Source: Georgenia sp. M64 (GTDB lineage Bacteria; Actinomycetota; Actinomycetes; Actinomycetales; Actinomycetaceae). Taken from it: a stretch of DNA of 64,000 nucleotides. The position numbers and the translations under genes were made by a program. Below are positions 1 through 64,000 of this stretch, one piece after another. Positions within the stretch are counted from its first letter, which is position 1, and every line of letters starts with the position of its first letter. The notes under the pieces were generated by a model. It did no database searches. It was not told the origin of the DNA and saw only the letters and a program-made list of their open reading frames with translations. The DNA is taken from contig NZ_CP145809.1 in assembly GCF_038049925.1 (NCBI RefSeq), positions 2,948,599 through 3,012,598 of the forward strand, in the 5' to 3' direction.

Positions 1-731
1 CCGCCGACCACGGCGGGGTCGATCCCCACGTGCACCTGCACGGCACGGTCGTACCGGCGCCGCAGGATCGCGGCGAGCCGGTCGATCTGCTCGCGGGTGA
101 GCGGGACGGCCGAGGTGACCGAGGCCACCAGGTGCTCGCGCCGGGCGGCGGCCAGCTCGGCCACGCGCCGCAGGAGGGAGGGCACCGGCTGGCCCCGGGG
201 GGCCCGGGCCGCGCGGGCGGCGAGCGTCGCCGTCTCCGGCGCCACCTTGCCCGCCAGCACGGTCTCGACGAGCTCGGCCCGGCGGGCCGGGTCGGCGTGC
301 TTGTCCGACACCGCCAGGCGCAGCTCGCGCTCGTCGGTGAGGATCCGGGCGAGGCGGTAGGACTCGTCCTCGACGACGGCGAGGCGGCCCGCGCTCTCCG
401 CGGCAGCCAGCACCGTGGTCACGGCGAGGGACTCGACCGCGTCGGCCAGGTCCGCATCGGTGGACCAGCGCTCACGCGCCAGCCCGCCGAGGAGGTCGGC
501 GACCTCCGCGTCGACCCGCCCGCCGAGGAGGTGCTGGACCAGGCCGGCCTTGTCCTGGCCGGACCGGGTCGGCTCGGTGAGCGCGCGACGCAGCGAGGCG
601 GAGCCGTCGAGCAGGTCGACGACGGCGAAGAGCTGCTCACCGAGGGCGACGCCCCGGCCGCCCACCTGCCGCAGGACCGGCTCCCACCGCTCCCGTGCCT
701 GGTCGAGCGCCGCCTGGCTGGACGCGCGCAT
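1..731 (-). CDS. atpH: F1Fo ATP synthase delta subunit (3' end cut by window edge)
   Basis: This is the OSCP/delta stalk subunit, which ties the F1 head to the peripheral b-subunit stalk. From the ATG at 731 about 243 codons can be read before the window ends. The product is alpha-helical and Arg/Glu/Ala-rich, and the last visible part (VQVHVGIDPAVVGG) matches the conserved C-terminal region of the family, so only a few dozen residues are missing. The start codon shares one base with the atpF stop (TGATG), which indicates translational coupling. It is the last visible gene of the atpIBEFH cluster; atpA should follow outside the window. Confidence 0.9.
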   Translation of the reverse strand, partial: MRASSQAALDQARERWEPVLRQVGGRGVALGEQLFAVVDLLDGSASLRRALTEPTRSGQDKAGLVQHLLGGRVDAEVADLLGGLARERWSTDADLADAVESLAVTTVLAAAESAGRLAVVEDESYRLARILTDERELRLAVSDKHADPARRAELVETVLAGKVAPETATLAARAARAPRGQPVPSLLRRVAELAAARREHLVASVTSAVPLTREQIDRLAAILRRRYDRAVQVHVGIDPAVVG

Positions 732-1281
732 CACGCCTCCCGCACCGGCGCCGGGGCCGTCTCGAGCTCATCCAGGAAGCGGTCGATGACGCGGGACTGC
801 AGGGCCTGGTCGGTCACCGACTCCCCGACGATCCGGGCGGCGAGGTCGGTGGCGAGCATGCCGACGTCGGTGCGCAGCGAGATCTGCGCGGCCTGGCGGT
901 CCGCCTCGATCTGGCGGGCGGCACCCTCGGTGACCCGGTCGGCCTCGGCCTGCGCCTTGCTCCGCGCCTCCGCGACGATGGCCTTGCCCTCGTCCTGGGC
1001 GTTGTCACGGACCTCGGCGGCCTCGCGGCGGGCCAGGGTCAGCTCCTCGGCGATGCGGGCCTCGGCCTCGGCCGCGGCCTGCTCCGCACGCTCGGCGTGG
1101 GTCAGGCCCGCCTCGATCTTGGCGGCGCGCTCGTCGAGGACCGCGGTCAGGCGCGGCACCGCGTACTTCACGAGGAAGAACGCGATGATCGCGATCGCGA
1201 CCAGCGACCAGACGATGTCGTAGGTGGCCGGGAGCAGCGGGTTCTGCGTCTCCGCGGCCAGCACCAGGGCCGTGGGGGTCA

Positions 1282-1282
<1 letters not shown>
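731..1282 (-). CDS. atpF: F1Fo ATP synthase subunit b
   Basis: Subunit b of the peripheral stalk, 183 residues. One N-terminal membrane helix (about residues 22-42, containing SLVAIAIIAFFLVKY) is followed by a long charged helix rich in Glu, Ala and Arg, the usual dimeric coiled coil that reaches up to the delta subunit. The length is normal for actinobacteria. Its GTG start shares one base with the atpE stop and its stop shares one base with the atpH start, so c, b and delta are tightly coupled. Confidence 0.95.
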
Positions 1283-1584
<302 letters not shown>

Positions 1585-2463
1585 TCAGTGCGACTCGACG
1601 GACAGCTGGATGTACACCGTCGTGAGCACGGTGAAGACGTAGGCCTGGAGGGCGGCCACGAAGATCTCGAACAGCGTGAAGGCGAACCCGGCGGCGAAGG
1701 TCAGCGCGCCCAGCGGCGCCATGGCGCCGGCGGCCTCGAAGAAGAGGAAGTTCGTCGCGCTGAAGGTCAGCACGAGCAGCAGGTGCCCGGAGAGCATGTT
1801 GGCCAGGAGACGGACGGTGAGCGTCGCGGGCCGGATGATGAACGTCGAGAGGAACTCGATCGGCGTCAGGATGAGGTAGATCGGCCACGGCACACCGGGC
1901 GGGAAGAGCTGGGCCTTGAAGAAGTGCCCGCCGCCCATGGCCTTGACGCCCGCGTAGATGAACGTCACGTACGCGATGAGCGCGAAGATCAGCGGCACGC
2001 CGATCACCGAGGAGCCGGCGATGTTGAGGAACGGGATGATGCCGGTGATGTTCATGGCGAGCACGCCGAAGAAGATCACCACGAGGACCGGGGTGTAGCG
2101 CCGGCCGAGCTCCTTGCCCAGGGACTCCTCGGCGATGCCCGTGCGCACGAAGTCGATGGCCATCTCGCCCAGGGACTGACCGCGGCTGGGCACGAGCGTG
2201 GTGCGGCGGGCCGCCAGCCAGAACAGCAGCACCAGCAGCCCGACGGCGATGAGCCGGACGAGCGCGATGCGGTTGAACTCGAAGATCGTCCCGTCGAAGA
2301 GGATCGCCGGCGGGAAGAAGTCCGCGAGCGACGGGCCGTGGAAGCCCGCCCCCTCCTCGGCGGCGACGACGTGCGCCGAGGTGGGAAGTGTCAGCAGAGA
2401 TGCGGCAGACAGGACGTCCCCCCGGTGTTCCTCGTGATCGGGCAAAGGGCGTGTCCCAGGCAC
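1585..2463 (-). CDS. atpB: F1Fo ATP synthase subunit a
   Basis: The integral membrane subunit forms the proton half-channels. The hallmark segment TVRLLANMLSGHLLL carries the essential arginine and is followed by the last two membrane helices. The N-terminal part PSLADFFPPAILFDG is typical of actinobacterial a subunits. The start is uncertain. I use the farthest in-frame GTG (2463), but no ribosome site precedes it; an in-frame TTG at 2445 is an alternative, and homologous N-termini usually begin close to SAASLLTL. Confidence 0.92.
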   Translation of the reverse strand: MPGTRPLPDHEEHRGDVLSAASLLTLPTSAHVVAAEEGAGFHGPSLADFFPPAILFDGTIFEFNRIALVRLIAVGLLVLLFWLAARRTTLVPSRGQSLGEMAIDFVRTGIAEESLGKELGRRYTPVLVVIFFGVLAMNITGIIPFLNIAGSSVIGVPLIFALIAYVTFIYAGVKAMGGGHFFKAQLFPPGVPWPIYLILTPIEFLSTFIIRPATLTVRLLANMLSGHLLLVLTFSATNFLFFEAAGAMAPLGALTFAAGFAFTLFEIFVAALQAYVFTVLTTVYIQLSVESH

Positions 2464-2533
2464 CGTGCAGCGACGCGGGCGTGCTGGGGACGGGATGAGC
2501 CTAACGCATGGGCGGCGGTGCTCCCGACCCGTC

Positions 2534-2971
2534 TCAGCGGGCGCCCGGGGTTCCCGAGCCCGGTTCCACGTTGGGCACGCGGGCCCTCAGGACGGCGGCC
2601 GACTCGATGGCGAGGGAGCCGAGGATGGCCAGGACGAGGACGACGAAGAAGACGCCCGGGTGGTAGAAGTCCCGCCCGCGGACGAGGACGAGGACGACGA
2701 GGAGCAGGACCATCTTCACCAGCCACCCCCCGACCGCCGCGGCGCTGGCGATGGGCAGGGGCTTGTCGGCGGTGACCATCATCGTCACGACCGTCCCGAG
2801 CATGAACAGCGTCGCGATGCCCGCGGCCATGAGCGCGCCCCAGACCCCCGGCAGACCGGCGACCAGCCACCCGAGGCCCGCACCGCCCACCGCGAGGGCC
2901 GCGACGAGGACGGCGAGGCGCCGCAGGATCCGCTCGTACATCGTCCTGATGGTCCGGTCGGTCTCGGTCAT
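2534..2971 (-). CDS. atpI: AtpI-like small membrane protein of the ATP synthase operon
   Basis: A 145-residue protein with about four membrane helices. It sits directly between the WecA-type transferase and atpB, where actinobacteria normally carry atpI (a c-ring assembly or ion-uptake helper). The sequence is weakly conserved and the call leans on position and topology. The chosen start, MTETDRTIRTMYERI at 2971, overlaps the stop of the upstream gene by ATGA. A longer in-frame reading upstream is Arg/Pro/Gly-rich and lies over the neighbouring gene, so it was rejected. Confidence 0.8.
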   Translation of the reverse strand: MTETDRTIRTMYERILRRLAVLVAALAVGGAGLGWLVAGLPGVWGALMAAGIATLFMLGTVVTMMVTADKPLPIASAAAVGGWLVKMVLLLVVLVLVRGRDFYHPGVFFVVLVLAILGSLAIESAAVLRARVPNVEPGSGTPGAR

Positions 2972-4080
2972 CGTCGGTCCTCTCGGGCCCGGCGGCGCAG
3001 GCCGGGCAGCTGGGCGTAGGTCACGGCGACGGCCAGGGCCACGGCGACCGCCGTGCCGACCGCCACCTGGGCGGGGGTGTACACCGCGAGGGCGACCGCG
3101 GCGAAGGCGAACACCGAGGTCCACAGGTACATCACCAGGACCGCGCGGGTGTGGGAGTGCCCGGCGTCGAGCAGCCGGTGGTGCAGGTGCAGCCGGTCGG
3201 GCTTGAACGGTGACTGACCGGCGCGCAGGCGCCGCAGGACGGCCAGCGTCATGTCCACCAGCGGCAGCAGGAGCACCGCGACGGGCAGGAGGATCGGCAC
3301 GAACACCGGCAGGACCTGGCTGCCCGACAGGGCCGCCGGGTCGATGCGCCCGGTGACGACGATCGCGACCCCGGCGACCGTCAGGCCCAGGAGCATCGAG
3401 CCGGAGTCGCCCATGAAGATCCTGGCCGGGTGGAAGTTGTGCGGCAGGAAGCCCAGCGTCACCCCCACGACGGCGGCCATGACCGCGGTGGCGACGTTGG
3501 CGTAGTTGCCCGGTGAGGCGTCGCGGGTGAGGAGGTAGGTGTAGAGGAAGAACGCGCCGCCGCCGATCGCGATCATCCCCGCGGCGAGGCCGTCGAGGCC
3601 GTCGACGAAGTTCACGGCGTTGATGGCCACCACCACGGCCAGGACGGTGGCGACGAGGGAGAGCCGGCTGGAGCCGATCGTCAGCCCGAACACCGGGAAC
3701 GTGATGAGCTGGACGCCCTGCCAGGCCATGAACCCGGCGGCGAGGACCTGCCCGACGAGCTTGGTCATCCAGTCCAGCTGCCAGATGTCGTCGGCCACGC
3801 CGAGGAGGGCCACGAGCGCCCCGCCCCCGAGGATCCCCCAGGCCATGGAGGTGCCGTAGAACTCCTCGTGGAGGAACGGCACCTGGGAGGCGACGACCAT
3901 CGCGACGGCGAGGCCCGCGAGCATCGCGACGCCACCGAGCCGGGGCGTGGGCGTGGTGTGGACGTCGCGCACCCGCACCGGCGTCAGCGCCCCGGTCATC
4001 TGCGCGACCCGCCGCACCACCGGCGTCGTGAGGAAGGTGACGGCCGCGGCGGTGAGCAGGACGAGGAGGTAGACCCTCAC
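2968..4080 (-). CDS. undecaprenyl-phosphate sugar-1-phosphate transferase (WecA/MraY superfamily)
   Basis: A polytopic membrane enzyme of 370 residues that transfers a sugar-1-phosphate from a UDP-sugar (GlcNAc in WecA) to the C55 lipid carrier, the first step of arabinogalactan or other wall-polymer linkage units. Visible signatures are HTTPTPRLGG near the N-terminus, the aspartate-rich NAVNFVDGLDGLAAG loop, GDSGSMLLG, and the His-rich cytoplasmic loop DRLHLHHRLLDAGHSH, which separates WecA-type enzymes from MraY. The GTG start at 4080 overlaps the preceding stop (GTGA), and the stop overlaps atpI (ATGA). The arrangement Sua5-WecA-AtpI-AtpB is common in actinobacteria. Confidence 0.9.
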   Translation of the reverse strand: MRVYLLVLLTAAAVTFLTTPVVRRVAQMTGALTPVRVRDVHTTPTPRLGGVAMLAGLAVAMVVASQVPFLHEEFYGTSMAWGILGGGALVALLGVADDIWQLDWMTKLVGQVLAAGFMAWQGVQLITFPVFGLTIGSSRLSLVATVLAVVVAINAVNFVDGLDGLAAGMIAIGGGAFFLYTYLLTRDASPGNYANVATAVMAAVVGVTLGFLPHNFHPARIFMGDSGSMLLGLTVAGVAIVVTGRIDPAALSGSQVLPVFVPILLPVAVLLLPLVDMTLAVLRRLRAGQSPFKPDRLHLHHRLLDAGHSHTRAVLVMYLWTSVFAFAAVALAVYTPAQVAVGTAVAVALAVAVTYAQLPGLRRRAREDRR

Positions 4081-4895
4081 CCGGGCTCCGTGGTGCGCGC
4101 GGGCCCGGGCGGCGCGTCGGCGGTCACGGCGTCCGCGGTCCCGTCGGTCTCGGCGGCCGCGGTCCCGTCGGTCTCGGCGTCCGCGGTCCCGTCGGTCTCG
4201 GTGGGCGCGGTCCCGTCGGTCACGGCCTCCGCGGTCCCGTCGGTCACGGCGGGGACATCCTCCGCCAGCTCGGGGGCCACCCGGGCGAGCGCCGCCCGGG
4301 TGAGCGCACCCTCGCGCAGCACGGTCAGCCGCTCGGCGGTCGCGTCGACGATGGTCGACGCCGTCCCGCCGCCCGCCCGGCCCGCGTCGAGGTAGACGGC
4401 GACGCCGTCGCCGAAGTAGTCCAGCGCCTCCTGGGCGGTCTCGGCCGCCGGCTCGCCGGTGAGGTTGGCGCTGGTGACCGCGAGCGGGCCGGTGCGGCGC
4501 AGCAGCGCCAGGGCGGTCTCGTCGGCGGGCATCCGCAGGGCGACCGTGCCGTCGGTGTCCCCCAGGTCCCACGCCAGCGAGGGCTGCGCGAGGCAGACGA
4601 CCGTCAGCGGTCCCGGCCAGAACTCGCGCACGAGGTCCCGGACGACCTCCGGCACCTCGGTGGCCAGACCGTCGAGGGCACCGACGTTGCCCACGAGCAC
4701 CGGCGGGGGCATCTGCCGACCGCGGCCCTTCGCGGCGAGCAGCGCGGCGACCGCCCGCGCGTCGAAGGCGTCGGCACCGATGCCGTACACGGTGTCGGTC
4801 GGCAGCACGACCAGCGCGCCCCGCCCGAGGGCGTTGACCGCCTCGTCGAGGCCGGCGCTGCGCTGCTCGGGGTCATGGCAGTCGTACACGCTCAC
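4077..4895 (-). CDS. L-threonylcarbamoyladenylate synthase (Sua5/YciO/YrdC) with repeat tail
   Basis: The enzyme makes threonylcarbamoyl-AMP from threonine, bicarbonate and ATP for the t6A37 modification of ANN-decoding tRNAs. The YrdC fold is clear: LPTDTVYGIGADAF, KGRGRQMPPPVLV (a variant of the KxR..P motif), FWPGPLTVV, and TSANLTGEPA. The catalytic domain ends near residue 210. A roughly 50-residue acidic tail built of 8-residue units around TDGTA (about residues 214-258) follows, encoded by a 24-bp DNA repeat. The tail is not part of the classic Sua5 C-terminal domain. Start GTG at 4895 (VSVYDCHD), where homologues begin; no strong ribosome site is visible. Confidence 0.9.
   Translation of the reverse strand: MSVYDCHDPEQRSAGLDEAVNALGRGALVVLPTDTVYGIGADAFDARAVAALLAAKGRGRQMPPPVLVGNVGALDGLATEVPEVVRDLVREFWPGPLTVVCLAQPSLAWDLGDTDGTVALRMPADETALALLRRTGPLAVTSANLTGEPAAETAQEALDYFGDGVAVYLDAGRAGGGTASTIVDATAERLTVLREGALTRAALARVAPELAEDVPAVTDGTAEAVTDGTAPTETDGTADAETDGTAAAETDGTADAVTADAPPGPARTTEPG
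4127..4250 (-). repeat. 24-bp tandem repeat encoding TDGTA-type tail
   Basis: Five in-phase copies start at 4135, 4159, 4183, 4207 and 4231 (core gcggtcccgtcggt on the plus strand). Being a multiple of three, copy-number change would lengthen or shorten the Sua5 tail without a frameshift. Confidence 0.9.
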
Positions 4896-4948
4896 GCAGG
4901 TGAGTCTCGCACGGCCCGTGCGGCCGTCGTGACATCCTCTGCGGTGAG

Positions 4949-5350
4949 ATGCCTCCCTCACCCGCCCGTCCGACCGCCCCCGCGGGCACGTCCGTCGCCG
5001 CGCCACGGCGCCGGGCGTGGGTCGTGGCGCTCGTCCTCGCCGTGGTCGTCCAGCTCGTCGTCCTCTACGCGCCGGCCGTGCCGGACGTGCCCGGGACGGG
5101 GGTGCCCGGCGCGGACAAGGTCGTCCACGCCGCCGTGTTCGCGGCGGTCACCCTCGCCGCGCTGCGTGCGGGGCTCTCGGGCTGGGTGGTGGCGGCCTAC
5201 GGCCTGGCGCACGCCGGCGTGAGCGAGGCCCTGCAGCACGTCCTGCTCGCCGGCCGCACCGGGGACGGCGGGGACGTCGCCGCCGACGTCGCGGGCGTCG
5301 TCGCCGGCCTCGTGGCGGCGTGGTGGCTCAGCCGGCGCGACGGGCGGTGA
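4949..5350 (+). CDS. VanZ-like membrane protein
   Basis: A 133-residue protein with three to four hydrophobic helices. It carries the pattern typical of small VanZ-family proteins: a first helix followed by [11 protein letters not shown], then SEALQHVL and a closing helix ending in Arg/Asp. The function of the family is poorly known; the founding member affects teicoplanin resistance. It is the only plus-strand gene in the first 16 kb and splits the otherwise continuous prmC-Sua5 arrangement. Its last 23 bases overlap the 3' end of prmC on the other strand. The ATG at 4949 has only a poorly spaced ggtgag before it. Confidence 0.75.
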
Positions 5351-6290
5351 CGTAGCGGTCACGGCCCGTGAGGTCCGTGCCGGTGACCACGTCGACGAAC
5401 CCGGCGCCGGCGACGAGGTGGCGCACCGCCGCCGCCTGGACCTCGGCGTGCTCCATGACGAGGACCCCGCCCGGGCGCAGCAGCCGGGCGGCGCGGGCGA
5501 CGACGGCGCGAGGGGTGTCCAGCCCGTCGGCGCCCCCGCCGTAGAGGGCCAGGTCGGGGTCGTGCTCGCGCACCTCGACCTCACGCGGGACCGCACCGGG
5601 CGGGATGTAGGGCGGGTTCGCGACGACGACGTCGACGCTCCCGTCGAGCTCGGGCAGCGCGGTGGCCGCGTCGCCCTCGACCAGGTGCACCGACGGGGCG
5701 AGCGCGGCGACGTTGCGCCGCGCCACCGCCGCCGCCGCGGGTGAGAGCTCGACGGCGTGGACGATCGCGCCGGGGACCTCGGTGGCCACGGCCAGGGCGA
5801 TGGCGCCCGAGCCGGTGCACAGGTCCACCGCGACCGGGGCGGCGGAGCCGGCCCGCCGGAGCGCGCCGATCGCCGCCTCGGCGACGACCTCGGTCTCCGG
5901 CCGCACCACGAACGCGCCCGGCCCGGCGGCGAGGGTGAGGTGGCGGAAGGCCATGGAGCCGGTGAGGTGCTGCAGCGGCTCGCGCCGACGGCGCCGCTCG
6001 ACGAGCTCGGCGAAGCGGGCCTGGAGGTCGGGCCCGCCGCCGGCGGGCCCACCGTCGCCAGACCCACCGTCAGCAGACCCCTTGTCTGCGGGTTCTCCGT
6101 CGGCACGGTCGAAGGTGGCCCCCGCGGGCAGCAGGTAGAGGGCGCGGCCGAGCACGTGCTCGGCGAGGAGCCGGGCGTCGACCTCGGGCGAGGGCACGCC
6201 CGCCTCCGCGAGCAGCACCGCCGCCCCGCGCACCGCCTCGCGCACGGTCACGGTGCGGCCGTCGCCGGCGCCGGCCGGCCGGTCGCTCAC
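5328..6290 (-). CDS. prmC: peptide chain release factor N5-glutamine methyltransferase
   Basis: PrmC (HemK) methylates the glutamine of the GGQ motif in RF1/RF2 using SAM. The N-terminal helical domain ([32 protein letters not shown]) is followed by the Rossmann methyltransferase with [15 protein letters not shown] (SAM site) and the hallmark NPPYIPP catalytic motif. A Gly/Asp/Ala-rich insertion (about residues 65-90) separates the two domains and looks like a local low-complexity expansion. The GTG start at 6290 overlaps the prfA stop (GTGA), coupling the methylase to its substrate. Confidence 0.95.
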
Positions 6291-7381
6291 TGCCCGCCGG
6301 CGGCCGCGGCGAGCCGGGCCGCCTCGTCCAGCTCGACGGCGGAGGCGATGACCGGGCCGAGGTCGCCGTCGAGCACGTGGTCGAGGTTGTACGCCTTGTA
6401 GCCGGTGCGGTGGTCGGCGATGCGGTTCTCGGGGTAGTTGTAGGTGCGGATCCGCTCGGACCGGTCCACGGTGCGCACCTGGGACCGGCGCTGCTCCGAC
6501 GCGGCGGCCGCGGCCTCCTCCTGGCGGGCGGCCAGCAGCCGGGCGCGCAGCACCCGCATGGCCTGCTCGCGGTTCTGCAGCTGCGACTTCTCGTTCTGCA
6601 TCGAGACGGTGATGCCGGTGGGCAGGTGGGTGATCCGCACGGCGGAGTCCGTGGTGTTGACCGACTGCCCGCCCGGGCCGGAGGAGCGGTAGACGTCGAT
6701 GCGCAGGGCGCCCGCGTCGATCTCCACCTCGCCGGGGTCGTCGACCTCGGGCAGGACGAGCACGCCCGCTGCGGAGGTGTGGATCCGGCCCTGCGACTCG
6801 GTGACGGGCACCCGCTGGACGCGGTGGACGCCGCCCTCGTACTTCAGGTGCGCCCAGACGCCGTCGGCCGGGTCGGTGGGCGCGCCGCGGGTCTTCACCG
6901 CGACGGAGACGTCCTTGTACCCGCCGAGGTCGGACTCGGTGGCCGAGAGGACCTGGGTGGTCCAGCCCTGCCGCTCGGCGTAGCGCAGGTACATGCGCAG
7001 CAGGTCGCCGGCGAAGAGCGCGGACTCCTCCCCGCCCTCGCCGGCCTTGACCTCGAGGATGACGTCGCGGGCGTCGTCGGGGTCGGCGGGCACGAGGACC
7101 CGGCGCAGGTGCTCCTCCGCCGCCGCGGCGGAGGCCTCGAGGGCGGGCAGCTCCTCGGCGAAGGCGTCGTCGCCCTCGGCGAGCTCGCGGCCGGCGGCGA
7201 GGTCGCCGGTGGCCGCCTCCCACGCGCGGTAGGCGGCGACGACGCGGCCGAGCTCGGCGTAGCGCCGTCCCAGGGTGCGGGCGCGGCCGGGGTCGGCATG
7301 GACGGCCGGGTCGGCCATGGCCCGCTCGATCTCCTCGTGCTCGGCGATCAGCGGTGCGACGCCGTCGAAGTCCTCGCTCAC
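6287..7381 (-). CDS. prfA: peptide chain release factor 1
   Basis: RF1 terminates translation at UAA and UAG. The 364-residue protein has the catalytic SGPGGQSVN motif and the RF1-type recognition tripeptide in [19 protein letters not shown] (PVT, in place of the more usual PAT). The C-terminal segment [20 protein letters not shown] is conserved. It starts at the ATG at 7381 with a GGAAGG-type site just upstream, and is followed without a gap by prmC. Confidence 0.97.
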
Positions 7382-7433
7382 GTCCGTGCCCCTTCCTCGG
7401 CCCGTGGGCGCGTCGTGCGCCCGGATGCACGAC

Positions 7434-7483
7434 AGCGCCGGCGGGAGCCGCGGCCGGGGGGCCGCGGCGTCACCGCCGGCGCT
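7434..7483 (-). terminator. compound GC hairpin between rpmE and prfA
   Basis: An 11-bp outer stem (agcgccggcgg at 7434-7444 pairs with 7473-7483) encloses a perfect 9-bp inner stem (7447-7455 with 7460-7468, loop gggg). It starts 10 bases after the rpmE stop. There is no T-tract, as often in actinobacteria. It could be a terminator or an attenuating hairpin ahead of prfA. Confidence 0.6.
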
Positions 7484-7492
7484 GGTGTGGTG

Positions 7493-7705
7493 CTAGGCGT
7501 CCTTCTTGCCGTAGCGCGCCTGGAAGCGGGCGACGCGGCCACCGGTGTCGAGGATCTTCTGCTTGCCGGTGTAGAACGGGTGGCACGCGCTGCAGACGTC
7601 GGCGTGGATCTGGCCGGACGTCGCGGTCGAGCGCGTGGTGAAGGTGTTGCCGCAGGTGCACGTGACCGTGGTGGTCACGTACTCGGGGTGGATGCCCTGC
7701 TTCAT
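7493..7705 (-). CDS. rpmE: 50S ribosomal protein bL31 (zinc-binding form)
   Basis: A 70-residue large-subunit protein that bridges the two subunits. It has the zinc-binding C+ form: Cys16 and Cys18 (TCTCGN) and Cys38 and Cys41 (CSACHPF). The opening MKQGIHPEY and [17 protein letters not shown] match the family. A clear ribosome site (taggagag) precedes the ATG. A cysteine-free paralogue used under zinc starvation, if present, lies outside the window. It is bordered by hairpins on both sides, so it is probably an independent transcript after rho. Confidence 0.97.
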
Positions 7706-7812
7706 GGTTCTCTCCTAGGTTCGGTGGTGCCCCGGGTCGCGCGCCGCGCGGCGCGCGTGAACCGGAAGCCGACGAGACATTGTGCCCCACGCAGGTCCGG
7801 GGACGAAACGCG

Positions 7813-7842
7813 GCGGGGGCGTGAGATCGGGCACGCCCCCGC
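7813..7842 (-). terminator. rho gene terminator hairpin
   Basis: An 11-bp perfect stem (gcgggggcgtg, 7813-7823, with 7832-7842) and 8-base loop starts 7 bases after the rho stop codon and is followed by a short run of T on the minus strand. Confidence 0.75.
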
Positions 7843-7849
7843 GCGCGGG

Positions 7850-9940
7850 TCAGTGGATGGCCAGCTCCGGCTCGTGGGTGGGGCTGGGGGTCGTCTTCTG
7901 GACGGTCATGAGGAACTCGGCGTTGGAGGTGGTCCCCCGCAGCTTGCCCAGGAGCAGGTCGATGGCCTGCTGCTGGTCCAGCGCCCCCATGACCCGGCGC
8001 AGCTTCCAGACGATCTTGAGCTCCTCCGGCGGCATGAGGAGCTCCTCGCGCCGGGTGCCCGAGGCGTTGATGTCGACCGCCGGGAAGATGCGCTTGTCGG
8101 CCAGCTGGCGCGAGAGCCGCAGCTCCATGTTGCCCGTGCCCTTGAACTCCTCGAAGATCACCTCGTCCATCTTCGAGCCGGTCTCGACCAGCGCGGAGGC
8201 GAGGATGGTCAGCGAGCCGCCGTTCTCGATGTTGCGGGCCGCGCCGAAGAACTTCTTCGGCGGGTACAGCGCCGAGGCGTCCACGCCGCCGGAGAGGATC
8301 CGCCCCGACGCCGGTGCGGCGAGGTTGTAGGCGCGGGAGAGCCGGGTGAGGGAGTCCAGGAGCACGACGACGTCCTGGCCCAGCTCCACCAGCCGCTTGG
8401 CCCGCTCGATGGCGAGCTCGGCGACGATGGTGTGGTCGGTGGCCGGGCGGTCGAAGGTGGAGGCGATGACCTCGCCCTTGACCATCCGCTCCATGTCCGT
8501 GACCTCCTCGGGGCGCTCGTCGACGAGCACGACCATGAGGTGGACCTGGGGGTTGTTGACCGAGATCGCGTTCGCGATCTGTTGCATGATGATCGTCTTG
8601 CCGGCCTTGGGCGGGGAGACGATGAGACCGCGCTGCCCCTTGCCGATCGGCGCCACGAGGTCGATGACCCGCGGGGTGATGGCCTTCGGCGTGGTCTCCA
8701 GCCGGAGCTGGTCCTGGGGGTACAGCGGCGTGAGCTTGCTGAACTCGGGCCGCTGGCGCGCCCGTTCCGTGCTCATGCCGTTGATGCTGTCCAGGCGGAC
8801 GAGGGCGTTGAACTTCTGCCGGGGGTTCTCGCCCTCGTGGGGCTGGCGCACGGCACCGGTGATGGCGTCGCCCCGGCGCAGGCCGTACTTCTTGACCTGG
8901 TTGAGCGTGACGTAGACGTCGTTCGGGCCCGGGAGGTACCCCGAGGTCCGCACGAAGGCGTAGTTCTCGAGGATGTCGAGGATCCCGCCGACGGGCAGCA
9001 GGACGTCGTCCTCGCTGACCTCGACCTCCTGGTCGTCCTGGTACTCGCCGGGGCGGCCGGTCCGGCGCTTGCGGTCGCGCCCGCGGTCACGGTTGCGTCG
9101 GCGGCTGCGGCCCCCGCGCTCGTCCTCGGCGTCGTCGAACCGGCGGGTCTGCTGGCCGGCGCCGTCGCCCTCGCGGCGGCGGGCGGCCGCCTCCCCGACG
9201 GCGTCGAGGGCGCGCCGTGCGCGGTCCTCGTCGCCCTGGTCCCCGCGCCCGGCGCTGGCGGCGCGGGCGGCCAGCTCACGCTTGAGCGCCTCCTTGGCCT
9301 CGTCGTGCGAGGCGTCGTCGGCGGGGCTCGTGGCGGGGACGCCCTGGCCGGCGGGCGCGGTCACCCGGCGGGAGCCGCGTCGGCGGGGGGCCTCGGCGGC
9401 GGGGCCGGCCGGGGCGTCGCCCTCGGCGCGGGCGGCGCGGTCCTGGCCGTCGGCGCGGGCGGCGCGGTCCTGCCCCTCGGCGCGGGCGGCGCTGTCCTGG
9501 CCCTCGGCGCGGGCGGCGCTGTCCTGGCCCTCGGCGCGGCGGGCCGGCTCGTCCTGACCGGAGCGGGTGGCGGCCTCCTCCCGGCCGGCCACGGCCTCGG
9601 GCCGCTCGACCCGGCGCGTGCGGCGGACCCGGTCCTCCTGGCCGGCGGCGGGCCGGGCCGGCTCCTCCTGGCCGGAGGACGTGGCCCGCTCCAACTGGCC
9701 GGAGGACACGGTGGTCTCGTCCCGGCCGGCGGGGACAGGCAGCGCCGTCTGTCCGGTCGGCTGGTCGGCGCCCGTCGCGGCGCTCCGGGCGGAGCGCGAC
9801 TCGCGGATCGCGGCGATGAGGTCGCTCTTGCGCATCTTCGCGGTGCCCTTGAGGCCCATCTGGGCGGCCATCGCCTGCAGCTCGGGCAGACGCATGGTGG
9901 TCAACGAGCCCCCACGGGGGGCGTCGACGGCTTCGGTCAC
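7850..9940 (-). CDS. rho: transcription termination factor Rho with large repeat-rich N-terminal insertion
   Basis: Hexameric RNA-dependent ATPase/translocase. The C-terminal two thirds are standard: RNA-binding cold-shock domain (GILDILENYAFVRTSGYLPG), Walker A (SPPKAGKT), the LVDERPEEVTDM segment, DSLTRLSRAYN and the C-terminal NASGTRREELL. The N-terminal helical domain (TTMRLPELQAMAAQMGLKGTAKMRKSDLIAAI) is separated from it by some 250 residues of charged, disordered sequence. This stretch contains tandem 9-residue RAEGQD(S/R)AA units and an Arg-rich block. Such insertions are known from high-GC actinobacteria and add RNA affinity. I chose GTG at 9940 because GGGAAGGA lies directly upstream; an upstream in-frame ATG at 9967 would add nine residues. 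Confidence 0.95.
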   Translation of the reverse strand: MTEAVDAPRGGSLTTMRLPELQAMAAQMGLKGTAKMRKSDLIAAIRESRSARSAATGADQPTGQTALPVPAGRDETTVSSGQLERATSSGQEEPARPAAGQEDRVRRTRRVERPEAVAGREEAATRSGQDEPARRAEGQDSAARAEGQDSAARAEGQDRAARADGQDRAARAEGDAPAGPAAEAPRRRGSRRVTAPAGQGVPATSPADDASHDEAKEALKRELAARAASAGRGDQGDEDRARRALDAVGEAAARRREGDGAGQQTRRFDDAEDERGGRSRRRNRDRGRDRKRRTGRPGEYQDDQEVEVSEDDVLLPVGGILDILENYAFVRTSGYLPGPNDVYVTLNQVKKYGLRRGDAITGAVRQPHEGENPRQKFNALVRLDSINGMSTERARQRPEFSKLTPLYPQDQLRLETTPKAITPRVIDLVAPIGKGQRGLIVSPPKAGKTIIMQQIANAISVNNPQVHLMVVLVDERPEEVTDMERMVKGEVIASTFDRPATDHTIVAELAIERAKRLVELGQDVVVLLDSLTRLSRAYNLAAPASGRILSGGVDASALYPPKKFFGAARNIENGGSLTILASALVETGSKMDEVIFEEFKGTGNMELRLSRQLADKRIFPAVDINASGTRREELLMPPEELKIVWKLRRVMGALDQQQAIDLLLGKLRGTTSNAEFLMTVQKTTPSPTHEPELAIH
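9422..9529 (-). repeat. 27-bp tandem repeat inside rho
   Basis: Four consecutive 27-bp copies (9422, 9449, 9476, 9503) with a partial fifth. They encode the nine-residue RAEGQDxAA units of the Rho insertion; 27 is a multiple of three, so copy number can change in frame. Confidence 0.9.
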
Positions 9941-10200
9941 GAGGTTCCTTCCCTCGGAAGAGTCCACCGATCGGTCTCGGGGACACGTGTGAGATCCCAG
10001 CCGGGAGGCTGGGCGGATGAGGGTCGCACGCGCGCGGCACGCTCGATCGTGCTGCGGTCGGGGCGGTGCTCCGCCTCTGCGACGACGACTGGACGCACCC
10101 AGGTGCGCGGAAGACGTCCGCAGGGGTCGGTGCAGGGCACACTTTACCAGCCGCCACGGGTTCCGGGGGAATCCGTGACCGGTTCGTCACCGCGCGGCGG
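9941..10200. other. intergenic leader between thrB and rho
   Basis: About 260 bases with no convincing gene. It must hold the rho promoter and 5' leader; rho is often self-regulated through its leader, but I see no specific attenuator here. GC-rich inverted segments occur (cgcacgcgcgcggcacgctcg) without a clean terminator. Confidence 0.5.
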
Positions 10201-11094
10201 TCACGGAACCTGGTGCGCCCCGCGTCCGGCGACGCCCGGCGAGAGCACCCGCCAGCCGCGGGAGGCGAGCATCGCGGTCGTGACCTCGTCGAGCCGGTCC
10301 AGGACGAGGACGCTCGGACCGGCCCCCGACACGACCGCGGGCCACCCCGCCTCGCGCAGCGCCCGCACGGCCTCGGCCGTCGGCCGCATGGCGTCGGCCC
10401 GGTAGTCCTGGTGCAGACGGTCCTCCGTGGCGGCCATGAGGAGGTCGGACCGACCCCCCAGGGCCAGGACCAGCAGCGCGGTGCGCCCGGCGTTGAACGC
10501 CGCGTCCTTGTGCGGGACCTCGGCCGGCAGGACGGCCCGGGCGGTGCGGGTGAGCAGCCGTGCCTGCGGCACGAGCACGCTCACCCCCAGGCCCGGGTCG
10601 AGCGGGATCGAGGCCGCGTGGGCGCCGCCGGCGTCGACCCACGCCGCGGTCGCCCCGCCGAGCAGCGCCGGCGCGGCGTTGTCCGGGTGGCCCTCCATCT
10701 GCGTGGCCAGGCCCAGCACCGCGGCGTCGTCGAGGACCTCGGGCTCGGAGACCAGCGCCCGGGCCGCGACGAGCCCCGCGACGACGGCGGCGGCCGACGA
10801 GCCCATCCCGCGCCCGTGCGGGATCGCGTTGGTGCAGGTCAGCTCCAGCCCGGCCTGCGGGGCCCCCGCGAGGTCGAGCCCGGCCCGGACCGCGCGCACC
10901 ACGAGGTGCTCCTCGCCGTCGGGGAGGTCGTGGGCCCCCTCCCCGTGGACCGTCACGGTCGTGGGCCCGGCGACGGCGCGCACGGTCACCTCGTCCCACA
11001 CCCCCACGGCGATGCCGAGCGCGTCGAAGCCGGGGCCGAGGTTCGCCGAGGTGGCCGGCACCCGCACGGTGACGACGTCGCGCACGAGGCGCAC
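10201..11094 (-). CDS. thrB: homoserine kinase
   Basis: A GHMP-family kinase that phosphorylates homoserine for threonine synthesis. Motif 1 VPATSANLGPGFDALG lies at the N-terminus, the ATP-binding loop is IPHGRGMGSSAAAVVAG, and the C-terminal VSGAGPSVLVL completes the fold. The 297-residue length is typical. It follows thrC by 6 bases and is the third gene of hom-thrC-thrB. The GTG at 11094 is used; a second GTG four codons in is equally possible. Confidence 0.95.
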   Translation of the reverse strand: MRLVRDVVTVRVPATSANLGPGFDALGIAVGVWDEVTVRAVAGPTTVTVHGEGAHDLPDGEEHLVVRAVRAGLDLAGAPQAGLELTCTNAIPHGRGMGSSAAAVVAGLVAARALVSEPEVLDDAAVLGLATQMEGHPDNAAPALLGGATAAWVDAGGAHAASIPLDPGLGVSVLVPQARLLTRTARAVLPAEVPHKDAAFNAGRTALLVLALGGRSDLLMAATEDRLHQDYRADAMRPTAEAVRALREAGWPAVVSGAGPSVLVLDRLDEVTTAMLASRGWRVLSPGVAGRGAHQVP

Positions 11095-11100
11095 GGCGGG

Positions 11101-12201
11101 TTACAGACCCAGGGCCGCGACCGCGGCCTCGAGGGTGGGGGCGATGACCCGGGGCTCGACCCGGGTCTCGCCCAGCGCCGTCGCGGTGTCCTTGAGGCCG
11201 TTGCCCGTCACCGTGCACACGATCCTCGCCCCGGCGGGGACCAGCCCGAGCTCCGCGGCCTGGAGCAGGCCGGCGACCGAGGCCGCCGACGCCGGCTCGA
11301 CGAACACGCCGACCTCCGCCGCCAGGAGCCGCTGCGCGTCGAGGATCTGGGCATCGGTGACCGCGTCGATGCGGCCGCCGGAGTCGTCCCGCGCCGCGAC
11401 CGCGTGGTCCCACGAGGCCGGGTTGCCGATCCGGATGGCCGTCGCGACGGTCTCGGGGTGCTCCACGGGCGCGCCCTTGACGAACGGGGCGGCCCCCTCG
11501 GCCTGGACACCCCACATCGCCGGGGTGCGGGTGGCCACGGGGGGGATCCGGGTGGCGGCGTCGTCGACCGAGGCGGACGTCGTGCGCCCGGCGTACTCGT
11601 TGTAGCCCATCCAGTAGGCCGAGATGTTCCCGGCGTTGCCCACGGGCAGGACGTGGATGTCCGGTGCGTCGCCGAGGGCGTCGACGATCTCGAACGCCGC
11701 GGTCTTCTGACCCTGCAGACGGAACGGGTTGACCGAGTTGACCAGCGCCACCGGGTAGGCCCGGGAGAGCTCGCGCACGATGCGCAGGCAGTCGTCGAAG
11801 TTGCCGTCGACGGCGACGAGGGTCGCACCGTGGACGATCGCCTGGGCGAGCTTGCCGGCGGCGATCTTGCCCGCGGGGAGCACGACGGCGCAGCCCAGGC
11901 CCGCCCGCACCGCGTACGCCGCGGCCGAGGCCGAGGTGTTGCCGGTGGAGGCGGCCACGACCATCCTCGTGCCGGTCGCGGCGACCTTCGACATCGCCAT
12001 CGTCATGCCGCGGTCCTTGAACGAGCCGGTGGGGTTGGCGCCCTCGACCTTGACGTGGACCTCGGCGCCGGTGGCGCGGGAGAGCGCGGGGGCGTGCACG
12101 AGCGGGGTGCCGCCCTCCCCCAGGGTGACGACCGGGTCGCCGTCGGCGATCGGCAGCCGGTCCCGGTACTCCTCGACGACGCCTCGCCACTGGTGGGCCA
12201 T
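11101..12201 (-). CDS. thrC: threonine synthase
   Basis: A PLP enzyme converting O-phosphohomoserine to threonine. The lysine that holds PLP is in [11 protein letters not shown], the phosphate-binding loop is the [15 protein letters not shown] segment, and [17 protein letters not shown] and [12 protein letters not shown] are conserved. At 366 residues it is the short actinobacterial form. The ATG at 12201 overlaps the hom stop (TAATG). Confidence 0.96.
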
Positions 12202-13538
12202 TACTCCCCCTCGACTCTCATGACCGACAGGACCTCGCGCACCCGCGGCTCCCCCGCCAGATCCTCCACGGTCCGCGCGAGCGCGGCCTCGTTCGCCTCG
12301 TGGCTGACGATGGTGATCCGCGCCTGGGACTCGCCCTCGGCGGGGCGCGACTGGCGCACGCTCTCGATGGACACCCCGTTGGCGCCGTAGATCCCCGCCA
12401 CCGCCGCGAGCGTGCCGGGCTGGTCCGCGAGCAGCAGCTGCACCTGGGTGCGGGCCGGGGTCTGCTCCGGCGCCAGGAGGGGGAGCTGGGCGTAGACCGA
12501 CTCGCGCGGGGCGTTGCCGCCGCCGACGCGGTGGGCGGCGGCGGCGACGACGTCGCCCATGACCGCCGAGGCGGTGGGCGCCCCGCCGGCGCCCTGACCG
12601 TAGAACATCAGCCGGCCCGCGGCCTCGGACTCCACGACGACGGCGTTGAACGCGCCGCGCACCGCGGCGAGCGGGTGGGTGGCGGGCAGCAGGGCCGGGT
12701 GGACCCGCACGCTGATCCCCCGCGTGCCGTCGTCGCTGACGCGGCGGGCCACGGCGAGGAGCTTGATGACGTAGCCGGCGTCGCGTGCGTCGGCCATGTC
12801 CTGCGCGGTGACCGAGCGGATGCCGGCGACCGGGACGTCGTCGATCCCGACCCGCGTGTGGAAGGCGAGCGAGGCGAGGATCGCGGCCTTGGCGGCGGCG
12901 TCGTGGCCGTCGACGTCGGCGGTGGGGTCGGCCTCGGCGTACCCGAGCTCCTGCGCCAGGGCGAGGGCCTCGTCGAAGCCGAGCCCGCGGGTGGCCATCT
13001 CGTCGAGGATGAAGTTCGTGGTGCCGTTGACGATGCCCAGCACGGCGGTGACGTTGTCCCCGGCCATGGACTCGCGCAGCGCGTAGACGACCGGGACGGC
13101 GCCGGCGACCGCGGCCTCGTAGTACAGGTCCGCGCCGCTGGCCTCGGCGGCCGCGTGCAGCTCGGGGCCGTGCGCGGCGAGCAGGGCCTTGTTGCCGGTG
13201 ACGACGCTCGCCCCGGCGCCCAGGGCGGTGAGGACGAGCGTGCGGGCGGGCTCGATGCCGCCGACCAGCTCGATGACGACGTCGGCGCGGCGCACGAGGC
13301 CCTGCGCGTCGTCGGTGAGCAGCTCTCGCGGCACCCACGGCTCACGGTCGGCGGCCGTGTCGCGCACGGCGATGCCCACCAGGTCCAGGCGGGCGCCGCT
13401 GCGGGCGGCGAGGTCGTCGGCGTGCTCGCGCAGCAGGCGCACCACCTGGCTGCCGACGGTCCCGCAGCCGAGCAGGGCTACCCGCACGGTCCGGTCCTCG
13501 GCACCGGCGGTGCGGTCCTCGGTTCTCGCTGCGCTCAC
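12201..13538 (-). CDS. hom: homoserine dehydrogenase
   Basis: NAD(P)H-dependent reduction of aspartate semialdehyde, the branch point to threonine and methionine. The N-terminal Rossmann motif is [13 protein letters not shown], the catalytic domain shows [11 protein letters not shown] and [30 protein letters not shown], and the last 80 residues form an ACT domain ([27 protein letters not shown]), the usual site of threonine feedback. The GTG start at 13538 follows AGGAGAG. A 95-bp gap separates it from lysA. Confidence 0.96.
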
Positions 13539-13632
13539 GCGGTCTCTCCTGTCGGGCCGGCTCGACCCCGCGCGGCGCGCGGGCCCCGCCAGCATAGGGG
13601 CCGGTCCGGACGCCGGGCCGAGGTGTCCAGGA

Positions 13633-15036
13633 TCAGCCCTGGTCGAGCGCGAGCAGGTCCTCGAGGGTCTCGCGCCGGACGAGGACGCGGACGGCGCCGT
13701 CGCGCACGGCGAGCACGGGCGGGCGGGGCACGAGGTTGTAGTTGCTCGCCATCGAGCGCCCGTACGCGCCCGTGGCGGGGACGGCGAGGAGGTCACCGGC
13801 GGCGACGTCCGCGGGCAGGGCGACGCCGCGCACGACGATGTCCCCGCTCTCGCAGTGCTTGCCGACGACCCGCGAGGGGACCCGCTCGGCGGCGGAGGCG
13901 CGCCCGGCGACGGCGGCGGTGTAGTCGGCCTCGTACAGCGCCGGGCGGATGTTGTCGCTCATCCCGCCGTCGACGCTGACGTAGGTGCGCCGCCCGCCGT
14001 CGTCGAGCTGGACGTCCTTGACGGTGCCCACGGTGTACAGGGTCAGGGCCGAGGGCCCGACGATCGAACGGCCGGGCTCGACGGAGACCCGGGGCACGGC
14101 GGTGCCGAGCTCGGCGCAGGCCCGCCGCACGACCCCGGCGAGCGCGGCGGCCACCTCCTCGGGGGTGGGCGGGGTGGCGTCCGCGCCGGTGTAGGCGATG
14201 CCGTAGCCGCCGCCGAGGTCGATCTCGGGCATGAGGTACCCGGTGTCGGCGGCGACCTGGGCGCGCAGGCCGAGCACCGCGCGGGCGGCGACCTCGAAGC
14301 CGGCGAGGTCCATGATCTGGCTGCCGATGTGGGAGTGCAGACCCACCAGCTCGAGGTCGGGCCGGGCGAGGATCTCGTCGACGGCCTTGCGCGCCGCGCC
14401 GGAGGTCAGGGAGAGGCCGAACTTCTGGTCCTCGTGCGCGGTGGCGATGAACTCGTGCCCGCCCGCGTGCACCCCGGTGGTGACGCGGACCATGACCGGG
14501 GCACGGAGCCCGCGCTCGGCGGCGAGCCGGGCGACGACGTCGACCTCGGCGAGGGAGTCCACGACGATCCGGCCGACCCCGTGCTCGAGGGCGGTGACGA
14601 TCTCCTCGGCGGACTTGTTGTTCCCGTGCAGGCCGATGTGCGCGCCGGGGACGCCCGCGCGCAGGGCGACCGCGAGCTCGCCCCCGGTGGAGGTGTCCAC
14701 CCGCAGGCCCTCCTCGTGCACCCACCGTGCCACGGCCACGCTGAGGAACGCCTTGCCCGCGTAGTAGACGTCGGCTCCCGCGAGTCCGGCCTCCGGCGCG
14801 AACGCCGCGGCGAAGGCGCGGGCGTAGGCCCGGGCCCGGCCACGCAGGTCCGCCTCGTCCAGCACGTAGGCCGGCGTGCCGTGCTCCGCGGCGAGGTCAC
14901 GGACGTCGACCCCGCCGACGACGAGCGCGCCGTCGTCGCCGCGCCGGACCGAGGTCGACCACACCCCCGTGCTCGTGCCGTCCGGCTCCGGGGCGGGCCC
15001 GGCCGGCCGCGGGGCGGCCGCGGGCGCGGCGCTCAC
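13633..15036 (-). CDS. lysA: diaminopimelate decarboxylase
   Basis: The last step of lysine synthesis, a PLP fold-III decarboxylase. The PLP lysine is in DVYYAGKAFLSV, followed by VGLHSHIGSQI, DLGGGYGIAY and the EPGRSIVGPSALTLYTVGTVKD block; CESGDIV and GAYGRSMASNYN line the active site at the dimer interface. At 467 residues it has the actinobacterial length. The GTG at 15036 overlaps the argS stop (GTGA). The argS-lysA-hom-thrC-thrB order is the classic actinobacterial cluster. Confidence 0.96.
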   Translation of the reverse strand: MSAAPAAAPRPAGPAPEPDGTSTGVWSTSVRRGDDGALVVGGVDVRDLAAEHGTPAYVLDEADLRGRARAYARAFAAAFAPEAGLAGADVYYAGKAFLSVAVARWVHEEGLRVDTSTGGELAVALRAGVPGAHIGLHGNNKSAEEIVTALEHGVGRIVVDSLAEVDVVARLAAERGLRAPVMVRVTTGVHAGGHEFIATAHEDQKFGLSLTSGAARKAVDEILARPDLELVGLHSHIGSQIMDLAGFEVAARAVLGLRAQVAADTGYLMPEIDLGGGYGIAYTGADATPPTPEEVAAALAGVVRRACAELGTAVPRVSVEPGRSIVGPSALTLYTVGTVKDVQLDDGGRRTYVSVDGGMSDNIRPALYEADYTAAVAGRASAAERVPSRVVGKHCESGDIVVRGVALPADVAAGDLLAVPATGAYGRSMASNYNLVPRPPVLAVRDGAVRVLVRRETLEDLLALDQG

Positions 15037-16679
15037 ATCCGCTCCGGGGCGCCCACGCCGAGGAGGCCCAGGCCGTTGGCGAGGACCTGCGTGGTGGCGT
15101 CGTTGAGCCAGAGCCGGGCCCGGTGGGAGGCCTCGACGGGCTCCTCCCCGCGCGGGGTCACCCGGCACTGCCCGTACCAGGCGTGGTAGGCCGCGGCGAG
15201 CTGCTCGAGGTAGCGGGCCACGCGGTGCGGCTCCCGCAGCCGGGCGGCGTGCGCGACGACGCCCGGGAACTCGCCGAGGGCGCCGAGGAGGGTGGCGTCC
15301 GCCTCGTGGTCGAGGGTGGCCGGGTCGAAGTCGTCGCGGGTGACGCCGTGGTCGGCGGCGTTGCGGGCGACGTTGCGGGTGCGCGCGTGGGCGTACTGGA
15401 CGTAGTAGACGGGGTTGTCGAGGTTCTGCTCGCGCAGCTTCTCCCCCTCCAGGGTCAGGGGCGAGTCCGCGGGGAAGCGGGCGAGGGTGTAGCGCACCGG
15501 GTCGGTGCCGATCCACTCGATGAGGTCGCGCAGCTCGATGATGTTGCCCGCGCGCTTGCTCATCCGCGCCCCGGCGACGGAGACGAGCTGGCCGATGAGC
15601 ACCTCGATGTTGGCCTCCGGGTCGTCGCCCGCGCACGAGGCGATCGCCTTGAGCCGGTTGACGTAGCCGTGGTGGTCGGCCCCCAGGAGGTAGATCTTTC
15701 CGGGGAAGCCCCGGTCCTTCTTGGACAGGTAGTAGGCGGCGTCCGCGGCGAAGTAGGTGGGGGTGCCGTCGGCGCGGACGAGCACGCGGTCCTTGTCGTC
15801 GGAGAAGTCGGTGGTGCGCAGCCACACCGCCCCGCCCTCGTCGTAGACGTGGCCCTGCTCACGCAGGCGCGCGACGGCCTGCTCGACGGCGCCGCCCGCG
15901 TGGAGCTCCCGCTCGGAGAACCACACGTCGAAGTGGACGTTGAAGTCGGCGAGGGTCTCCTCGATCTCGGCCATCTGCAGCCGGTAGCCGAGGTCGCGCG
16001 CCGCGGCGACCGCCTCATCGTGGGGCAGGGCGGCGAGGTCGGGCCGCTCGGCGAGCACCCGCGTGGCGAGCTCGCCGACGTACTCCCCCTGGTAGCCGCC
16101 CTCGGGCACCTCGGTGCCGGTGGCGCGGGCGAGGATCGACGCGCCGAACTTGTCCATCTGGGCGCCGGCATCGTTGATGTAGTACTCCGGCGTCACCTCG
16201 GCGCCGGAGGCGCGCAGCAGCCGCACGAGGGCGTCGCCGAGCGCCGCCCACCGGGTGTGACCGATGTGCAGCGGTCCGGTCGGGTTGGCGGAGACGAACT
16301 CCATGTTGATGACCTGCCCGGCGATGGCGTCGTTGCGCCCGTAGCCCGGCCCGGCCTCGACGATCGTGCGGGCCAGCTCGCCGGCAGCACCCGCCTCGAG
16401 GCGGATGTTGAGGAAGCCCGGCCCGGCGACCTCGGCGGAGGCGATGCCCGGGGCCGCGGTCAGCCGCGCCGCCAGGAGCTCGGCGAGCGCCCGGGGGCTG
16501 GTGCCGGCCGGCTTGGCCAGCTGCATGGCGACGTTGGTCGCCCAGTCGCCGTGCTCGCGCTGGCGGGGCCGCTCGACCCGGGGCTCGGGGACGTCGCCGG
16601 CCGCGAGCGCGACGTCGCCGGCGTCGACGGCGTCGAGGAGGACGGAGCGGATGAGGGCTGCGAGCTCGGCTGGGGTCAC
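15033..16679 (-). CDS. argS: arginyl-tRNA synthetase
   Basis: A class I synthetase charging tRNA-Arg. The N-terminal add-1 domain is present, the HIGH signature reads SANPTGPLHIGHTRW and the KMSK-like loop reads ARMSKRAGNII. The C-terminal anticodon-binding helices end in MSxxR-like LGLLGVGAPERM. At 548 residues it is the usual length. The GTG at 16679 opens the argS-lysA unit. A tRNA-Arg gene, its substrate, lies 1.1 kb away on the other strand. Confidence 0.97.
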   Translation of the reverse strand: MTPAELAALIRSVLLDAVDAGDVALAAGDVPEPRVERPRQREHGDWATNVAMQLAKPAGTSPRALAELLAARLTAAPGIASAEVAGPGFLNIRLEAGAAGELARTIVEAGPGYGRNDAIAGQVINMEFVSANPTGPLHIGHTRWAALGDALVRLLRASGAEVTPEYYINDAGAQMDKFGASILARATGTEVPEGGYQGEYVGELATRVLAERPDLAALPHDEAVAAARDLGYRLQMAEIEETLADFNVHFDVWFSERELHAGGAVEQAVARLREQGHVYDEGGAVWLRTTDFSDDKDRVLVRADGTPTYFAADAAYYLSKKDRGFPGKIYLLGADHHGYVNRLKAIASCAGDDPEANIEVLIGQLVSVAGARMSKRAGNIIELRDLIEWIGTDPVRYTLARFPADSPLTLEGEKLREQNLDNPVYYVQYAHARTRNVARNAADHGVTRDDFDPATLDHEADATLLGALGEFPGVVAHAARLREPHRVARYLEQLAAAYHAWYGQCRVTPRGEEPVEASHRARLWLNDATTQVLANGLGLLGVGAPERM

Positions 16680-16761
16680 CCGCCTCAGGGTAGTGGTCGC
16701 CCCGACACGCCCGCCGGGCCGGCCGGCGTCCGTGACGTGCGGGGCTCGTCACACCGCACGC

Positions 16762-17439
16762 TCACACGAGCATGTCGCCGTAGACCACCTCGGTGACCCG
16801 CAGGGGCCCGGTGAGGGTGAGGACGACACCGTCGTCGGTGCGCCACACGACCGTGGAGGAGACGCCGTCGGGCATGAGGAAGGCCCAGTGCCGGCCGGAG
16901 CCGTCGGAGTACACGGTGCCCTCGGAGATGACGGTCGCGCCGTCCTCGCGCAGCCCGGCGACGACCTCCTCGGCGTGGGCGTCCTGCTCCTCGATGCTGT
17001 CGAAGGCGACGGCGGTGAGACCGACGGTGTCGGTGCCGTCGGTGAGGGTGCCCGTGACCGCCTCCCGGGCGCCGTCGGGGGCGCCGTCGAGGGACGCCCA
17101 GCCCGGCTCCTCGAGCGTGAAGGGAACGCCGGGGTCCACCGCGTCGACAACCTCGGTGCCCAGCCGGTCGGCGAGCGGGGCGGCGTCGACCGTGCGGTCG
17201 GGGAACGGGGTCGGGCTGGGCGCGGCGGCCGGCCCGGTCGTACCCGGACCGGCGGTGGGCCCGGTGGGCTCGGACGAGGGACCGGCGGTGGTCGCGCCGT
17301 CGGCGGGACCGGGATCGCCCGGCCGGTACAGCAGTGCCAGGACGACGACGGCGACGAGGACGACGGCGGCGACGACGGCCAGGAGGAGCCGGCGCGGCGG
17401 ACCGGTGGGCTCCGGCGGCCGGCCCGGGGTCGCGCCCAT
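16762..17439 (-). CDS. membrane-anchored hypothetical protein
   Basis: A 225-residue protein with a short Pro-rich cytoplasmic N-terminus, one membrane helix (about residues 18-38, RLLLAVVAAVVLVAVVVLALL), a Gly/Pro/Thr-rich linker (about 40-80), and an external domain with alternating strands (WASLDGAPDGAREAVTGTL, HWAFLMPDGVSSTVVW). I do not recognise a family. A strong ribosome site (gaggagg) supports the ATG at 17439. It is separated from argS by 83 bases and could share its transcript only by readthrough. Confidence 0.75.
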   Translation of the reverse strand: MGATPGRPPEPTGPPRRLLLAVVAAVVLVAVVVLALLYRPGDPGPADGATTAGPSSEPTGPTAGPGTTGPAAAPSPTPFPDRTVDAAPLADRLGTEVVDAVDPGVPFTLEEPGWASLDGAPDGAREAVTGTLTDGTDTVGLTAVAFDSIEEQDAHAEEVVAGLREDGATVISEGTVYSDGSGRHWAFLMPDGVSSTVVWRTDDGVVLTLTGPLRVTEVVYGDMLV

Positions 17440-17556
17440 GGTGTGCCTCCTCGCCGTCTCCTCCCGCCAGGTTAGGGCCGGGTCGTCCTCGCGCGCCCAC
17501 GATCGGGAGGCGGTGCTGCCGACGGCGGGGGCGGGCGCTGCGCAACGCGCCGATAG

Positions 17557-17669
17557 CCGAGGGGCCGACCGGGCCGAGGGGCCGACCGGGCCGAGGGGCC
17601 GACCGGGCCGAGGGGCCGACCGGGCCGAGGGGCCGACCGGGCCGAGGGGCCGACCGGGCCGAGGGGCCG
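17557..17669. repeat. 17-bp tandem repeat, six perfect copies
   Basis: The unit ccgaggggccgaccggg is repeated without change at 17557, 17574, 17591, 17608, 17625 and 17642, with a partial seventh copy to about 17669. The unit length is not a multiple of three and no gene spans it. It lies upstream of the membrane-anchored protein gene and of tRNA-Arg. Confidence 0.95.
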
Positions 17670-17786
17670 TCGGAGCCGGCCGCGGTGGCGTCGTGACGCT
17701 GGTCACGGCGGCGCGGTGGGCGGCACCGAGGTGAAGGCGACCCGGCCGGACTGATAGCATCACCTGGCGCTGCGAGAGCGGTGCGG

Positions 17787-17859
17787 GCCCCTTTAGCTCA
17801 GTGGATAGAGCGTCTGCCTCCGGAGCAGAAGGTCGCTGGTTCGAATCCAGTAGGGGGCA
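17787..17859 (+). tRNA. tRNA-Arg (anticodon CCG)
   Basis: A complete cloverleaf of 73 bases: acceptor stem GCCCCTT with AGGGGGC (one G-T pair), D-arm agctcagtggatagagc, anticodon stem tctgc/gcaga with loop CTCCGGA giving anticodon CCG, T-arm ggttcgaatcc, discriminator A at 17859. The CCA end is not encoded. It decodes CGG, a common codon in this GC-rich window. Confidence 0.97.
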
Positions 17860-17860
17860 C

Positions 17861-17901
17861 CGACGACGAAGGCCCGGACCTGGTCCGGGCCTTCGTCGTC
17901 G
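17861..17901. terminator. large perfect hairpin after tRNA-Arg
   Basis: A palindrome with an 18-bp or longer stem (cgacgacgaaggcccgga with its complement, 5-base loop) begins two bases after the tRNA. It is likely the tRNA terminator and, being symmetrical, may also end the convergent tetR transcript. Confidence 0.8.
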
Positions 17902-18040
17902 GAGATCCCGCTCGGCCGGTCCGGGCGCCGGGGCCGGCACGCCCCGGGCGCGGCTGGCATCGACGACACCCGGCCGCCAGGTCGCCGGGACCGCGCGGCT
18001 CGCTCGACGGCACCCGGCCGCGAGGTCGCCGGGACCGGCG

Positions 18041-18628
18041 TCATACCCCCACGGGGACCGGGGCGAGGAGGTCGGCCCAGGGCATCGGCAGGGCGGCGAG
18101 GTAGGAGTCCGCCCGGACCTCGAGGCCGTCGGCGAGGGTGGCCTCGACGGCACCGTAGGAGGCGAAGCCGACCACGCGGGCGGCCGTGCGCAGGTCCGTC
18201 CCGACGTCCTCCCCGCCCTGCCGCGCGACGGCCGCACGGAGGTAGCCCTCCGCACGGTCGACGAGGTGGTCGCACAGGGCGCGCACGAGCGCGGGGTCGC
18301 CGTCGGGGCCGAGCAGACCGGTCAGGACGACCCGCCGGGCCCCGACGTAGCCGAGCAGGGCGTCGAGCCACTCCGCGAAGGTGTCGTGGCTGCCGCCGGC
18401 GGCGGGGGTGAGCCCCTCGGTGAGGTCCTCGACGACGACCGCGGCCACCTCGCCCACCGTGTCGTAGTGCTTGTAGAACGTCGTGCGGTGGATCCCGGCC
18501 GTGCGGCACAGCCGTGCGACGCTGATCTGCCGCAGCGGCGTCGTGGGCAGCAGCTCCGCCATCGCGGCGGTGAGGGCCTCCAGGGTGCGGCGCGTCCTCG
18601 GGTCGACCCTGGCCTGCTCGTCAGTCAT
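18041..18628 (-). CDS. TetR/AcrR-family transcriptional regulator
   Basis: The N-terminal helix-turn-helix (PTTPLRQISVARLCRTAGIHRTTFYKHY) is a textbook TetR DNA-binding domain; the remaining helical ligand domain is not diagnostic. About 195 residues. Two earlier in-frame ATG codons at 18637 and 18640 would add three or four residues, and none of the three has a visible ribosome site. It is followed upstream by the glycerophosphodiesterase gene on the same strand (40-bp gap), a possible target. Confidence 0.9.
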   Translation of the reverse strand: MTDEQARVDPRTRRTLEALTAAMAELLPTTPLRQISVARLCRTAGIHRTTFYKHYDTVGEVAAVVVEDLTEGLTPAAGGSHDTFAEWLDALLGYVGARRVVLTGLLGPDGDPALVRALCDHLVDRAEGYLRAAVARQGGEDVGTDLRTAARVVGFASYGAVEATLADGLEVRADSYLAALPMPWADLLAPVPVGV

Positions 18629-18667
18629 GGGACACATCATGCCGTGCGAAGTGGGGGCCGAGCGCCA

Positions 18668-19432
18668 TCAGTGCCACGGACCGCGCGCCGTCAGCACGTC
18701 GCGGAGGACCCGGGGGCGGTCGGAGACCAGCCCGTCGACGCCGAGATCGAGCAGACGGGTCATCTCCGCCGGCTCGTCGACCGTCCAGACGTGCACCGCG
18801 AGGCCGCGACGGTGGGCGGCACGCAGGAACGGGGCGGTCACGACGGGAACGCCGCGGTGACGCACCGGAACCTGCACGCACACCACCCCGACCTCCGGGC
18901 CCGGGACCCCGCGCACCACCCCGACGGCGCCGCCGGCGATGAGCCGGACCACCGCGCGGCGCCCCAGGGAGCTCGCCACGCCGGGCCCGGTCAGCGCGCG
19001 GAGCCGCTCGAGCCGGGCGTCGTCGAAGGACGCCAGGCAGACCCGGTCGGCGGCCCCGGTTCGGCCGAGCACCTCTACGAGGGGCCCGACGACGGCGTCG
19101 TCCTTGGCGTCGATGTTCACCCGCAGGTCCGGGTAGTCCCCCAGCAGCTCGTCCAGGCGCAGGAGCGGCTCGCCGGCCGTGTCGCGCAGGCGGGAGACCT
19201 CCGCCCACGTCAGGTCCCCGACGGCGGAGCCCACGCCCGCGACCCGCTCGAGGGTCTCGTCGTGGCTGAGCACGACGACGCCGTCGGCGGTGGCCCGCAC
19301 GTCCGTCTCGAGGTAGCGCAGGCCGAGCGCGACCGTGTGCTCGACGGCGGTGCGGGAGTTCTCCGGGACCTCACCGGCCCCGCCGCGGTGGGCGAGGGCG
19401 ACCGGGCCGGGACCGTCGAGGTAGGAGCTCAC
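18668..19432 (-). CDS. glycerophosphodiester phosphodiesterase family protein
   Basis: Hydrolyses glycerophosphodiesters to glycerol-3-phosphate and an alcohol. The TIM-barrel signatures are ALAHRGGAGEVPENS at the N-terminus, YLETDVRATADGVVVLSHDETLERV with the metal-binding Glu/Asp and catalytic His, NIDAK in the middle and VHVWTVDEPAEMTRLLDLGVDGLVSDRP at the end. No signal peptide, so it is cytoplasmic. I prefer the GTG at 19432 (VSSYLDG), about nine bases after an AGGA site; an ATG at 19441 is the alternative. Confidence 0.9.
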   Translation of the reverse strand: MSSYLDGPGPVALAHRGGAGEVPENSRTAVEHTVALGLRYLETDVRATADGVVVLSHDETLERVAGVGSAVGDLTWAEVSRLRDTAGEPLLRLDELLGDYPDLRVNIDAKDDAVVGPLVEVLGRTGAADRVCLASFDDARLERLRALTGPGVASSLGRRAVVRLIAGGAVGVVRGVPGPEVGVVCVQVPVRHRGVPVVTAPFLRAAHRRGLAVHVWTVDEPAEMTRLLDLGVDGLVSDRPRVLRDVLTARGPWH

Positions 19433-19591
19433 GGGGCCCATCCTGCCCGTACCGGAGCCGCGAGCACGCCCGGGCACCCCGCGGGCACCTCACCGGGCGG
19501 TGGGGAAGTTCACCAAAGACGCTCGCACGGGGCTCCCGGCGAGCCGTGCGCCCGGCCGCGGAACGGCGTGATCGTGCGGCTCCGGGCCGCC

Positions 19592-19634
19592 GGGACCAAG
19601 GGCGCAGGACCTTGGGCCGTGGGACCGAAGCCCG
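19592..19634 (+). promoter_or_regulatory. three tandem DosR/DevR-like boxes upstream of adhE
   Basis: Three 14-base elements abut: GGGACCAAGGGCGC (19592), AGGACCTTGGGCCG (19606) and, one base later, GGGACCGAAGCCCG (19621). Each starts with (G/A)GGACC; the middle one fits the hypoxia-regulator motif GGGACyTTnGGCCC except at its ends. A TACGTT hexamer at 19657-19662 could be the -10. Binding is inferred, not shown. Confidence 0.45.
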
Positions 19635-19711
19635 GCTCGGCGCGGGATCTCCGACCTACGTTCTCAAGCAGCAGGCCGGCGACCGGCGCCGGGACCGTCG
19701 AAGGAGCACCA

Positions 19712-22507
19712 GTGGACACCCCCGAGATCGACCAGCTCGTCGCGAAGGGCCTCACCGCCCTCGCCGACTACGCCTCGCTCACCCAGGAGGACGTCGACCG
19801 CATCGTCAAGAAGGCGTCCGTCGCGGCGCTCAACCAGCACGGCGTCCTCGCCGAGGCCGCCGTCGCCGAGACCGGCCGCGGGGTCTTCGAGGACAAGGCG
19901 ACCAAGAACATCTTCGCCTGCGAGCACGTGACCTACTCGATGCGCGACCTGCGCACCGTCGGCGTCATCAACCGCGACGAGCTCAAGGGCATCGTCGAGA
20001 TCGCCGAGCCCGTCGGCGTCGTCGCCGCCGTCACCCCGGTGACGAACCCGACCTCGACCGCCATCTTCAAGGCCCTCATCTGCCTCAAGACCCGCAACCC
20101 CGTCATCTTCGCGTTCCACCCGGGCGCGCAGGACTGCTCGGTGGCCGCGGCCCGCGTGGTGCGCGACGCCGCCGTCGCCGCCGGGGCGCCGGAGGGCTGC
20201 ATCCAGTGGGTGAGCGAGCCCAGCATGGCCGCCACCGGCTCGCTCATGAACCACCCCGGGGTCTCCCTCATCCTCGCCACCGGCGGCAACTCGATGGTCC
20301 GGGCCGCGTACTCCTGCGGCAAGCCGGCCCTCGGCGTCGGCGCGGGCAACGTCCCCGCCTACGTCCACACCAGCGCGAACCTCGAGCGGGCCGCGACCGA
20401 CCTGGTGATGTCGAAGTCGTTCGACAACGGCATGGTGTGCGCCTCGGAGCAGGCCGTCATCCTCGACGACGCCGTCTACGACGAGATGCTCACCCACCTC
20501 GACCGCCTCCACGCCTACCGCGCCACCGCCGCGGAGAAGGCGATGCTCGAGGAGTTCATCTTCGGCGTCGGCGCGAACTCGGAGAACTGCGGCGAGGCCC
20601 GTCTCAACGCCGCCGTGGTGGGCAAGTCCCCCACCTGGATCGCGCGGCACGCCGGCTTCACCGTCCCCGAGGACACCTCGATCATCCTCGCGGAGGTCTC
20701 CGGCGTCGGCCCGCACGAGCCGCTGACCCGGGAGAAGCTGTGCCCCGTTCTGGCGGTCGTGCGCGCCGGCTCCACCGAGGAGGGCATCACCCTCGCCGAG
20801 CGCATGGTCGAGCTCGACGGGCTCGGCCACTCGGCCGTCATCCACGCCAGCGACACCGGGCTCGTCGAGCGCTTCGGCGCCCGGGTCAAGGCCGTGCGCA
20901 TCATCACCAACGCGCCGTCCTCCCTCGGTGGCATCGGCGACATCTACAACGCCTTCATCCCCTCGCTCACGCTCGGGTGCGGCTCCTACGGCCACAACTC
21001 GGTGTCCAACAACGTCTCGGCGGTGAACCTCATCAACATCAAGCGCATCGGCCGTCGCACCAACAACCTCCAGTGGTTCAAGGTGCCCGCCAAGACCTAC
21101 TTCGAGCCGCACGCCATCCGCTACCTCTACGACATGGAGGGCATCGACCGGGTCACGATCGTCACGGACGCGACGATGACGCGGCTGGGCTACGTGGACA
21201 AGATCCGCGACGTCCTGGACCGCCGGGCCCGTCCCGTCGCCCTGCAGGTCATCGACGACGTCGAGCCCGAGCCGTCGATCGGCACGGTGCGCCGCGGCGC
21301 GGAGTCGATGCGGTCGTTCCGCCCGGACACCATCATCGCCCTCGGCGGCGGGTCGCCCATGGACGCCGCCAAGGTGATGTGGCTGCTGTACGAGCACCCC
21401 GAGGTCCGGTTCGAGGACCTGCGGGAGAAGTACCTCGACGTGCGCAAGCGGGCGTTCCGGTTCCCCGCGCTCGGCGAGCTCGCCAAGCTCGTCTGCATCC
21501 CGACCTCCTCGGGCACCGGCGCGGAGGTGACGCCGTTCGCGGTCATCTCCGACCCGGAGACGGGGTACAAGTACCCGCTGGCGGACTACGCCCTGACGCC
21601 CTCGGTCGCGATCGTCGACCCCGAGCTCACCGCCCGGATGCCCTCCAGCCTCGCCGCGGACTCCGGCTTCGACGCCCTCACCCACGCCACCGAGGCCTAC
21701 GTCTCGGTCTACGCCAACGACTTCACCGACGCCCTGGCGCTGCACGCGATCAAGATGGTCTTCGACAACATCGCCACCTCGGTCAACGGCGAGCGCGACG
21801 GGCTGGCCGCGACGGTGATCGGCAAGGCCCGCGAGCGGATGCACAACGCCTCGACCATCGCGGGCATGGCGTTCGGCAACGCCTTCCTCGGCGTCGTGCA
21901 CGCCATGGCGCACACGGTGGGCTCGACCTACCACCAGGTCCACGGCCGCACCAACGCGGTGCTGCTCCCCCACGCGATCCGCTACAACGGCCAGGTCCCC
22001 ACCAAGCTCAGCAACTGGCCCAAGTACGAGACCTACACCGCACCGCAGCGGTTCCAGCAGGTCGCGGCCCACCTCGGCCTGCCGGCCGCCACGCCGGAGG
22101 AGGCCGTCGAGGCCTACGCCCGGGCCGTGGAGGAGCTGCGCGCGTCGCTGGGCATGCCCGGCTCGTTCGCCCAGATGGGCATCGCCGAGGAGGCCTTCGT
22201 CCCGGCGCTGGACACCCTCGCCATGCGGGCCTTCGAGGACCAGTGCGCCCCGGCGAACCCCCGTCTGCCGATGGTCAAGGACATGAAGGACATGATGCAG
22301 GCGGCCTACTACGGCGTCGGCGTGGAGCAGGTCCGGATCGACCGCGCCGCGGTCCGCGACCAGAGCGCGGAGGAGTCCGAGTCCGAGGGCGTGCAGGGAC
22401 CGCGGGTGGTGGTGACCGAGGGGCTGAGCGAGATCCCCGGCGAGGGCACCGCCCCGGCCGACCTCGACGCCTCCATCGCCCGGGCGGACGCCCGGCAGCG
22501 GCGCTGA
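19712..22507 (+). CDS. adhE: bifunctional acetaldehyde-CoA/alcohol dehydrogenase
   Basis: Reduces acetyl-CoA to acetaldehyde and then ethanol, regenerating NAD+ in fermentation; AdhE forms long helical filaments (spirosomes). At 931 residues it matches the family. The N-terminal aldehyde dehydrogenase half has VVAAVTPVTNPTSTAIFK and the catalytic Cys in SFDNGMVCASEQAVI. The C-terminal iron-dependent half has ALGGGSPMDAAKVMW, SGTGAEVTPFAVI and the metal-binding VVHAMAHTVGSTYHQVHGR. About 50 extra C-terminal residues are Glu/Ala/Arg-rich. The GTG start follows AAGGAG at an ideal distance. It is flanked by a terminator and preceded by DosR-like boxes, so it is a single-gene, probably oxygen-controlled unit. 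Confidence 0.97.
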   Translation: MDTPEIDQLVAKGLTALADYASLTQEDVDRIVKKASVAALNQHGVLAEAAVAETGRGVFEDKATKNIFACEHVTYSMRDLRTVGVINRDELKGIVEIAEPVGVVAAVTPVTNPTSTAIFKALICLKTRNPVIFAFHPGAQDCSVAAARVVRDAAVAAGAPEGCIQWVSEPSMAATGSLMNHPGVSLILATGGNSMVRAAYSCGKPALGVGAGNVPAYVHTSANLERAATDLVMSKSFDNGMVCASEQAVILDDAVYDEMLTHLDRLHAYRATAAEKAMLEEFIFGVGANSENCGEARLNAAVVGKSPTWIARHAGFTVPEDTSIILAEVSGVGPHEPLTREKLCPVLAVVRAGSTEEGITLAERMVELDGLGHSAVIHASDTGLVERFGARVKAVRIITNAPSSLGGIGDIYNAFIPSLTLGCGSYGHNSVSNNVSAVNLINIKRIGRRTNNLQWFKVPAKTYFEPHAIRYLYDMEGIDRVTIVTDATMTRLGYVDKIRDVLDRRARPVALQVIDDVEPEPSIGTVRRGAESMRSFRPDTIIALGGGSPMDAAKVMWLLYEHPEVRFEDLREKYLDVRKRAFRFPALGELAKLVCIPTSSGTGAEVTPFAVISDPETGYKYPLADYALTPSVAIVDPELTARMPSSLAADSGFDALTHATEAYVSVYANDFTDALALHAIKMVFDNIATSVNGERDGLAATVIGKARERMHNASTIAGMAFGNAFLGVVHAMAHTVGSTYHQVHGRTNAVLLPHAIRYNGQVPTKLSNWPKYETYTAPQRFQQVAAHLGLPAATPEEAVEAYARAVEELRASLGMPGSFAQMGIAEEAFVPALDTLAMRAFEDQCAPANPRLPMVKDMKDMMQAAYYGVGVEQVRIDRAAVRDQSAEESESEGVQGPRVVVTEGLSEIPGEGTAPADLDASIARADARQRR

Positions 22508-22530
22508 GGGGCGTCCCGCTCCGGCGCTGA

Positions 22531-22560
22531 CGCGGCGGGCACCTCACGGTGCCCGCCGCG
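22531..22560 (+). terminator. adhE terminator hairpin
   Basis: A perfect 13-bp stem (cgcggcgggcacc with 22548-22560) and 4-base loop, 24 bases after the adhE stop, followed by tctcgtc. Confidence 0.85.
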
Positions 22561-22620
22561 TCTCGTCGCCCTCCCCGCGTCGCCCCGCACGGACCCACTC
22601 CCCGCGCCGCGCCGCGCCGA

Positions 22621-22660
22621 GCCGCAGCCGCAGCCGCAGCCGCAGCCGCAGCCGCAGCCG
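22621..22660. repeat. (GCCGCA)6 hexanucleotide repeat
   Basis: Six perfect copies plus GCCG lie between the adhE terminator and the start of the GAF regulator gene, about 83 bases before its ATG. Confidence 0.95.
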
Positions 22661-22742
22661 AGCCTGGCCCCCACCCGCACGAGCCCACCCTGGGCCGCTT
22701 CCCGTGTCGTCCCGCCACGTCGCGGCTGCCCGGTCGGGAAGA

Positions 22743-24641
22743 ATGTCGGCCGTGTGGACGACGGCGTACCTCGACCTGCTCGCGCGCGAGGCCGACCCGG
22801 CGGAGTTCGACCGGCCCGTCGAGGCCGCGCGTCGCGCGGGCGCCGACGCGGCCGCCGTCGCCGAGGTCGAACGGGCCCGCGACTCGGCGCTGCGCGTGCG
22901 CGAGGTCCTCGAGGCCCGGCGCCGGCGTGAGCACGAGCTGTCCGCCCTCTTCCAGACGGCCGGCGACCTCGCCTCGCTCACCGACGTCGACGCCGTCCTG
23001 CACGCCATCGTCAGCCGGTCGCGCGACCTCCTCCACAGCGACGTCGCCTACCTCTCCCTCATGGACGCCGCCGCCGGGGACACCTACATGCGGGTGACCG
23101 TCGGCTGCACCTCCGAGCTGTTCCGTGGGGTCCGGCTCTCCCTCGGGGCGGGGCTGGGCGGGATGGTGGCGCAGACCGGCACCGCGTACGCGACCTCCGC
23201 GTACTTCGAGGACCACCGCATCGACCACACCGCCACCATCGACGCGGCCGTCGCGGACGAGGGGCTGAGCGCGATCCTCGGCGTACCCCTGGTCCTGGGC
23301 GGGCAGCTCATGGGGGTCCTGTACGCGGCGCACCGCTCGGTGCGCCCCTTCGCGGCGGCCGAGATCGCCCTGCTGACCTCCTTCGCCGCGCACGCCGCGA
23401 TCGCGCTCGACAAGGCCCGGGCGCTCAGCGAGACCCGAGCGGCCCTGCGGGACCTGCAGGTCGCCGACGAGATGCTCCGCGCCCGGACGGTGGCCGTCGA
23501 GCGCGCGGCGGAGGCGCACGACCGGTTCTTCGGTCTCGTCCTGCGGGGCGGGGACGCGGCTGCCGTCGCCGCCGAGGTCCGCACGCTCCTCGCCGGCGAC
23601 GTCCTCGTCGTCGACGCCGACGGCACCGTCCTCGCCGCGGCGGGGTCCTCGCAGGGCCCCACCGCCGCCGAGGCAGCGCTCGCCCGCCGCGCCGCGGCCG
23701 CCGGCCGGACGCTGCGCGCCGAGGGCGTTCACGCCGCCCCGGTCGTGGCCGGGGCGGACGCGCTCGGCGCCCTCCTGCTGCGCCGCGGCGAGCCGCTGGA
23801 GGAGGCCGACCGGCGCATCCTCGAACGGGCGGCGCTCGTCAGTGCCCTGCTGCTGCTCTTCCGGCGGTCGGTCGCGGCCGCCGAGGACCGCCTGCGCGGC
23901 GAGCTCCTCGAGGACGTGCTCCTCGACCGCGACGGCTCGGGTCTGCCCGCGCGTGCCCGGCGGGCCGGGATCGACCTCACCGTCCCGCACGCCGTCGTCG
24001 TCGCCGAGATCGCCGGCGAGCGCGGCCTGGCCGCCGACGCCGGGGCCTCCGTCGCCGCCGCGCGCGGCGGGCTCTCGGCGGTGCACGACGGCCGCCTGGT
24101 CATCGTCCTCCCCCACCTCTCCCCCGCCGGTGCCGGCGCCCTGGTCGCGGCCGAGGTGGCCCGGCGGACCGGTCGGTCGCCGACGGCGGGGGTGGCCGGA
24201 CCGGCGGTCGGCAGCCACGAGGTGCGCGCGGCGCACGCCGAGGCGTTGCGCTGCCTGCGCACCCTCCAGGCACTGGGTCGTACGGGCGAGGCGGCCGGCT
24301 CGGCCGACCTCGGCTTCGTCGGGCTGCTCCTCGCCGACGACCGCGACGTGCCCGCCTACGTGCGGTCGGTGCTCGGGCCCGTCCTCGACTACGACGAGCG
24401 GCGCGGGACCGAGCTGGTCGCGACGCTGCACGCGTACTTCGCCGAGGGCACCGCCGTGGCCCGCACCGCTGCGGCGCTGCACCTGCACGCGAACACCGTC
24501 TCCCAGCGCCTGGACCGCGTGACCCGGCTGCTGGGCCCCGACTGGGCCGCACCGGAGCGTCGTCTCGAGGTCCAGCTGGCGCTGCGGCTGGAGGCGCTCG
24601 TCCGGCGCCCCGCCGGACGTCCTACTGCTCGTCCGGGCTGA
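22743..24641 (+). CDS. GAF-domain regulator with PucR/CdaR-type C-terminal HTH
   Basis: A 632-residue regulator. After an N-terminal helical segment comes a GAF domain (about residues 55-215: ALFQTAGDLASLTDVDAVLHAIV through SFAAHAAIALDKA), then a degenerate middle region and a GGDEF-like CdaR segment, and finally the PucR-type helix-turn-helix (about 555-620: LVATLHAYFAEGTAVARTAAALHLHANTVSQRLDRV). The GAF pocket suggests a small-molecule or redox signal. Same strand and directly downstream of adhE but beyond a terminator, so separately transcribed; adhE is an obvious candidate target. Start ATG 22743 (weak GGGAAG) or GTG 22752. Confidence 0.85.
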   Translation: MSAVWTTAYLDLLAREADPAEFDRPVEAARRAGADAAAVAEVERARDSALRVREVLEARRRREHELSALFQTAGDLASLTDVDAVLHAIVSRSRDLLHSDVAYLSLMDAAAGDTYMRVTVGCTSELFRGVRLSLGAGLGGMVAQTGTAYATSAYFEDHRIDHTATIDAAVADEGLSAILGVPLVLGGQLMGVLYAAHRSVRPFAAAEIALLTSFAAHAAIALDKARALSETRAALRDLQVADEMLRARTVAVERAAEAHDRFFGLVLRGGDAAAVAAEVRTLLAGDVLVVDADGTVLAAAGSSQGPTAAEAALARRAAAAGRTLRAEGVHAAPVVAGADALGALLLRRGEPLEEADRRILERAALVSALLLLFRRSVAAAEDRLRGELLEDVLLDRDGSGLPARARRAGIDLTVPHAVVVAEIAGERGLAADAGASVAAARGGLSAVHDGRLVIVLPHLSPAGAGALVAAEVARRTGRSPTAGVAGPAVGSHEVRAAHAEALRCLRTLQALGRTGEAAGSADLGFVGLLLADDRDVPAYVRSVLGPVLDYDERRGTELVATLHAYFAEGTAVARTAAALHLHANTVSQRLDRVTRLLGPDWAAPERRLEVQLALRLEALVRRPAGRPTARPG

Positions 24642-24674
24642 CGACACGGGTCCCGTCCGGACCGGCGGCGTGCC

Positions 24675-26243
24675 TCAGCAGGTGGGCGACGGCTCCTGCG
24701 CGCCGTGCTCGGCGAGCCAGGCGACCGGGTCGACCGTGGTGAGCTGGTCGTCCGTGTGGATCTCGAGGTGCAGGTGCGGACCCGTGGACCGCCCGTTGTT
24801 GCCCACCCCGGCGATGTGCTGCCCGACCTCGACCTCCTCACCGACGTCGACGAGGACACCCGAGGCGTACATGTGCCCGTACCAGCTGTAGAACGTGGTG
24901 CCGTCGAGCTCGTGACGGATCACGACGAGGGTGCCCGACCGGCCGTCCTTGCCGGCGCCCACGTACTCGACCGTCCCGGCGGCCACCGCGTAGATCGGCG
25001 TACCGATGGACCCGGCGAAGTCGCTGCCGGTGTGCTGGCCGAAGATCCCGCTGAGGGGGTCCGAGCGGTTGCCGTACCTCGAGGTGAAGCGATAGGTCCC
25101 GCTCGCCATCGGCATGACCAGCCGGGCCCGCTCCTCCGTCACGGCGGCGCGGGTCCCGCTGGCACCCGTCACCGGCGCGCACCGGAGCGCGTCGCGGTCG
25201 GCGGCACGGGAGGTCTGCAGCACCTCCGCCCGGCTCGCGGCCGCGGGGTCGGCGAGCAGCGCCGCCGGCGCGGGGCCCGCGAGCGCGACGGCGGCGGCGT
25301 CGAGACGGGCCATGGCGCTCGCCGTCGTCGGGATCTCGGCCCGGGCGCTGTCCGCCGGGGTGGCGAAACCGGCCATCGGCGCGGCGATCGTCAGCACGCC
25401 GAGGGCCGACAGGACGGCGGCTCGCGGCGCCCAGCCGGCGACGTGGCGACGTCCGGCACCCGGGGCCGTCGGACGGAGCTGCCGGCGCGAGGGGGGCCGG
25501 GACAGCGTGGGGCCCGCCTCCCCGGCGGCCGGCAGGAGTCCCGGCAGGGCGATGGTCCATGTGGCCGTGTCGTCCGCGGGGGACGAGGGAGCCCGGCCGG
25601 ACGCGGGACCGGCGGCGGGGGCCGGCACGGGGCGCGGCGGGGCGGCCGGGCGGCCGGCACCAGGCGCCGACGGGGCGGGCGCCGTAGCGCCGGCTGCCGA
25701 CACGCTCGCGGGGACCACGGCCTCGACGGGCACGGCGGTCGGCGCGGGCGCCGGAGGCGTCGCCCGGGCAGGTGTTGCGGGCGCCACCGCCCCGGCCGGG
25801 GCAGCCTGCTCGGCCACCACCGCGCCGGCCGGGGCAGCCTGCTCGGCCACCGCTGCGCCGGCCGCGGCCTGCTCCACACGCGTGCGGAGCTCACGCCGGG
25901 AACGGGGCCTCACGTGCGCACCTCCGAGCGCGGCATGAGGAGCGGGCGTGGTGTGCCCGTCCCCGGCGACCCGGACCGCAGCGGCATCGACCTCCGGCCG
26001 ATCGTGCCCGCCGGCGGCGCGCAGGTCGCGCCTGGACCTCACCGGTGCGGGCCGCGACGCCGTCGTGCTCTCCGGCCGGGCGTCGACGACCTCGGACGCG
26101 GCACCGCGCGAGGGTGCGAGGGCCGCAGGAGTCGTTCCGTCCGCGGCCGGCCCTGCGAGGGCCTCGAGGCGGGCGCGCTCAGCCTCGCGGAGCTGACGCC
26201 GGGTCGGCGGTGCCGATGGTTCTGGCACAGCGGGACCTGACAT
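24675..26243 (-). CDS. M23-family peptidoglycan endopeptidase, membrane-anchored
   Basis: A 522-residue wall hydrolase. A long Pro/Ala-rich, disordered N-terminal region (about 1-295) carries four copies of a short basic motif RRxLR (TRRQLR, SRRDLR, SRRELR, SRRQLR). One membrane or signal helix (AAVLSALGVLTIAAPMAGFA) follows. The C-terminal LytM/M23 domain (about 390-515) has the zinc ligands in GQHTGSDFAG and GPHLHLEIHTDD. It cleaves peptide cross-links in the wall. GGAGGT precedes the ATG at 26243. It converges on the GAF regulator gene (33-bp gap). Confidence 0.93.
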   Translation of the reverse strand: MSGPAVPEPSAPPTRRQLREAERARLEALAGPAADGTTPAALAPSRGAASEVVDARPESTTASRPAPVRSRRDLRAAGGHDRPEVDAAAVRVAGDGHTTPAPHAALGGAHVRPRSRRELRTRVEQAAAGAAVAEQAAPAGAVVAEQAAPAGAVAPATPARATPPAPAPTAVPVEAVVPASVSAAGATAPAPSAPGAGRPAAPPRPVPAPAAGPASGRAPSSPADDTATWTIALPGLLPAAGEAGPTLSRPPSRRQLRPTAPGAGRRHVAGWAPRAAVLSALGVLTIAAPMAGFATPADSARAEIPTTASAMARLDAAAVALAGPAPAALLADPAAASRAEVLQTSRAADRDALRCAPVTGASGTRAAVTEERARLVMPMASGTYRFTSRYGNRSDPLSGIFGQHTGSDFAGSIGTPIYAVAAGTVEYVGAGKDGRSGTLVVIRHELDGTTFYSWYGHMYASGVLVDVGEEVEVGQHIAGVGNNGRSTGPHLHLEIHTDDQLTTVDPVAWLAEHGAQEPSPTC

Positions 26244-26321
26244 CGACGAGGACCTCCGGAGGGCGCCGGCCTGTCGACGGCCGAGCGGGAGCACGAGGGG
26301 CGCGAGCCCCGAGGTGGGTTG

Positions 26322-26337
26322 GTGACGAAACAGTAAC
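26322..26337. promoter_or_regulatory. direct repeat GTGAC-N6-GTAAC upstream of the M23 gene
   Basis: Plus-strand GTGACGAAACAGTAAC, two GTnAC half-sites 11 bases apart, about 80 bases before the M23 start. Direct GTnAC repeats with this spacing resemble sites of the cell-wall response regulator MtrA, whose targets include wall hydrolases. Assignment is tentative. Confidence 0.35.
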
Positions 26338-26411
26338 GGACCGATGTCGACGAACCGGGCGATCTCCGCTCTGACGCGCGTGACCTGGCTCACACCGAGG
26401 TGCGGTCCGCG

Positions 26412-27473
26412 TCACGTCTGCGTGCGGTACTCCTCGCGCTGCATCGAGTCGCGCACCTCGCCGACGAGCTCCTCGAGGATGTCCTCGAGGAACACCACGC
26501 CCAGGGACTCGGCGCCCCCGTCCGGGGCGACCACGCGCGCCAGGTGCGCGCCCGAGCGCTGCATCGCGGCCAGGGCGTCCTCCACCTCGTCCTCGGGCGC
26601 CACCGCCGCGAGCGCACGGACCCGCCAGGGCGGCACGGGCAGGTCCCGGGCGTCCCCCTCGGCGTACAGGACGTCCTTGAGGTGGAGGTAGCCGGCGAGC
26701 TCGCCCGTGCCGGTGACGAGGGGGAAGCGCGAGAAGCCGGTCCGCGCGACCTCCCGCTCGACCTCCGCCGGGGTGCACCCCACGTGCAGCGCGTCGAGCT
26801 CGTCCACCGGGACCATGACCTCGGCGGCCGTGCGCTCGGAGAACTCGATCGCGCCGGTGAGCAGGCCAAGGTCGTCGCTGAGCACCCCCTCGGCCTGGGA
26901 GCGCTCGACGATCGAGGCGACCTCCTCGGCGGTGAAGGCCGAGACGACCTCGTCCTTCGGCTCGACGCCGACCATCCGCAGGACGAGGTTGGCGAACCAG
27001 TTCAGGCCTCCCACGACCGGTCGCAGGACCTTGGAGATCCACACCAGGGGCGGGGCGAAGATGAGCGCGGCCTTCTCGGGCGACGTCACCGCGAGGTTCT
27101 TCGGCACCATCTCGCCGAGCACCACGTGGAGGTAGACCACCAGCGCGAGCGCGAGGGTGAACCCCACGACGTGCCCCGCCTCGGCGGGCAGGCCTGCCGC
27201 CTCGAGGGGGCCCTGGACGAGGTGGGCGATGGCCGGCTCGGCCACCGCCCCCAGCCCCGTCGAGCACACCGTCACGCCCAGCTGGGCGGAGGCGAGCATG
27301 ATCGTCACGTTCTCCATCGCGTAGAGGACGCTTCGCGCGCCCCGGCGCCCCTGCTCGACCAGGGGCTCGATGCGCGAGCGACGCGCGGACATCACGGCGA
27401 ACTCCGCACCGACGAAGAAGGCGTTGAGCGCGAGGAGGACGAGGCCGACGACGAGGGCCGTGGAGGTGCTCAT
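26412..27473 (-). CDS. CNNM/CBS-domain membrane protein (HlyC/CorC family), short partner
   Basis: A 353-residue integral membrane protein: an N-terminal CNNM (DUF21) domain with three to four helices ([39 protein letters not shown]) and a pair of CBS domains ([14 protein letters not shown] to [15 protein letters not shown]). Family members are linked to magnesium/cobalt efflux and adenine-nucleotide sensing. The C-terminal CorC_HlyC domain of full-length members is absent. The ATG at 27473 overlaps the stop of its larger paralogue (ATGA), so the two are probably made together and may form a heterodimer. Confidence 0.9.
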
Positions 27474-28789
27474 GCCGCACCCCCGGCCGGGACGGGCCGG
27501 ACGCGCAGGCGGTCGACCCGGCGGCCCTCCATGTGCTCCACGGTGAGCAGGACGTCCCCGACGGTGACCTCGTCGCCCTCGCCGGGGATCCGGCCGAGCC
27601 GGTCCATGACGAGCCCGCCGAGGGTCTCGTACGGCCCGTCGTCGGGAACCCGAAGGCCGGTCTGGTCGGCGAGCTCGTCCGGGCGCAGGACGCCGGGGAC
27701 GACCCAGGTGCCGCGGGGGCCGGCGTGCGTGCCCGAGCGGCGGCGGTCGTGCTCGTCGGCCACGTCTCCCACGAGCTCCTCGACGACGTCCTCGAGCGTG
27801 ACGATCCCCGACGTGCCGCCGTACTCGTCGACGACGACGGCCATCTGGAGGCCCTCGTCGCGCAGCTGCACGAGCAGCGGGCCCAGCGCGACGGTCTCGG
27901 GCACGCGGGGCGCCTCGACCAGGAGCGAGGACGAGGCCACCGGCACGTCCGCACGGCGCTCGTAGGGCACGGCCACGGCGCGGCGCAGGTGGACCAGCCC
28001 GACGACGTCGTCGGGGTCCTCCCCGAAGACGGGGAAGCGCGAGTGGCCGGTGGCCCGGGCCAGGGCGACGACGTCGGCGGCGGTGTCCTCCCGGCTCAGC
28101 GCGTGGATCCGGCCGCGGTCGGTCATGACGTCGACGGCGGTGAGCGCGCCGAGGCCGATCGACCGGGTGAGCAGCGTCGCCGTCGAGACGTCGAGCGTGC
28201 CCTGCTCCGCGGAGCGGCGCACCAGCGCGGCGAGCTCGGAGGCGGAGCGGCCGCCGGAGAGCTCCTCGGCGGCCTCCACCCCGAAGCGTCGCAGGACCGC
28301 GTTGGCGGAGTTGTTGAGACCGGTGATGACCGGGCGCAGGGCCCGGGTGAAGACCCGCTGGAGCGGGGCGACGTGGCCCGCGGTGACGAGCGGGTCCGCC
28401 AGGGCGAGGTTCTTGGGCACGAGCTCGCCGAAGACCATCGAGAAGGTGTTGACCGCCACCAGCGAGAGCACCACCGCCGTCGCGGTGGCCGCGGCGCTGG
28501 CGAGGCCGGCGCTGCCGAGCGGGCCGGCCAGGAGCGTCGCCAGGGCGGCCTGCGTGGTGTAGCCCAGCAGGATGGTCGTCACGGTGATGCCGACCTGGGC
28601 GCTGGAGAGCTCGAGCGAGAGGTGCTTGAGGGCCCGGCCGACGCCGACAGCGCGCTTGTCGCCCGCGGCGATCCGCCGGTCGACGGTGCCCGGGTCGAGG
28701 GCGACGAGGGAGAACTCCGCCGCGACGAAGACGGCGGTCCCGGCGGTCAGGACGACCCCGAGGAGGACGAGCAGCCACTCGGTCAGCAC
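27470..28789 (-). CDS. CNNM/CBS/CorC-domain membrane protein, full-length partner
   Basis: A 439-residue paralogue of the gene just downstream. It has a CNNM membrane domain (about 1-190, with [15 protein letters not shown]), two CBS domains (about 205-340, ending [23 protein letters not shown]) and the C-terminal CorC_HlyC domain (about 350-430). Likely roles are Mg/Co efflux or ion homeostasis; older annotation as a haemolysin is misleading. GTG start at 28789 ([11 protein letters not shown]). The two genes form an operon. Confidence 0.92.
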
Positions 28790-29125
28790 GGCCTCGCCCG
28801 CCCGGTGGCTCGGCGGGACCCGCGCGTGTCTTCCGCGGGCAGGGGTTCAGGAGGGTCGGCGGGATGTCGACCGCGGCGTGAGCGACGCATGGTGGCTCGA
28901 TGGTAGCGACCCGCCCGGGCGGTGCGCCCCGACATCACCGGTTCGGGACGTTCGTCCTAGGCGTGTGTGACGCCCCGTTGACCGGCTCTTGAGCGAGTCG
29001 GCGCAGGGGCCGCCGACGCCGCCCGAATTCCGGCCGGGAGCCGGTCTCGATGTGGGGTCGGAGGAGCAGGTCGCCTAGGGTTGTAGGCGATCTTCATCAC
29101 ACCCCTGGAAGAGGGCGAACAGCGA
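28790..29125. other. intergenic region between the CNNM pair and kgd
   Basis: A 336-bp divergent region that must hold promoters for both directions. I see no gene, no clean inverted repeat and no convincing -35/-10 pair; a TAGGGT at 29076-29081 is the best -10 guess for kgd. Confidence 0.5.
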
Positions 29126-32100
29126 GTGTCCACGCAGGAACACGACATCAGCTCCACCTTTGGCGCCAACGAGTGGCTCATCGAGGAGCTCTACGAGAAG
29201 TACAAGCAGGACAAGCGGTCCGTCGACCCTGCGTGGTGGGACTTCTTCGAGGACTACGAGAGCACCGGCAACGGCGGTGACGCGGACCAGGCGCCCGGTG
29301 CCGAGACGGGCCAGGCCCCGGCCGGACGCACCGTGCCCGCCGACCCCGCGCCGTCGGACGCGGCGCCCGCCGTGGTGAGCCCGGCCCGGGCGGCCGCCCC
29401 CGAGCCCGGCGCGCCCCCGCAGAGCGCCGCGCGCTCGGCCGGCACGCCCTCCCCCGGCGCCCGGGCGGACCAGTCGGTGGAGACCGTGCGCGACGACCTG
29501 CCCCCCGCGCCGCCCGTCTCGGCCCAGCCCCCCACCTCCGCCTACGTCGAGCGCGCCGGGCGTCCCTCCCCGACGGCGGAGAGCCCGGCCGAGGACGAGA
29601 CCGTCAAGCTGCGCGGCGTCGCCGCGCGCACGGTCCAGAACATGGAGACCAGCCTCGAGCTGCCGGTTGCGACGAGCGTGCGCGCCGTCCCCGCCAAGGT
29701 GATGGTCGACAACCGGATCGTCATCAACAACCACCTCGCCCGCTCACGCGGCGGCAAGGTCTCCTTCACGCACCTCATCGGCTTCGCCATGGTCGAGGCG
29801 CTGTCGGAGATGCCGGAGATGAACTACTCCTACAGCGAGACCGAGGACGGCAAGCCCGCCGTCTTCCAGCCGGCGCACGTCAACTTCGGCCTCGCGATCG
29901 ACCTGCCGAAGCCCGACGGCACCCGCAGCCTGGTGGTGCCCTCCGTCAAGGCCGCCGACACGATGGACTTCGCCGGCTTCTGGGGCGCCTACGAGGACCT
30001 CGTGCGCAAGGCGCGCAAGAACAAGCTCACCCTCGAGGACTACGCCGGGACGACGATCTCGCTGACCAACCCCGGCGGCATCGGCACGGTGCACTCGATC
30101 CCGAGGCTCATGAAGGGCCAGGGCACGATCCTCGGCGTCGGCGCGATGGACTACCCGGCCGAGTTCGCCGGGGCCTCGCAGCAGCGCCTGGCGCGGATCG
30201 GCGTCTCCAAGGTCCTCACCCTCACCTCGACCTACGACCACCGGATCATCCAGGGCGCGGCCTCGGGCGAGTTCCTCAAGATCATCCACACCAAGCTGCT
30301 CGGCACCGACGGCTTCTACGACCGGGTGTTCACCTCCCTGCGGGTGCCGTACGAGCCGGTGCGCTGGCTCCAGGACATCGAGTACGACCCGGAGACCGAG
30401 CTCGGCAAGCCCGCCAGGATCGCCGAGCTGGTGCACGCGTACCGCTCCCGCGGCCACTTCATGGCCGACACCGACCCGCTCGCCTACCGTCAGCGCCGAC
30501 ACCCCGACCTCGACGTCGCCGCGTACGGGCTGACCCTGTGGGACCTCGACCGCACCTTCCCCACCGGCGGGATCGGCGGGACGGCCCGGGCGAGCCTGCG
30601 CGACGTGCTGCAGCTCCTGCGTGACGCGTACTGCCGGACCGTGGGCATCGAGTACATGCACATCGGCGACCCGGGTCAGCGCAAGTGGTTCCAGAGCCAG
30701 CTCGAGACGCCCTACGCCAAGCCGTCGAGCGAGCAGCAGCTCCAGATCCTCAGGAAGCTCAACGCCGCCGAGGCGTTCGAGACGTTCCTGCAGACGAAGT
30801 ACGTGGGGCAGAAGCGCTTCTCCCTCGAGGGTGCCGAGTCGCTCATCCCCCTCCTCGACGTCATCCTCACCGGTGCCGCCGACGACGGCCTCGACGAGGT
30901 CGGGATCGCCATGGCCCACCGCGGGCGCCTCAACGTGCTCGCCAACATCGCCGGGAAGTCCTACGGGCAGATCTTCTCCGAGTTCGAGGGGAACCAGGAC
31001 CCGCGCACCGTCCAGGGGTCCGGCGACGTGAAGTACCACCTCGGGACCGTGGGCACCTTCACCGCACCGGACGGGGAGACGACCGCCGTCTACCTCGCGG
31101 CGAACCCGTCGCACCTCGAGGCGGCCGACGGCGTCCTGGAGGGCGTGGTCCGGGCCAAGCAGGACAGGATCGACCTCGGCGAGGACGGCTTCTCCGTCCT
31201 GCCCATCCTCATCCACGGCGACGCCGCGTTCGCCGGCCAGGGCGTGGTGACCGAGACGCTCAACCTCTCCCAGCTGCGCGGGTACCGCACCGGCGGCACG
31301 ATCCACATCATCGTCAACAACCAGATCGGCTTCACCACCGGCCCGTCGTCCTCGCGCTCGTCCTACTACCCGACCGACATCGCCAAGGGTCTGCAGATCC
31401 CGGTGTTCCACGTCAACGGCGACGACCCCGAGGCGGTCGCCCGGGTCGCGGAGCTGGCGTACGCCTACCGACAGAAGTTCCACAAGGACGTCATCGTCGA
31501 CCTCGTCTGCTACCGCCGGCGCGGCCACAACGAGGGCGACGACCCCTCGATGACGCAGCCGGTGATGTACAACCTCATCGAGAACAAGCGCTCGGTGCGC
31601 AAGCTCTACACCGAGTCGCTCATCGGGCGGAAGGACCTCACGGCCGAGCAGGCCGAGGAGGCGCTCAAGGACTACCAGCGCGAGCTCGAGAAGGCCTTCA
31701 CCGAGACCCGCGAGGGCGGGTGGACCCCGCCCGAGACCGCCGACGAGCAGGTCGCGGGCCTCGAGCGTCCCGAGTCCCAGCTCGAGGACGCCGGCGTCAT
31801 GGTCGGCTGGCAGACCGCCGTCGGCGCCGAGGTGCTGGAGCGGATCGGGCAGGCGCACGTGCGCCCGCCGGAGGGCTTCTCGGTCCACCCCAAGCTCGAC
31901 AAGCTCCTCCACCGTCGCGACGAGATGACCCGCGAGGGCGGGATCGACTGGGGCTTCGGGGAGATCCTCGCCTTCGGCTCCCTCGTCATGGAGGGCACCC
32001 CGGTGCGGCTGTCCGGGCAGGACTCGCGGCGTGGCACGTTCACCCAGCGCCACGCCGTCCTGCACGACTACACCAACGGCGCGGAGTGGACGCCGCTGAT

Positions 32101-32974
32101 GTACCTCACGCCCGACCAGGCCAAGTTCTGGGTGTACGACTCCTCGCTCAGCGAGTTCGCGGCGATGGCCTTCGAGTACGGCTACTCGGTCGAGCGGCCC
32201 GACGCCCTCGTGCTGTGGGAGGGCCAGTTCGGCGACTTCGCCAACGGCGCCCAGACCGTCATCGACGAGTTCATCTCCTCGTCCGAGCAGAAGTGGGGCC
32301 AGCGGTCCTCGCTCGTCCTGCTCCTGCCGCACGGCTACGAGGGGCAGGGCCCCGACCACTCCTCCGCGCGCATCGAGCGGTACCTGCAGATGAGCGCCGA
32401 GGAGAACTGGGTGGTCGCCCAGCCGTCGACGCCGGCGAACCACTTCCACATGCTCCGGCGACAGGCCTACGCCCGGCCGCGCAAGCCGCTCATCGTCTTC
32501 TCGCCCAAGCAGCTGCTGCGTCTGAAGGCGGCGGCCTCCCCCGTGGAGGACTTCACCTCGGGCACCTTCCGCCCGGTCATCGGCGAGGTGGAGGAGCGCG
32601 TGCGCACGGCCGGTCAGCAGGTCGAGAAGCTCCTGCTGTGCTCCGGCCGGATCTACTACGACCTCGCCGCGCAGCGGGTGAAGGCCGACGACTCCGGTGT
32701 CGCCATCGTCCGGCTCGAGCAGCTCTACCCGCTCGACCTCGACGCGGTGCGGTCCGAGCTCGCCGCCTTCCCCGACGCCAGGGTGGTCTGGGTGCAGGAC
32801 GAGCCGGAGAACCAGGGTCCGTGGACCTTCGTCTCCGACCACCTGGCCCCCGCCCTGGACGGGCGCGAGCTCGAGGTCGTCTCGCGACCGGCGGCCGCGT
32901 CGCCGTCGACCGGCTCGCACAAGCGGCACGTGGAGGAGAACGCCGAGCTCATGCGGCAGGCCTTCGCCCGCTGA
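29126..32974 (+). CDS. kgd: multifunctional 2-oxoglutarate metabolism enzyme (E1o with fused E2-type domain)
   Basis: Actinobacterial fusion enzyme of the TCA cycle, 1282 residues. The N-terminal E1 motif (NEWLIEELYEKYKQD) is followed by a Pro/Ala linker, a succinyltransferase-like E2 catalytic domain (about 165-400, with SLTNPGGIGTVHSIPRLM and STYDHRIIQGA) and a complete thiamine-diphosphate E1 (about 430-1282: MAHRGRLNVLANI, HVNGDDPEAV, YRRRGHNEGDDP). There is no lipoyl domain; in mycobacteria and corynebacteria it works with the E2 of pyruvate dehydrogenase and is inhibited by the FHA protein GarA/OdhI. GTG start at 29126. Monocistronic, ended by a strong hairpin. Confidence 0.97.
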   Translation: MSTQEHDISSTFGANEWLIEELYEKYKQDKRSVDPAWWDFFEDYESTGNGGDADQAPGAETGQAPAGRTVPADPAPSDAAPAVVSPARAAAPEPGAPPQSAARSAGTPSPGARADQSVETVRDDLPPAPPVSAQPPTSAYVERAGRPSPTAESPAEDETVKLRGVAARTVQNMETSLELPVATSVRAVPAKVMVDNRIVINNHLARSRGGKVSFTHLIGFAMVEALSEMPEMNYSYSETEDGKPAVFQPAHVNFGLAIDLPKPDGTRSLVVPSVKAADTMDFAGFWGAYEDLVRKARKNKLTLEDYAGTTISLTNPGGIGTVHSIPRLMKGQGTILGVGAMDYPAEFAGASQQRLARIGVSKVLTLTSTYDHRIIQGAASGEFLKIIHTKLLGTDGFYDRVFTSLRVPYEPVRWLQDIEYDPETELGKPARIAELVHAYRSRGHFMADTDPLAYRQRRHPDLDVAAYGLTLWDLDRTFPTGGIGGTARASLRDVLQLLRDAYCRTVGIEYMHIGDPGQRKWFQSQLETPYAKPSSEQQLQILRKLNAAEAFETFLQTKYVGQKRFSLEGAESLIPLLDVILTGAADDGLDEVGIAMAHRGRLNVLANIAGKSYGQIFSEFEGNQDPRTVQGSGDVKYHLGTVGTFTAPDGETTAVYLAANPSHLEAADGVLEGVVRAKQDRIDLGEDGFSVLPILIHGDAAFAGQGVVTETLNLSQLRGYRTGGTIHIIVNNQIGFTTGPSSSRSSYYPTDIAKGLQIPVFHVNGDDPEAVARVAELAYAYRQKFHKDVIVDLVCYRRRGHNEGDDPSMTQPVMYNLIENKRSVRKLYTESLIGRKDLTAEQAEEALKDYQRELEKAFTETREGGWTPPETADEQVAGLERPESQLEDAGVMVGWQTAVGAEVLERIGQAHVRPPEGFSVHPKLDKLLHRRDEMTREGGIDWGFGEILAFGSLVMEGTPVRLSGQDSRRGTFTQRHAVLHDYTNGAEWTPLMYLTPDQAKFWVYDSSLSEFAAMAFEYGYSVERPDALVLWEGQFGDFANGAQTVIDEFISSSEQKWGQRSSLVLLLPHGYEGQGPDHSSARIERYLQMSAEENWVVAQPSTPANHFHMLRRQAYARPRKPLIVFSPKQLLRLKAAASPVEDFTSGTFRPVIGEVEERVRTAGQQVEKLLLCSGRIYYDLAAQRVKADDSGVAIVRLEQLYPLDLDAVRSELAAFPDARVVWVQDEPENQGPWTFVSDHLAPALDGRELEVVSRPAAASPSTGSHKRHVEENAELMRQAFAR

Positions 32975-32978
32975 GCAC

Positions 32979-33018
32979 CGCCGACGGGCCGGGACCTCGT
33001 GGTCCCGGCCCGTCGGCG
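32979..33018 (+). terminator. kgd terminator hairpin
   Basis: A perfect 18-bp stem (32979-32996 with 33001-33018, loop tcgt) begins four bases after the kgd stop and is followed by tcccc. Confidence 0.9.
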
Positions 33019-33094
33019 TCCCCGCGCGTGCTGCGGGGCCTGCGCGGCTCCACCGGGCAGGATGGGGGCACCGAAGCATCACGGGAGGAGCACG

Positions 33095-33691
33095 GTGGGC
33101 GAGGGACAGCTGCGGATCTGCGTCATCGGGGACGAGCTCACGGCGGGCACCGGCGACGCCCGGGGTCTGGGCTGGGTCGGCCGGGTCATGGCGCGCACGA
33201 CGACGGAGGAGCCGGCCTTCGTGGCCCAGCTCGCCGTCCCCGGCGAGTCCAGCACCGCCCTGTCGGCGCGCTGGGAGACCGAGTGCCGTCGCCGCTTCGG
33301 TGCCCACACCGACAACCGGCTCGTCATCGGGCTGGGCTCCACCGACCTCGACGAGGGGCTCTCGCTGGCCCGGTCGCGGCTCAACCTCGCGAACATCCTC
33401 GACGGCGCCGCCGCCTCGCGGGTGAGCTGCTTCGTCGTGGGGCCCCCGCCGCGCCCCGGGGCCGACCCGGAGGCGCTGGCCGCGCTGTCGCAGGCGTACG
33501 CCGACGTCTGCCAGCGCCGCCACGTGCCCTACGCGGAGACCTTCGAGCCCCTGCGGACCCACGAGCAGTGGCACGCCGACGTCGCCGCCGGCGACGGCAC
33601 GCATCCGGGCCAGGCCGGCTACGGGCTCCTCGCCTGGCTCGTCCTGCACTCGGGCTGGCACGACTGGCTGGGTGCCGAGCCGGCCGCCTGA
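33095..33691 (+). CDS. SGNH/GDSL-hydrolase-like protein lacking the nucleophile serine
   Basis: A 198-residue protein with the block order of SGNH esterases: block I CVIGDELTAGTGD, block III IGLGSTDLDEG, block V GDGTHPGQAGYGLLAW. In block I the expected GDS is GDE, so the nucleophilic serine is replaced by Glu; in block III the expected Asn is Thr. The block V Asp/His pair is kept. It is therefore either inactive, a binding protein, or uses another chemistry. No signal peptide. GGGAGGAG precedes the GTG at 33095. Confidence 0.75.
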   Translation: MGEGQLRICVIGDELTAGTGDARGLGWVGRVMARTTTEEPAFVAQLAVPGESSTALSARWETECRRRFGAHTDNRLVIGLGSTDLDEGLSLARSRLNLANILDGAAASRVSCFVVGPPPRPGADPEALAALSQAYADVCQRRHVPYAETFEPLRTHEQWHADVAAGDGTHPGQAGYGLLAWLVLHSGWHDWLGAEPAA

Positions 33692-33751
33692 CCTCCCTGG
33701 CGGTCGACGCTCGACGCGGAGGTCCCACGCGGCAGTCGTTACAGTGGTGGG

Positions 33752-34858
33752 ATGTCGGTCGAGCTCGGTCTGCCCCGTGCCCGCGCAGCGCGCGGCGCGG
33801 GCGCGCGGGACGCCGCGACGCCGGGCGGCCGACCGGACACGTCCGGGCTGGTGGACCGCTTCGGCCGGGTCGCCCAGGACCTGCGCGTCTCGCTCACCGA
33901 CCGGTGCAACCTGCGCTGCGAGTACTGCATGCCGGCCGAGGGATTCGACTGGCTGCCCAGCCGGGAGGTCCTCTCCGACGACGAGGTGATCCATCTCATC
34001 CGGGTCGCCGTCGAGCGGCTCGGCGTGCGGGAGGTCCGCTTCACCGGCGGGGAGCCGCTCCTGCGCAAGGGTCTGGAGCGGATCGTGGCGGCGACGACGG
34101 CCCTGCGCACCGCCGACGGTGCCGTGCCCGAGACCTCGCTGACGACGAACGGGCTGGGCCTGGACCGCAGGGCCGCTGGGCTCGCCGCTGCCGGGCTCGC
34201 CCGGGTCAACGTCTCCCTCGACTCCCTCGACCGGCAGGCCTACGCCACGCTCACCCGTCGGGACCGGCTCCCCGACGTCCTGGCGGGGATCGACGCCGCG
34301 GAGGCCGCCGGCATGACGCCGGTGAAGATCAACGCCGTGCTCATGCGCGGGGTCAACGACACCGAGGCGCCCGAGCTCCTCGCCTACGCCCTGCGCCGCG
34401 GGTTCGAGCTCCGCTTCATCGAGCAGATGCCGCTCGGCCCGCCCGAGCGCTGGGTGCGCGGGGAGATGATCACGGCGGCGCAGATCCTCGCGGCCCTGGC
34501 CGAGCGTTTCGAGCTCACACCCACCGACGCCGCCGAGCGTGGTGCCGCACCGGCGGAGCGGTTCCACGTCGCCCCCTCCGGCGACCTGCCCGGCGGCTCC
34601 GTGGGCATCATCGCCTCGGTGACCCAGCCGTTCTGCGGCGCCTGCGACCGCACCCGGCTGACCGCGGACGGGCAGGTGCGAACCTGTCTCTTCTCGCGCA
34701 CCGAGACCGACCTGCGCGGCCTGGTCCGCGGCGGGGCGGACGACGAGCAGATCGCCGCGGCCTGGCGCACCGCGATGTGGGGCAAGCTCGCCGGGCACGG
34801 CATCGACGACCCCGGCTTCCTGCAGCCCCAGCGGCCCATGAGCGCGATCGGAGGCTGA
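33752..34858 (+). CDS. moaA: GTP 3',8-cyclase MoaA
   Basis: A radical-SAM enzyme that with MoaC turns GTP into the molybdenum-cofactor precursor. The SAM cluster motif is TDRCNLRCEYC; the second cluster that binds GTP is FCGACDRTRLTADGQVRTC; the C-terminus ends in the essential Gly-Gly (MSAIGG). A roughly 40-residue N-terminal extension is disordered. At 368 residues it is otherwise normal. One base separates it from moaD, and the molybdoenzyme operon lies just downstream, so cofactor supply and enzyme are physically linked. Confidence 0.96.
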   Translation: MSVELGLPRARAARGAGARDAATPGGRPDTSGLVDRFGRVAQDLRVSLTDRCNLRCEYCMPAEGFDWLPSREVLSDDEVIHLIRVAVERLGVREVRFTGGEPLLRKGLERIVAATTALRTADGAVPETSLTTNGLGLDRRAAGLAAAGLARVNVSLDSLDRQAYATLTRRDRLPDVLAGIDAAEAAGMTPVKINAVLMRGVNDTEAPELLAYALRRGFELRFIEQMPLGPPERWVRGEMITAAQILAALAERFELTPTDAAERGAAPAERFHVAPSGDLPGGSVGIIASVTQPFCGACDRTRLTADGQVRTCLFSRTETDLRGLVRGGADDEQIAAAWRTAMWGKLAGHGIDDPGFLQPQRPMSAIGG

Positions 34859-34859
34859 G

Positions 34860-35147
34860 ATGACTGCCGTGACCACCACCACCGTCACCGTCCACCTGCG
34901 GTACTTCGCCGCCGCCGCCGAGGCGGCCGGCGTCGCCGCGGAAGACCTCACGCTCCCCGCCGGTGCCACCGCAGCCGACCTCACCGACCTGCTCGCCGTC
35001 CGGCACGGGTCCGAGCTGGGCCGGATCCTCGGCATCTCCAGCCTCCTCGTCGACGACGTCGTCCGCGAGGAGCCCGACGCCCCGCTCGCAGCCGGGGACC
35101 GCCCGGCCGTGCGCGTGGACGTCCTGCCCCCGTTCGCCGGCGGCTGA
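34860..35147 (+). CDS. moaD: molybdopterin synthase sulfur-carrier subunit
   Basis: A 95-residue ubiquitin-fold protein that carries the thiocarboxylate sulfur on its C-terminal Gly-Gly (LPPFAGG) into molybdopterin synthase with MoaE, whose gene is 4.4 kb downstream on the other strand. The ATG is one base after the moaA stop, so the two are translated together. Confidence 0.93.
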   Translation: MTAVTTTTVTVHLRYFAAAAEAAGVAAEDLTLPAGATAADLTDLLAVRHGSELGRILGISSLLVDDVVREEPDAPLAAGDRPAVRVDVLPPFAGG

Positions 35148-35170
35148 CGGAGCCGCTCCCCCGCTCGCCG

Positions 35171-35198
35171 GGCCCACCGCGCAACGGCGCGGTGGGCC
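35171..35198 (+). terminator. moaAD terminator hairpin
   Basis: A perfect 12-bp stem (ggcccaccgcgc, 35171-35182, with 35187-35198, loop aacg) 23 bases after moaD, isolating moaAD from the dms operon. Confidence 0.85.
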
Positions 35199-35363
35199 TC
35201 CGCCGTCGTGCAGCCGGCGAACGTCCTCGCGAGCGCCATACCGGATCGGCCATTTTCGCCGGCATCCCCGGCCTGCGCGTCGACTGCCAGCCCGCCCGCC
35301 GGGCCGTTCGTCCCGGCCGACCCGAGGACGATCGCCCCACGGCGGGCACTGAATCGTCCTGAA

Positions 35364-35382
35364 GTCTGGTCCCGAACCAGAC
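35364..35382. promoter_or_regulatory. inverted repeat upstream of the DMSO reductase operon
   Basis: gtctggt-cccga-accagac, a perfect 7-bp inverted repeat 24 bases before the dmsA ATG. On the minus strand it contains TTCGGGACC, which fits the half-site of DosR-type boxes. Candidate operator. Confidence 0.45.
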
Positions 35383-35406
35383 GTATCCCTGTCGAAAGGA
35401 TGCTCC

Positions 35407-37845
35407 ATGAGCGCGCCGCCCGTCCCACCGGGGCCCACCACCGTCCCCCGCAGGTCGTTCCTCAAGTGGTCGGCCGCCGCCGGTGGCAGCGCTGCGCTCG
35501 TCGGCGCAGGCGCGTACTTCGGCGGCATGCCCGGCGTCGGGCCCGCGAGCGCCGCGACGACGGCGAACGGCCTGGACGTCGACCGGACGGTCTGGTCCTC
35601 CTGCAACGTCAACTGCGGGTCCCGGTGCCCCCTGCGCATGCAGGTCAAGGACGGCCGGATCGTGCGCGTGCTGCCGGACGACACCGGCGACGACTCGCTC
35701 GGTTCGCAGCAGATCCGCGCGTGCGTGCGTGGGCGGGCATTCCGGCAGCGGGTCTACAACGCCGATCGCCTCAAGAAGCCGATGAAACGGGTGGGTGAAC
35801 GCGGTTCCGGCGAGTTCGTCGAGATCTCCTGGGACGAGGCACTCGGCACCGTCGCAGGAGAGCTGCGCCGGGTCATCGACACCTACGGCAACGAGGCTGT
35901 CTTCTACCACTACGGCTCCGGCTCCACGGGTGGCAACATCACCAAGCGCGGAACGTGGCCGAGACTTCTGAACTGCCTCGGCGGCTACCTTGCCCAGTAC
36001 GGCGACTACTCCACGGCACAGATCACCGGCGCCTACCCGTTCCACTACGGGGCATGGCTGCCCAGCAACTCCTTCGAGGATGCGAAGAACTCGCGGCTGC
36101 AGGTGATGTTCGGCAACAACCCGCTCGAGACCCGCATGAGCGGCGGCGGCGAGACGTTCGTGACCCAGCAGACGAAGAAGCTCACCGGGCTCCGGACGAT
36201 CATGATCGATCCGCGCTACTCGGAGTCAGCCGTGGGGCTCGGTGACGAGTGGGTGCCCATCCGTCCCGGCACCGACGCCGCCCTGGTCGCAGCCATGGCT
36301 CACGTGATGATCTCGGAGAACCTTCAGGACCAGGAGTTCCTGGACACGTACTGTCAAGGATTCGACGAGGAGCACATGCCCGAGGGGGTGCCCGCGGGCA
36401 ACTCCTACACCGCCTACGTCCTGGGCGAGGGCACGGACGCAGTCGCGAAGACGCCGGAGTGGGCGTCCCACATCACCGGCGTTCCTGCGCCGACGATCGT
36501 GCGCCTGGCCCGTGAGATCGCTTCGACCAAGCCCTGCGCGATCACACAGGGCTGGGGCCCCCAGCGGAGCGCGAACGGCGAGAACCAGGCTCGGGCCATC
36601 TTCACGCTGGCCGCCATGACCGGGAACATCGGGATCACGGGGGGAGGAAACGGTGCGCGAGAGGGGAACTACGCCCTGCCGCTGGCCAAGTTCCCGCTCC
36701 TCGACAACCCCGTCACCACAGCGATCTCATGCTTCTCGTGGACCGATGCCATCGATCACGGCCCGGAGATGACGGCACTGAACGCCGGCGTCCGGGGCAA
36801 GGAGAAGCTCGACGTCGGCATCAAGCTTATCGTCAACAACGCGTCCAACACCCTGATCAACCAGCACTCCGACTCAAACCGGACGGCCGAGCTGCTGAAG
36901 GACGAGTCAAAGTGCGAGTTCATCGTCGTGATCGACAACCAGATGACCGCGTCCGCCAAGTTCGCGGACATCCTCTTGCCGGACACCACCAACGTGGAGC
37001 AGGCCGACGTCATCCCCAACGGCTACGCGGGTGAGATGGGCTACCTCATCATGGCCGACAAGGTCATCGAGCCCCTCTTCGACTCCCGGACCGGGTACGA
37101 CATGTGCACCGACATCGCGAGGCGTCTCGGGGTCGAGGATCAGTTCACCGAGGGCCGCACCCAGGAGGAGTGGATCACCCACCTTCTTGACCTCACCCGC
37201 GTGGACGTGCCCGACCTCCCCAGCGAGCGGGAACTTTGGGAGATCGGCGTCTACAGGCAGATCAACCCGAACGGCACGACCGTTGCGATGAAGGACTTCC
37301 GTGAAGACCCAGAGGCGAACCCTCTCGGGACGCCCTCGGGGAAGATCGAGATCTTCTCGGAACCACTCTGGCAGATGGCGCAGGAGTGGGAGCTTCCCGA
37401 AGGGGACCGGATCACCGCCCTGCCCGAGCACGTTGCGACGTGGGAGGGCGCCGAGGAGGCCCGCGGCAACGCCGACCACCCGCTCCAGTGCATCGGCCAC
37501 CACTACAAGTCCCGCACGCACTCCTCCTACGGCAACGTTCCCTGGCTCCAGGAGGCTCATCCCCAGGTGGTGTGGATCAACCCGGCCGACGCGAAAGCTC
37601 GAGGAATCATGAACGACGACGTCGTTCACGTCCTCAACGACCGCGGACGGATCCAGCTTCTCGCGCGTGTGACGCCGCGAATCGCACCGGGCGTCGTCTC
37701 GGTGCCACAAGGCGCCTGGTACCGCCCGGACGGCAACGGACTCGACACGGGCGGAAACGTCAACACCCTGACCAGCTGGCGCCCGTCCCCGCTCGCCAAG
37801 GGCAACGCCCAGCACACCACGCTCGTCAACATCGTCAAGGCCTGA
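35407..37845 (+). CDS. dmsA: DMSO reductase-family molybdopterin oxidoreductase, catalytic subunit
   Basis: Tat-exported bis-MGD enzyme, 812 residues. The N-terminal twin-arginine signal reads PRRSFLKW followed by a hydrophobic Ala/Gly stretch to about residue 50. The FS0 iron-sulfur motif is CNVNCGSRC with the fourth Cys in IRACVRG. YGDYSTAQ contains the likely serine ligand to molybdenum, as in DMSO/TMAO-type enzymes. The C-terminal cofactor-binding domain is complete. Substrate (DMSO, TMAO or another S/N-oxide) cannot be decided. Codons ending in A or T (AGA, CTT, CAA, TCA) are much more frequent than in neighbours, hinting at transfer. Ribosome site GAAAGGA. Confidence 0.92.
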   Translation: MSAPPVPPGPTTVPRRSFLKWSAAAGGSAALVGAGAYFGGMPGVGPASAATTANGLDVDRTVWSSCNVNCGSRCPLRMQVKDGRIVRVLPDDTGDDSLGSQQIRACVRGRAFRQRVYNADRLKKPMKRVGERGSGEFVEISWDEALGTVAGELRRVIDTYGNEAVFYHYGSGSTGGNITKRGTWPRLLNCLGGYLAQYGDYSTAQITGAYPFHYGAWLPSNSFEDAKNSRLQVMFGNNPLETRMSGGGETFVTQQTKKLTGLRTIMIDPRYSESAVGLGDEWVPIRPGTDAALVAAMAHVMISENLQDQEFLDTYCQGFDEEHMPEGVPAGNSYTAYVLGEGTDAVAKTPEWASHITGVPAPTIVRLAREIASTKPCAITQGWGPQRSANGENQARAIFTLAAMTGNIGITGGGNGAREGNYALPLAKFPLLDNPVTTAISCFSWTDAIDHGPEMTALNAGVRGKEKLDVGIKLIVNNASNTLINQHSDSNRTAELLKDESKCEFIVVIDNQMTASAKFADILLPDTTNVEQADVIPNGYAGEMGYLIMADKVIEPLFDSRTGYDMCTDIARRLGVEDQFTEGRTQEEWITHLLDLTRVDVPDLPSERELWEIGVYRQINPNGTTVAMKDFREDPEANPLGTPSGKIEIFSEPLWQMAQEWELPEGDRITALPEHVATWEGAEEARGNADHPLQCIGHHYKSRTHSSYGNVPWLQEAHPQVVWINPADAKARGIMNDDVVHVLNDRGRIQLLARVTPRIAPGVVSVPQGAWYRPDGNGLDTGGNVNTLTSWRPSPLAKGNAQHTTLVNIVKA

Positions 37846-37859
37846 GGAAGGAGATCATC

Positions 37860-38477
37860 ATGGCAACCCAGCTCGGTTTCCTCTTCGACCAGACGCTGTG
37901 CACCGGCTGCAAGGCCTGCCAGATCGCGTGCAAGGACAAGAACGACCTGCCCGTCGGAGTGACCTGGCGCCGCGTCGCGGAGTACAGCGGCGGCACCTGG
38001 CAGCAGGACGGGGACACGTTCGTCCCCAACGTCTTCGCGTACTACACCTCGATCTCGTGCAACCACTGCGAGAACCCGGTGTGCGTGGAGGTCTGCCCCA
38101 CCACAGCCATGCACAAGGACGAGAACGGCATCGTCACCGTCGACGAGGACAAGTGCGTCGGGTGTCGCTACTGCGAGTGGGCGTGCCCCTACTCGGCGCC
38201 GCAGTTCAACCCCGAGACCGGGCACATGTCCAAGTGCGACATGTGCGCCGACTACCGCGCGGACGGTCAGGACCCGGCGTGCGTCGCGGCCTGCCCGTCC
38301 CGGGCCCTGGCCTGGGGCCCGATCGACGAGCTGCGCGCCGAGCACGGCACCCTCGCCGGCGTCGAGCCCCTGCCCGACCCGTCGATCACCCGCCCCAACC
38401 TCGTCATCACCCCGCACCGCGACGCCCAGCCCAGCGGGGCCGGCACCGGCGCCCTGGCCAACCCCGAGGAGCTGTGA
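37860..38477 (+). CDS. dmsB: DMSO reductase iron-sulfur subunit
   Basis: A 205-residue ferredoxin-type electron carrier with four cysteine groups for four [4Fe-4S] clusters: CTGCKACQIAC, CNHCENPVCVEVCP, CVGCRYCEWACP and CDMC with CVAACP. It passes electrons from the quinol-oxidising anchor to the molybdenum subunit. It lacks its own signal and is expected to be exported attached to DmsA. GAGGAAGGAG precedes the ATG. Base composition returns to the high-GC style of the genome. Confidence 0.95.
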   Translation: MATQLGFLFDQTLCTGCKACQIACKDKNDLPVGVTWRRVAEYSGGTWQQDGDTFVPNVFAYYTSISCNHCENPVCVEVCPTTAMHKDENGIVTVDEDKCVGCRYCEWACPYSAPQFNPETGHMSKCDMCADYRADGQDPACVAACPSRALAWGPIDELRAEHGTLAGVEPLPDPSITRPNLVITPHRDAQPSGAGTGALANPEEL

Positions 38478-38478
38478 C

Positions 38479-39399
38479 GTGAACACCCACGAGCTGCCCA
38501 TGATGGTCTTCACCCTCTTCGCCCAGATGAGCGTCGGCGCCTTCGTCGTCCTCGGCGTCGTCCAGATGGTCGCCGCCCGCCGCTACGGCCGCGAAGCCGT
38601 CGACAGGATCACCGACCCCGTCCTCTACGCCATCGGACCGGTGATGGTCCTCGGGCTCGTGGCGTCCATGTTCCACATGAACGACGTCGGCAACACGCTC
38701 AACGTCCTGCGGCACGTCGCCACCTCGTGGCTCAGCCGGGAGATCATCTTCGGGGCGGGCTTCGCGGCCCTGGGGTTCCTCTTCGCCGCGGCGCAGTGGT
38801 TCAAGTGGGGCACCTTCCGCCAGCGCCAGGGCCTCGCGGCCCTCACCGCCCTCGTCGGCCTGGTGCTGGTGTGGTCGATGTCGATGATCTACTACTCGCT
38901 CGTCGCCGTCCCGGCGTGGCACTCCTGGACCACCCCGGCGCAGTTCTTCACGACGGCTCTGCTCCTCGGGGCGCTGGCCGTCGGTGCCGCCCTCATGGGC
39001 ACGCTCATGGTGCGACGCCGCCGGAGCGGAGCGACCAGGGCCGACCTCGCCGACAGCTCCCTCATCGCCGGGACGCTCAAGGGCATCGGGATCGCTGCGG
39101 TCGTCCTGCTCGGGGCGGAGTTCCTCATCATCCCGCTGCACATCGCCAACCTCGCCGGGGCCGGCGGGGCCGCGGGCACCTCGGCCGAGGTGTTCACCGG
39201 TGCATGGTTCGTCGCGCGCCTCGTGCTGGTCTTCCTCGGGGCGGGCCTGCTCGCGGTCCTGCTCTTCCGCTACGCCTCCCCCGACGCCCGACCCCGCACG
39301 CTCGCGGTGCTGGCCACCGCCGCGTTCGCGCTCGTGCTCGCCGGCGAGCTCATCGGCCGGTCGCAGTTCTACGACTCCATGACCCGCATCGGCATGTAG
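38479..39399 (+). CDS. dmsC: DMSO reductase membrane anchor subunit
   Basis: A 306-residue protein with about eight membrane helices, opening with MNTHELPMMVFTLFAQMSVGAFVVLG. It matches the DmsC family that binds menaquinol and anchors the DmsAB dimer to the outer face of the membrane. The GTG starts one base after the dmsB stop. Followed by a hairpin terminator. Confidence 0.93.
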   Translation: MNTHELPMMVFTLFAQMSVGAFVVLGVVQMVAARRYGREAVDRITDPVLYAIGPVMVLGLVASMFHMNDVGNTLNVLRHVATSWLSREIIFGAGFAALGFLFAAAQWFKWGTFRQRQGLAALTALVGLVLVWSMSMIYYSLVAVPAWHSWTTPAQFFTTALLLGALAVGAALMGTLMVRRRRSGATRADLADSSLIAGTLKGIGIAAVVLLGAEFLIIPLHIANLAGAGGAAGTSAEVFTGAWFVARLVLVFLGAGLLAVLLFRYASPDARPRTLAVLATAAFALVLAGELIGRSQFYDSMTRIGM

Positions 39400-39406
39400 G
39401 CGAGAG

Positions 39407-39437
39407 GTACCGGGGCGCCGTGACGACGCCCCGGTAC
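39407..39437 (+). terminator. dmsABC terminator hairpin
   Basis: A perfect 11-bp stem (gtaccggggcg, 39407-39417, with 39427-39437) and 9-base loop, 7 bases after dmsC. Confidence 0.8.
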
Positions 39438-39529
39438 GCGGCACTCCGCGTCCTGGGTGCGGACGCGCGTACCCGACTGCTCGGGTGCCGGCACCGGGCC
39501 CGCGTGCCCGCCAGCGTGCGGGGGCGCCG

Positions 39530-39997
39530 TCAGGCGCTGCCCGTCCACTCGTGCTCGCCGCCGTCGAAGACCTGCCGCTTCCACACCGGGAGCCGCCGCT
39601 TGACCTCCTCGACCAGCTCCGCCGTGGCCGCGAACGCCTCCGCGCGGTGGGCCGCGGAGACGGCGGCCGCGAGCGCGACGTCACCCACGCGCAGCACCCC
39701 GACCCGGTGCACGACGGCGACCGCGTCGACGGGGAACCGGGTCGCCACGTCGGCGGCGACCTCGGCCACGAGGGCGGCTGCGCTGGGGTGCGCGACGTAC
39801 TCGATCTCGGTGACCGCACGACCGCCGTCGTGGTTGCGCACGACCCCGCCGAAGGTGACCACGGCCCCCGCCGCGGCGTCCTCGACGGCGTCGGCGCACT
39901 CGGCCACGGTCGTCAGCCCCTCGCGCACGTCCGCGAGGGCGACGCGGTGACCGGGCTCGGTCAGGCGGTCCGGGACCGCCGCACCCTCGAAGGTCAC
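39530..39997 (-). CDS. moaE: molybdopterin synthase catalytic subunit
   Basis: A 155-residue protein that with MoaD inserts two sulfurs into precursor Z. The family core is clear: GAVVTFGGVVRNHDGGRAV, YVAHPSAAAL, VHRVGVLRVGDVALAAAVSAAHRAEAF and the lysine-bearing VWKRQVF near the end. The GTG at 39997 overlaps the stop of the DUF6457-like gene (GTGA). Convergent with dmsABC. Confidence 0.93.
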   Translation of the reverse strand: MTFEGAAVPDRLTEPGHRVALADVREGLTTVAECADAVEDAAAGAVVTFGGVVRNHDGGRAVTEIEYVAHPSAAALVAEVAADVATRFPVDAVAVVHRVGVLRVGDVALAAAVSAAHRAEAFAATAELVEEVKRRLPVWKRQVFDGGEHEWTGSA

Positions 39998-40284
39998 GCC
40001 GGCGCCCCGGCGTCCGGCCAGGACTCGACGAGCCGGCTCACCGCCGCGATGCGCTCGCCGACGGCCGGCGCGGCCGGTCCCGGCGCGCTCGCCCCGGCGA
40101 GGCCGACGAGGAACGCCGTCAGCGGCGCCCCCGGGCGGCTGGGGCCGTGCGCCACGTCGCTGATGAGCCGGAGCAGCGCGGCGGAGTTGGCGTCCATCAC
40201 CGACCGGTCGACCTCGAGCTCGGCGCACACGGCGTCGAGCCAGCGGTTCATCGCGGCCATCTTCTCGGTCTCGTCGCCCCTCAA
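39994..40284 (-). CDS. DUF6457-like small protein, probable molybdenum-cofactor helper
   Basis: A 96-residue helical protein (MNRWLDAVCAELEV...LLRLISDVAHGPSRPGAPLTAFLVGLAG) of the type found fused or next to MobA and MoaE in actinobacteria. Exact role unknown. The start is uncertain: I use a TTG at 40284 because GGGAGGAG sits at the right distance. ATG codons at 40260 and 40335 are alternatives, and the latter adds an Arg-rich stretch with no ribosome site. Coupled to moaE by a GTGA overlap. Confidence 0.7.
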   Translation of the reverse strand: MRGDETEKMAAMNRWLDAVCAELEVDRSVMDANSAALLRLISDVAHGPSRPGAPLTAFLVGLAGASAPGPAAPAVGERIAAVSRLVESWPDAGAPA

Positions 40285-40496
40285 GGTGCTCCTCCCACGG
40301 GTCCGTCCGCGCCGTCGCGACGGGCGTGCGGCCATGGTGGCACACCCGTCGTGGGCCCTTCGTCACCCCGCGACGGAGACCCACGCCTCGCCTCGCGGGA
40401 GCGCCGCTGGGGCGAAAGGCCCACAGGGCGTCCGAAGGTCCGGGGCACCATGAGGAGTGCGCCCGGTTCCGGACGCAGCCACCGGAGGGAATGGTC

Positions 40497-41225
40497 ATGA
40501 CCGCCGCCATCGAGCCCGTGCAGCCGCTGCCACCCGCGAGCCCCGACACCACGGTCGAGACGAGCGTCGACCGCCTCCTCGAGGACCGGAGCCTCCTCGC
40601 CGTCACGCTCGACCACTACGCCGCGGCGTTCACCACCCTCTCCCGGCTGCTGCTCACCGCACCGACGGCGTACGTCCTCGCCCGGGTGCGCGACCCCGAG
40701 CTGCTCGATGAGTGGCCGCTGCTCATGGACCCGGACTGCCGCCGGGGTACCGCACTGCTCGCCGAGTCGGCCCTGGCCGGGGAGAAGCAGGACATCGTCC
40801 ACCGGGACTACAACCGGCTCTTCGTCGGCCCCGAGCGCATGAAGGCCCCGCCCTACGAGTCGGTGCACCGCTCCGAGGAGCACCTGCTCTTCGAGGCCGA
40901 GACCATGGAGGTCCGGGCCGCCTACGCCGCGTTCGGGCTCGCGGCGCCGCGCCTGAACAAGGAGCCGGACGACCACATCGGCCTCGAGCTCAGCTTCGCC
41001 GCCGCCCTGTGCGAACGCGCGATGGACGCGCTGGAGTCCCGGCGCGACGACCAGCTCCGCCGTCTGCTGGGCGGCCTCGTGTCGTTCCTCTCGGACCACC
41101 TGCTCGTGTGGGCCCCGCGGTGCCTCACCCAGGTGGCGAACGCGTCCACCACCTTCTTCTACCAGGGCGTCGCCGCCCTCGGGCTCGGCACCCTGACCTC
41201 CGCCCGGGCGACGTTCCTCGCCTGA
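40497..41225 (+). CDS. TorD/DmsD-type molybdoenzyme chaperone
   Basis: A 242-residue all-helical chaperone that binds the Tat signal and apo-enzyme of a DMSO-reductase-family protein until the cofactor is loaded. Family marks: DYNRLFVGPERMKAPPYESVHRS and NKEPDDHIGLELSFAAALCERA, and LVSFLSDHLLVWAPRCLTQV near the end. DmsA 3 kb upstream is the obvious client. CGGAGGGA precedes the ATG at 40497; an ATG at 40491 is also in frame. It starts a plus-strand group that continues into the ferredoxin and SnoaL-like genes. Confidence 0.9.
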   Translation: MTAAIEPVQPLPPASPDTTVETSVDRLLEDRSLLAVTLDHYAAAFTTLSRLLLTAPTAYVLARVRDPELLDEWPLLMDPDCRRGTALLAESALAGEKQDIVHRDYNRLFVGPERMKAPPYESVHRSEEHLLFEAETMEVRAAYAAFGLAAPRLNKEPDDHIGLELSFAAALCERAMDALESRRDDQLRRLLGGLVSFLSDHLLVWAPRCLTQVANASTTFFYQGVAALGLGTLTSARATFLA

Positions 41226-41229
41226 GCCG

Positions 41230-42465
41230 GTGACGCTCCGGTCGCTCCAGGTCTGGCTCTCCCACCAGCCCGAGCCCGTCGACCTCGTCCTGGTGTGCGC
41301 CGAGCACCCGGGACGAGACGTACCTGGGGATACGGGCGCGGCCGGCCGGCCCGACGCGGCTGCCGGGGCGGGGGCCCTCGTGCGGCTGCCGGGGTGTGCC
41401 GCCACCGTGGCGCCGTACGAGCTCGTCGAGCTGCTCGACCTCGGGGCGCGCCGGGTGCGGGTCTGCCTCGACGGCTGCGCCGACCCCGCCCGCGCGCTCG
41501 AGCACCTCGGACCCGTCGTCGCCGTCGTCGCCGCCGGGACGCCGGGACGCCTCGTCCTCACGGGCGCCCGCACGTCTGACGACCCGGTCGACACCTCGGC
41601 CGGGGACCGGGACGCCCAGACCGACACGTCGAACCAGGACGAACACGCCGTCACGCCAAGGGGCACCGCCACGGTCGTGCCCGGGCGGGCGACCCTGGAT
41701 CTGCCCGACCGTCCTGGCACCAGAGGTCGTCCCGTCCGACCGTCCCGCGGCAGGCACCCACGCCGGGTCCTCGACGCCGCGCACATGCCGGTCTCCCGTC
41801 GCGGGCTCCTCGGACTGGGACCCGGCGCCGGGCGGGGGCTCCCCCCGGACACCGTCGCGCCGGGACGGCTCGCCGCGGCGGTGGCAGCCGTCGTCCCCAC
41901 CGGCACCGACGGTCTGGAGGGGTACCCGGCGCCGGCGAGCCGACTGAGCGCGCGCGGGTGCACGGCCTGCGGCGTCTGCGTCCAGGCCTGCCAGGCCGGG
42001 GCGCTGGCGTGGCGTGAGTCCGGCACCGAACCCGTCCTGGGCACGCTCGAGCAGCTCACGGCGGCGTGCGACGGGTGCCTGCGCTGCGTCACCCTGTGCC
42101 CGGCCGGTGCCCTGACGGAGGCGGGGCACCGGAGCTGGGCGGATGTCCTGTCGGGCGTGCCCGTGCCGGTCGTCACCCTCGCCACCGCGCGGTGCCGACG
42201 CTGCGGCTCCCGCTTCCCCACGACGTCGGGTGGCGCCTGGTGCCCGGTGTGCGACTTCCGGCGGCGCCACCCCTTCGGGAGCGTGCCGGCCCCCGGGCGC
42301 CCGGCGGCCGCCGGCGGCCCGGGCGACGGCCTGCCGCCTGACCCGTCTGAGCAGGCCGGCGCCGGAGGACCTGCGTCCCTTGCCCGCGCCGGACCGTGGG
42401 GCGAGCCTTCTGTGAGGGCCGCGCTCCGCCCGCGGCCGGGACGGGAGGGTCTGCCATGCCGCTGA
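41230..42465 (+). CDS. two-cluster ferredoxin-type protein with C-terminal zinc ribbon
   Basis: A 411-residue protein. The N-terminal third is a Cys-poor domain (LQVWLSHQPEPVDLVLVCAEHP to VVAVVAAGTPGRLVLTG). A disordered Arg/Pro/Thr linker (about 110-190) and PVSRRGLLGLGPG follow; the RRGLLGL piece resembles a twin-arginine motif but is internal. Two ferredoxin motifs come next (CTACGVCVQAC at about 243, CDGCLRCVTLCP at about 278), then a four-Cys ribbon (CRRCG at about 321, CPVC). Four codons after the TorD gene. Probably an electron carrier or maturation factor for the molybdoenzyme; I know no exact family. Confidence 0.7.
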   Translation: MTLRSLQVWLSHQPEPVDLVLVCAEHPGRDVPGDTGAAGRPDAAAGAGALVRLPGCAATVAPYELVELLDLGARRVRVCLDGCADPARALEHLGPVVAVVAAGTPGRLVLTGARTSDDPVDTSAGDRDAQTDTSNQDEHAVTPRGTATVVPGRATLDLPDRPGTRGRPVRPSRGRHPRRVLDAAHMPVSRRGLLGLGPGAGRGLPPDTVAPGRLAAAVAAVVPTGTDGLEGYPAPASRLSARGCTACGVCVQACQAGALAWRESGTEPVLGTLEQLTAACDGCLRCVTLCPAGALTEAGHRSWADVLSGVPVPVVTLATARCRRCGSRFPTTSGGAWCPVCDFRRRHPFGSVPAPGRPAAAGGPGDGLPPDPSEQAGAGGPASLARAGPWGEPSVRAALRPRPGREGLPCR

Positions 42466-42989
42466 GCGAGGCCGATCTGCGGAGCACCGCCCTGGCGGTC
42501 TTCCGGGCCTGGAACGACCACGACGTCGACGCCGTCCTCGGGTACCTGGCCGGTGACGTCCTGTGGGACTGGCCGGTCAACGTGGGCCTGTACGGCAAGG
42601 ACGCGGTGCGTGAGGAGCTCACCGACACCTTCACCGGCTTCCCCGACATCCACTTCCCGGTCGAGGACATCGAGCTCTTCACCCGGCTCGAGCCACCGGC
42701 CGTGATGGCGACATGGACGGCGACCGGCACGCTGAGCGGCCACCTCGAGATGGGTCTGCCGGTCACCGGCCGGTCCTTCCACATCCGCGGCACCACGCTC
42801 ATGCGGCTCCGTGACGAGGCCGTGGGCGAGTGGACGACGACGTTCGACACCTTCGCCCTGCTCCAGCAGCTGGGCGTGATGCCCGAGACCGACGAGCTGC
42901 GTTTCCGCGCCGGTGTGCTCACGACGATCCTCACCGACCGGGCGCGCACGATCATCACCGCCCGGGTCAGGAGGGCACGTCGGCGCTGA
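42456..42989 (+). CDS. SnoaL/NTF2-like protein
   Basis: A 177-residue cone-fold protein. The N-terminus RSTALAVFRAWNDHDVDAVLGYLAGDVLWDW and the middle GLYGKDAVREELTDTFTGFPDIHFPVEDI are typical of the SnoaL-like polyketide-cyclase/NTF2 superfamily; the last 40 residues are basic and helical. Ligand and role are unknown. The ATG follows GGGAGGG and lies inside the last codons of the ferredoxin gene (10-bp overlap), so it probably belongs to the same transcript. Confidence 0.8.
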   Translation: MPLSEADLRSTALAVFRAWNDHDVDAVLGYLAGDVLWDWPVNVGLYGKDAVREELTDTFTGFPDIHFPVEDIELFTRLEPPAVMATWTATGTLSGHLEMGLPVTGRSFHIRGTTLMRLRDEAVGEWTTTFDTFALLQQLGVMPETDELRFRAGVLTTILTDRARTIITARVRRARRR

Positions 42990-43039
42990 GCCCGGACGAT
43001 CGCCGGGGCCTCACACGAGGCCGGCCGGCCCCTGCGACG

Positions 43040-43690
43040 TCACGCGTCGGGACCGAGGACGGCGCGCTGGTAGTCCCGTCCGCTCTCGACGGAGAGCACG
43101 GCCAGGACCAGGCTGCCGAGGGCCCGCGTGACCACCGACGCACCGTCGCGAGCGAGCCGTCCTGCGGCGTCGGGAAGGGCGGGGAGCAGACGGCCGGCGA
43201 TGAGCTCCTGCTCGCGCGCTCTCAGCGACCGCCCGCCGGCGGTGTCGCCTGCCGCCCAGGCGGCCGCCTCGTCGTGACAGGTCGCGGCGATCTGCCGGGC
43301 GCCCGCAGCGAGGCCGGGCACGTCGTCACCGAGCAGGTGGTGGTCGTCGGTGAGCGTCGCCAGGTCGGAGTCCAGGGACCGTCGTCGCGCCCCGCGGGCG
43401 TGCACGTCCAGGCGCATGAGGTCGCCGGCGAAGATCTCGGCGTCACCACCGAGCCAGCGTGCGGCGAGGCGGAGCTCGGTCGCGAGCTCTCCTGAGCGCA
43501 ACCGTTCCGCCAGCCTCACCCCGGGGGGGTCGAGGATCTCGGCGACGACGTCCCAGGAGCCGGCCCGGTCGCGCGCCGCCTGCGCCACCTGCGCGTGGAA
43601 GGAGGCGACGGTGTCATCACCGATGCCCTCCACCGGAGCCACACGCCCGTCCGCGCCCGCGCCCGTCGGCCCCGTCACGCCGCCACTCAC
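43040..43690 (-). CDS. all-helical protein, possibly a divergent TorD-like chaperone
   Basis: A 216-residue predicted helical protein. The pattern EILDPPGVRLAERLRSGELATELRLAARWLGGD, then ATCHDEAAAWAAGDTAGGRSLRAREQELIAGRLLPALPDAAGRLA, recalls the spacing of TorD proteins (N-terminal PP-leucine region, helical middle, then HL..W.P-like end), but none of the diagnostic residues (PDH, EY..LF) is present. Position near a molybdoenzyme locus supports the idea; its operon partner is a DUF4097 protein, which does not. GTG at 43690 overlaps that gene's stop (GTGA). Confidence 0.45.
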   Translation of the reverse strand: MSGGVTGPTGAGADGRVAPVEGIGDDTVASFHAQVAQAARDRAGSWDVVAEILDPPGVRLAERLRSGELATELRLAARWLGGDAEIFAGDLMRLDVHARGARRRSLDSDLATLTDDHHLLGDDVPGLAAGARQIAATCHDEAAAWAAGDTAGGRSLRAREQELIAGRLLPALPDAAGRLARDGASVVTRALGSLVLAVLSVESGRDYQRAVLGPDA

Positions 43691-44496
43691 GCGGAGGTCC
43701 CCAGGGCGCCACGGACGACGTCGAGCGAACCGGCGACGGAGCGCGTGGTAAGGAAGCACACCGCGCCGTCGCCCCGGTCCTCGACCGTCGTGGGAGTGAG
43801 CCCGCCGGGCCTGCGGTCGACGCCGTCGACCCGCACCTGACCCGTGACCGTCCGCGCCGTCATCGACAGCCCCGTCCCGGCCGGGAGCTGCACCCGCATG
43901 GCGCCCGAGACCGTGGCGAGATCGGCCATTGCCGAGTGCGCCGTCGTCGTGACGGAGATGTTGCCCGCCACCGAGGTGATCTCGGTGCGCGGGAGCTCCC
44001 CGGTGACGTCGGTGCGCGCGGCGGCCGTCGAGACGCGGACCGGGCCGACGTGGTCGCTGACCTCCATGGTGCCCGACGCCGAGCGGAGGGTGGCGGCCCC
44101 GCGGCACCGGAGCACCCGGAGGGCGGCGGAGGCGGTCATGAGCGTGAGGTCCTCGGCGACGTCGGAGACCGTCGCGTCGGCGGTGGCCGTCGCCACGTGG
44201 ACGGTGGTTCCGCGCGGGACGTGCACGGTGAGGCGGGCGACGTCGGAGGAGCTGTACGAGCCCAGGCGTCGGGCCCAGCCGTCCCACCCGAGAGTGGGGT
44301 AGCCGATGCTCAGGCGGGTCCCCTCCACCGAGATCTCGAGCGGGTTGCCGGTCACCTCGGCGACCTCGACGTGCACGTGGTCACTGTCGTGGCCGTGGAC
44401 CGACACGCTTCCGGCGACGAGCTGGACCCGTAGTGCGTCCACCCCCTCGACGTCGTGCCGTGCCGGTCCGGGGACGATCCACGAGCGCGTAGCCAT
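43687..44496 (-). CDS. DUF4097-family beta-helix-like protein
   Basis: A 269-residue soluble protein made of repeated short strands of the type VTGxVRVDG, VSGAMRVQLP, VAGNISVTTTA and TATADATVSDV. This is the pattern of DUF4097 (putative adhesin) proteins, which form a right-handed beta-helix. No signal peptide or membrane helix is visible, so it acts in the cytoplasm or is exported otherwise. Function unknown; family members are often near regulators and phage-shock-type proteins. ATG at 44496. First gene of a two-gene unit with the helical protein. Confidence 0.8.
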   Translation of the reverse strand: MATRSWIVPGPARHDVEGVDALRVQLVAGSVSVHGHDSDHVHVEVAEVTGNPLEISVEGTRLSIGYPTLGWDGWARRLGSYSSSDVARLTVHVPRGTTVHVATATADATVSDVAEDLTLMTASAALRVLRCRGAATLRSASGTMEVSDHVGPVRVSTAAARTDVTGELPRTEITSVAGNISVTTTAHSAMADLATVSGAMRVQLPAGTGLSMTARTVTGQVRVDGVDRRPGGLTPTTVEDRGDGAVCFLTTRSVAGSLDVVRGALGTSA

Positions 44497-44524
44497 GGCG
44501 CCACGGTAACGCGCTCCGAGGCTG

Positions 44525-44620
44525 CCCGGAGCGGCACACAGAGGTCCCGGAGCGGCATGCAGTGGTCCCGTGGGGGCATGCAGTGGTCCCGTGGCGGCAT
44601 GCAGCGGTCGCGGGCGGCTC
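44525..44620. repeat. 21-bp tandem repeat upstream of the DUF4097 gene
   Basis: About four and a half copies with a 21-bp period (ggtccc starts at 44543, 44564, 44585; ggtcgc at 44606) in the 254-bp gap before the DUF4097 gene. Copies contain gcatgcag. No convincing gene spans it. Confidence 0.85.
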
Positions 44621-44750
44621 GGAGCCACCGAGGGTGCGGGTACCGCCGAACACGGCGCCCCCGCGCCCCGGCGGGCCGCCGGGGCGCGGGGGCGTCGGGG
44701 GCGACGCCCTCGATCCGCGGCAAGGAGCCGGGGAGTCAGGGCCGCGCTGA

Positions 44751-45743
44751 TCAGGGCTGCGGCTCGGACTCGCCGACGACGTCCACGACCAGCTTGCCGC
44801 TGACCTCACCCGAGGCCATCCGGTGGAGTGCGGCGCCGGTCTCGGCGAGGGGGAAGACGGTGTCGATGAGTGGCCGGGTGCCGCTGGCGACGAGGAGCTG
44901 CTGGAGGTCGAGCAGCTGCCGGCGGGTGCCCATCGTCGTCCCGATGATCCGCAGCGAGCGGAAGAACACGCGGCTGAGCTCTGCCGGAGGCATGGCCCCG
45001 GAGGTCGCGCCGGCGACCGCGACGGTGCCGCCGGGCCGCAGCGCCCGGAGGCTGTGCCCCCAGGTGGCCTCCCCGACCGTCTCGAGCACGGCGTCGACCT
45101 GGTCGGGCAGTCGCGCTCCCGTGGGGAAGGCCGCGTGCGCGCCGATGTCCAGGGCACGCTCGCGCTTGGCCTCGCTGCGGGAGGTGGCCCACACCCGCAG
45201 CCCGGCGGCGCGTGCCAGGACGATCGCGGCGGTGGCGACCCCGCCTCCCGCGCCCTGGACGAGCACCGTGCGGCCGGGGCTGAGATCCGCAGCGTCGAAG
45301 AGCATCCGGTAGGCGGTGAGGTATGCCGTCGGCAGGCAGGCCGCCTCGGCCCACGTCAGCTCGGGAGCCTTGGGGACCACGTTGCGGCTGGGCACCCAGA
45401 CCCGCTCGGCGAGAGTCCCCTGGTGGAGCTCGGAGAGGAGCGTGCGCCGCGGGTCGAGCGTCTCGTCCCCGGTCCAGGACGCTGAGGGGATGACCGAGTG
45501 GACGAGGACCTCGGTGCCGTCCTCCAGCGTCCCTGCGGCGTCGGTGCCGAGGATCATGGGGAGCCGCTCGGCCGGCAGGCCGACACCCCGCAGCGACCAC
45601 AGGTCGTGGTGGTTGAGTGCGGCCGTGCGCACCGTGACGGGTATCCAGTCATCCGCCGGCGCCCCACCATCGGGCAGGTCGCCCACCACGAGCCCGGACA
45701 GCGGGTCGTCGGTGCTCTGGGTCCTCACGTAGGCGCATCGCAT
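44751..45743 (-). CDS. zinc-independent quinone-oxidoreductase-like MDR dehydrogenase
   Basis: A medium-chain dehydrogenase/reductase of about 330 residues. The N-terminal GroES-like domain shows VRTAALNHHDLWSLRGVG and ILGTDAAGTL; the Rossmann motif is VLVQGAGGGVATAAIVLARAAG; GKLVVDVV closes the protein. The structural-zinc cysteines are absent, pointing to the quinone oxidoreductase/crotonyl-CoA-reductase-like branch using NADPH. Substrate unknown. ATG at 45743 used; upstream in-frame ATG/GTG codons at 45749 and 45752 add two or three residues. Confidence 0.88.
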   Translation of the reverse strand: MRCAYVRTQSTDDPLSGLVVGDLPDGGAPADDWIPVTVRTAALNHHDLWSLRGVGLPAERLPMILGTDAAGTLEDGTEVLVHSVIPSASWTGDETLDPRRTLLSELHQGTLAERVWVPSRNVVPKAPELTWAEAACLPTAYLTAYRMLFDAADLSPGRTVLVQGAGGGVATAAIVLARAAGLRVWATSRSEAKRERALDIGAHAAFPTGARLPDQVDAVLETVGEATWGHSLRALRPGGTVAVAGATSGAMPPAELSRVFFRSLRIIGTTMGTRRQLLDLQQLLVASGTRPLIDTVFPLAETGAALHRMASGEVSGKLVVDVVGESEPQP

Positions 45744-45768
45744 GACCATCACGATAGGTCCGGGGACG

Positions 45769-45807
45769 ACGACGGGCCGGTCACCTCTGTGGTGACCGGC
45801 CCGTCGT
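45769..45807 (-). terminator. bL37 gene terminator hairpin
   Basis: A perfect 17-bp stem (45769-45785 with 45791-45807) and 5-base loop, 14 bases after the bL37 stop and upstream of the oxidoreductase start, separating the two genes. Confidence 0.85.
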
Positions 45808-45821
45808 TGGAGGACGAGTCC

Positions 45822-45896
45822 TCAGGCGTTGGGACGCTTGCCGTGGTTGGCGGCGCTCCCCTTGCGGGAACGGCGCTTGCGACCGCGCTTGCTCAT
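45822..45896 (-). CDS. 50S ribosomal protein bL37 (24 residues)
   Basis: A 24-residue, strongly basic protein beginning MSKRGRKRRSRKG and ending NHGKRPNA. This is the actinobacteria-specific bL37 found in mycobacterial large-subunit structures near the peptidyl-transferase region. It is short enough to be missed by most gene callers. AGGAGA precedes the ATG, and a hairpin terminator follows. It is the last gene after sigR and rsrA but 183 bases away, so it probably has its own promoter. Confidence 0.9.
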   Translation of the reverse strand: MSKRGRKRRSRKGSAANHGKRPNA

Positions 45897-46079
45897 GGTT
45901 GTCTCCTGCTGCTCGGCTCATCGTCCGCCGGGCGACGGGCGAAATCTCGCCGATCATGATCCCACACTTCGCGCTCGGCGCGCTTCACCGGGTCCGGTTG
46001 GCGCTGGGGATCGGTGCGGACGTCACCCGGACGTGTGGAGGTCATCGGACCGTGCGGACCTCTCTCGGACGTGCGGACC

Positions 46080-46400
46080 TCACTCGAAGGTTCGGACGCT
46101 CGTCACCCTCAGCACGCTGAGCTGGGAGGCGACCCGTACGCGAAGCGAGCTGGGCGCAACCTCGGAGCAGGACCGTCGCAGCAGGGCCCGGATGTGTTGC
46201 TCGGCGTCAGCTGCCTCGTGGCAGGTGGGGCAGTTGTCGGCATGGGCGCGGAACCGCGCGCACTGGTCCTCGTCGAGCTCGGAGTCGAGGAACTCCATGA
46301 GGTTGTCGAGGAGCTCCTCGCACGTGCAGCGACCGTCTCCGGAGCGCTCACGCACCGCTCGCTCGGCGCGGTCGATCAGGTCGGGATTGTCCTCGGTCAT
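46080..46400 (-). CDS. rsrA: zinc-containing redox anti-sigma factor, RsrA type
   Basis: A 106-residue ZAS-family anti-sigma factor. The zinc motif is His53-x3-Cys57-x2-Cys60 (HADNCPTC), with more Cys at 25, 27 and 47 that can form the disulfide trigger. Under thiol oxidation such proteins lose zinc and release the sigma factor. The ATG overlaps the sigR stop (ATGA), the usual arrangement for a stoichiometric pair. Confidence 0.93.
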
Positions 46401-47200
46401 GCCTTGGCCTCCGTCCGAAGTCCGAGCTCGTGGGCATGGTCGACGAGCAGCTCCCGCAGCTGCCGTCGTCCCCGGTGGAGCCGGGACATCACCGTCCCGA
46501 TCGGGGTGGCCATGATCTCGGCGATCTCCTTGTACGCGAAGCCCTCGACGTCAGCGAGGTAGACGGCGAGGCGGAAGTCCTCCGGAAGCTGGTTGAGTGC
46601 GTCCTTGATCTCCGAGTCGGGCAGGAGGTCGAGCGCCTCCGCCTCGGCCGAACGCAGACCGGTCGAGGTGTGTGAGGCCGCCCGGTGGATCTGCCAGTCC
46701 TCGACGGAGTCGGCGTCGGACTGCAGGGGCTCGCGCTGCTTCTTGCGGTACGAGTTGATGAACGTGTTGGTGAGGATCCGGTAGAGCCAGGCCTTGAGGT
46801 TGGTGCCGGGCCGGTACTGGTGGAAGGCGGCGAACGCCTTGGCGAAGGTCTCCTGGACCAGGTCCTCCGCATCGGCGGGGTTGCGGGTCATCCGCATCGC
46901 CGCGCCGTAGAGCTGGTCGAGGTAGGGCAGGGCGTCCTGCTCGAAGCGGAGCGACCGCTCGGCGTCGGTCTCGCCGTCGGAGGTGCGGTCGAGGTCACCC
47001 TCGTGGCTCTCGGTCATCGACATCCAGGTTAGCCCGGCCTGCAAGCCGGTGGCGCTCCCAGCCGGCTCGGTCAGCGGGAAACCGGCTGCCGCCGCCTCCG
47101 AACGGACGGGCGACGGGTCGACCGAGCTCGAGTGGTCCGTCAGGGCGAAGGGTTGGACCGGCGAGAGGTTCGGGGCCAGGGCCTGGAGCATCGCGGTCAT
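46397..47200 (-). CDS. sigR: ECF sigma factor of the SigR/SigH thiol-stress type, with N-terminal extension
   Basis: Group IV sigma factor controlling the thioredoxin/mycothiol response. Region 2 lies at about residues 88-155 ([48 protein letters not shown]), region 4 at about 200-255 ([41 protein letters not shown]). The conventional protein would start at the ATG at 47023 or 47017 (MSMTESHEG). An in-frame ATG at 47200 with TAGGAGAC before it adds 59-61 residues, and a perfect SigR promoter lies just upstream of it. Streptomyces makes such a long, unstable SigR' from its autoregulated promoter. I give the long form; both are probably made. Confidence 0.92.
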
Positions 47201-47209
47201 GTCTCCTAC

Positions 47210-47235
47210 AACCGAGCCGCGTGCCGGGGCATTCC
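47210..47235 (-). promoter_or_regulatory. SigR-dependent promoter GGAAT-N18-GTT
   Basis: On the minus strand GGAAT (47235-47231), exactly 18 bases, then GTT (47212-47210), an exact match to the SigR/SigH consensus. It ends 9 bases before the upstream ATG of sigR, so the transcript would start at or just before that codon. Confidence 0.85.
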
Positions 47236-47260
47236 GAGAAGCGTGCCTGCTCGGTCTTCG

Positions 47261-48766
47261 TCAGGCGGCGAGGTGGTGGGTGGTGGGGAGGATCTCGGTG
47301 TTGTCGTGGCGGTGGAATCGCCATCGGTGGTGTTCGCGGGTGATGGTGATGCGGCGGGCGTGGACGTGGTCGTGGTGGTGCCAGCAGAGCAGGATGCCTT
47401 TGTTGGTGTCGGTGGGGCCGTGGTGGGCGTACCACCACAGGGAGTGGTGGATCTCGCCCTCGCCGGGTGGTGCGGTGCAGTCGGGGTACTGGCAGTGGCG
47501 GTCCCGGGCGATGATCGCCCGGGTCTGGGCGGTGGTGTAGAGGCGTTCCTCGCGGCCGACGTCCAGGGGTTGGGAGTCGGGCCCGAACACGACGCGGTGG
47601 ATGCCGGAGGAGCAGGCCAGACGGGCCAGGAGGGCGTGCGGGAGCGGGGTGCCGTCGGCCAGGGTCGCCGGGTCCGCGCCGATCATGGCGGTGGTGTCGT
47701 AGTCGGTGGAGATCACCGTCCCGCACCCGCCCTGCCCGCACCCGCACCCGGCCAGGCCGGCCAGGCCGGCCAGGGCGGTCGGGGCGGTCGGGGCGAAGAA
47801 CGCGCTGCCCGCGCCCTCGGCACCGCCGGCGCAGCGGGGGTCGGGGGAGGTCGCGAGGCGGTGGAGGGTGTCGAAGGGCACCGTCACGGCCAGGTGGGGG
47901 CGGGTGCGGGCATGGGGGCGCAGGGTCCCGGAGTCCAGGGCCAGGCGGGCGATGCCGGTCAGGGCCCCGGCGCGGCGCTGGGCCGGGGTGGCCGGGTCGC
48001 TCTGGGCCGGGGTGCCGGTCCGGGCGGTCAGGGCGGTGTTGAGGACCTCGCCGCTGGTCTCGCTGAGCCAGCCCTTGATCGACCACCCGCCGGTGGTGCG
48101 GGAGAGGTAGAGCTCTTCCCGGTCGGTCTCGGCGCGGTAGCGGTGGTCCGCCGCGGCCGGGTCGGCCCGGATCGCCCAGGCCCTGACCAGGTGGGTGAAG
48201 GCGGAGGCGTCCATGTCCTGGGCGTGGGCCAGGAGGAAGTCCTCACCGGTGTCGGGGTCGGCCAACCGCTCCCGCAGGGTCGCGGTGGTCAGGGCGTGAC
48301 GGACCAGGGCCGCGGCGTGGTCCGGGCCGACCCGCCCGGCGGCCAGCGCCGCCGCGGTCGCGGGCAGGTGATCGCGCAGCGCCCGGGTCCGGGCGACCTC
48401 GACCCGGGCGGTGACATCGGTGCGGCCGGTCCGGGCCCGGTACCACGCGGGCAGCGACCGGGCCCCGTCCGTCGCCCACAGCCCGTGCGCGTCCACCGCC
48501 GACAGGACCCGCCCCGCCAGGGCCTCGACCTGACGGCGCAGCCCCTCCACGGCGGTGACCGCGTCCAGGACCTCCTGACCCGCCGCACCCAGCACATCGA
48601 CCTCGAGGACCGCCGCGACCTCGGCCACGACCCGCGCCAACCCCACCGACAACGACAACACCGGCACCGACGCCGCCGACGACGCCGCCGACGACGGCGA
48701 CGTGCCGGGACCGGTGGACGCGGCCCCCGGGCGGGACGGGACGGACGCAGCGCCGTCGGTGCTCAT
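47261..48766 (-). CDS. 13E12-repeat/DUF222 family protein with HNH nuclease domain
   Basis: A 501-residue protein of the mycobacterial 13E12 type. The DUF222 region spans about 30-380 (EGLRRQVEALAGRVLSAVDAHGLW, LPAWYRARTGR, AGRVGPDHAAALVRH, GWSIKGWLSETSGEVLNTAL). The C-terminal HNH domain carries the two cysteines of RHCQYPDC, the histidine pair IHHSLWW, and LLCWHHHDHVHAR. An Ala/Leu/Gly repeat (ALAGLAGLAG) and Cys/Gly-rich piece sit at about 370-385. The family is DNA-damage-linked and often multi-copy. ATG 48766 after GGTGAGG; longer frames run into the SOS promoter and were rejected. Confidence 0.9.
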   Translation of the reverse strand: MSTDGAASVPSRPGAASTGPGTSPSSAASSAASVPVLSLSVGLARVVAEVAAVLEVDVLGAAGQEVLDAVTAVEGLRRQVEALAGRVLSAVDAHGLWATDGARSLPAWYRARTGRTDVTARVEVARTRALRDHLPATAAALAAGRVGPDHAAALVRHALTTATLRERLADPDTGEDFLLAHAQDMDASAFTHLVRAWAIRADPAAADHRYRAETDREELYLSRTTGGWSIKGWLSETSGEVLNTALTARTGTPAQSDPATPAQRRAGALTGIARLALDSGTLRPHARTRPHLAVTVPFDTLHRLATSPDPRCAGGAEGAGSAFFAPTAPTALAGLAGLAGCGCGQGGCGTVISTDYDTTAMIGADPATLADGTPLPHALLARLACSSGIHRVVFGPDSQPLDVGREERLYTTAQTRAIIARDRHCQYPDCTAPPGEGEIHHSLWWYAHHGPTDTNKGILLCWHHHDHVHARRITITREHHRWRFHRHDNTEILPTTHHLAA

Positions 48767-48809
48767 CCACCTCACCCCTTCTCCGGGTCGAGTCCATCTC
48801 CTTCCCAGC

Positions 48810-48839
48810 ACGCTATCGAACGCCCGTTCGGCCACACAA
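48810..48839 (-). promoter_or_regulatory. SOS-controlled promoter of the 13E12/HNH gene
   Basis: Candidate -35 TTGTGT (48839-48834) and -10 TAGCGT (48815-48810), 18-base spacer. The LexA box lies inside the spacer, where bound repressor would block RNA polymerase. Confidence 0.6.
48817..48830. promoter_or_regulatory. LexA (SOS) box
   Basis: CGAAC-GCCC-GTTCG, a perfect match to the actinobacterial/Gram-positive LexA site CGAAC-N4-GTTCG, about 50 bases before the 13E12/HNH start. Confidence 0.85.
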
Positions 48840-49018
48840 GAGGTCCGACTTGTGTATTTCAAATTGTGGAAAACCACGCGAATCCACAGGGCATTCGCCA
48901 TGCCGTCGCCCCGCCACCACCGCTCGCCGTCCCCCTCCCCTGTCGCCTCCCGTTCTGGGTGGATGATCGAACGGCCGATCAGGTCGCCGGTCGGCCGCTG
49001 GTGCGGTAGCAATGTGTT

Positions 49019-49516
49019 ATGAGCCTCAAACGTCTGGTCGCCCGGCCCCTGCTCGCCTCCGCCTTCATCGTCGACGGCTTCGACGCCGCGATCCGTCCGG
49101 CAGGCCACGTGGCGAGGTTCAAGAAGGTCGCCCCGGCGATGGAGAGGGCCGGCCTGCCCCCGGTCCTCACCGCGGACGCCACCATGCTCACGCGCGCCGT
49201 CGGCGTCATCAGCGCGCTATCAGGCCTCATGCTCGCCACCGGCCGGAACCCGCGGTCTGCCGCGCTGACCCTGGCGGTCATCAACATCCCGCTGACTGTC
49301 GTGAACAACCCCGCCTGGACCGCCCGCTCGGGCGCCGAGCGCAAGGAACAGCTCTCCGGGCTCCTGCGCGGAGCCGGGATCGCAGGCGGCCTCCTGCTCG
49401 CGGCCGCCGACCTCGCGGGCAAGCCCTCCCTCTCCTGGCGTTACGCCAACGCCAAGGATCATCGCGCCGAGCTCCGTGAGGTCAGGACCACGCTCAAGCA
49501 GCGGTACAAGAGCTGA
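49019..49516 (+). CDS. DoxX-like membrane protein
   Basis: A 165-residue protein with four membrane helices. The opening LVARPLLASAFIVDGFDAAIRPAGHV and the third segment LTRAVGVISALSGLMLATGRNPRSAAL are typical of DoxX-family proteins; in mycobacteria DoxX works with SodA and SseA in oxidative-stress resistance. Start ATG at 49019 in the relatively AT-rich gap that also serves the SOS promoter on the other strand. Confidence 0.85.
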   Translation: MSLKRLVARPLLASAFIVDGFDAAIRPAGHVARFKKVAPAMERAGLPPVLTADATMLTRAVGVISALSGLMLATGRNPRSAALTLAVINIPLTVVNNPAWTARSGAERKEQLSGLLRGAGIAGGLLLAAADLAGKPSLSWRYANAKDHRAELREVRTTLKQRYKS

Positions 49517-49611
49517 CCGCTGCTGCCTACCGGGCCCCGGGGAGTCGGGCGTCCACCCGGCCTCGGGAGACGGCACCGCCCACGTCCGTGCCGCGCACTA
49601 CCCTCGCAACC

Positions 49612-50946
49612 ATGACGACGCCTGTGGATCCCTGGCCCGCCCCCGTCGCCACGGGACCGCTCGACGCCGTCGTCGACGTCCCCGGCTCCAAGTCCCTCAC
49701 GAACCGCTACCTGATCCTCGCAGCGCTCGCCGACGGGCCCACGGAGCTGGTGGCCCCTCTCCACTCCCGTGACTCGGCACTCATGGTGGGAGCGCTCCGG
49801 GCGCTCGGCGTCTCGGTCGAGGAGACCGGCGCAGACCTGCACGTCACCCCCGCCCGTCTGCACGGCCCCGCCGACGTCGACTGCGGGCTGGCAGGCACCG
49901 TCATGCGTTTCGTCCCCGCGCTCGCCGTCCTCGCCGACGGCGACGTCCGACTCGATGGTGACCCGCGGGCCCGACAGCGCCCCATGGGGCCCGTCGTCAG
50001 GGCGCTGCGCGATCTCGGAGCGCGTGTCGACAGCGCGACGGACTCGAGCGGAGACGCCGTCCTGCCGATGACCGTTCACGGCGCAGGTTCCCTGCCAGGG
50101 GGCGCGGTCGACGTCGACGCCTCGGGGTCAAGCCAGTTCGTCTCGGCCCTCCTCCTCGCCGCACCCGCCTACGACGCCGGCATCGACCTCCGGCACACCG
50201 GTGCCACACTGCCGTCCCTGCCGCACGTCGCCATGACGGTGGCGGTGCTGCGCGAGCGCGGCGTGCGCGTCGACGAGCTCACCGAGGAGGGCTCCCCGGC
50301 CGGCGGGACGACCGAGTGGGCACCCACGCGGTGGCGGGTCCATCCCGGACCGGTCTCGGGAGGGCGCATCGTCGTCGAGCCCGACCTGTCCAACGCCGGT
50401 CCGTTCCTCGCAGCCGCCCTGGCGGCCGGTGGCACCGTGCGGGTGCCTCGTTGGCCTTCCACCACCACCCAGGCGGGCGACGGGCTCCGCGACCTCCTGG
50501 CCCGGATGGGCGCCCGGGTGCACCTCGAGAACGGGACGCTGAGCGTGACCGGCCCCGCCGACGGACGGATCCTGGGCCTGGACGCCGACCTGCACGACGT
50601 CGGCGAGCTCGCGCCCACGATCGCGGCCCTGTGCGCCCTCGCCGTCACGCCGTCACGGCTGCGCGGCATCGCGCACCTGCGGGGCCACGAGACCGACCGC
50701 CTCGCGGCGATCGTCGCGGAGATCGGCCGGCTGGGCGGTCGGGCCCGTGAGACGGCGGACGGCGTCGAGATCGACCCGTCGCCGTTGCACGGCGCCGAGC
50801 TGGAGACCTACGCCGACCACCGCATGGCGACCTTTGCGGCGATCATCGGGTTGCGGGTGCCGGGCGTGCGGGTCCGTGACGTCGCCACGACCGCCAAGAC
50901 GCTGCCCGACTTCACCGGCATGTGGCACGGGATGCTTCTCGGATGA
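49612..50946 (+). CDS. aroA: 3-phosphoshikimate 1-carboxyvinyltransferase (EPSP synthase)
   Basis: Shikimate-pathway enzyme joining PEP and shikimate-3-phosphate, the glyphosate target. 444 residues in two inverse-alpha/beta domains. Conserved parts: PGSKSLTNRYLILAALADG (with the substrate lysine), LAGTVMRFVPALAVLADG, SGSSQFVSALLLAAP, LRGHETDRLAAI and YADHRMATFAAIIGL. ATG at 49612 (MTTPVDPW). Starts an aroA-rsgA-hisN group, a common actinobacterial order that usually lies next to sigR/rsrA. Confidence 0.97.
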   Translation: MTTPVDPWPAPVATGPLDAVVDVPGSKSLTNRYLILAALADGPTELVAPLHSRDSALMVGALRALGVSVEETGADLHVTPARLHGPADVDCGLAGTVMRFVPALAVLADGDVRLDGDPRARQRPMGPVVRALRDLGARVDSATDSSGDAVLPMTVHGAGSLPGGAVDVDASGSSQFVSALLLAAPAYDAGIDLRHTGATLPSLPHVAMTVAVLRERGVRVDELTEEGSPAGGTTEWAPTRWRVHPGPVSGGRIVVEPDLSNAGPFLAAALAAGGTVRVPRWPSTTTQAGDGLRDLLARMGARVHLENGTLSVTGPADGRILGLDADLHDVGELAPTIAALCALAVTPSRLRGIAHLRGHETDRLAAIVAEIGRLGGRARETADGVEIDPSPLHGAELETYADHRMATFAAIIGLRVPGVRVRDVATTAKTLPDFTGMWHGMLLG

Positions 50947-50956
50947 GGACCCGCTG

Positions 50957-51988
50957 ATGGCCCGGGACACCGGCACGGACGACGATCGCGTCCGGGTACG
51001 GCCGAACCCCCGCGGGAACCGGCCCCGTACCAAGAACCGTCCGGACCACGCCGACGCCGTGGGCGCGATGGTGCTCGGCGTCGACCGGGGTCGTTACCAC
51101 CTCCTCACGGACGACGGCACACGCGTCACGGGCATGAAGGCGCGCGAGCTCGGCCGCGGCGCCCGGACCGCCGTCGTCGTCGGCGACCGGGTGGGCGTGG
51201 TCGGAGACGTCTCCGGCCGCAAGGACTCGCTCGCGCGCATCGTCCGGGTCGAGGAGCGGACATCGGTGCTGCGCCGGTCGGCGGAGGACGGCGACGCCCC
51301 CGGGGTGGAGCGCGTCATCGTCGCGAACGCGGACCAGCTGGTCATCGTCACGGCACTCGCCGACCCCGAACCACGCCCGCGCATGGTCGACCGGACGCTC
51401 GTCGCCGCCTACGACGCGGGGATGGAGCCGGTCCTGTGCCTGACCAAGGCAGACCTGGCCGACCCCGGCCCCTTCCTCGCCCAGTACGAGGCCCTCGACG
51501 TCACCGCGCTGGTCACCTCGATCGTCGGGGACGAGATCTGCGGACTCGACGCCCTGCGCGAGCGCCTCACGGGACGGGTCTCCGTGCTCATCGGGCACTC
51601 CGGGGTGGGCAAGTCCACCCTGGTCAACGCCCTGGTGCCCGACGCCTTCCGTGCCACTGGCGTGGTGAACGTCGTCACGGGCCGCGGCCGGCACACCTCC
51701 TCGTCCGCCGTCGCACTTCCCCTGCCCGGTGGCGGCTGGGCGATCGACACCCCGGGGGTCCGCTCGTTCGGCCTGAGCCACGTCGGCGCCGACGACCTCC
51801 TGCGGGGTTTCGCCGACCTCGCCGAGGTCGCCGCGCAGTGCCCGCGCGGTTGCAGCCATGCCGAGGACGCCCCGGACTGCGCCCTGGACGAGTGGGTGGC
51901 GAGCGGCTCGGCCGGGGACGCGGGCCGGGCCAGGCTGGACTCGTTCCGCCGTCTGCTCGCCGCACGCTCCGGCGCCGCGGAGGCCTGA
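50957..51988 (+). CDS. rsgA: ribosome small subunit-dependent GTPase A
   Basis: A circularly permuted GTPase that checks late 30S assembly. Motifs appear in the permuted order: G4 LTKADLAD, then G1 GHSGVGKSTLVNAL, then G3 DTPGVRSF. An N-terminal OB fold precedes them, and the C-terminal zinc finger is CPRGCSHAEDAPDC. Ten bases after aroA, so co-transcribed. Confidence 0.96.
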   Translation: MARDTGTDDDRVRVRPNPRGNRPRTKNRPDHADAVGAMVLGVDRGRYHLLTDDGTRVTGMKARELGRGARTAVVVGDRVGVVGDVSGRKDSLARIVRVEERTSVLRRSAEDGDAPGVERVIVANADQLVIVTALADPEPRPRMVDRTLVAAYDAGMEPVLCLTKADLADPGPFLAQYEALDVTALVTSIVGDEICGLDALRERLTGRVSVLIGHSGVGKSTLVNALVPDAFRATGVVNVVTGRGRHTSSSAVALPLPGGGWAIDTPGVRSFGLSHVGADDLLRGFADLAEVAAQCPRGCSHAEDAPDCALDEWVASGSAGDAGRARLDSFRRLLAARSGAAEA

Positions 51989-52024
51989 CCGGCCGAACCG
52001 CGCGGGCGCGGTACCGTGCCAGCC

Positions 52025-52828
52025 ATGCAGCAAGCCGCCAGCCGCTACACCGACGACCTGCGCCTCGCGCACGTCGTCGCCGACCAGGTCGACGGGCAGA
52101 CCATGTCCCGGTTCGGCGCGCAGGACCTCCGGGTGGAGTCCAAGCCCGACCTCACCCCCGTCTCGGACGCCGACCGCAGCGCCGAGGAGATCGTCCGGGC
52201 GCAGCTCGCCCGGACCCGGCCGCGTGACTCCGTGCTCGGGGAGGAGTTCGGCACCACCGGCCACTCACCGAGACAGTGGGTCATCGACCCCATCGACGGG
52301 ACGAAGAACTTCGTCCGGGGGGTGCCCGTCTGGGCCACGCTCATCGGGCTGGTCGAGAACGGCGAGGTCGTCCTCGGCGTCGTCTCCGCACCGGCGCTGA
52401 ACCGGCGCTGGTGGGCGGCCCGCGGCTCCGGCGCCTGGACCGGCCGGTCGCTCTCGGCGGCGCGTCAGCTGCACGTCTCCGCCGTCGGCGACCTGGCCGA
52501 CGCCTCCCTCAGCTACTCCTCGCTCGACGGGTGGGCGGACCGGGGCAGCCTGCGGGCGTTCCTGGGCCTGGCCCAGAACGTGTGGCGCACCCGCGCCTAC
52601 GGCGACTTCTGGTCCTACATGCTCGTGGCCGAGGGGGCGGTCGACATCGCCTGCGAGCCGGACCTCGAGCTGTACGACATGGCGGCGCTCGTCCCGATCG
52701 TCACCGAGGCGGGCGGGCGGTTCACCAGCCTCGAGGGCGTGGACGGACCCTGGGGCGGCAGCGCGGTCGTGACGAACTCCCTCCTGCACGAGGCGGTCCT
52801 CGCCGAGCTGGCCTCCCAGGAGGACTGA
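52025..52828 (+). CDS. hisN: histidinol-phosphatase, inositol-monophosphatase fold
   Basis: A 267-residue Mg-dependent phosphatase. Metal motifs: [18 protein letters not shown], and the third aspartate in [14 protein letters not shown]. In actinobacteria the IMPase-fold protein in this position is HisN, which makes histidinol; inositol monophosphatase activity remains possible. ATG 52025 (a GTG three codons earlier is in frame). Thirty-six bases after rsgA. Confidence 0.92.
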
Positions 52829-52903
52829 CCCGCCCGAGGACCGGAGTGCCCCTCGCCGTGTCACTCGGCGTCGATGTCGGTGGGCCGGGTTAGCGTCACG
52901 GAC

Positions 52904-54109
52904 ATGCGGATCCTCCACACCTCCGACTGGCACCTGGGCCGCACCCTGCACGGGGTGGACCTCGGCGTCCACCACGAGGCGTTCCTCGAGCACCTCGTCC
53001 AGGTGGTGCGCGACGAGGCGGTCGACGCCGTCGTCGTCGCCGGTGACGTGTACGACCGTGCCGTCCCCCCGGTCGGGTCGGTGGAGCTGCTCTCCGAGAC
53101 CCTCGCCCGGCTGACGGAGGCCGCCCACGTCGTCCTCACCCCCGGCAACCACGACTCCGCCGCCCGGCTCGGGTTCGGCGCGGCGATGTTCCGCGACCGC
53201 CTGTCCGTGCGGTCGCGCGTGGCGGAGATCGGCACCCCGGTCACCCTGCCCGACCGTGACGGCGACGCCGGCGCGTACGTCTACCCCCTGCCCTACCTCG
53301 ACCCCTACATGGCCCGCGACGACCTCGCCGACGACGGACCTGACGGTCGGACCGTCCGGCCGGCACGGTCCCACGAGGCGGTGACCTCCGCCGCCGTGCG
53401 GCGCGTCCAGAAGGACCTCAGCCCGCGCCGCGCCTCGGACGAGCGGCGGGTCCCGGCCATCCTCCTGGCGCACGCGTTCGTCACCGGCGGGGACGTGAGC
53501 GAGTCGGAGCGCGACATCCGGGTGGGCGGGGTGGACAGTGTCCCCTCGGGGGTCTACGGGCCGCTCGGCGGCCTGGACTACGTCGCCCTGGGCCACCTCC
53601 ACGGCGCTCAGCGCGTGGGCCGTGAGGGGACCGACCCGGTCATGCGCTACGCCGGGTCGCCGCTGGCGTTCTCCTTCTCCGAGCAGCACCACCGCAAGTC
53701 GACGACGCTGGTCGACCTCGGTCCCGACGGTGTCCGCGACGTCCGGCTCCTCGAGGCGCCGGTCCCGCGCCGGCTCGGTGACGTCACGGGCACGATGAGC
53801 GAGCTGCTCTCCCGCGCCTACGACGACCGTGCGGACCACTGGCTGCGGGTCACCGTGACCGACGACGCCCGGCCGGAGCACCTGTGGGCGACGGTCACCC
53901 GGCGGTTCCCCCACGCCCTCGTGGTCCAGCACCGGCCCGCGCGGCTCCTGGAGGCCTCGGGCCCGAGCGCCGTCACCGCCGCGCAGGACCCGCTCGAGGT
54001 CGCCGCACAGTTCCTCCTCACCGCCGGGGGCCGCGCCCCGGAGGAGGCCGAGCTGGAGGTCCTGCGCCGGGCCTACGAGTCCGTCCTGGCCGGGGATCGG
54101 AGCGCCTGA
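52904..54109 (+). CDS. sbcD: SbcCD exonuclease, nuclease subunit
   Basis: Mre11-like Mn-dependent nuclease, 401 residues. Phosphoesterase motifs: ILHTSDWHLGRTL, VVAGDVYDRAVPP, LTPGNHDSAARL, LLAHAFVTGG and GHLHGAQRV. With SbcC it opens hairpins and processes blocked ends. ATG at 52904 (MRILHTSDWHLG), where homologues begin. Its stop shares one base with the sbcC start. Confidence 0.95.
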   Translation: MRILHTSDWHLGRTLHGVDLGVHHEAFLEHLVQVVRDEAVDAVVVAGDVYDRAVPPVGSVELLSETLARLTEAAHVVLTPGNHDSAARLGFGAAMFRDRLSVRSRVAEIGTPVTLPDRDGDAGAYVYPLPYLDPYMARDDLADDGPDGRTVRPARSHEAVTSAAVRRVQKDLSPRRASDERRVPAILLAHAFVTGGDVSESERDIRVGGVDSVPSGVYGPLGGLDYVALGHLHGAQRVGREGTDPVMRYAGSPLAFSFSEQHHRKSTTLVDLGPDGVRDVRLLEAPVPRRLGDVTGTMSELLSRAYDDRADHWLRVTVTDDARPEHLWATVTRRFPHALVVQHRPARLLEASGPSAVTAAQDPLEVAAQFLLTAGGRAPEEAELEVLRRAYESVLAGDRSA

Positions 54110-57100
54110 TGCGCATCCACCGCCTCGTCCTGGAGGCCGTCGGCCCCTTCCCCGGCCGTCACGAGATCGACTTCGACGCCCTGGCCACCTCCGGGCTGTT
54201 CCTCCTCGAGGGGCCGACCGGTGCCGGCAAGTCCACCGTGATCGACGCCGTCGTCTTCGCCCTCTACGGCAAGGTCGCGGGCGCCGAGGCCTCCGACGAC
54301 CGGCTCCACTCCGACTTCGCCGGTCCCGAGGCGGAGCCGTCCGTCGAGCTGACCTTCTCGACGGCCGCCGGCATCTTCCGGATCTGGCGCTCACCCACCT
54401 TCCGTCGGCCCAAGAAGCGCGGCGGCGGCTTCACGCAGCAGAACGCCCGGGCTCGGCTCTGGCGGCTCGCGGCGGTGGGCGACGAGGGTGAGCCGGTCTC
54501 CGCCCACGTCCAGGAGGTCGGGACGGAGCTGAGCCGGATCGTCGTCCTCGACCGGGCACAGTTCACCCAGACCGTGGTCCTCCCCCAGGGCCAGTTCGCG
54601 TCGTTCCTGCGGGCACGTCCGGAGGACCGCCGCACCGTCCTGCAGGACGTCTTCGGCACCGAGATCTACGAGCGGCTCCAGCGCACGCTCGCCGAGATGG
54701 CCCGCGACACGCGGGCGGCGGTCGAGCGGGCTCGCGCCGAGGTCACGGGCTCGGCCCGCTCCTTCGCCGAGGCCGCCCAGCGCCTCACCGCGGCGGGTCA
54801 GGAGGCGGGTGCCGGCCGGGACGACGCAGCGGTCCAGGACGAGGCAGCGCGTCAGGACGGCGCAGCGGTCCAGGACGATGCAGCGGTCCAGGACGAGTCG
54901 ACCCGGCGGGTCCTGGACGCCGCCGCCGCGATGGACCACCGGGCGCTGTGCCGGATCACCGCGGAGACACGCTCGGCCGCCCGGAGAGTCGTGGACGCCG
55001 CGGCGGCGCTGCGCGAGGAGACACGGGTCGCCGAGGAGCGCGCGCGGACGCGGCTCCACGCGGAGGAGCAGCTCGCCGACCTCGTGGAGCGCCGGCGCAT
55101 CCTCCTGGCCGAGCAGGAGACGCTCGCCGCGCGGGACGGCGCCGTGGCTGCCGAGGTGGCCAGGCTCGATCTCGCCCGGCGGGCCGCGTCCGTCGCGCCC
55201 GTGCTGGTTCTGCTCGACCGGGCACGCCGCAGCCTCGTGGAGGCAGACGAGACGTGCGAGCGGCTCGACCTGGGCCCCGACGCCGACCTGGCCTCGCTTG
55301 ACGACGTCGACGACCTCCGCGCCGCCCACGACGCCGCCACCGCGGAGCTGGGCTCGCTGTCGGCCCTGGTGACGCTGGAGGACGGGCTCGCTGCCCGTGG
55401 AACGGGCCTGTCCGCGGCCCGCGCGCAGCACGAGGCCGACACGGTCGCCTACGCCCTCGCGCAGAACCTGCTCGACGAGCGCCCTGCGGCACGCGAGCTG
55501 CTCGTCGAGACCATGAGCGCCTTCCGGGACGCGGGAGCGGCCCACGCCGAGGCCCAGGCCGCCGCGACGAACGCACGCGCCCGGGTCAACGCCGCGACGG
55601 AGGCGGCCCACCGGTCCCGCGACCTCGCCGCGGCGGAGGTGGAGATGGCCGACCGGGCGGCCGCCGCAGTCCGAGCCGCCGATGCGGAGCACGCGGCACG
55701 ACGACGATGGGTGGCCGGCATGGCGGGCGCGCTGGCGGGCGAGCTCGTGCCGGACGCCGCCTGCCCGGTGTGCGGGTCGGTCGAGCACCCCGCCCCGGCG
55801 GAGCTCTCCCCCGAGCACGCCACCGAGGACGAGGTCGCTGCGGCCACGGCGGTCCGGGAAGCCGCTGACGAGGTCCTCGTCCGTGCGCGGACACGCGTGG
55901 CCGGTCTGCGAGAGCAGCTGGCCGGGTTGCACCACCTCGCGGGAGGCCTGGACGTCGCAGCCGCACGGGCCGCGCTCGAGGATGCCGAGCGGGCCGTGGC
56001 GGACGCGAAGGCCGCCATCTACCGCTCGGCCGAGCTCGACCAGGAGCTGGCAGACCACGACGCGGAGACTGCCCGGCTCACCGCAGAGCTGGGCAGGGCG
56101 CAGTCGGCGCTCGCCGTCGAGACCGAGCGGCTCGAGCAGCTCGCCGCCCGCCTGCGCGAGGACCAGGCACGGTGCGCTCTCGCCTGCGGTCCCGCCGGTT
56201 CGGTCGCTGAACGAGCGAGGGCGCTCGAGCGCCGCGCCACGACCGCGCTGGCCCTCCTCGACGCCATCCTCGAGCGGCGCAGCGCCACCCTGGCGCGCGA
56301 CGACGCCCTCGCCCAGCTCGAGAGGGCACTGTCGGAGACCGGGCTCCGCGACGCCGAGACAGCGCACCGCGGTGCGCTCCCGCCCGACGAGCGGACCCGG
56401 CTCGAGCAGTCGGTGCGACGCCACGAGAGCGCCGTCGAGCGGGTGACCGCCGAGCTCGCCGAGCCGGCCGTGAGCAGCCTCGCGGGCGACGAGCAGCCGG
56501 ACGTCGAGGCTGCGGCAGCAGCCCACGCCGCGGCGATGGCGGACCTCACCGACGCCGCGGCCGCCGCCCGCGAGGCCGAGCTCACCGCCACCCATGTCAC
56601 CGACGCCGCGCACCGGCTCGAGACCGACCTCGCCGCCCACACGCGCGACGTGGAGCAGGCCGCCCCCCTCCTGCGCGCGGCGGCGCTGACGAACGCCACC
56701 GACATGACCGACATGACGCTGGCCACCTATGTGCTGGTGCGCCGGTTCGAGGACGTCGTCGCCGCGGCCAACGACCGCCTGGCGGAGATGTCGGACGGCC
56801 GATACTCGCTCGAACGCATCGACGAGCGCGAGGGCGGACAGCGCTCACGCCGCGCCGGCCTGGGCCTGCAGGTGCAGGACCACGTCACCGAGACGCCCCG
56901 CGACCCGCGCACCCTCTCGGGCGGCGAGACGTTCTACGTCTCGCTGTGCCTGGCCCTCGGTCTCGCCGACGTCGTGCGGGCCGAGGCGGGCGGCGTCGAG
57001 CTCGGGACGCTGTTCGTCGACGAGGGGTTCGGCTCGCTCGACCCGGCCACCCTCGACGCCGTCATGGCCGAGCTGGGCCGTCTCCGGGAAGGCGGCCGTG

Positions 57101-57207
57101 CCGTCGGGATCGTCTCGCACGTCGCCGAGCTCAAGGACCGGATCCCCGAGCGCATCGAGGTCCGGCGCACCCGGGACGGGGCGTCGACGCTGCGGGTGCG
57201 CTGCTAG
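54109..57207 (+). CDS. sbcC: SbcCD exonuclease, ATPase subunit
   Basis: Rad50-like SMC ATPase, 1032 residues. N-terminal Walker A LLEGPTGAGKSTVIDAVVFALYG, then VLPQGQFASFLRARPEDRR; two long coiled coils meet at the zinc hook ACPVCGS (about residue 550); the C-terminal part has the signature LSGGETFYVSLCLALGLADVV and Walker B LFVDEGFGSLDPATLDAV. A short Gln/Asp/Ala repeat (about 235-265, units around AAVQD) interrupts the first coil. The stop codon lies in CTAG, which also holds the stop of the convergent gene. Confidence 0.95.
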   Translation: MRIHRLVLEAVGPFPGRHEIDFDALATSGLFLLEGPTGAGKSTVIDAVVFALYGKVAGAEASDDRLHSDFAGPEAEPSVELTFSTAAGIFRIWRSPTFRRPKKRGGGFTQQNARARLWRLAAVGDEGEPVSAHVQEVGTELSRIVVLDRAQFTQTVVLPQGQFASFLRARPEDRRTVLQDVFGTEIYERLQRTLAEMARDTRAAVERARAEVTGSARSFAEAAQRLTAAGQEAGAGRDDAAVQDEAARQDGAAVQDDAAVQDESTRRVLDAAAAMDHRALCRITAETRSAARRVVDAAAALREETRVAEERARTRLHAEEQLADLVERRRILLAEQETLAARDGAVAAEVARLDLARRAASVAPVLVLLDRARRSLVEADETCERLDLGPDADLASLDDVDDLRAAHDAATAELGSLSALVTLEDGLAARGTGLSAARAQHEADTVAYALAQNLLDERPAARELLVETMSAFRDAGAAHAEAQAAATNARARVNAATEAAHRSRDLAAAEVEMADRAAAAVRAADAEHAARRRWVAGMAGALAGELVPDAACPVCGSVEHPAPAELSPEHATEDEVAAATAVREAADEVLVRARTRVAGLREQLAGLHHLAGGLDVAAARAALEDAERAVADAKAAIYRSAELDQELADHDAETARLTAELGRAQSALAVETERLEQLAARLREDQARCALACGPAGSVAERARALERRATTALALLDAILERRSATLARDDALAQLERALSETGLRDAETAHRGALPPDERTRLEQSVRRHESAVERVTAELAEPAVSSLAGDEQPDVEAAAAAHAAAMADLTDAAAAAREAELTATHVTDAAHRLETDLAAHTRDVEQAAPLLRAAALTNATDMTDMTLATYVLVRRFEDVVAAANDRLAEMSDGRYSLERIDEREGGQRSRRAGLGLQVQDHVTETPRDPRTLSGGETFYVSLCLALGLADVVRAEAGGVELGTLFVDEGFGSLDPATLDAVMAELGRLREGGRAVGIVSHVAELKDRIPERIEVRRTRDGASTLRVRC

Positions 57208-57689
57208 GCGGAGAGCTCACGGCGGAGGTCCGCCAGCTCGACCACGTCGAACCACAGGAGGTCGCGCTCGGCGGCCCGCTCGAGCGCCTCCTCGTCACCA
57301 CCCGCCGCAGCCAGGACGTCCTGCTCGGCCTCCGGCTCGTCGACGAGGATCGCGACCACCTCGGACCAGTCGACCGGCTCGACGACCTCGACCGCCGTGG
57401 GGAGCTGCTCCTCGCCGAGCACCTCCGGCACGAGGACGGCGGAGTCCGGCATGTCGGCGACGATCACCACCCTGCGCGGCGCGACGTGCCCGCCCGCCGC
57501 CGCGGGGGCTGTGCCGGACCCGAGCAGCGTGACGGACTCGTCGGCGGCGGCGAGGGTCGCCACCATCTCCAGGCCCTCGTCGTCCTCCTCCGGGAGCTCG
57601 GCTCGTAACCCGGTCGTGACGGCGTGGGCCCATCGCGGCGTGAGGCCGGACCGCAGGTCGGCAGAGGTGGCGGGCAGGTACAGGCGCAT
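57204..57689 (-). CDS. DUF6912-like conserved actinobacterial protein
   Basis: A 161-residue acidic protein opening MRLYLPATSADLRSGLTPRWAHAVTTGL and containing RRVVIVADMPDSAV and AERDLLWFDVVELADL. It resembles a family of unknown function conserved in actinobacteria. No membrane helix or catalytic motif can be named. ATG at 57689. It is 25 bases after the MinD-like gene and probably its last operon member. Confidence 0.75.
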   Translation of the reverse strand: MRLYLPATSADLRSGLTPRWAHAVTTGLRAELPEEDDEGLEMVATLAAADESVTLLGSGTAPAAAGGHVAPRRVVIVADMPDSAVLVPEVLGEEQLPTAVEVVEPVDWSEVVAILVDEPEAEQDVLAAAGGDEEALERAAERDLLWFDVVELADLRRELSA

Positions 57690-57714
57690 GGTCACAGTGT
57701 GGCGCGATCGGCGC

Positions 57715-59139
57715 TCAGCGGCTCCGCGCCATGCGGAGCAGCCCGAACCGGGCGCGAGGACGTGGACGGCTCTCCCCCGCCAGCCGGCGGGCCAGCTGCT
57801 CGAGGGCGAGCCGGGCGGCCGAGGTCGGGGCGACCTCGGCCAAGGTCCTGCCCTGGAGGAGCGCCCGGTCCGTCGCCGGCCGGTCGTCAGGGACGATGAC
57901 CGCGTCGGTGACCCCACCGAACCGGGCGAGCGCCTCCTGGACGGCCTCCTCCGGGGCCGGTCCCGCTGCGGAGGCCCGCAGCCGGTTCACCAGGACGACC
58001 CGTTCGGGCGGCTGCACACCGGCCTCGGTCAGCTGGCCGAGGGCCATGACGAGCCGCCGCATCCCCACCGGCTCACCGGAGCCGACCACGACGACGACGT
58101 CCGCGGCCCCGAGTGCCGATGTGGCGGCCTGGTGGCGGCGCGGCCCGTAGGCCTGGTCCGCGCCGGCGGCCTCGTCCAGCCCCGGCCCCAGGTCGACCAC
58201 GGTGACGTCGGCGACCTCGCGGGCCACCTCCCAGAGCACGTCGAGAGCGGCCGCGGGAAGCTCGCGCCACCTGTCCGCCCGCGTCAGGCCCGTGAGCACG
58301 CGCATCCCGGGCTCGACCCTGGGACACAGGGCCCGGAGCGTCGGTGCGTCGAGTCGCCCGTGGGAGGCGTGCCGCGCCGCGGCGGCCACCGCCGACGAGT
58401 CGTCGAGGAGGCCCAGCGTCTGGGTGACCGAGGGGGCGTCGGTGTCGGCGTCGACGAGGAGCGCCGACCTGCCGAGCAGCGCGATCTCCGCGGCCAGGGA
58501 GACCGCGACCGTCGTGCGCCCGGGCGCACCGGGCGGGCCCCACACGGCGACGAGGCGTCCCGGCGGGCGCAGGTCCGAAACCGCCGGCCCACTGTCGACG
58601 GACGCCGGGGAAGCCCGACCGCGGGCACGGACCTCGGCCCCACCCGCATCGTCCGGCTCGAGGTCCGGCTCGCATCGCGACCGGGCGCCCGTCACGTCGA
58701 CGGTCCGGCCGCCGGGCTGGGCGCCGCCTGGTGCACCCCCGGTCCCGGTCTCGGTGTCGGTGTCGGTCCCGAGACCGTCCGGGCCCTCTCCGGAGGCTCG
58801 AGCACGCACCGTCCGGGCGAGGACCGCGTCGACGAGCGCGTCGGCGCTCGTCACGACCTCCGTGGCGCCGAGCGCGGCGCAGCGCTCGAGCTCCTCCGGC
58901 GCCGCCACGAGGACGCAGTCGACCCCCGCCGTGCGCAGCCCCATCACGGCCGGTCGGTCGACCCCGGGCAGGTCGGCCGCCAGGACGGCGAGCTCGCCGA
59001 GACCGGCCACCGCCGCGGCCAGCACCTCCGGGACGTCGGCGCAGCGCCGGACCACCCGGGTCCCGCTGCCCGGCGCGTCCAGGCGGCGGACCACGTCGGT
59101 CTCCTCCGGGCCGGTCAGGGCGACGAGGACCCCGATCAC
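57715..59139 (-). CDS. MinD/CpaE-like ATPase
   Basis: A 474-residue protein. The N-terminal half is receiver-like (LVALTGPEETDVVRRL, VLAADLPGVDRPAVMGLRTAGVDCVLV) as in CpaE/TadZ; a Thr/Gly/Asp-rich linker (about 115-190) follows; the C-terminal half is a deviant-Walker P-loop (VWGPPGAPGRTTVAVSLA, LLVDADTDAPSVTQTLGLL, VVDLGPGL). CpaE proteins place Flp/Tad pilus machines, but no pilin, CpaF or TadBC gene is present here. GTG at 59139 overlaps the upstream gene's stop (GTGA). Confidence 0.85.
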   Translation of the reverse strand: MIGVLVALTGPEETDVVRRLDAPGSGTRVVRRCADVPEVLAAAVAGLGELAVLAADLPGVDRPAVMGLRTAGVDCVLVAAPEELERCAALGATEVVTSADALVDAVLARTVRARASGEGPDGLGTDTDTETGTGGAPGGAQPGGRTVDVTGARSRCEPDLEPDDAGGAEVRARGRASPASVDSGPAVSDLRPPGRLVAVWGPPGAPGRTTVAVSLAAEIALLGRSALLVDADTDAPSVTQTLGLLDDSSAVAAAARHASHGRLDAPTLRALCPRVEPGMRVLTGLTRADRWRELPAAALDVLWEVAREVADVTVVDLGPGLDEAAGADQAYGPRRHQAATSALGAADVVVVVGSGEPVGMRRLVMALGQLTEAGVQPPERVVLVNRLRASAAGPAPEEAVQEALARFGGVTDAVIVPDDRPATDRALLQGRTLAEVAPTSAARLALEQLARRLAGESRPRPRARFGLLRMARSR

Positions 59140-59846
59140 GCGTCGCCGTCCGTCCCCGCCGGTCCGGTCGCCGCGTCGGTGGGTGCCGCGACGTCCGGCA
59201 GATCGCCGCCGAACGTCGGGACGACGACGAGGTGGCCGTCTCCGGGCAGCGCAGCGAGCACCTGAGGCAGGTCGAGCCGTGGGACGAGCAGCTCCACCGA
59301 CACGCCGGTTCCCCCGGTGAACATGGACTCGTCCTCGACGACGTCGGAGACCACGAGGTCGGCCGCCAGCAGCGACGGCTCCGCGGGCCCGTCCTCGCCC
59401 AGGCCGCTCACCGGCGGCGGTGGGGCCAGCCAGAGATCGACCACGGAGCCGGCCGCGAGGTCCGCCGGGACGGACGCGTCCAGCGGGACGACGACCGGGC
59501 GCGCATCCACGTCGTCGGCGAGCCCGAGCGCGCTTCGCGGCACGAGCTCGCCGGCCCCAACGGTCCGGACCGCGACTGCTCCCTCGGGCAGGTCGGCGTC
59601 CGCCCGGAGGTAGAGGCTCTCCTGCGCCCCCAGCCGCACCTCCTGCACGACGAGCGCCGATGCGTCCAGGGACTGCCCAGGAGTGACGGCCTCGCGGGTC
59701 GCGTAGACCTCGACCGTGTCGGCCGCGTCCCGTACCGCCCAGGTTCCCAGAGCCACCGAGCCGGCGACGAGCAGCACCCCCACCCCGAGCCGCGGGTCAC
59801 GCCAGGTGGGCCGGCGCAGTCGCCGCACCGCGTCATCGTGCACCAT
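59136..59846 (-). CDS. SAF-domain membrane protein (CpaB/RcpC-like)
   Basis: A 236-residue protein: one N-terminal membrane helix (about 20-40, LGVGVLLVAGSVALGTWAV), a SAF domain (VTPGQSLDASALVVQEVRL to VPRSALG) and an external Pro/Val-rich part (VVPLDASVPADLAAGSVVDLWLAPP). This is the pattern of CpaB/RcpC, the periplasmic partner of Tad secretion systems. Coupled to the MinD-like gene. Its promoter region holds a 10-bp-phased repeat shared with the divergent HTH gene. Confidence 0.85.
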   Translation of the reverse strand: MVHDDAVRRLRRPTWRDPRLGVGVLLVAGSVALGTWAVRDAADTVEVYATREAVTPGQSLDASALVVQEVRLGAQESLYLRADADLPEGAVAVRTVGAGELVPRSALGLADDVDARPVVVPLDASVPADLAAGSVVDLWLAPPPPVSGLGEDGPAEPSLLAADLVVSDVVEDESMFTGGTGVSVELLVPRLDLPQVLAALPGDGHLVVVPTFGGDLPDVAAPTDAATGPAGTDGDA

Positions 59847-59880
59847 CGTGGTCCCCCTCGTCGTCGGCCACGGCCCATCG

Positions 59881-59950
59881 TGCCCGTTGATGCCCGGTGG
59901 TGCCGTCAGATGTCCACAGCTGCCCCGCGATGCACCGGGATGCGCGGTGA
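59881..59950. promoter_or_regulatory. seven 10-bp direct repeats in a divergent promoter
   Basis: Seven consecutive 10-base units begin with TG at 59881, 59891, 59901, 59911, 59921, 59931 and 59941 (consensus TGCCCggtGA). Positions 1, 2 and 9 are invariant and position 3 nearly so. One turn of DNA per unit suggests cooperative binding on one face. The array lies between the SAF gene and the HTH gene. Confidence 0.65.
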
Positions 59951-59968
59951 CGGTGGGATGATGTGGAC

Positions 59969-60217
59969 ATGGCGCAACGCTTCCTCACCCTCGCCGACGT
60001 CGCCGAGGAGCTCGCCGTCTCCGTGGCGCAGGTCCGGGTGCTCGTCCGCTCCGGCGAGCTCCCCGCGATCCAGGTGGGTGGCCGCAACCAGTGGCGGGTG
60101 GAGATCTCCTCGTTGGAGGAGTACATCCAGCAGCAGTACGCCCGCACCCGCGAGCGGATCGAGAGCGGGCGCGTCATGGATGACTCACCGACAGCAACGA
60201 CCTCAGGCTCAGACTGA
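59969..60217 (+). CDS. small excisionase/BldC-type HTH DNA-binding protein
   Basis: An 82-residue protein with one winged HTH of the MerR/excisionase type: FLTLADVAEELAVSVAQVRVLVRSGELPAIQVGGRNQWRVEISSLEEYI (in pieces: helix-turn-helix about 6-30, wing about 31-45). The C-terminal helix is charged. Similar single-domain proteins such as BldC bind head-to-tail direct repeats cooperatively. Both neighbouring intergenic regions hold 10-bp-phased direct repeats. ATG 59969; a GTG two codons earlier is in frame. Its 3' end overlaps the convergent gene by 44 bases. Confidence 0.85.
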   Translation: MAQRFLTLADVAEELAVSVAQVRVLVRSGELPAIQVGGRNQWRVEISSLEEYIQQQYARTRERIESGRVMDDSPTATTSGSD

Positions 60218-60698
60218 CCAGGTCCTCCCCGCGCACGGAGGGGCGCTGCGGGCGCAGGTCGACGTGGTCGGCCCCGACGCGCTCGAGCCAGCCCGTGTAG
60301 CGGCCGGCGTCGCTGCTGACCTGCACGAGGACCTCCGATCGCGCCAGACCCCGCAGCACGTGGGTGATCCGCAGGCGCGACTCCGCCACACCGGCCTCGG
60401 GCGCGACCCGGCCCAGCGGCCATGCCATCGCGACCGCGTCCACCGGGACCACGGTGCGCCGATCGCCCTCCGCGAGCAGGAACCACTGCGGGGCGGCATC
60501 CAGCACCCGTCCGTGCAGACCGTCGCCGGACCGTAACCGCACCCGCAGGTCGGAGCCGGTCCTCGCACGGATCCGGTCGGACAGGTGGACCGTCCCGACC
60601 TCGGCCTCCGTGAGCTCGGCGACCTGGTGGTCCTGCTCCTCGCGCGCGGCGGCGTCGTACTGGCTCTGAAGGTCCTGGAAGAGCGTTTCCCACCGCAC
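60174..60698 (-). CDS. conserved actinobacterial hypothetical protein
   Basis: A protein of about 174 residues starting MRWETLFQDLQSQYDAAAREEQ and continuing with small beta-rich segments (DLRVRLRSGDGLHGRVLDAAPQWFLLAE, RRTVVPVDAVAMAWPLG), reminiscent of an Sm-like/OB barrel. Function unknown. GTG starts at 60698 and 60707 are both possible, with no clear ribosome site. Divergent from the LysM gene, convergent with the HTH gene. Confidence 0.7.
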   Translation of the reverse strand: MRWETLFQDLQSQYDAAAREEQDHQVAELTEAEVGTVHLSDRIRARTGSDLRVRLRSGDGLHGRVLDAAPQWFLLAEGDRRTVVPVDAVAMAWPLGRVAPEAGVAESRLRITHVLRGLARSEVLVQVSSDAGRYTGWLERVGADHVDLRPQRPSVRGEDLVSLSLRSLLSVSHP

Positions 60699-60830
60699 GT
60701 TGTGCACCGTAGGGCACTTCGGACGCCGGATGGTCCGATTTCGGCGCACACGTCGTCGCAGATCAGAGCGCTGATGTCCACAGATCACAGGAGGTGCTTT
60801 ACCCCGAGGCCTCCTTGCTGTAGACCTAAT

Positions 60831-60860
60831 GTCATCAAAGTGCATCAAACGTCATCATCA
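60831..60860. promoter_or_regulatory. three 10-bp CATC direct repeats upstream of the LysM gene
   Basis: CATC at 60833, 60843 and 60853 in three consecutive 10-base units (GTCATCAAAG, TGCATCAAAC, GTCATCATCA), in an unusually AT-rich 30-base stretch 40-70 bases before the LysM gene. CATC is the complement of the GATG seen in the array at 59881. Confidence 0.55.
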
Positions 60861-60898
60861 CTGATCCAGGGCGACCCATCGACACGGAGGCAGGACGC

Positions 60899-62053
60899 AT
60901 GGGTACGGCAGAAGCGGGATCCGTTGGGAGCGGTACCGCAAGGGCGGCAGAAGCGGGATCCGTCCGGAGCGGTGCCGCCCGCGGCGGCGCTGCAGCGGTC
61001 ACCGTGCCCGTCGTCCTCGTGGGGTCCACGTTCGCAACCTTGGGCCTCACCCTCCATGCTCGCGAGCTGGCGGCCGCGCTCGTCGAGACCATGCCGCTGC
61101 GGAGCTCCGACCTGCCGGACGTGGTCGCCCTCGCCCTGGTCCTCGTCGGAGCGGCGGTCGCCGGCTGGTACCTCCTCAGCGCGCTGACCGCGGCCGCGCT
61201 GCTGCTCGCGCGGGGCGGCGGTGGCACGACCACGCGGCTCCAGGCTTGGCTCACGCGCTGGGGCGCACCAGCGCTGCGTCGAGCTTTCGCCACCACAGCA
61301 GTGGCGTCCATGGGGCTGGGCGTGGCCGTCAGCACGAGCGCCATGGCGGCCCCCACCGACGGGCCGTCGACCACGGTCGAGGCACCATCCCTCTCGGCGG
61401 AACAGGTCGACCCGGTGCCGGCCGATCTGGGCTGGGGAGCACCGTCGCCGTCCGAGCGCCCGGACGAGCGCGTCCCCGCCCCGCCCAGCACCGCGGCCGT
61501 CCCGGCCGGGACCCCCGGCGCACCGTCGGGAGGCACACCGAGGGCGACCAGCGCCGCGGCGGCGACCGGCGCGGCACCGAGAAAGTCCGACCCCGGACGG
61601 CCGGACCAGCTCGCCGGCCCGGCCCCGACGTCCGCTCCCCGACCGGACGAGGCGCGGGGGGCGACGACGGAGACCCCCTCCGTGGGCTCACCTCTGCCTC
61701 CCGACCCCACCGCTCCGTCCACCGGAGCACCGGTCGCACGAACCGCGACCGCGCCCCCGGCCACGCCGGGTGCACCGACCAGCGCCGACCGGGCCCCCTC
61801 CCCCTCTGTGCCGGGCCCCGCCGACACCAGCGGGTCGGAGGTCACCCGTGACGGCGAGGCCGCGCACCTGGTGCGCGCCGGCGAGTCCCTGTGGAGCGTC
61901 GCCGCCGGACACCTCGGGTCGGGCGCGAGCGACGCTGAGGTGGCCGCCGCCTGGCCGCGCTGGTACCGCGAGAACGTCGTGACCATCGGTCCCGACCCCG
62001 ACCTCATCCATCCCGGCCAGCTGCTCCAGGCCCCGAGCGAGGAGATCCCATGA
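60899..62053 (+). CDS. LysM-domain membrane protein
   Basis: A 384-residue protein. The N-terminus has two 13-residue repeats (AEAGSVxSGxARx). Then come membrane segments (VTVPVVLVGSTFATLGLTL, VVALALVLVGAAVAGWYLLSALTAAALLLA and a third near 125-150), a long Pro/Ala/Thr-rich wall-spanning linker (about 155-315) and a C-terminal LysM domain (about 320-380, HLVRAGESLWSVAAGHLG to HPGQLLQAP) that binds peptidoglycan. The ATG follows GGAGGCAGG. The stop overlaps the next start (ATGA). Confidence 0.88.
   Translation: MGTAEAGSVGSGTARAAEAGSVRSGAARGGAAAVTVPVVLVGSTFATLGLTLHARELAAALVETMPLRSSDLPDVVALALVLVGAAVAGWYLLSALTAAALLLARGGGGTTTRLQAWLTRWGAPALRRAFATTAVASMGLGVAVSTSAMAAPTDGPSTTVEAPSLSAEQVDPVPADLGWGAPSPSERPDERVPAPPSTAAVPAGTPGAPSGGTPRATSAAAATGAAPRKSDPGRPDQLAGPAPTSAPRPDEARGATTETPSVGSPLPPDPTAPSTGAPVARTATAPPATPGAPTSADRAPSPSVPGPADTSGSEVTRDGEAAHLVRAGESLWSVAAGHLGSGASDAEVAAAWPRWYRENVVTIGPDPDLIHPGQLLQAPSEEIP
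60907..60978 (+). repeat. 39-bp direct repeat at the start of the LysM gene
   Basis: Two near-identical 33-base blocks (60907-60939 and 60946-60978) with a 39-base period encode the two AEAGSV units. Confidence 0.85.
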
Positions 62054-62568
62054 GTACACCGACCGTCACCCGGCCACCGACGGCGGGCGAGCCGCACCGC
62101 GCGGTGCGACGGCCCCCGCACGGCCTGGCCGCCACGGACGTGCCACGGACGTCCTCCGCCCGCCCGTGGGACCGGGTCCGGTTCACCGGCCCGGCAGCGG
62201 CCCGGGCGTCGCAGGACCCGCCTGGGGAGCCGGGTGAGCTTCCCGATCCTCAGCAGTGGGCGGGGGCGCTCGTGCGGTCCGCCGTCGAGGCCCTGCTGGG
62301 TGTCCGTCCGACGGCGCAGCTGGCTCGTTGGCTCAGCTCCGAGCTGTACGACTCCCTCGCCCGCCGGGCAGGTCTGGCGGTGCGGGTGCTGGGGCGGCCG
62401 GCGGTCGCACGCCGGGCCATGGTGCGGCGGGTCCACGTGTGCGAGGTGGGACCCGGGGCCGTCGAGGCCTCCGTGGTGGTCCACGACGGTGAACGCGTGC
62501 GAGCGGCCGCGGTGCGCCTCGAGGCGCACCGCGGCCGCTGGCGGGCCACCGCCCTGGAGATCGGCTGA
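62050..62568 (+). CDS. Rv3235-family protein
   Basis: A 172-residue protein with a disordered N-terminus and a C-terminal alpha/beta domain (QQWAGALVRSAVEALLGVRPTAQLARWLSSELYDSLARRAG and RRVHVCEVGPGAVEASVVVHDGERVRAAAVRLEAHRGRWRATAL). This is the pattern of the mycobacterial Rv3235 family, unknown function, normally next to secA. It overlaps the LysM gene by ATGA. secA is not adjacent here. Confidence 0.82.
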   Translation: MSTPTVTRPPTAGEPHRAVRRPPHGLAATDVPRTSSARPWDRVRFTGPAAARASQDPPGEPGELPDPQQWAGALVRSAVEALLGVRPTAQLARWLSSELYDSLARRAGLAVRVLGRPAVARRAMVRRVHVCEVGPGAVEASVVVHDGERVRAAAVRLEAHRGRWRATALEIG

Positions 62569-62573
62569 TTCGA

Positions 62574-62629
62574 CTGACCGGCTGACCGGCTGACCGGCTG
62601 ACCGGCTGACCGGCTGACCGGCTGACCGG
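62574..62629. repeat. 8-bp tandem repeat, seven perfect copies
   Basis: CTGACCGG repeated seven times fills the gap between the stop codons of two convergent genes (62568 and 62630). Confidence 0.95.
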
Positions 62630-63247
62630 CTACAGGTTCCGGAACATCTGGTCGAACGACGGCACGTCGCCGTAGAGGTCCGCCGGTCCGGCGTTCTCGC
62701 GGGCCGCCACCATCTCCGCGAGCTCACGACCGGCCCGGGCGATCCGGTTCGGCAGGGGGTTGACGGTGTCCGTCTCCCCGGCCCAGTCCTCGGTGGCGGC
62801 GAAGACCGATGTCGTCGCGACGTCGGCGCGCAGGTAGGTCAGCAGCGGCCGGACCGAGTACTCCAGCGCCAGGGAGTGCCGCGCGGTTCCCCCGGTGGCG
62901 CCGAGGAGGACAGGCATCCCGACGAGGGCGTCCTTGTCGATCACGTCGACGAACGACTTGAACAGGCCCGAGTACGTCGTGGTGAAGATCGGCGTGACCG
63001 CGACGAGACCGTCCGCGCGGGTCACCTTGTCCATCACCTCCGCCAGGGCTCCGGTCGCGAAGCCGGTGAGCATGGTGTTGACGATTTCGTGCGCGACGTC
63101 CCGCAGCTCGACGGTCTCGACGGTGGCGGTGACCCCGCGCGCGTCGAGCTCGGTGACGGTGGCGCCGGCCAGACGGTCCGCCAGCAACCGGGTGGAGGAC
63201 GGCCGGCCCAGGCCCGCCGAGACGACGACGATGGTGCGCTCGCTCAT
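62630..63247 (-). CDS. NADPH-dependent FMN reductase, CE1759-like
   Basis: A 205-residue flavodoxin-fold reductase: MSERTIVVVSAGLGRPSSTRLLADRL, then VAVTPIFTTTYSGLFKSFVDVI and PVLLGATGGTARHSLALEYSVRPLLTYL. It supplies reduced FMN to a two-component monooxygenase. The LLM monooxygenase gene lies 28 bases upstream on the same strand, so the two form a pair. ATG at 63247 after AGGAAGCAGGA. Confidence 0.9.
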   Translation of the reverse strand: MSERTIVVVSAGLGRPSSTRLLADRLAGATVTELDARGVTATVETVELRDVAHEIVNTMLTGFATGALAEVMDKVTRADGLVAVTPIFTTTYSGLFKSFVDVIDKDALVGMPVLLGATGGTARHSLALEYSVRPLLTYLRADVATTSVFAATEDWAGETDTVNPLPNRIARAGRELAEMVAARENAGPADLYGDVPSFDQMFRNL

Positions 63248-63275
63248 GAGTGATCCTGCTTCCTGGTCGGTGCTC

Positions 63276-64000
63276 TCACAGCCCGAAGGCGGCGCCGGCG
63301 CGGTCAGCGGCGGCGGTGTCGTCCTCGGCGGTCCGGCCGGTCCACGTGTCCTCGCCGGCGACGTGGCCACCGGCGGCGGTGCCCGCCTGACGCGCCTTCG
63401 CGACGCGTTCGGCGTGGGTCGGGGGACCCGACGGGACGTCGGCCGGCCGGGTTGCCTCGTTCTCCTTGCGCAGCGCCGGGACGATCTCCTCGGCGAGGAG
63501 GTCGATCTGCTCGAGCACGGTCTTCAGCGGCAGCCCGGCGTGGTCGATGAGGAAGAGCTGACGCTGGTAGTGCCCGACCACGTCCTTCATCGCCGCGTAG
63601 CGGTCGATGATCTCCTGCGGTGAGCCCACCGTCAGCGGGGTCTCGGCGGAGAAGTCCTCCATCGAGGGCCCGTGGCCGTAGACCGGGGCGTTGTCGAAGT
63701 ACGGCCGGAACTCGGCCTTGGCGTCCTGGGAGTTCTTCCGGGCGAAGAACTGGCCGCCCAGCCCCACGATCGCCTGGTTCGCCGGCCCGTGGCCGTAGTG
63801 CTCGAACCGCTCCCGGTAGTACTGGACCATCCGGCGCGTGTGCGACAGGGGCCAGAAGATGTTGTTGTGGAAGAAGCCATCACCGTAGTAGGCGGCCTGC
63901 TCGGCGATCTCCGGGGACCGGATCGAGCCGTGCCAGACGAACGGCGGCACGCCGTCCAGCGGGCGGGGGGTGGCGGTGAAGCCCTGGAGCGGGGTCCGGA
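63276..64000 (-). CDS. LLM-class (luciferase-like) flavin-dependent monooxygenase, 5' part outside window
   Basis: The visible 241 residues are the C-terminal part of a bacterial-luciferase-like TIM barrel: FTATPRPLDGVPPFVWHGSIRSPEIAEQAAYYGDGFF, FWPLSHTRRMVQYYRERFEHYGHG, TPLTVGSPQEIIDRYAAM and FLIDHAGLPLKTVLEQIDLLAEEIVPALR. It belongs to the CE1758-type group that pairs with the FMN reductase just downstream. A disordered Ala/Gly/Asp tail (about 60 residues) follows. Substrate unknown. Confidence 0.88.
   Translation of the reverse strand, partial: RTPLQGFTATPRPLDGVPPFVWHGSIRSPEIAEQAAYYGDGFFHNNIFWPLSHTRRMVQYYRERFEHYGHGPANQAIVGLGGQFFARKNSQDAKAEFRPYFDNAPVYGHGPSMEDFSAETPLTVGSPQEIIDRYAAMKDVVGHYQRQLFLIDHAGLPLKTVLEQIDLLAEEIVPALRKENEATRPADVPSGPPTHAERVAKARQAGTAAGGHVAGEDTWTGRTAEDDTAAADRAGAAFGL

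Follow-up and report, generated by a model that had tools for sequence, protein, structure and literature searches.

The window, that is the whole 64-kb stretch of DNA that was analysed, carries on its reverse strand a gene for a sigma factor of the SigR type. The reading frame that opens at the ATG at 47200 (minus strand) encodes 267 amino acids and runs to 46397. Its product matches the Pfam profiles Sigma70_r2 and Sigma70_r4_2 above cut-off, so that both region 2 and region 4 of an ECF sigma factor are present. Two putative promoters, p2 and p1, each precede an in-frame ATG of this gene. In the direction of transcription the features are:

47231-47235, minus strand: -35 element GGAAT of the SigR/SigH-type promoter p2 (motif scan)
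47210-47212, minus strand: -10 element GTT of p2, after a spacer of 18 (motif scan)
47201-47209, minus strand: nine-base stretch GTAGGAGAC from GTT to the long start; its length is kept across loci, its Shine-Dalgarno-like letters are not
47018-47200, minus strand: 61-codon extension of the long form, SigR', with its ATG at 47200-47198; predicted +1 at the A or one base before
47026-47031, minus strand: -10 box TAACCT (TANNNT) of p1, inside the extension codons and 8 bases before the short start
46397-47017, minus strand: short SigR, predicted start ATG at 47017-47015, MTESHEGD..., 206 amino acids
46080-46400, minus strand: RsrA-type anti-sigma factor of 106 residues, with a four-base overlap with the sigR stop

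The product of the gene 3' of sigR carries the Pfam domain zf-HC2 and the residues HADNCPTC, of the HxxxCxxC zinc-binding type; with the overlap of the two genes, it appears as expected for RsrA. Upstream of p2, and read in the same direction, a gene for a DUF222 protein (47261-49108, minus strand) stops 25 bases short of the -35 element. The p1 -10 box is directly preceded by a small inverted repeat, CCGGC-TTGCAG-GCCGG (47034-47049, minus strand). The earlier note had placed an exact SigR/SigH consensus upstream of sigR, followed nine bases past GTT by an in-frame ATG adding about 60 residues. The consensus, GGAAT-N18-GTT, is indeed found at 47235-47210 (minus strand), and the ATG at 47200 adds 61 codons.

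The arrangement was compared across actinomycete sigR regions. Of 329 loci at the outset, 297 matched the SigR core in tblastn searches and 295 of these were within the length and score limits. After L002-L006, which are other sigma factors, the motif loci L145-L174 and duplicates had been set aside, 281 distinct loci remained. Seventeen carry no GGAA[T/C]-N17-19-GTT within 620 bases, leaving 264 promoter-bearing loci, for each of which one promoter was retained with preference for GGAAT and N18. One hundred regions were hand-picked for family spread among the best matches listed, and the named contigs are the best 80 of at least 573 by similarity, so that near relatives are over-represented. 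The loci also share descent and the counts are therefore not independent. Family f1 is that of the window's genome; we infer that f19 corresponds to Mycobacteriaceae and f32 to Streptomycetaceae.

An ATG or GTG lies exactly nine bases past GTT in 107 of the 264 promoter-bearing loci, against a background of 3.5% (offsets 14-59). This start is in frame with sigR in 105 of the 107, and all 105 frames are open to the core. Offsets 8 and 10 provide 16 and 9 more in-frame open starts among the 264 loci. The excess at offset 9 has a nominal binomial p of 1e-82, which is not a true probability because the loci share descent; on a FastTree tree of 176 scored loci, the outer state is observed in 88 and changes at least 26 times. 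The exact outer spacing is absent from 159 of the 264 loci, which counts against the two-unit reading proposed below. Its distribution is uneven: it is found in 10 of 10 Cellulomonas loci, 9 of 9 of family f13, 21 of 27 Nocardioides, 14 of 24 of f1 and only 2 of 30 of f19. Both the outer and the inner unit are present in all nine same-genus loci (window included) and, exactly spaced together, in 99 of the 281 distinct loci. All 105 loci keep frame 0 open through the extension, compared with 2 for frame 1 and 28 for frame 2. Openness alone proves little, since the antisense frames are often open too (33, 91 and 67 of 105). The comparison supports the earlier note in that a SigR-type promoter is so placed as to yield a SigR with an N-terminal extension, with spacing nine, frame and openness combined in 105 of 264 loci and in all nine of the same genus.

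Two other offsets also carry start-like codons. At offset 7, an ATG or GTG occurs in 36 of 264 loci (7 in frame); those inspected are RTGTG overlaps with a start at offset 9. At offset 0, 42 of 264 loci have such a codon, in frame and open in 26, which reflects the sequence GTTGTG. It is possible that some of these GTTGTG codons serve as starts.

The extension itself is less constrained than its reading frame. The earlier note had named unconserved extension codons or frameshifts in close relatives as evidence against its reading. As far as the frame is concerned its expectation holds (105 of 105 open, the nearest relative differing by ten whole codons), but the residues are poorly conserved: in 35 close pairs, the extension (1112 codons) has a pN/pS of 0.79, against 0.12 for the core (3500 codons). 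The length of the extension takes 43 values between 12 and 95 codons in 99 loci, with the frame kept. Residues drifting almost freely in a maintained frame would fit a disordered tag better than a folded part. Conservation of extension residues had been expected and was mostly not found, the sole standout being the motif [LVIM][EDQ]RP. It occurs in the first 16 residues in 24 of the 105 loci, compared with 2 and 2 in the other frames and a mean of 0.6 in shuffled residues, and anywhere in 18 of the 159 loci without the exact outer spacing. Most loci that carry it belong to Nocardioides, f38 or Cellulomonas (examples with the motif are L038, L066, L204 and L222), and none of the 14 f1 loci does so; the window thus has no copy. 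At a guess, it may be a recognition tag.

Such free drift, and the lack of a residue motif common to most extensions ([LVIM][EDQ]RP being present in 24 of 105 and absent from the window), would also be compatible with p2 merely raising transcription. The upstream start would then be used but the extension would be idle, and SigR' would be a by-product with the stability and activity of SigR. A useless product would not need a start and a frame that are kept in 105 of 107 loci in spite of widely varying lengths. Furthermore, Streptomyces SigR' is reported, in an excerpt of the source, to be unstable through its extension (PMC5472188). We regard an idle extension as unlikely.

The position of the p2 transcript start follows from the numbering adopted for the promoter. 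In Corynebacterium glutamicum, according to an excerpt of PMC10012870, the T of GGAAT is set at -31. With a spacer of 18 this places GTT at -12 to -10 and the A or G of the start codon at +1. In the sigmaH open complex, the last two -10 bases are numbered T-10 and T-9 (PMC6411747, excerpt), which implies a one-base leader for the p2 mRNA. The base before the long start is C or T in 104 of 105 loci; the remaining 159 promoters retain a purine at offset 9 in 117 cases and have a pyrimidine at offset 8 in 99. This pyrimidine-purine step favours a +1 on the start codon itself. Under either numbering, the SigR' mRNA is predicted to be leaderless or nearly so, a prediction of the earlier note that gains support from the step and from the fixed spacing.

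The sequence TAGGAG, which the earlier note had pointed out in the DNA before the long ATG, is present, yet conservation does not extend to it. Only two of the nine same-genus loci have it, namely the window and its nearest relative L007, and AGGA, GGAG or GAGG precedes the long start in 15 of the 105 loci, the window being SD-like unlike most of its relatives. A Shine-Dalgarno reading of GTAGGAGAC was therefore dropped, the spacing being conserved and the letters not, and it is this difference that underlies the prediction of a leaderless SigR' mRNA. An mRNA starting at or one base before the ATG would not include TAGGAG. Alternatively, the locus could be leadered as in Streptomyces, whose loci have leaders according to PMC5472188 and to the named loci compared here: the mRNA would start farther upstream, TAGGAG or other sites would be used, and short SigR would arise by internal initiation on any transcript. 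TAGGAG is at a suitable distance from the long ATG in the window and L007, but it lies between the -10 element and the ATG and thus outside the predicted p2 transcript. Moreover, 90 of 105 loci of like spacing have no AGGA, GGAG or GAGG at that place, and 7 of the 9 same-genus loci have no TAGGAG. A leadered message at this locus thus appears improbable, and a leaderless or near-leaderless SigR' mRNA remains the preferred reading.

The p2 motif is the only GGAAT-N17-19-GTT in the 64-kb window. Taken alone it is unremarkable, since shuffled windows contain 0.36 matches on average and 29 of 100 shuffles at least one. The host genome (G000, 4.18 Mb) contains 35 matches as opposed to 5 for the reversed control. 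An accidental motif before the long ATG, a reading to which the matches in 29 of 100 shuffles lend some colour, is scarcely credible given that motif, spacing and frame are alike in nine of nine same-genus genomes whose spacer letters have diverged, and that the motif is enriched genome-wide, with two thioredoxin genes among the ten downstream proteins scanned.

Of the 35 genome sites, 30 have loci and 26 (repeats counted once) were read downstream. The ten downstream proteins scanned with Pfam include, besides the two thioredoxins, three luciferase-like monooxygenases and one each of PAC2, glyoxalase, MFS and glycosyl hydrolase 1; one has no match. At 4 of the 26 sites, sigR included, a frame of 90 codons or more begins with an ATG or GTG exactly nine bases past GTT. 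The three others precede two luciferase-like monooxygenases and a protein without Pfam match. Given these four sites, leaderless SigR targets may form a regular class in this genome rather than a peculiarity of sigR. The two luciferase-like monooxygenase genes, L147 (G000 583158-583182) and L148 (978727-978751), have GGAAT-N17-GTT with the ATG or GTG nine bases on. The thioredoxin genes L145 and L162 also have GGAAT-N17-GTT, with 39 and 47 bases from GTT to ATG, and are likely leadered SigR targets. Two identical GGAAT-N19-GTT sites (G000 1509077-1509103 and 1509235-1509261) lie 158 bases apart, which suggests a repeat. Four further GGAAT-N17-GTT matches (L153, L163, L164 and L165) are identical to each other; they are probably copies of a ribosomal RNA gene, and hence chance motif matches.

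A second feature of the locus, missed in the earlier note, is the inner -10 box with the short start. Among the 502 ATGs that are in frame, open and no more than 330 bases from the core, TANNNT lies at spacing 8 in 209, with at most 7 at any other spacing from 0 to 19; among 422 out-of-frame ATGs it lies at spacing 8 in one. When the ATG was chosen blind to the box, as the in-frame ATG closest to the core at a distance of 12 codons or more upstream, TANNNT-N8-ATG was found in 195 of 266 loci and every other spacing in at most 2. The box, of SigA type, is thus at a fixed distance from the start. It forces a CTA, GTA, ATA or TTA codon on the extension, and this codon is CTA in 111 of 212 loci, whereas the cores of these loci use CTA for 16 of their 3053 leucine codons. 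Since CTA is frequent at the box and rare in the cores, the constraint acts on the DNA rather than on the protein. In-frame GTG codons with TANNNT at spacing 5 (55 of 767) correspond, in those inspected, to a GTG directly preceding the ATG, and hence to the same box.

The 212 p1 sequences have a pyrimidine at -2 in 206 and a purine at -1 in 202, which suggests a 5' end one base before the inner ATG. No -35 element was found for p1, either in the base counts of the 212 loci or in the window by a sigma-70 consensus scan, which gave no match for p1 because it demands a -35 element. This absence counts against p1, although many actinobacterial promoters have no -35 element. The conserved TANNNT-N8-ATG without visible -35 is considered a candidate separate downstream promoter for the short form. 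The short start of the window is an ATG with no AGGA, GGAG or GAGG before it, as in 88 of the 99 loci with both units. With short starts picked by a residue rule, which covered 94 of the 105 outer-unit loci, an SD-like stretch precedes the short start in 12 of the 94. The residues LGS, conserved ahead of this start, had been considered as the trace of a ribosome binding site (GGGGAG); the underlying DNA is CTAGGCTCG, a TANNNT box, and the candidate was rejected. All 10 Cellulomonas and all 27 Nocardioides loci have the inner unit, as do 21 of 24 f1 loci. It is absent from the five named Streptomyces loci, all 3 of f32, all 10 of f30, 6 of the 7 f31 loci and 28 of the 30 f19 loci, and these gaps count against the two-unit reading. 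On a FastTree tree of 182 scored loci the inner state changes 9 times.

Taken together, these features suggest that sigR is probably read from two nested promoter-start units, a stress promoter p2 giving SigR' and a housekeeping promoter p1 giving short SigR, both leaderless or nearly so. Under disulfide stress, RsrA would release SigR, as established for Streptomyces. SigR-RNA polymerase would then use p2, with a transcript whose first base is the A of the upstream ATG or the base preceding it. Ribosomes starting on this leaderless mRNA would make SigR' with its 61 extra residues. Without stress, the housekeeping polymerase would use p1, with an mRNA beginning about 0-2 bases before the inner ATG, and short SigR would be made. 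Because most relatives have no Shine-Dalgarno sequence at either start, each promoter should give one isoform, the long mRNA yielding little short protein. With both isoforms made from (nearly) leaderless messages, promoter choice should set isoform choice. What sequence and comparison establish are the motifs, the exact spacings, the frame and the scarcity of Shine-Dalgarno sequences, whereas the 5' ends, the sigma factor assigned to each promoter and the induction of p2 by stress are inferred. By analogy with Streptomyces, SigR' would be a short-lived feedback form.

The closest known system is that of Streptomyces coelicolor SigR/SigR', whose long form is unstable and a Clp substrate. Its promoters sigRp1 and sigRp2 are reportedly the subject of Kim 2009 (Mol Microbiol). 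In the excerpts of PMC5472188 and PMC4921905, SigR, once released from RsrA, reads the sigR gene from sigRp2 to give the longer, unstable SigR', and sigRp1 gives stable SigR. The two systems are alike, within the sources as excerpted: an autoregulated upstream promoter (predicted here) gives the long form (there with 55-58 extra N-terminal residues), a downstream promoter (a candidate here) the short form, and RsrA is the partner. In both, a SigR-type promoter lies upstream of an in-frame start that lengthens SigR. However, an in-frame ATG or GTG 7-10 bases past GTT is found in none of the five named Streptomyces loci, nor is TANNNT-N8-ATG. The Streptomyces short form has an extensive ribosome binding site, AGGAGGTG, and a GTC start (PMC5472188, excerpt), whereas the short start of the window is an ATG without Shine-Dalgarno sequence. 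The equivalence with the Streptomyces promoter drawn in the earlier note thus holds for the promoter type and the in-frame lengthening, but not for the placement of the start, absent in 5 of 5 Streptomyces loci, nor for the short form. The present locus would seem to follow Streptomyces logic with other hardware, two leaderless units replacing leaders with binding sites.

Parts of the arrangement are known elsewhere, as described in excerpts of the respective sources. Mycobacterium tuberculosis sigE, with P1, P2 and P3, has an autoregulated promoter with a leaderless mRNA and an internal coding-region promoter giving shorter isoforms (PMC10027907). It is a different sigma factor, and the order is reversed: in sigE the short forms come from the inner promoter P3, which is read by SigH under stress, and at the present locus the putative stress promoter p2 lies outermost. 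Among 25 SigH starts mapped in the same species, 3 are no more than 5 bases away from the annotated start codon (PMC4803200). The C. glutamicum SigH/SigE targets clgR P1 and cg3344 have GGAA-type promoters and a start codon 0-1 bases from the 5' end, but no isoform pair in the excerpt (PMC10012870), and sigH itself differs, its three mapped starts lying 22, 89 and 93 bases upstream (PMC3489674). An autoregulated leaderless promoter combined with an internal short-isoform promoter (sigE) and near-leaderless SigH/SigE targets are thus already known, and the leaderless SigR' with a codon-embedded p1 box is a variant of these. A search of titles and abstracts found no leaderless SigR' and no -10 box inside the extension; an earlier description in Kim 2009 or Kim 2012 (Mol Microbiol), the most relevant papers, is possible.

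The finding turns the Streptomyces system into a widespread and directly testable design, in which promoter choice would be isoform choice and no ribosome binding site would be needed. It also offers a natural pair for the study of leaderless translation under stress, one protein with two leaderless starts of which one is predicted to be stress-induced. In practice, the two spacings may help to place start codons, GTT-N9-(A/G)TG marking the long start and TANNNT-N8-ATG the short one. More tentatively, many actinomycete families outside Streptomyces and the Mycobacteriaceae may have isoform choice fixed at the transcription start by two nested leaderless units, the inner -10 box being written in long-form codons. 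If so, with leaderless initiation on the long and the short message alike, the feedback loop could outlast an impairment of Shine-Dalgarno initiation, which would tie the thiol-stress response to translation stress.
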